Of a stretch of 11,689 nt of DNA, positions 1 to 11,689 are shown one piece after another (within the stretch, counting starts at the first letter, position 1; each line of letters opens with the position of its first letter). Origin of the DNA: Acidimicrobiia bacterium (lineage in GTDB: Bacteria; Actinomycetota; Acidimicrobiia; Acidimicrobiales; Ilumatobacteraceae); assembly GCA_030425785.1 (NCBI GenBank), contig JAUHYJ010000052.1:1-11689 (forward strand), given 5' to 3'. The notes under the pieces were generated by a model. It saw nothing but the letters and a program-made list of their open reading frames with translations. It made no database searches and had not been told where the DNA came from. Position numbers and translations under genes: made by a program.

Positions 1-843
1 GTGGGCCACGGCCGACGCCTCCAGCATCGAGCGCGCGCTGTCGACGAGCGACAGGACCGGTGCGAGGTCACCGAGCCGAGCGAGCTCGACGTCGTCGCCG
101 CGTAGCCGGTTCGACAGCACGACCATGTCGTGGGCGTCCCCGAGCGCGTCCGACAGGTCGTGCAGCAGGTCGGCTCGTCGGCCGAGGAGTGCCGGTGCCG
201 CGGGCTCGACGAGGCGGAGGTGGTACCAGTCGTACTTCACCCGCTTCCGCCACTCGTGGAACCGCTCGCCGGTCGGCTCGTCGATCGCCGCCGTCATCGC
301 GCGCCGCCCGCGGCGATAGGTCGTCGTGACGCCAGGGCCGAGCAGGTCCCAGCTGTCGCCCGGCGGGATCGCCCGCACCGTGTCCTCGAGGGCTGCTCCG
401 GCCCTGTCGAGCAGCTGTCGCGCACGACCGATCGCCGGATGGTCGGCGCTCAGTTCGGTCTCGACCGCGGCACGCCGCTCGGCGAGCACCTCCGCGACGT
501 CGTCGACGACGTCGGCGCGCTCGCGGTCGGGCGGCGCCGAGACCGCGAGCAGGCGGCCGTAGGTCTCGTCGATCGCCGTGGCATCGCGCAGCGCCGAGAG
601 CATCCGGGCTGCGTCGCGTGCGTGATCGTTGACGGCGTGGTAACGATCGTCGCCGATCGTCGGCCGCACGATCCGGATCAGTCCCCGCAGCTTCTTGCAG
701 CGCTTGCGGCAGTCGTGGACCGCCTCGGCCGGGGCATCGTGCACGCCCTCGTCGAGATCGACGATGGCCGCGCCGAGCTGCTCGTCGCCGATCCGTCGGA
801 CACCCGCCGCGATCGACTCGTCGTGTTCGAACCGGTACCCCAT
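1..843 (-). CDS. CHAD-domain protein (3'-truncated by window edge)
   Basis: The 281 visible codons run off the window edge, so the C-terminus is missing. The sequence is helical and contains two similar halves, as in the CHAD domain (conserved histidine alpha-helical domain). The first half has VHDCRKRCKKLRGLIRIVR at residues 42-60, followed by an LRDATAIDETYGRLL helix near 85-99. The second has FHEWRKRVKYDWYHLRLVEP at 195-214, followed by LSDALGDAHDMVVL near 230-243. The paired His and Arg/Lys residues form a basic surface. CHAD proteins are known to bind polyphosphate, and many are found at polyphosphate granules. No CYTH/triphosphatase domain is visible N-terminal to it. The ATG at 843 is chosen because MGYRFEHDESIAAGVRRI matches the usual CHAD N-terminus; an in-frame GTG at 879 is possible. 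It follows the SDR gene by 52 bp and may be the last gene of that operon or have its own weak promoter (GACGAT six bases before the ATG). The family is confident; the cellular role is inferred. Confidence 0.85.
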   Translation of the reverse strand, partial: MGYRFEHDESIAAGVRRIGDEQLGAAIVDLDEGVHDAPAEAVHDCRKRCKKLRGLIRIVRPTIGDDRYHAVNDHARDAARMLSALRDATAIDETYGRLLAVSAPPDRERADVVDDVAEVLAERRAAVETELSADHPAIGRARQLLDRAGAALEDTVRAIPPGDSWDLLGPGVTTTYRRGRRAMTAAIDEPTGERFHEWRKRVKYDWYHLRLVEPAAPALLGRRADLLHDLSDALGDAHDMVVLSNRLRGDDVELARLGDLAPVLSLVDSARSMLEASAVAH

Positions 844-895
844 GTCCGGATCGTCCCCGGCGTGGTTCGCCTCAAACACGCGGGTGCTCGCGCGG

Positions 896-1657
896 TCAGC
901 CGATGCCGCGCCGTCGACCGAGGTCGAGCGACAACGTGCTGCCGTGCAGACCCGCCGCTTCCGGGGCGAGCAACAACCCGACGGCCCAGGCGACCTCGTC
1001 GACGGTGGTGAGCCGGCCGAGCGGCGACCCGGAGCGGTACTCGTCGAGGACCTGGTCGGGCGTGACGCCGTCGTTCCGACGGGCGGCGGCGCGCTCGGCG
1101 ATGCCCTGCATGCGCGGCGAGTCGACCGGCCCGGGTGCCACGAGATGCACGGTGACGCCCTCGGGCCCCCATCGGTCGGCGAGCGTGCGGACGAAGTTGC
1201 CGAGCGCGGCGTTCGCCATGCCGGCGAGCGGGGCCGCGGGTGAGGGCTCGTAGCCGTAGTGGCCGCCGAGGACGACGATGCGCGACCCCTCGGTGAAGCG
1301 GTGTTGGGCGCCGCGGATCAGACGGACGAAGCCGCCGATCTTGGCGTCGATGCCGGCGGCCATCTCGGCCCCGGTGATGGTGTCGACGTTGCCACTGCCG
1401 GGCAGCCCGGCGGCTTGGACGACCATCCTCACCGGCGCCCCGAGCTCGTCGAGCAGGCCGCGGAGGCGGTCGGTGATGCCGTCGTCGGTCAGGTCCCCGG
1501 GCAGCGCGACGACGCGTCCCTCGGCGCCGGCGACCGCGTCGAGCTGGTCGACCGAGCGCGCGATCGCGACGACGGTCAGGTCGGCGCCGACGAGCCGTCG
1601 GAGGATCGCCGAGCCGAGCGCCCCCGTGGCGCCGGCGACGACGGCGACGTCGTTCAT
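896..1657 (-). CDS. SDR-fold protein lacking the catalytic tetrad
   Basis: This 253-aa Rossmann protein has the length of a short-chain dehydrogenase/reductase. The nucleotide-binding loop is GATGALG at 9-15, a GxxGxxG spacing rather than the classical GxxxGxG. GDLTD at 54-58 and QAAG at 81-84 match the cofactor-side motifs, and APGPVDSPRM at 174-183 matches the loop after strand 6. Aligned to FabG-type enzymes, the catalytic Asn-Ser-Tyr-Lys tetrad is replaced by Lys106, Gly132, Ala145 and Asn149 (LGGHYG for the Ser strand, AGMANAAL for YxxxK). Ordinary SDR redox chemistry is therefore unlikely; it may bind a nucleotide or act as a structural partner. It starts 7 bp after the aldolase stop, with GAGGGG overlapping that stop as Shine-Dalgarno, so it is translated from the same message. 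The fold call is firm; the function is unknown. Confidence 0.85.
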   Translation of the reverse strand: MNDVAVVAGATGALGSAILRRLVGADLTVVAIARSVDQLDAVAGAEGRVVALPGDLTDDGITDRLRGLLDELGAPVRMVVQAAGLPGSGNVDTITGAEMAAGIDAKIGGFVRLIRGAQHRFTEGSRIVVLGGHYGYEPSPAAPLAGMANAALGNFVRTLADRWGPEGVTVHLVAPGPVDSPRMQGIAERAAARRNDGVTPDQVLDEYRSGSPLGRLTTVDEVAWAVGLLLAPEAAGLHGSTLSLDLGRRRGIG

Positions 1658-1664
1658 CGGGCGG

Positions 1665-2690
1665 TCACCCCTCGGCCGCGGCCAGCTCGGCGGCGATCGA
1701 GATGATCTGGTCCTCCTGGCCGCCGACGAGCTGCTCCTCGCCGCAGCGCATCAGCACGTCGGCGCCTCGCACGCCGTACTGCTCGGCGGCGCGATAGGCG
1801 TGCTTCAGGAAGCTCGAGTACACGCCGGCGTACCCCATCACGAGGGCCAGCCGGTCGATCACGCACTCGCCGTCCATGACGGGGCGGACGACGTCCTCGG
1901 CGGCGTCGACCAGTGCGAGCACGTCGATGCCGGTCCGGATGCCGAGCCGGTCGCACACCGCCGCGAACACCTCGTTGCGGGTGTTGCCGGCACCGGCGCC
2001 GAACCCGCGTGTCGAGCCGTCGATCTGGGTGGCGCCCGCTCGCACCGCGAGCACCGAGTTGGCGACGGCGATGCCGAGGTTGTCGTGACCGTGGAAGCCG
2101 ACCATCGCGTCGTCACCGACCTCGGCGACGACGGCCTGCACCCGCTCGGTGACGTCGTCCATGATCATCGCGCCGGCCGAGTCGACGACGTAGGGGCACT
2201 GGCAGCCCGCGTCGACCATGATCCGGGCCTGCTCGGCCAGCTGCTCGGGGCTGACCGAGTGCGCCATCATCAGGAATCCGACGGTCTCGAAGCCGAGCTC
2301 GCGGGCGAGCCCGAAGTGCTGGACCGAGATGTCGGCTTCGGTGCTGTGCGTCGCCACTCGCACGATCGACACGCCGAGGTCGCGACAGGCACGCATGTCG
2401 TCCATGGTGCCGATGCCGGGGACCATGAGCGCTGCGATCTTCGCCAGCTCGGCGGTGTCGACCGCGGCGCGCATCAGGACGCGCTCGTCGGTGAGCGAGC
2501 GCCCGTAGTTGAACGACGAGCCGCCGAGCCCGTCGCCGTGCGTCACCTCGATGACCGGCATGCCGGCGGCGTCGAGTGCGCCGACGATGTCACGCACGTG
2601 CTGCTCGGTGAACTGGTGGCCCTTGGCGTGCGACCCGTCGCGCAGCGAGGTGTCGGTCAGTCGGATGTCGAGGTCGTTCGAGTACGGCAT
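1665..2690 (-). CDS. 4-hydroxy-2-oxovalerate aldolase (DmpG/MhpE/HsaF family)
   Basis: This class II, divalent-metal pyruvate aldolase cleaves 4-hydroxy-2-oxovalerate (or the oxohexanoate homologue) to pyruvate and acetaldehyde (or propanal). The 341 residues match the family length. [11 protein letters not shown] at 11-21 holds the conserved Arg17-Asp18 and His21 of the active site. GFHGHDN at 198-204 carries the metal-binding His200 and His202. The C-terminal third is the helical domain that contacts the partner dehydrogenase. The dehydrogenase gene lies immediately upstream, and in this family the two proteins form a complex that channels the aldehyde. The ATG at 2690 is one base after the dehydrogenase stop (TGACATG). 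A GTG at 2699, three codons upstream, would overlap the dehydrogenase gene and is also possible. The window cannot tell HsaF-like from DmpG-like substrate preference, so no symbol is assigned. Confidence 0.93.
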
Positions 2691-2691
2691 G

Positions 2692-3582
2692 TCACACACC
2701 CACTTTCTGGTCGAGGTGCTTGGCGATCTCGTTGCCGGCCTGGGTCGCGGCCGCCGTCATGATGTCGAGGTTCCCGGCGTAGGGCGGGAAGAAGTCGCCG
2801 GCGCCCTCGACCTCGACGAACACGGCGACCCGGTGGGTGCCGTCCGGCGTGACCGAGAACTGCGGCTCGACCCGCGGTCGGTAGCCGGGCACGTAGGTCT
2901 GGACGTAGGCGGTGACCTCGTCGATCGACCGGACGATCGCGTCGTGATCAGCATCTTCGGGGATCTCGCAGAAGATCGTGTCGCGCATGATCAGGGGCGG
3001 CTCGGCCGGGTTCAGCACGATGATCGCCTTCCCTCGCGGCGTCCCGCCGCACACCTCGATCGCCCGGCTGGTCGTTCGGGTGAACTCGTCGATGTTGGCC
3101 CGGGTGCCCGGCCCGGCCGACTTCGACGCGACGGTGGCGACGATCTCGGCGTACGGCACGTCGACGACCCGGCTGACGGCGTACACCATCGGGATCGTGG
3201 CCTGGCCGCCGCAGGTGACCATGTTGACGTTCATCTCGTCGAGGTGCTCGGTCAGGTTGACCGGCGGCACGACGTACGGCCCGATGGCGGCCGGCGTCAG
3301 ATCGATCGCGCGGATGCCGGCGTCGAGGTAGCGCGGCGAGTTGCCCTCGTGTACGTAGGCGCTGGTGGCCTCGAACACGAGGTCGGGCAGCTCGGGCCGG
3401 TCGAGCAGCCAGTCGACGCCCTCGTGGCTGGCCTCGACGCCGAGGTCGCGGGCCCGTGCCAGCCCCTCGGAGTTCGGGTCGACGCCGACCATGTAGATCG
3501 GTTCGATGTGCTCGGAGCGGAGCAGCTTGTACAACAGGTCGGTGCCGATGTTGCCCGACCCGACGATCGCAGCGGTGCGCAT
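2692..3582 (-). CDS. Acetaldehyde dehydrogenase (acylating) (DmpF/MhpF/HsaG family)
   Basis: The enzyme oxidises acetaldehyde (or propanal) with NAD+ and CoA to the acyl-CoA, taking the aldehyde from the adjacent aldolase. The 296-aa protein opens with the Rossmann motif [16 protein letters not shown] at 6-21. The nucleophilic cysteine is Cys124 in [29 protein letters not shown] and the [13 protein letters not shown] segment are typical of the family. The ATG at 3582 places the glycine motif at the expected distance from the N-terminus. The frame stays open upstream to 3813, but that extension is Arg-rich and antisense-like, so it was rejected. CACACT lies exactly six bases before the ATG as a possible -10, and two tandem 20-bp repeats lie just upstream (3601-3640). 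This makes it the first gene of the aldehyde/aldolase operon. The 2-oxopentenoate hydratase that usually accompanies the pair is not in the window. Confidence 0.94.
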
Positions 3583-3588
3583 GCCGTC

Positions 3589-3594
3589 AGTGTG
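3589..3594 (-). promoter_or_regulatory. Candidate -10 of a leaderless promoter for the dehydrogenase operon
   Basis: On the minus strand CACACT is followed by six bases (GACGGC) and then the ATG at 3582, which would place the transcription start at or next to the A of the start codon. No Shine-Dalgarno sequence precedes the ATG. It has only the A and final T of TAnnnT, so it is weaker than the other cases in this window. Confidence 0.4.
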
Positions 3595-3600
3595 GCCGCG

Positions 3601-3640
3601 CCGTCCCGTGGAGGGGAACGCCGTCCCGGATGCGGGAACG
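3601..3640. repeat. Two tandem 20-bp operator-like repeats upstream of the dehydrogenase operon
   Basis: Positions 3601-3620 and 3621-3640 are directly adjacent copies of the pattern ccgtcccg-N4/5-ggggaacg, identical at 15 of 20 positions, with the differences confined to the middle. Each unit is itself an imperfect inverted repeat (CGTCCC against GGGAACG, one base offset). They lie between the stop of the 82-aa gene and the dehydrogenase start, about where the -35 and upstream region would be for a -10 at 3589-3594. That position and the 20-bp period, near two helical turns, suggest two bound dimers of a regulator. A hairpin terminator is the alternative, but there is no U tract. Confidence 0.55.
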
Positions 3641-3659
3641 GCGCCCGTCACCGGTTCCG

Positions 3660-3908
3660 TCAGATCTGGGCGAGATCGATCGTGATGTGTTGTGTGACGT
3701 CGTGGATGCGGTGGCCGAGGTCGTCGTCGGTCGACGTGGTCGCCTTGCCGCTCATGTCGAGATCGACCTGGATCGATCGCCCGTCCTCGCTGACCTCGGC
3801 GACGACGAGGCATCTCGTCGTGTCGCGCTCGACCGCGCCGGCCACGGCGAGGACGGCGCAGGGCGCCTGGTGTGTCAGCGAGTTGCCGACGACGATGTGC
3901 TCGTCCAT
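3660..3908 (-). CDS. Hypothetical protein, 82 aa
   Basis: I do not recognise this protein. It runs from [16 protein letters not shown] to a C-terminus ending HITIDLAQI. It has two cysteines (17 and 33), no membrane segment and no signal peptide. Alternating hydrophobic stretches ([27 protein letters not shown]) suggest a small beta-rich domain. The ATG at 3908 is chosen because TACGGT, a TAnnnT hexamer, lies exactly six bases upstream. GGTGAG near the ATG could alternatively serve as a Shine-Dalgarno. It lies 38 bp after the esterase stop and 77 bp before the dehydrogenase start, all on the same strand. It is probably a real gene because it has its own start signals and fills the only gap between flanking genes. 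Confidence 0.65.
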
Positions 3909-3914
3909 GCGCTC

Positions 3915-3920
3915 ACCGTA
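3915..3920 (-). promoter_or_regulatory. Candidate -10 (TACGGT) for the 82-aa gene
   Basis: On the minus strand TACGGT, then GAGCGC (6 nt), then the ATG at 3908. This fits a TAnnnT -10 for a leaderless transcript. The GGTGAG overlap also allows a Shine-Dalgarno reading, so the two explanations compete. Confidence 0.45.
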
Positions 3921-3946
3921 GAACGGACGCTCCGTGGCCGGCCACG

Positions 3947-5644
3947 TCAGCCGATGAGCTCGTTGACTGCGTCGCAGCGCCCGTCCCGGATCTCGTCCAC
4001 CTCGGTCACCGGCAGGTCGATGACCGCGACCGTGCCCGCGTCGGCGTACGGCGAGAACTCCGGGCCCGGGTCGCCGTCGGTCGCGAAGGCGACCCACGCG
4101 GCCTGGACCGCGTCGGACACGGTCTGCGTGCGCTCGGTCGGGTTCGTCGGCAGCGCGAGGCCTTCTGGATGGTTGAACACGTAGGCGAGCTCGGAGCCGT
4201 GGGTGGCGCCGAGTCCGAGCGGGTTGCTCTCGCTGACGAAGGTGAAGTGGTACACGAACGTGGACGGTGTCGTCGCTGCCAGCTCGAACGGCGGGCAGGC
4301 GAACGTCACGTCGGTCACCATCGCCCGGTACCGCTCGAGGTTCGACGCAAAGGCGTCGGCGGGGTACAGCGCGACGAACGCGTCGACGTCGGCCGGGTCG
4401 GCGACGAGTTCGGCGGTGAGCTCCACCACGCCGCTGTCGGTCGGCTCCTCCAGACCGATGGTGAAGAGCGAGGCTTCGTCGGCGTTGGCGCCGATCAGGA
4501 TCGGGATGTCGGGGAGCTCGCCGGCGGTCGCGAGCTCGGTCGCCGGGCGATCGAGCGTGACCCCGTCGGCCACGAACGCCGCGATGCGCGGCACCTCGTC
4601 GAGGGCATCGATGACCGTTTGGTCGTCTGTCGTCCGCAGACATGCCACATCGGGGCAGCCGACGGCGGCGAGCAGCTGGGCGCCCGCCTCGAAGGCATCC
4701 TCGCGGCCGAGGAACCGGTCGCACCCGCCGCCGCTCTGGACGATCGCCTGCGCGAACAGCCCCTCCGACCCGGGTGCCGCCAGGTGGGCGCACACCGAGA
4801 AGCCGCCGGCGGACTCGCCGAAGATCGTCACGCGATCAGGGTCGCCACCGAACGCCGCCACGTTGTCGCGGACCCACTCGAGCGCGAGCTGCTGGTCGAG
4901 TAGCCCCCAGTTCCCGACCGCGTCGTCGTCGGCGGCGAGCTCCGGCAGCGCGAGGAACCCGAAGGCACCGAGCCGGTAGTTGACGTTGACGACCACGACG
5001 CCCTCGGCGGCGAGGTCGTCGCCGGTGTAGTACGGCTCGTGCGCCGAGCCGGTCGTGAGCCCGCCGCCGTGGAACCACACCATGACCGGCAACCCTGCGG
5101 CGTCGTCGGGGGACCACACGCTCAGCGTGAGGCAGTCGGGGTCGGGGTCCGGGGTGATGACGATCTGGGTGGTGACGCCCTCGGTGGTCTGGGGACACGA
5201 GGCGCCGCCACTGGTGCCGTCGAGCTCGCCGTCCCAGGGCGCGCGCGGCACGGGTGGTGCCCAGGCCAGATCTCCCGTCGGCGCCTCGGCGAACGGGATG
5301 GCGAGGAACGCGCGGACGCCGTCGACGTCGCTCGCCGTGCCGCGCACGGAGCCGGTGCCCGTCGTCACGAGCAGCGGGTCGCCGGGAGGCGCGGGCTCGG
5401 TCGTCGGTGTGGTCGTCGTCGCCGGTGCGGTCGTCGGCGGCGCGGTCGTGGCGGGTGCGCTGGTGTCCGGTGTCGTGGTGTCGCTCGTGGTGTCGCTCGT
5501 GGTGTCGCTCGTGGTGTCGCGGGTGGCGTCGGTCGAGTCGGTCACGTCGTCGGTCGCCGCCTCCTCCGCGTCGTCGCTCGAACAGGCGGCGAGCGCCGCG
5601 ACCAACAGGACGGCCGAGACGAGTGCGGAACGTCGAGAACGCAT
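3947..5644 (-). CDS. Type-B carboxylesterase, secreted lipoprotein
   Basis: This 565-aa serine hydrolase belongs to the carboxylesterase/cholinesterase (COesterase) family and would hydrolyse carboxylic esters outside the membrane. Residues 1-21 are a lipoprotein signal peptide: basic MRSRR, a hydrophobic core, and a lipobox LAAC with Cys21 as the lipidated residue. Residues 22-88 are a Thr/Pro/Asp-rich linker containing DTTS repeats. The hydrolase domain follows: a Cys150-Cys171 pair with the PDCLTLSVW motif, oxyanion-hole HGGG at 192-195, nucleophile Ser278 in FGESAGG, probable acid Glu390 in GANADE, and catalytic His482 in GATHGSELAYVF. All triad positions are present, so it should be active. 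The ATG at 5644 is chosen because it gives a complete signal peptide and has TACCGT six bases upstream; a TTG at 5677 is rejected. The natural substrate cannot be read from sequence. Confidence 0.93.
   Translation of the reverse strand: MRSRRSALVSAVLLVAALAACSSDDAEEAATDDVTDSTDATRDTTSDTTSDTTSDTTTPDTSAPATTAPPTTAPATTTTPTTEPAPPGDPLLVTTGTGSVRGTASDVDGVRAFLAIPFAEAPTGDLAWAPPVPRAPWDGELDGTSGGASCPQTTEGVTTQIVITPDPDPDCLTLSVWSPDDAAGLPVMVWFHGGGLTTGSAHEPYYTGDDLAAEGVVVVNVNYRLGAFGFLALPELAADDDAVGNWGLLDQQLALEWVRDNVAAFGGDPDRVTIFGESAGGFSVCAHLAAPGSEGLFAQAIVQSGGGCDRFLGREDAFEAGAQLLAAVGCPDVACLRTTDDQTVIDALDEVPRIAAFVADGVTLDRPATELATAGELPDIPILIGANADEASLFTIGLEEPTDSGVVELTAELVADPADVDAFVALYPADAFASNLERYRAMVTDVTFACPPFELAATTPSTFVYHFTFVSESNPLGLGATHGSELAYVFNHPEGLALPTNPTERTQTVSDAVQAAWVAFATDGDPGPEFSPYADAGTVAVIDLPVTEVDEIRDGRCDAVNELIG
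5473..5520 (-). repeat. 12-bp tandem repeat in the esterase linker
   Basis: The plus-strand unit tcgctcgtggtg occurs three times perfectly from 5481 to 5516, with 8 matching bases before and 4 after, so four unit lengths in all. On the coding strand it encodes DTTS repeats in the Thr-rich linker between lipidated Cys21 and the hydrolase domain. The length is a multiple of 12, so slippage would change linker length without breaking the frame. Confidence 0.85.
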
Positions 5645-5650
5645 GGCCGG

Positions 5651-5656
5651 ACGGTA
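5651..5656 (-). promoter_or_regulatory. Candidate -10 (TACCGT) for the esterase gene
   Basis: On the minus strand TACCGT, then CCGGCC (6 nt), then the ATG at 5644. It fits TAnnnT at the spacing expected for a leaderless transcript, lies in the 23-bp gap after the 63-aa gene, and no Shine-Dalgarno precedes the ATG. Confidence 0.5.
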
Positions 5657-5667
5657 CCGGGGGAGGG

Positions 5668-5859
5668 TCAGTCGCAACCAGGCGGCCGTCGGTCGAGCAG
5701 GCGCATCGCCCGCAACCGCGCCACCTGGGATCGCTCACGGAGGACATCGGCCTGGCGGACGTCGCCCATCAGCTCGGCCATGTCGGCCAGCGCGTCGATC
5801 CGTTCGGCGACCGCCTGCAACCCGGCGATGTCGGTCGTGGCGTCGAACTCGTCGGTCAT
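5668..5859 (-). CDS. Hypothetical small protein, 63 aa, helical
   Basis: I do not recognise this protein. It begins MTDEFDATTDIAGLQAVAER and continues as an Ala/Leu/Met-rich amphipathic stretch with many charged residues (residues 12-57), predicted by eye to be one or two long helices or a short coiled coil. It ends in a basic Arg/Pro tail. There is no signal peptide or membrane segment. The ATG at 5859 follows the ACT-protein stop by three bases (TGAGCCATG), which suggests translational coupling and expression with that gene. It has no TAnnnT hexamer of its own. The esterase start is 23 bp downstream. Reality rests on tight placement between two genes and on soluble-protein composition unlike a shadow frame. 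Confidence 0.65.
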   Translation of the reverse strand: MTDEFDATTDIAGLQAVAERIDALADMAELMGDVRQADVLRERSQVARLRAMRLLDRRPPGCD

Positions 5860-5862
5860 GGC

Positions 5863-6369
5863 TCAGCCGCCGAGTTCGATGTCGACCATCAGCTCGGTCG
5901 CGAGCGCCTCGAGGGTGGCCCGTAGCGACGCTGGGTCGAGCTCGGCAGGAGCCTCGAGCACCGCATCGGCCTCGAAGAGGATGCCGCCCGCCATCGGTGC
6001 CTCACGGGTCACGGTCGTCAGCTGGTCGATGCTGACGCCGGCCGCCGACAGCGCGGCCGACAGCTCGCGCACGATGCCGGGACGGTCATTGCCGAGCAGG
6101 TGCAGCGTGAAGCGCTGTGCGTCGGTGATCTCGTCGCCACCGACGTGGGCGTGCACGTCGAGGACACCGGCGAGCGGCTCGAGTGCGGCGATCAGTGCGT
6201 CGACGTTCCCGTCGGGCACCGTGACCAGCACGATGCCGGCGAACTTGCCGGCGAGCTCCGCCATCTGGCTGCGCTCCCAGTTCCCGCCGTGCTCGGTGAC
6301 CACGTCGGCCAGCGCGCGTACGAGCCCTGCTCGGTCGTCACCGATCGCGGTCAGCACCAGCGCAGCCAT
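5863..6369 (-). CDS. Tandem ACT-domain protein, GcvR-like
   Basis: This 168-aa protein consists almost entirely of two ACT domains. The first spans about 3-74, with GDDRAGLVRALADVVTEHGGNW. The second spans about 86-165, with GNDRPGIVRELSAALSAAGVSIDQL. Both keep the D-R-x-G-[IL]-V loop typical of the family. ACT domains bind amino acids or related small ligands and act as regulatory modules. This two-domain arrangement resembles GcvR, the accessory repressor of the glycine cleavage system in Enterobacteria. No DNA-binding domain is visible, and no gcv gene is in the window, so the ligand and target are unknown. The ATG at 6369 is supported by TACGCT exactly six bases upstream. The gene is divergent from the SnoaL-like gene across 34 bp and overlaps no other gene. 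Confidence 0.88.
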   Translation of the reverse strand: MAALVLTAIGDDRAGLVRALADVVTEHGGNWERSQMAELAGKFAGIVLVTVPDGNVDALIAALEPLAGVLDVHAHVGGDEITDAQRFTLHLLGNDRPGIVRELSAALSAAGVSIDQLTTVTREAPMAGGILFEADAVLEAPAELDPASLRATLEALATELMVDIELGG

Positions 6370-6375
6370 GGCCCG

Positions 6376-6381
6376 AGCGTA
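6376..6381 (-). promoter_or_regulatory. Candidate -10 (TACGCT) for the ACT-protein gene
   Basis: On the minus strand TACGCT, then CGGGCC (6 nt), then the ATG at 6369. The same hexamer at the same spacing precedes pdxS. No Shine-Dalgarno is evident, so a leaderless message is the simplest reading. Confidence 0.55.
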
Positions 6382-6391
6382 CGGCACCTGC

Positions 6392-6397
6392 GATACT
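6392..6397 (+). promoter_or_regulatory. Candidate -10 (GATACT) for the SnoaL-like gene
   Basis: GATACT, then GAGGCT (6 nt), then the ATG at 6404. It matches the A, T, A and final T of TATAAT. GAGG in the spacer is too close to the ATG for an ideal Shine-Dalgarno. Confidence 0.45.
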
Positions 6398-6403
6398 GAG
6401 GCT

Positions 6404-6793
6404 ATGGCCGAAGCGGCACAGGACCGGTCGCCGGTCGCCATCGTCGAGGAATGGCAGGCCCGGGCGTGGGGTGACTGCGATCTGTCCGTCGTCGACGAGC
6501 TGATCGCCGAACCGTTCACCCGGCACAGCAGTGCCGGCACGGAGCAGCGCAGCCGCGACCAGCTGAAGGCCGATCTGCGCGAGTACCAGAAGGCGCTCGG
6601 CAAGCCGTTGATCGAGGTGCGCGACCGGGTCGTCGACGGCGACAAGGTGTGGAGTCGGACGCGGCTGCGCGGGGCGAACCTCACGACGGGCGAGCCGCGC
6701 ATGATCGACTGGATGCAGATCCATCGCGTCGAAGACGGCCAGATCGTCGAGGTGTGGACGCTCCACGCCTCCGACGTCGACTGGGAACGCTGA
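6404..6793 (+). CDS. SnoaL-like / NTF2-fold protein
   Basis: This 129-aa protein has the pattern of the SnoaL-like polyketide-cyclase/ester-cyclase families. An N-terminal helix (VAIVEEWQARAWGDCDLSVVDELIAEPFTRHSS, residues 11-43) leads into a curved sheet. The body has GKPLIEVRDRVVDGDKVWSR followed by a TGEPRMIDWMQIHRVEDGQIVEVWTLHA strand pair near the C-terminus. The family includes cyclases, isomerases and many proteins of unknown activity sharing an NTF2-like cone, so no reaction can be assigned. It is the only plus-strand gene in the first 8.1 kb. It is divergent from the ACT-protein gene and convergent with the MFS gene, whose stop codon lies 5 bp beyond its own. Confidence 0.82.
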   Translation: MAEAAQDRSPVAIVEEWQARAWGDCDLSVVDELIAEPFTRHSSAGTEQRSRDQLKADLREYQKALGKPLIEVRDRVVDGDKVWSRTRLRGANLTTGEPRMIDWMQIHRVEDGQIVEVWTLHASDVDWER

Positions 6794-6798
6794 GCCCG

Positions 6799-8061
6799 TC
6801 AGACGAGGGCGGCCTCGCCGATCCGGCGACGCGTCCGGCGGCTCACCGCCAGGTAGACCGCCATGGCGATCACGACGGTGATCCCCATGAGGGCGAACGT
6901 CCGGCGCAGGCCGATCGCGTCGGCGAGGATGCCGAGCGGCAGCGCCGCCATCCCGAACCCGCTGAACGACAGCATCATCAGGCTCTGCACCCGTCCGTGG
7001 TATTCGATGTCGGAGAGCGCGAGCACCAGTGAGTTGTTCATCGCCTCGAACCCGGCCGAGGCCGCCCCGACGGCCGCGACCGCGACCGCAGCCGTCGCGA
7101 AGTTCGGCGCCAGCGACAGCAGGACGATCGTGACCCCGAACATCACGCCCGTGACCGCCTGGATCCGCCATGCGGTTCGGCCCTTCGACCGCCCGGCGAT
7201 CGCCATCGACAAGATGACCGCACCGATCGCCGATGCCGCGGCGAGGAAGCCGTACGCCGCGGCGCCGACGTCGAGGACCTCGGTCGCCAGTCGCGGCAGG
7301 AAGGCGACGAACGGGAACCCGACCATCACGACGACGAACGAGACCATGATGAGCAGACCCGTGTGGCGTTCGTTCCAGACGTAGCGGACGCTGTCGGAGA
7401 ACTCGCCGAGGACGCTGCGATCACCGCGTTCGGCCGCCGGTCGTCCGAGCGGCAGGCGGTAGCAGTTGAGCAGGGCGATCGTCGACAGCGCGGCCGACAC
7501 GTAGTAGACGCCGGCGACGCCGATCCAGGAGATGCCGATGAACACGCCGGCCATCGCCGGCCCGACGACACGGGTCGAGTTCATGCTCATCTGCCCGAGG
7601 ATGATCGCGTTCGGGATCAGCTCGCGACCGACGACCTCGCCGGTGAGCGCCATGCGGGCGGGGACGAGGAACGAGAACGCGACCGCTTGGATCGCCGAGG
7701 TCGCGAGCAGCATCCAGTACTCGACGAAGTCGAAGCTGACGCCGAGCGCGATCCACAGCGAGCTGAAGATCAGCAGTCCGAACGTCGCGACCAGGATGTT
7801 GCGCTTCGAGTACCGGTCGGCGGCCACGCCACCGAGCGGCGTCGCGATCAACATGGGGATGCCGAACGCCATGAAGACGCCGCCGAGCCCGGTGTTGGAA
7901 TCGGACAGGTCGTTGGCCAGCCATCCGCGGGCGATCACCTGCGCCTGGGTCGCGAGGAAGCCGTACAGGCCGATCGTGAACAGGATGCGATACGTCGGGA
8001 TCCGGAGCGACGCGTACGTGTCGCCGCCGCGCGGGCGGGCGGTGACGGGCCGGAGTCGCAT
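6799..8061 (-). CDS. MFS transporter (efflux type)
   Basis: This 420-aa integral membrane protein has about twelve hydrophobic segments in two halves, separated by a polar stretch near residues 208-232. The N-terminal loop 2-3 carries an MFS motif-A variant, GGVAADRYSKRN at 77-88, with the conserved Asp82-Arg83. Length and spacing resemble MFS_3 / EntS-like exporters, many of which expel siderophores or drugs; the cargo here is unknown. The C-terminus is basic (SRRTRRRIGEAALV). The ATG at 8061 follows CAGACT by seven bases, a weaker match to the leaderless pattern. The gene is divergent from the metallo-beta-lactamase-fold gene across 59 bp, so the two could share control. Its 3' end faces the SnoaL-like gene with no room for a conventional terminator. 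Confidence 0.9.
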   Translation of the reverse strand: MRLRPVTARPRGGDTYASLRIPTYRILFTIGLYGFLATQAQVIARGWLANDLSDSNTGLGGVFMAFGIPMLIATPLGGVAADRYSKRNILVATFGLLIFSSLWIALGVSFDFVEYWMLLATSAIQAVAFSFLVPARMALTGEVVGRELIPNAIILGQMSMNSTRVVGPAMAGVFIGISWIGVAGVYYVSAALSTIALLNCYRLPLGRPAAERGDRSVLGEFSDSVRYVWNERHTGLLIMVSFVVVMVGFPFVAFLPRLATEVLDVGAAAYGFLAAASAIGAVILSMAIAGRSKGRTAWRIQAVTGVMFGVTIVLLSLAPNFATAAVAVAAVGAASAGFEAMNNSLVLALSDIEYHGRVQSLMMLSFSGFGMAALPLGILADAIGLRRTFALMGITVVIAMAVYLAVSRRTRRRIGEAALV

Positions 8062-8068
8062 TCGGACC

Positions 8069-8074
8069 AGTCTG
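8069..8074 (-). promoter_or_regulatory. Possible -10 (CAGACT) for the MFS gene
   Basis: On the minus strand CAGACT, then seven bases, then the ATG at 8061. The first base of TAnnnT is missing and the spacing is one longer than in the other cases, so this is a weak call. Confidence 0.3.
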
Positions 8075-8120
8075 GCGGGCCGCGCCCCCGAACACGTTGC
8101 CGGATGGGAGCATGGCCGTC

Positions 8121-8978
8121 ATGGCGCGATCGCACGCACATCAGCACGATCACGGGCGTCACGAGCCGCACCTCCATCGCGACCTCCATCGCGACCTGCG
8201 ACTCGACGGCGCCGCGCCGGCGCGTGGCGACGTCCATCGCATCGGTCGGCGCCGGTTCCTCACCGACCTCGGGCGCTCGACGTTCGCCGTCGCGATCCTC
8301 GGTGGCGTCGCGGCCGCCTGCTCGTCGGACGAGACCGGATCGCCGACGTCCACGACATCGTCATCGTCATCGTCCGGCGCGTCGTCACCCGACGCGCTGG
8401 TGTGGGAGCAGGTGTCGTTCGGTTTCGTGTCCGCCTACGTGCTGGCGCGGGGCAACCGGGCGGCGATCGTCGACACCGGCACCTCGGGTGGCGTGGCGCA
8501 GATCGGCGACACGCTGGCACTGCTCGGCTTGACCTTCGACGATGTCGATCACGTCGTGCTCACGCATCACCACGGCGATCACGTCGGTTCGCTCCCCGGC
8601 GTCATGACGGAGGCCGTCGACGCCACCGCGTACGCGGGCGAGCTCGACATCGCGAACATCAGCGGCGCCGAACTCGTGGCGGTCGGGGACGGCGACGACG
8701 TGTTCGGCCTCGAGGTGATCGAGACGCCCGGCCACACGCCGGGGTCGATCTCGCTGTTCGACCCCGGTATCGGCCTGCTCGTCGCCGGCGACGCGCTCAA
8801 CGGGAACGACGACGGCACGGCCGTGGCCGGCCCGAACGCCCAGTTCACCGCCGACATGACCGGCGCCGAGGCGTCGGTCGCGAAGTTGGCAGGGCTCGAC
8901 GGTGTCGAGACGGCCCTCTTCGGTCACGGCCAGCCGGTCCTGACCGGCGCCGGCGACCTGCTCGCCGCGCTCGCGTAG
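8121..8978 (+). CDS. Metallo-beta-lactamase-fold hydrolase, probable Tat lipoprotein with His-rich N-terminus
   Basis: This 285-aa protein has four parts. Residues 1-40 are His-rich (nine histidines, such as [19 protein letters not shown]). Residues 42-67 form a twin-arginine-type signal (GRRRFLTD, a hydrophobic stretch, then VAAAC with Cys67 as a possible lipidated residue). Residues 68-92 are a Ser/Thr linker. The rest is a metallo-beta-lactamase fold. The metal motif THHHGDH gives His149, His151, Asp153 and His154. His205 (GHTPGS), Asp224 (VAGDAL) and His269 (FGHGQP) complete a two-metal site, so it should be an active hydrolase outside the membrane; the substrate is unknown. The ATG at 8121 has GGGAG about ten bases upstream. 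ATG 8112 and TTG 8097 in the same frame are possible starts. Confidence 0.88.
8171..8194 (+). repeat. 12-bp tandem duplication in the His-rich segment
   Basis: cctccatcgcga occurs twice in direct succession, encoding repeated LHRD in the His-rich N-terminus. A third, degenerate copy may follow. The frame is preserved because the unit is 12 bp. Confidence 0.7.
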
Positions 8979-8985
8979 CGCGGTG
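8963..8985 (+). terminator. Hairpin across the stop codon of the metallo-beta-lactamase-fold gene
   Basis: CCGCGCT (8965-8971), loop CGCGT, AGCGCGG (8977-8983) is a perfect 7-bp stem, extendable by a G-U and a C-G pair to nine. It contains the TAG stop (8976-8978). No U tract follows, so it would be a U-less terminator, or an mRNA 3'-end stabiliser, between this gene and pdxS. Confidence 0.45.
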
Positions 8986-9027
8986 CCGGGTGGCGATCCC
9001 ACCAGGGAATCACCGAGCCGGGAGCGA

Positions 9028-9033
9028 TACGCT
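9028..9033 (+). promoter_or_regulatory. Candidate -10 (TACGCT) for the pdxS operon
   Basis: TACGCT, then GGTGGC (6 nt), then the ATG at 9040. The same hexamer and spacing occur before the ACT-protein gene. GGTGG is too close to the ATG to act as a Shine-Dalgarno, which favours leaderless initiation. I see no clear -35. Confidence 0.55.
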
Positions 9034-9039
9034 GGTGGC

Positions 9040-9924
9040 ATGCCCGAACAGATCACCGGCTCGTTCCCCGTCAAGCGCGGCCTCGCCGAGATGCTCAAGG
9101 GCGGCGTCATCATGGACGTCGTCACGCCCGAGCAGGCCAAGATCGCCGAGGACGCCGGCGCCGTCGCCGTCATGGCGCTCGAGCGCGTGCCGGCCGACAT
9201 CCGCCGTGACGGCGGGGTCGCACGGATGAGCGACCCGGACATGATCGAGGGCATCAAGGCCGCGGTATCGATCCCGGTCATGGCCAAGGCCCGTATCGGT
9301 CACTTCGTCGAGGCCCAGATCCTCGAGGCGCTCGGTGTCGACTTCGTCGACGAGTCGGAGGTCCTCACCCCGGCCGACGAGACGCACCACATCGACAAGT
9401 TCAAGTTCACCGTGCCGTTCGTGTGCGGCGCCACGAACATCGGCGAGGCGATGCGCCGCATCAGTGAGGGCGCGGCGATGATCCGCTCGAAGGGCGAGGC
9501 CGGCACCGGCAACGTCGTCGAGGCGGTCCGCCACCTCCGCAACATCCTCGGCGACATCCGCAAGATCGGCCAGGCCGACTCGGCCGAGCTGTTCGAGTGG
9601 GCCAAGGCCAATCAGGCACCGCTGCCGCTCGTGCAGGAGATCGCCGAGACGGGCAAGCTCCCCGTGCCGCTGTTCTGCGCCGGCGGTCTGGCCACCCCGG
9701 CCGACGCCGCGCTCGCGATGCAGCTCGGTGCCGAGTCGGTGTTCGTCGGGTCGGGCATCTTCAAGTCCGACGAGCCGGCCCGCCGTGCCGCTGCCATCGT
9801 CGAGGCGACCACCCACTTCAACGATCCGCAGATCCTCGCCAAGGTCAGCCGCGGTCTCGGCGCACCGATGACCGGTATCGGGATGGACGAGATCAACGAG
9901 CGCTACGCCGAGCGGGGTTGGTGA
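9040..9924 (+). CDS. pdxS: Pyridoxal 5'-phosphate synthase, PdxS subunit
   Basis: PdxS makes pyridoxal 5'-phosphate from ribose 5-phosphate, glyceraldehyde 3-phosphate and ammonia, the ammonia coming from PdxT. The 294-aa TIM-barrel protein matches family length and is highly conserved. Asp26 (GVIMDVV), the catalytic lysines Lys83 (MAKARIGH) and Lys151 ([10 protein letters not shown]), and the [13 protein letters not shown] and [14 protein letters not shown] phosphate-binding segments are all present. The ATG at 9040 gives the family N-terminus ([18 protein letters not shown]) and has a TAnnnT hexamer six bases upstream. It is the first gene of an operon with pdxT, yebC, a micro-ORF and a peroxiredoxin, so PLP supply is co-expressed with a translation factor and a peroxide-removing enzyme. 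Confidence 0.98.
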
Positions 9925-9977
9925 CCCGTTGACCTCGGGCAGTCAGGAGCCCCCAGGTGCAGCCCGAGGGGTCGATG

Positions 9978-10595
9978 ATGATCGGCGTGCTCGCACTGCA
10001 AGGCGCGTTCGCATCGCACCAGCAGCGGCTCACTGAGCTCGGCGCGCTGACGCGCCAGGTGCGCACACCGCGCGACCTCGCCGGCGTCGACGCGCTCGTC
10101 ATGCCCGGCGGCGAGTCGACGACGATGTCACGGCTGCTGACCACCAGCGAGCTGTTCGACCCGCTGGGGGAACGGATCGCCGGGGGTATGCCGGTGTTCG
10201 GCACCTGCGCCGGCATGATCCTGCTCGCCACCGAGGTGCTCGAGGGGCGACCCGACCAACGCTCCTACGGGGCGATCGACATCACGGTGCAGCGCAACGG
10301 CTACGGCCGCCAGCTCGACTCGTTCGAGACCGATCTCGTCGTGCCCGAGCTCGGACCCGATGCCACACCGTTCCATGGCGTGTTCATCCGCGCGCCGCGG
10401 GTCACCCGCGTCGGCGAGGGTGTCGAGATCCTCGCCCACCACCATGGCGAGCCGGTGCTCTTGCGCCAGGGCACGGTGTCCGTGGCATCCTTTCACCCCG
10501 AGCTCGCGGGCGATCATCGCCTCCACGCCCTGTTCCTCAACAGCTTCAGCAACAGCATCACGTCCAGCATCACGACGCAATCGGAGAACCTCTGA
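9978..10595 (+). CDS. pdxT: Pyridoxal 5'-phosphate synthase, PdxT glutaminase subunit
   Basis: PdxT is a class I glutamine amidotransferase that hydrolyses glutamine and passes ammonia to PdxS; twelve of each form the known complex. From the ATG at 9978 the 205-aa protein begins MIGVLALQGAF, the family's first strand. PGGEST lies at 43-48, the nucleophile is Cys77 in FGTCAGM, and His173/Glu175 in SFHPEL complete the triad. The C-terminus ends in a Ser/Asn-rich tail (SFSNSITSSITTQSENL) beyond the usual end. ATG 9978 has GAGGGG six bases upstream. An adjacent ATG (9975) and a GTG (9957) preceded by AGGAG at good spacing are alternatives. The stop TGA shares its last base with the yebC ATG (TGATG), so the two are translationally coupled. 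Confidence 0.96.
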   Translation: MIGVLALQGAFASHQQRLTELGALTRQVRTPRDLAGVDALVMPGGESTTMSRLLTTSELFDPLGERIAGGMPVFGTCAGMILLATEVLEGRPDQRSYGAIDITVQRNGYGRQLDSFETDLVVPELGPDATPFHGVFIRAPRVTRVGEGVEILAHHHGEPVLLRQGTVSVASFHPELAGDHRLHALFLNSFSNSITSSITTQSENL

Positions 10596-11347
10596 TGTCC
10601 GGCCATTCCAAATGGGCAACCATCAAGCACAAGAAGGGCGCTGCCGACGCGAAGCGCGGCAAGCTCTTCGCCAAGCTGGCCCGCCAGATCGAGGTCGCGG
10701 CCCGCTCGGGTGGTGGCGACCCCGACATGAACCCGACGCTGCGCACCGCCGTCCAGAAGGCCAAGGCGGCGCAGATGACGAACGACGCCATCGACCGGGC
10801 GATCAAGCGGGCGACCGGTGAGGGCGGCGCCGACAACTACGAGGACATCATGTACGAGGGCTACGCCCCCGGCGGCGTGGCGCTGCTCATCAACGTGCTG
10901 ACCGACAACCGGAACCGCACCAGCGCCGACGTGCGCAACGTACTGACCAAGGGCGGCGGCTCGATGGCCGAGCCGGGCGCGGTCGGTTGGCAGTTCAGCC
11001 GGCGCGGCATCGTGCTCGTCGACGGCGCCGGCGTCGACGAGGACGAGCTCATGATGGCGGCGCTCGAGGCCGGCGCCGAGGACGTCGAGGCCGCCGGCGA
11101 TGCGTGGCAGGTCACGTCCGATCCGAGCGACGCGTTCGACGTGCGCGATGCGCTCGAGGGGGCCGGGTTCACGATCATCTCGGCCGACACGCCGATGGTC
11201 AGCGACAACCTCGTGCCCGTCACCTCGGTCGAGGAGGCGAAGAAGATCCTCCGCATCCTCGAGGCGATCGAGGACAATGACGACGTGCAGGACGTGTTCT
11301 CGAACTTCGACATCAGTGACGACATCATGGAGGCTGCTGCGGGATGA
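10595..11347 (+). CDS. yebC: YebC/TACO1-family translation-associated protein
   Basis: This 250-aa protein starts with the family signature [20 protein letters not shown]. It continues with [24 protein letters not shown], the [22 protein letters not shown] core and the [14 protein letters not shown] segment. YebC proteins were long annotated as transcriptional regulators; more recent work ties bacterial YebC and mitochondrial TACO1 to relief of ribosome stalling at proline stretches. It starts by TGATG overlap with pdxT and has GGAG eight bases upstream. Its last codons ([15 protein letters not shown]) are echoed in the next small ORF. In many bacteria yebC is followed by ruvC; here a micro-ORF and a peroxiredoxin come first. 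The acidic C-terminal tail beyond the conserved domain is unusually long and ends in EAAAG. Confidence 0.96.
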
Positions 11348-11415
11348 CGATCGAGAGCTCGAACTTCGACACCGTGACCATGACCGACGACATGATGGAA
11401 GCCGCGGCCGGATGA
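11300..11415 (+). repeat. Diverged duplication of the yebC 3' end
   Basis: Copy 1 (11300-11347) and copy 2 (11359-11415) both begin tcgaacttcgac and end ggatga. With one 9-base insertion in copy 2, I count about 40 identities over 48 aligned bases. In the final EAAAG codons every difference is synonymous. Both copies end in an ATGA stop/start junction. Confidence 0.75.
11344..11415 (+). CDS. 23-aa micro-ORF copying the YebC C-terminal tail
   Basis: The ORF encodes [23 protein letters not shown] in pieces: [23 protein letters not shown]. YebC ends [15 protein letters not shown], so the micro-ORF repeats that tail with a three-residue insertion. Its ATG overlaps the yebC stop (ATGA at 11344-11347), and its stop overlaps the peroxiredoxin ATG (ATGA at 11412-11415). 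It therefore links the two genes by translational coupling. GGAGG at 11329-11333, inside the yebC tail, is a plausible Shine-Dalgarno for it. The copy's own equivalent, GGAAG, is weaker. It could be a translated microprotein, a coupling spacer, or a decaying duplication. No function is assigned. Confidence 0.6.
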
Positions 11416-11689
11416 GCGTCGGTGTCGGTGACCAGGCACCCGACTTCACACTCCCCGGTACCGGTGGTCGCGAGTACTCGCTGAGCGAGTTCAGCGGCAG
11501 CCCGGTCGTGCTGGTGTTCTACCCGGGCGACGACACGCCGGTGTGCACCAAGCAGCTCAACGCGTACAACGACGACCTCGGCAAGTTCGAGGAGCTCGAC
11601 GCCCAGATCCTCGGGATCTCGGCCCAGAGCGTCGACAGCAAGGAGTCGTTCTCCGGCAAGCACGGTTTCGAGTTCCCGTTGCTGGCCGA
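11412..11689 (+). CDS. Peroxiredoxin, Bcp/AhpE-like (3'-truncated by window edge)
   Basis: The 92 visible codons form the N-terminal half of a thioredoxin-fold peroxidase that reduces hydroperoxides. The opening [14 protein letters not shown] and [18 protein letters not shown] are family hallmarks. The peroxidatic Cys is Cys45, with Thr42 and Pro43 before it (PxxxTxxC). Classical Bcp enzymes carry a resolving Cys five residues later; here residue 50 is Asn. It is therefore either a 1-Cys enzyme or uses a cysteine beyond the window edge. The ATG at 11412 overlaps the micro-ORF stop (ATGA), so translation is coupled to it. It belongs to the pdxS-pdxT-yebC operon, and the downstream end is not visible. 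Confidence 0.92.

Follow-up and report, generated by a model that had tools for sequence, protein, structure and literature searches.

A duplicated yebC tail forms a putative relay micro-ORF between yebC and a peroxiredoxin gene in an Acidimicrobiia bacterium

Introduction

Translational coupling of neighboring genes is reported to depend on overlap or very close spacing: with 38 nt between the genes, reinitiation fell by 80-90% in two E. coli pairs and was abolished in a third, and the final 15 nt of the upstream gene were sufficient for coupling (PMC10666635). Mycobacterial MIRUs are described as small co-directed open reading frames (ORFs) whose ends overlap the neighboring ORFs (PMC4473831), in units of 77 and 53 bp (PMC4213456), and a review from 2025 interprets them as insertions preserving the -4 coupling (PMC12548453). 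Translation of a short ORF can also raise downstream expression, as the same review says of ribosome-delivering uORFs (PMC12548453) and as is reported in cis for mg2 of axe-txe (PMC8708949); mgtQ, between mgtC and mgtB, is reported to promote translation of the next gene (PMC8092293). Many intergenic small ORFs in a survey of Enterobacteriaceae overlap or closely abut neighboring genes (PMC11188072).

Here, we describe a putative relay micro-ORF between yebC and a peroxiredoxin gene (prx), found in 11,689 nt of DNA from an Acidimicrobiia bacterium (the window, by which we mean this whole stretch). Like MIRUs (e.g., at senX3-regX3), the micro-ORF has the direction of both contiguous ORFs and overlaps both with its ends, and the window unit, like the 77- and 53-bp MIRU units, is 2 mod 3 in length. 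Unlike MIRUs, which are dispersed in mycobacterial genomes and appear mobile, the window element is a single copy, duplicated from the tail of yebC, and the relays of other genera at the yebC-prx joint are mostly unrelated in sequence. The window element would act like a MIRU without belonging to that class: it has the architecture and lacks the dispersed repeat.

Both window joints are classical 4-nt overlaps of the kind known from termination-reinitiation at ATGA/TGATG, and relatives have the direct state; the window differs in placing two couplings in series around a 23-codon ORF. The axe-txe leader minigenes lie in the txe frame and are thought to protect the mRNA, and mgtQ works with stem-loops and acidic codons, whereas the window has two exact 4-nt overlaps between two genes. 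In our best reading, the element is a relay that preserves coupling, known in kind and new in origin, and no title or abstract in the literature searched described a YebC-tail microprotein or relays born from tail duplication.

Results

The genes pdxS (8983-9924), pdxT (9957-10595), yebC (10595-11347), and prx (from 11412) run in the same direction on the plus strand. The yebC product (250 aa) was assigned to the TACO1/YebC family with Pfam PF01709 and PF20772 and NCBIfam NF001030, all above cut-off. The peroxiredoxin gene (11412-11689) lacks its 3' part and was identified by Pfam AhpC-TSA (above cut-off); with the 92 residues given, its best NCBIfam matches, PrxQ and thiol peroxidase, were both below cut-off. 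The retrieved locus stops at the last base of the window (11689), so the contig seems to end inside prx, 274 bases past the micro-ORF. The source genome is 83% complete in 857 contigs, and the duplication is known from one of them. Elsewhere in the window (1665-3813, minus strand), genes for 4-hydroxy-2-oxovalerate aldolase (1665-2699) and acetylating acetaldehyde dehydrogenase (2692-3813) overlap by 8 nt.

A micro-ORF chain search placed a putative relay of 23 codons at 11344-11415 (plus strand). Its start shares an ATGA with the yebC stop (11344-11347), and its stop shares a second with the prx start (11412-11415), as a preliminary description of this DNA, made from its letters, had stated. 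Both joints are co-directional -4 overlaps, a feature of translationally coupled pairs. A GGAGG (11329-11333), 10 nt 5' of the micro-ORF start, may serve as a Shine-Dalgarno-like site. The fold of 11290-11470 was no better than that of shuffled sequences (z, 1.02). MIRUs are described as lacking dyad symmetry; no inverted repeat was found inside 11344-11415, and one weak pair (16 nt, 75%) reaches from 11374 into prx at 11432.

The micro-ORF holds a diverged copy of the yebC 3' end. In a direct-repeat search and local alignment, the last 48 nt of yebC (11300-11347) matched 11359-11415 with 40/48 identities and one 9-nt gap, in agreement with the copy of about 40 identities and a 9-base insertion reported before. 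The alignment score (54.5) exceeded those of all 2,000 codon-shuffled copies (maximum, 52.0). Ungapped direct repeats likewise recovered the likeness; the duplication was absent from the list returned by Tandem Repeats Finder. An upstream match, CGATCGAG, occurs in the same frame (IE) at 11265 and 11348, which suggests that the duplicated unit spanned 11265-11347 (83 bp) and afterwards lost 24 and gained 9 nt. Under this model 51/59 aligned positions are identical, with gaps as placed by the aligner. Alternatively, the unit may have been about 59 bp long, with a linker of 11 unrelated nt; both lengths are 2 mod 3. The element is a real tandem duplication, private so far to one genome.

Tail and copy differ at 8/45 compared bases. 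Over the same bases, the yebC tail of G001, a genome of the same genus, differs from the window tail at 7 and from the copy at 9, and that of G004 at 8 and 7, respectively, so on the scale of these species the duplication is not a recent one. These figures would also suit recombination with the yebC-prx joint of a relative, in which the second tail and prx would have come from a donor and left two tails in a row: the tail-copy distance resembles that of either from the G001 and G004 tails (7-9), and the copy ends in GCG GCC GGA TGA as G001 and G004 do, while the window tail ends in GCT GCG GGA TGA. We hold this origin to be highly improbable. Tail and copy have a TCG in common where G001, G004, G006, and G009 have TCC, although TCG is also used in other genera and so speaks just weakly for an origin within the lineage. 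A DNA search of 397 genomes of the order found no donor with the 9 extra nucleotides, and the outcome for coupling would be identical.

The relatives sampled lack the copy. All eight same-genus genomes with a readable joint (G001-G004 and G006-G009; no yebC was found in G005) have a direct 4-nt yebC-prx overlap, ATGA in six and GTGA in two, so the copy was inserted at a pre-existing overlap; the tail copy was found in none of these eight. When 155 joints were scanned for a second copy of the tail, the top score was the window's (46.0), followed by 33.0. A DNA search with the 72-nt ORF in the 397 genomes of the order returned no comparable match: 69 genomes (the window's own included) had matches at an E value of 0.01 or better, and among the matches listed all but the window's own were partial. 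Of 29 matched loci checked, one (L272) lay at a yebC joint and was an ordinary yebC tail with prx directly after it. With a 281-base query, the best other match in the window's own genome (about 83% complete) was 25 bases at 92%, and matches within the genus were either short or the yebC-prx locus itself. Neither a mobile element nor a wider repeat family is supported, since the copy is single in its genome and genus. In G008, yebC is split over contigs C134 (residues 1-236) and C110 (residues 197-249) with overlapping coverage, probably through assembly breakage or strain mixture.

This distribution bears on a functional microprotein that would mimic the C-terminal tail of YebC or compete with it; mimicry and peptide-level selection had been proposed before. 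SNFD and DDxMEAAAG are kept between tail and copy, and the earlier claim that changes in EAAAG are synonymous stands for all four changed codons there. It does not extend to the 15 codons compared, where 3 of 7 changed codons in this single sequence are non-synonymous (I to M, S to T, and I to M). Given also the copy's absence from the eight same-genus joints and the lack of any near score in the 155-joint scan, selection on the peptide is not supported. A microprotein has no orthologue at those eight joints nor by DNA in the 397 genomes of the order. Mimicry is further weakened because the copy is private among the genomes sampled and the relays of other genera encode other peptides, with no evident shared sequence. 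In Streptococcus pyogenes, a C-terminal 3xFLAG on YebC is reported as harmless to function, so that the C-terminal end tolerates change there (PMC12234827). We consider a functional peptide very improbable. Absence from close relatives had been named beforehand as evidence against the proposal, and it counts against a role of the peptide; a copy out of coupling register, named likewise, was not what we found.

A neutral, decaying tandem duplication, also raised in the preliminary description, would explain the window by itself. The copy would be in-register debris by chance, with prx initiating on its own. It is private to one genome among those sampled, three of its seven changed codons are non-synonymous, neutral copies with 6-15 random substitutions stayed open in 75-88% of simulations, and the frame fits about 1 time in 3, so the window alone is unremarkable. 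However, none of the scanned Shine-Dalgarno-like tetramers lies 3-14 nt before prx in the window and no TANNNT lies near it, and the same outcome recurs at the yebC-prx joint in seven genera, against 2/14 at a control joint (below). Overall we regard chance debris as unlikely.

The recurrence was found among 240 loci including the window, of which 2 run off their contig and 44 are duplicates, leaving 194 distinct joints. The loci sample part of 199 family genomes with a match (the best 30 as loci plus 100 further stretches); further locus sets of 30 and 80 partly overlap that sample. The prx overlap was 4 nt at 88 joints and 1 nt at 22; micro-ORF chains of 5-23 codons bridged 12, and 29 were gapped without a chain. 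The remainder had no prx downstream (32), had prx beyond 300 nt (6), or were too short (5).

Where yebC stops in ATGA or GTGA and prx follows within 300 nt (97 joints), there were 84 direct overlaps, 12 chains, and 1 frameshift case. The last, L257, has a direct ATGA overlap after which the prx frame shifts by one base, and it was dropped from the gapped set; every other gapped joint with an ATGA or GTGA stop is bridged. By stop, the 29 gapped joints without a chain divide into CTGA (20), TTGA (1, L093), frameshifted ATGA (1), and TAA/TAG (7). These joints without a relay, 20 of them with CTGA, indicate that coupling at the yebC-prx joint is dispensable in some species. At two loci with a CTGA yebC stop, L191 (G114) and L190 (G120), the gap to prx carries tandem repeats that include the yebC end (in L191 a 24-nt unit in several copies). 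These gaps allow no relay, the length of the unit is 0 mod 3, and the two loci contrast naturally with the window.

Every chain has exact 4- or 1-nt overlaps. Besides the 23 codons of the window, the chains are MSMTA then MRITA (L035/L154), MIRRDSREVAR (L172), MIWLLDVSS and MIWRLDVSS (L183 and L184), MTATPWIRVAS (L037/L188), VSAGS (L024), and 9-12 codons each in five loci of genus g10 (L061, L237, L251, L255, and L265). The chains are mostly unrelated in sequence, and between genera the peptides look unrelated. The 12 chain joints fall in seven genera, i.e., six besides that of the window, and were grouped into seven events by genus label and sequence rather than by tree. Counting each genus once, the chances multiplied to about 10^-3.7 for random gap letters and length (null A) and about 10^-2.8 for 0-2 random deletions in the real gap (null B), in a test that was defined after the first cases had been seen and is not blind. 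Genera g10 (the same five loci) and g22 (L037) have TACGGT or TAGGGT in the gap, 6 nt 5' of prx. This looks like a leaderless promoter (TANNNT-N6-ATG); prx in these two genera may have its own transcript and may not need coupling.

The pdxT-yebC joint served as a control (110 loci, L001-L110). It is usually without overlap (9 direct overlaps), and 2/14 gapped NTGA joints were bridged. Grouped counts were 7/7 versus 2/6 in the control (Fisher p, 0.021), with control rows grouped by ourselves and four rows with a 3-nt gap dropped. Ungrouped counts were 12/12 versus 2/10 (p, 0.00014), with related rows counted and the same four rows dropped. At one control locus, L068, an insertion of 74 nt with the direct repeat GACCCGATGAGT on either side yields an in-register relay of 25 codons and looks like an inserted element with target duplication.

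Genome-scale counts were made on 2.0 Mb of G001, G009, and G021 with a home-made gene caller whose gene starts were uncurated. A relay ended on the called start in 19/80 gapped pairs with an ATGA or GTGA stop, versus 48/439 pairs with other stops (Fisher p, 0.0026; enrichment, about 2.2-fold) and 4/80 and 7/80 in two control frames. By genome, the relays numbered 11/47 (G001), 2/11 (G009), and 6/22 (G021), and G009 alone shows little. In the coupled frame, pairs with other stops were slightly enriched as well (48 versus 33 and 36; p, 0.049), and TTGA pairs were not enriched (4/22 versus 5 in one control frame). Given the uncurated starts and the slight excess at other stops, the effect is moderate.

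Within the genus, where few relatives were alignable, we compared four relays of G001. One is an in-register insertion of 41 nt (2 mod 3) at a joint that is a direct ATGA in G004. In two others, substitutions in G004 have left length and register intact, and for one of these two the ATGA of the joint is lost in the window's own genome. Among orthologous neighbors in G001 compared with G009 and G021 (27 and 11 adjacent pairs), nine pairs have a 4-nt overlap in one genome only. An in-register relay was the alternative state in 0/9 of them; one, in G021, has a gap of 107 after a GTGA stop, to an uncurated called start. The first 15 nt of the 41-nt relay (G001 52873-53190; L301:12873-13190) match the start of the downstream gene at 12/15 positions, which suggests another tandem duplication at a coupled joint.

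Discussion

We favor, as reasonably probable, the explanation that a coupled joint tolerated a tandem duplication because the result was a relay that keeps prx coupled to yebC, with the peptide incidental. In the ancestor, the yebC stop and prx start would have overlapped in NTGA, and ribosomes ending yebC could have reinitiated on prx. Tandem duplication of the yebC 3' end at the joint would then have pushed prx 68 nt downstream. As the length of the duplicate is 2 mod 3, the old ATGA would have become the start of the copy, read in the yebC frame, while the copied ATGA still served prx, and the relay ORF so left would explain why the duplication was tolerated. An untranslated stretch of 64 nt between the genes would be expected to break the coupling of prx, unlike a 23-codon relay with ATGA joints at both ends.

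Ribosomes terminating on yebC would reinitiate on the micro-ORF, terminate at its end, and reinitiate on prx, and the output of prx would depend on the micro-ORF. Changes that broke the register would have uncoupled prx and been removed, a selection acting on length, and the 23-residue peptide would be a by-product. A translation relay to prx was among the roles first suggested for the micro-ORF, and the six other genera, the control joint, and the moderate genome-scale enrichment lend it independent support.

The pattern across relatives at the yebC-prx joint is more interesting than the window's single case. Tentatively, and with less than even confidence, we extend it to coupled stop-start joints at large, citing relays in 19/80 gapped ATGA/GTGA pairs against about 1 in 9 control pairs. 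Such joints may be protected in register, so that insertions and duplications survive mainly as in-register relay ORFs; Acidimicrobiia genomes would then harbor an overlooked class of relay micro-ORFs for which the peptide sequence is irrelevant and of which MIRUs are one mobile special case.

If the relays are real, some unannotated intergenic micro-ORFs would be devices for handing over ribosomes and not microproteins. Insertion length modulo 3 at joints would then offer an inexpensive way to see, genome-wide, where coupling matters, which is usually settled one reporter at a time. For those who hunt microproteins, the warning is that a micro-ORF found open and in register may owe its persistence to the act of translation alone.
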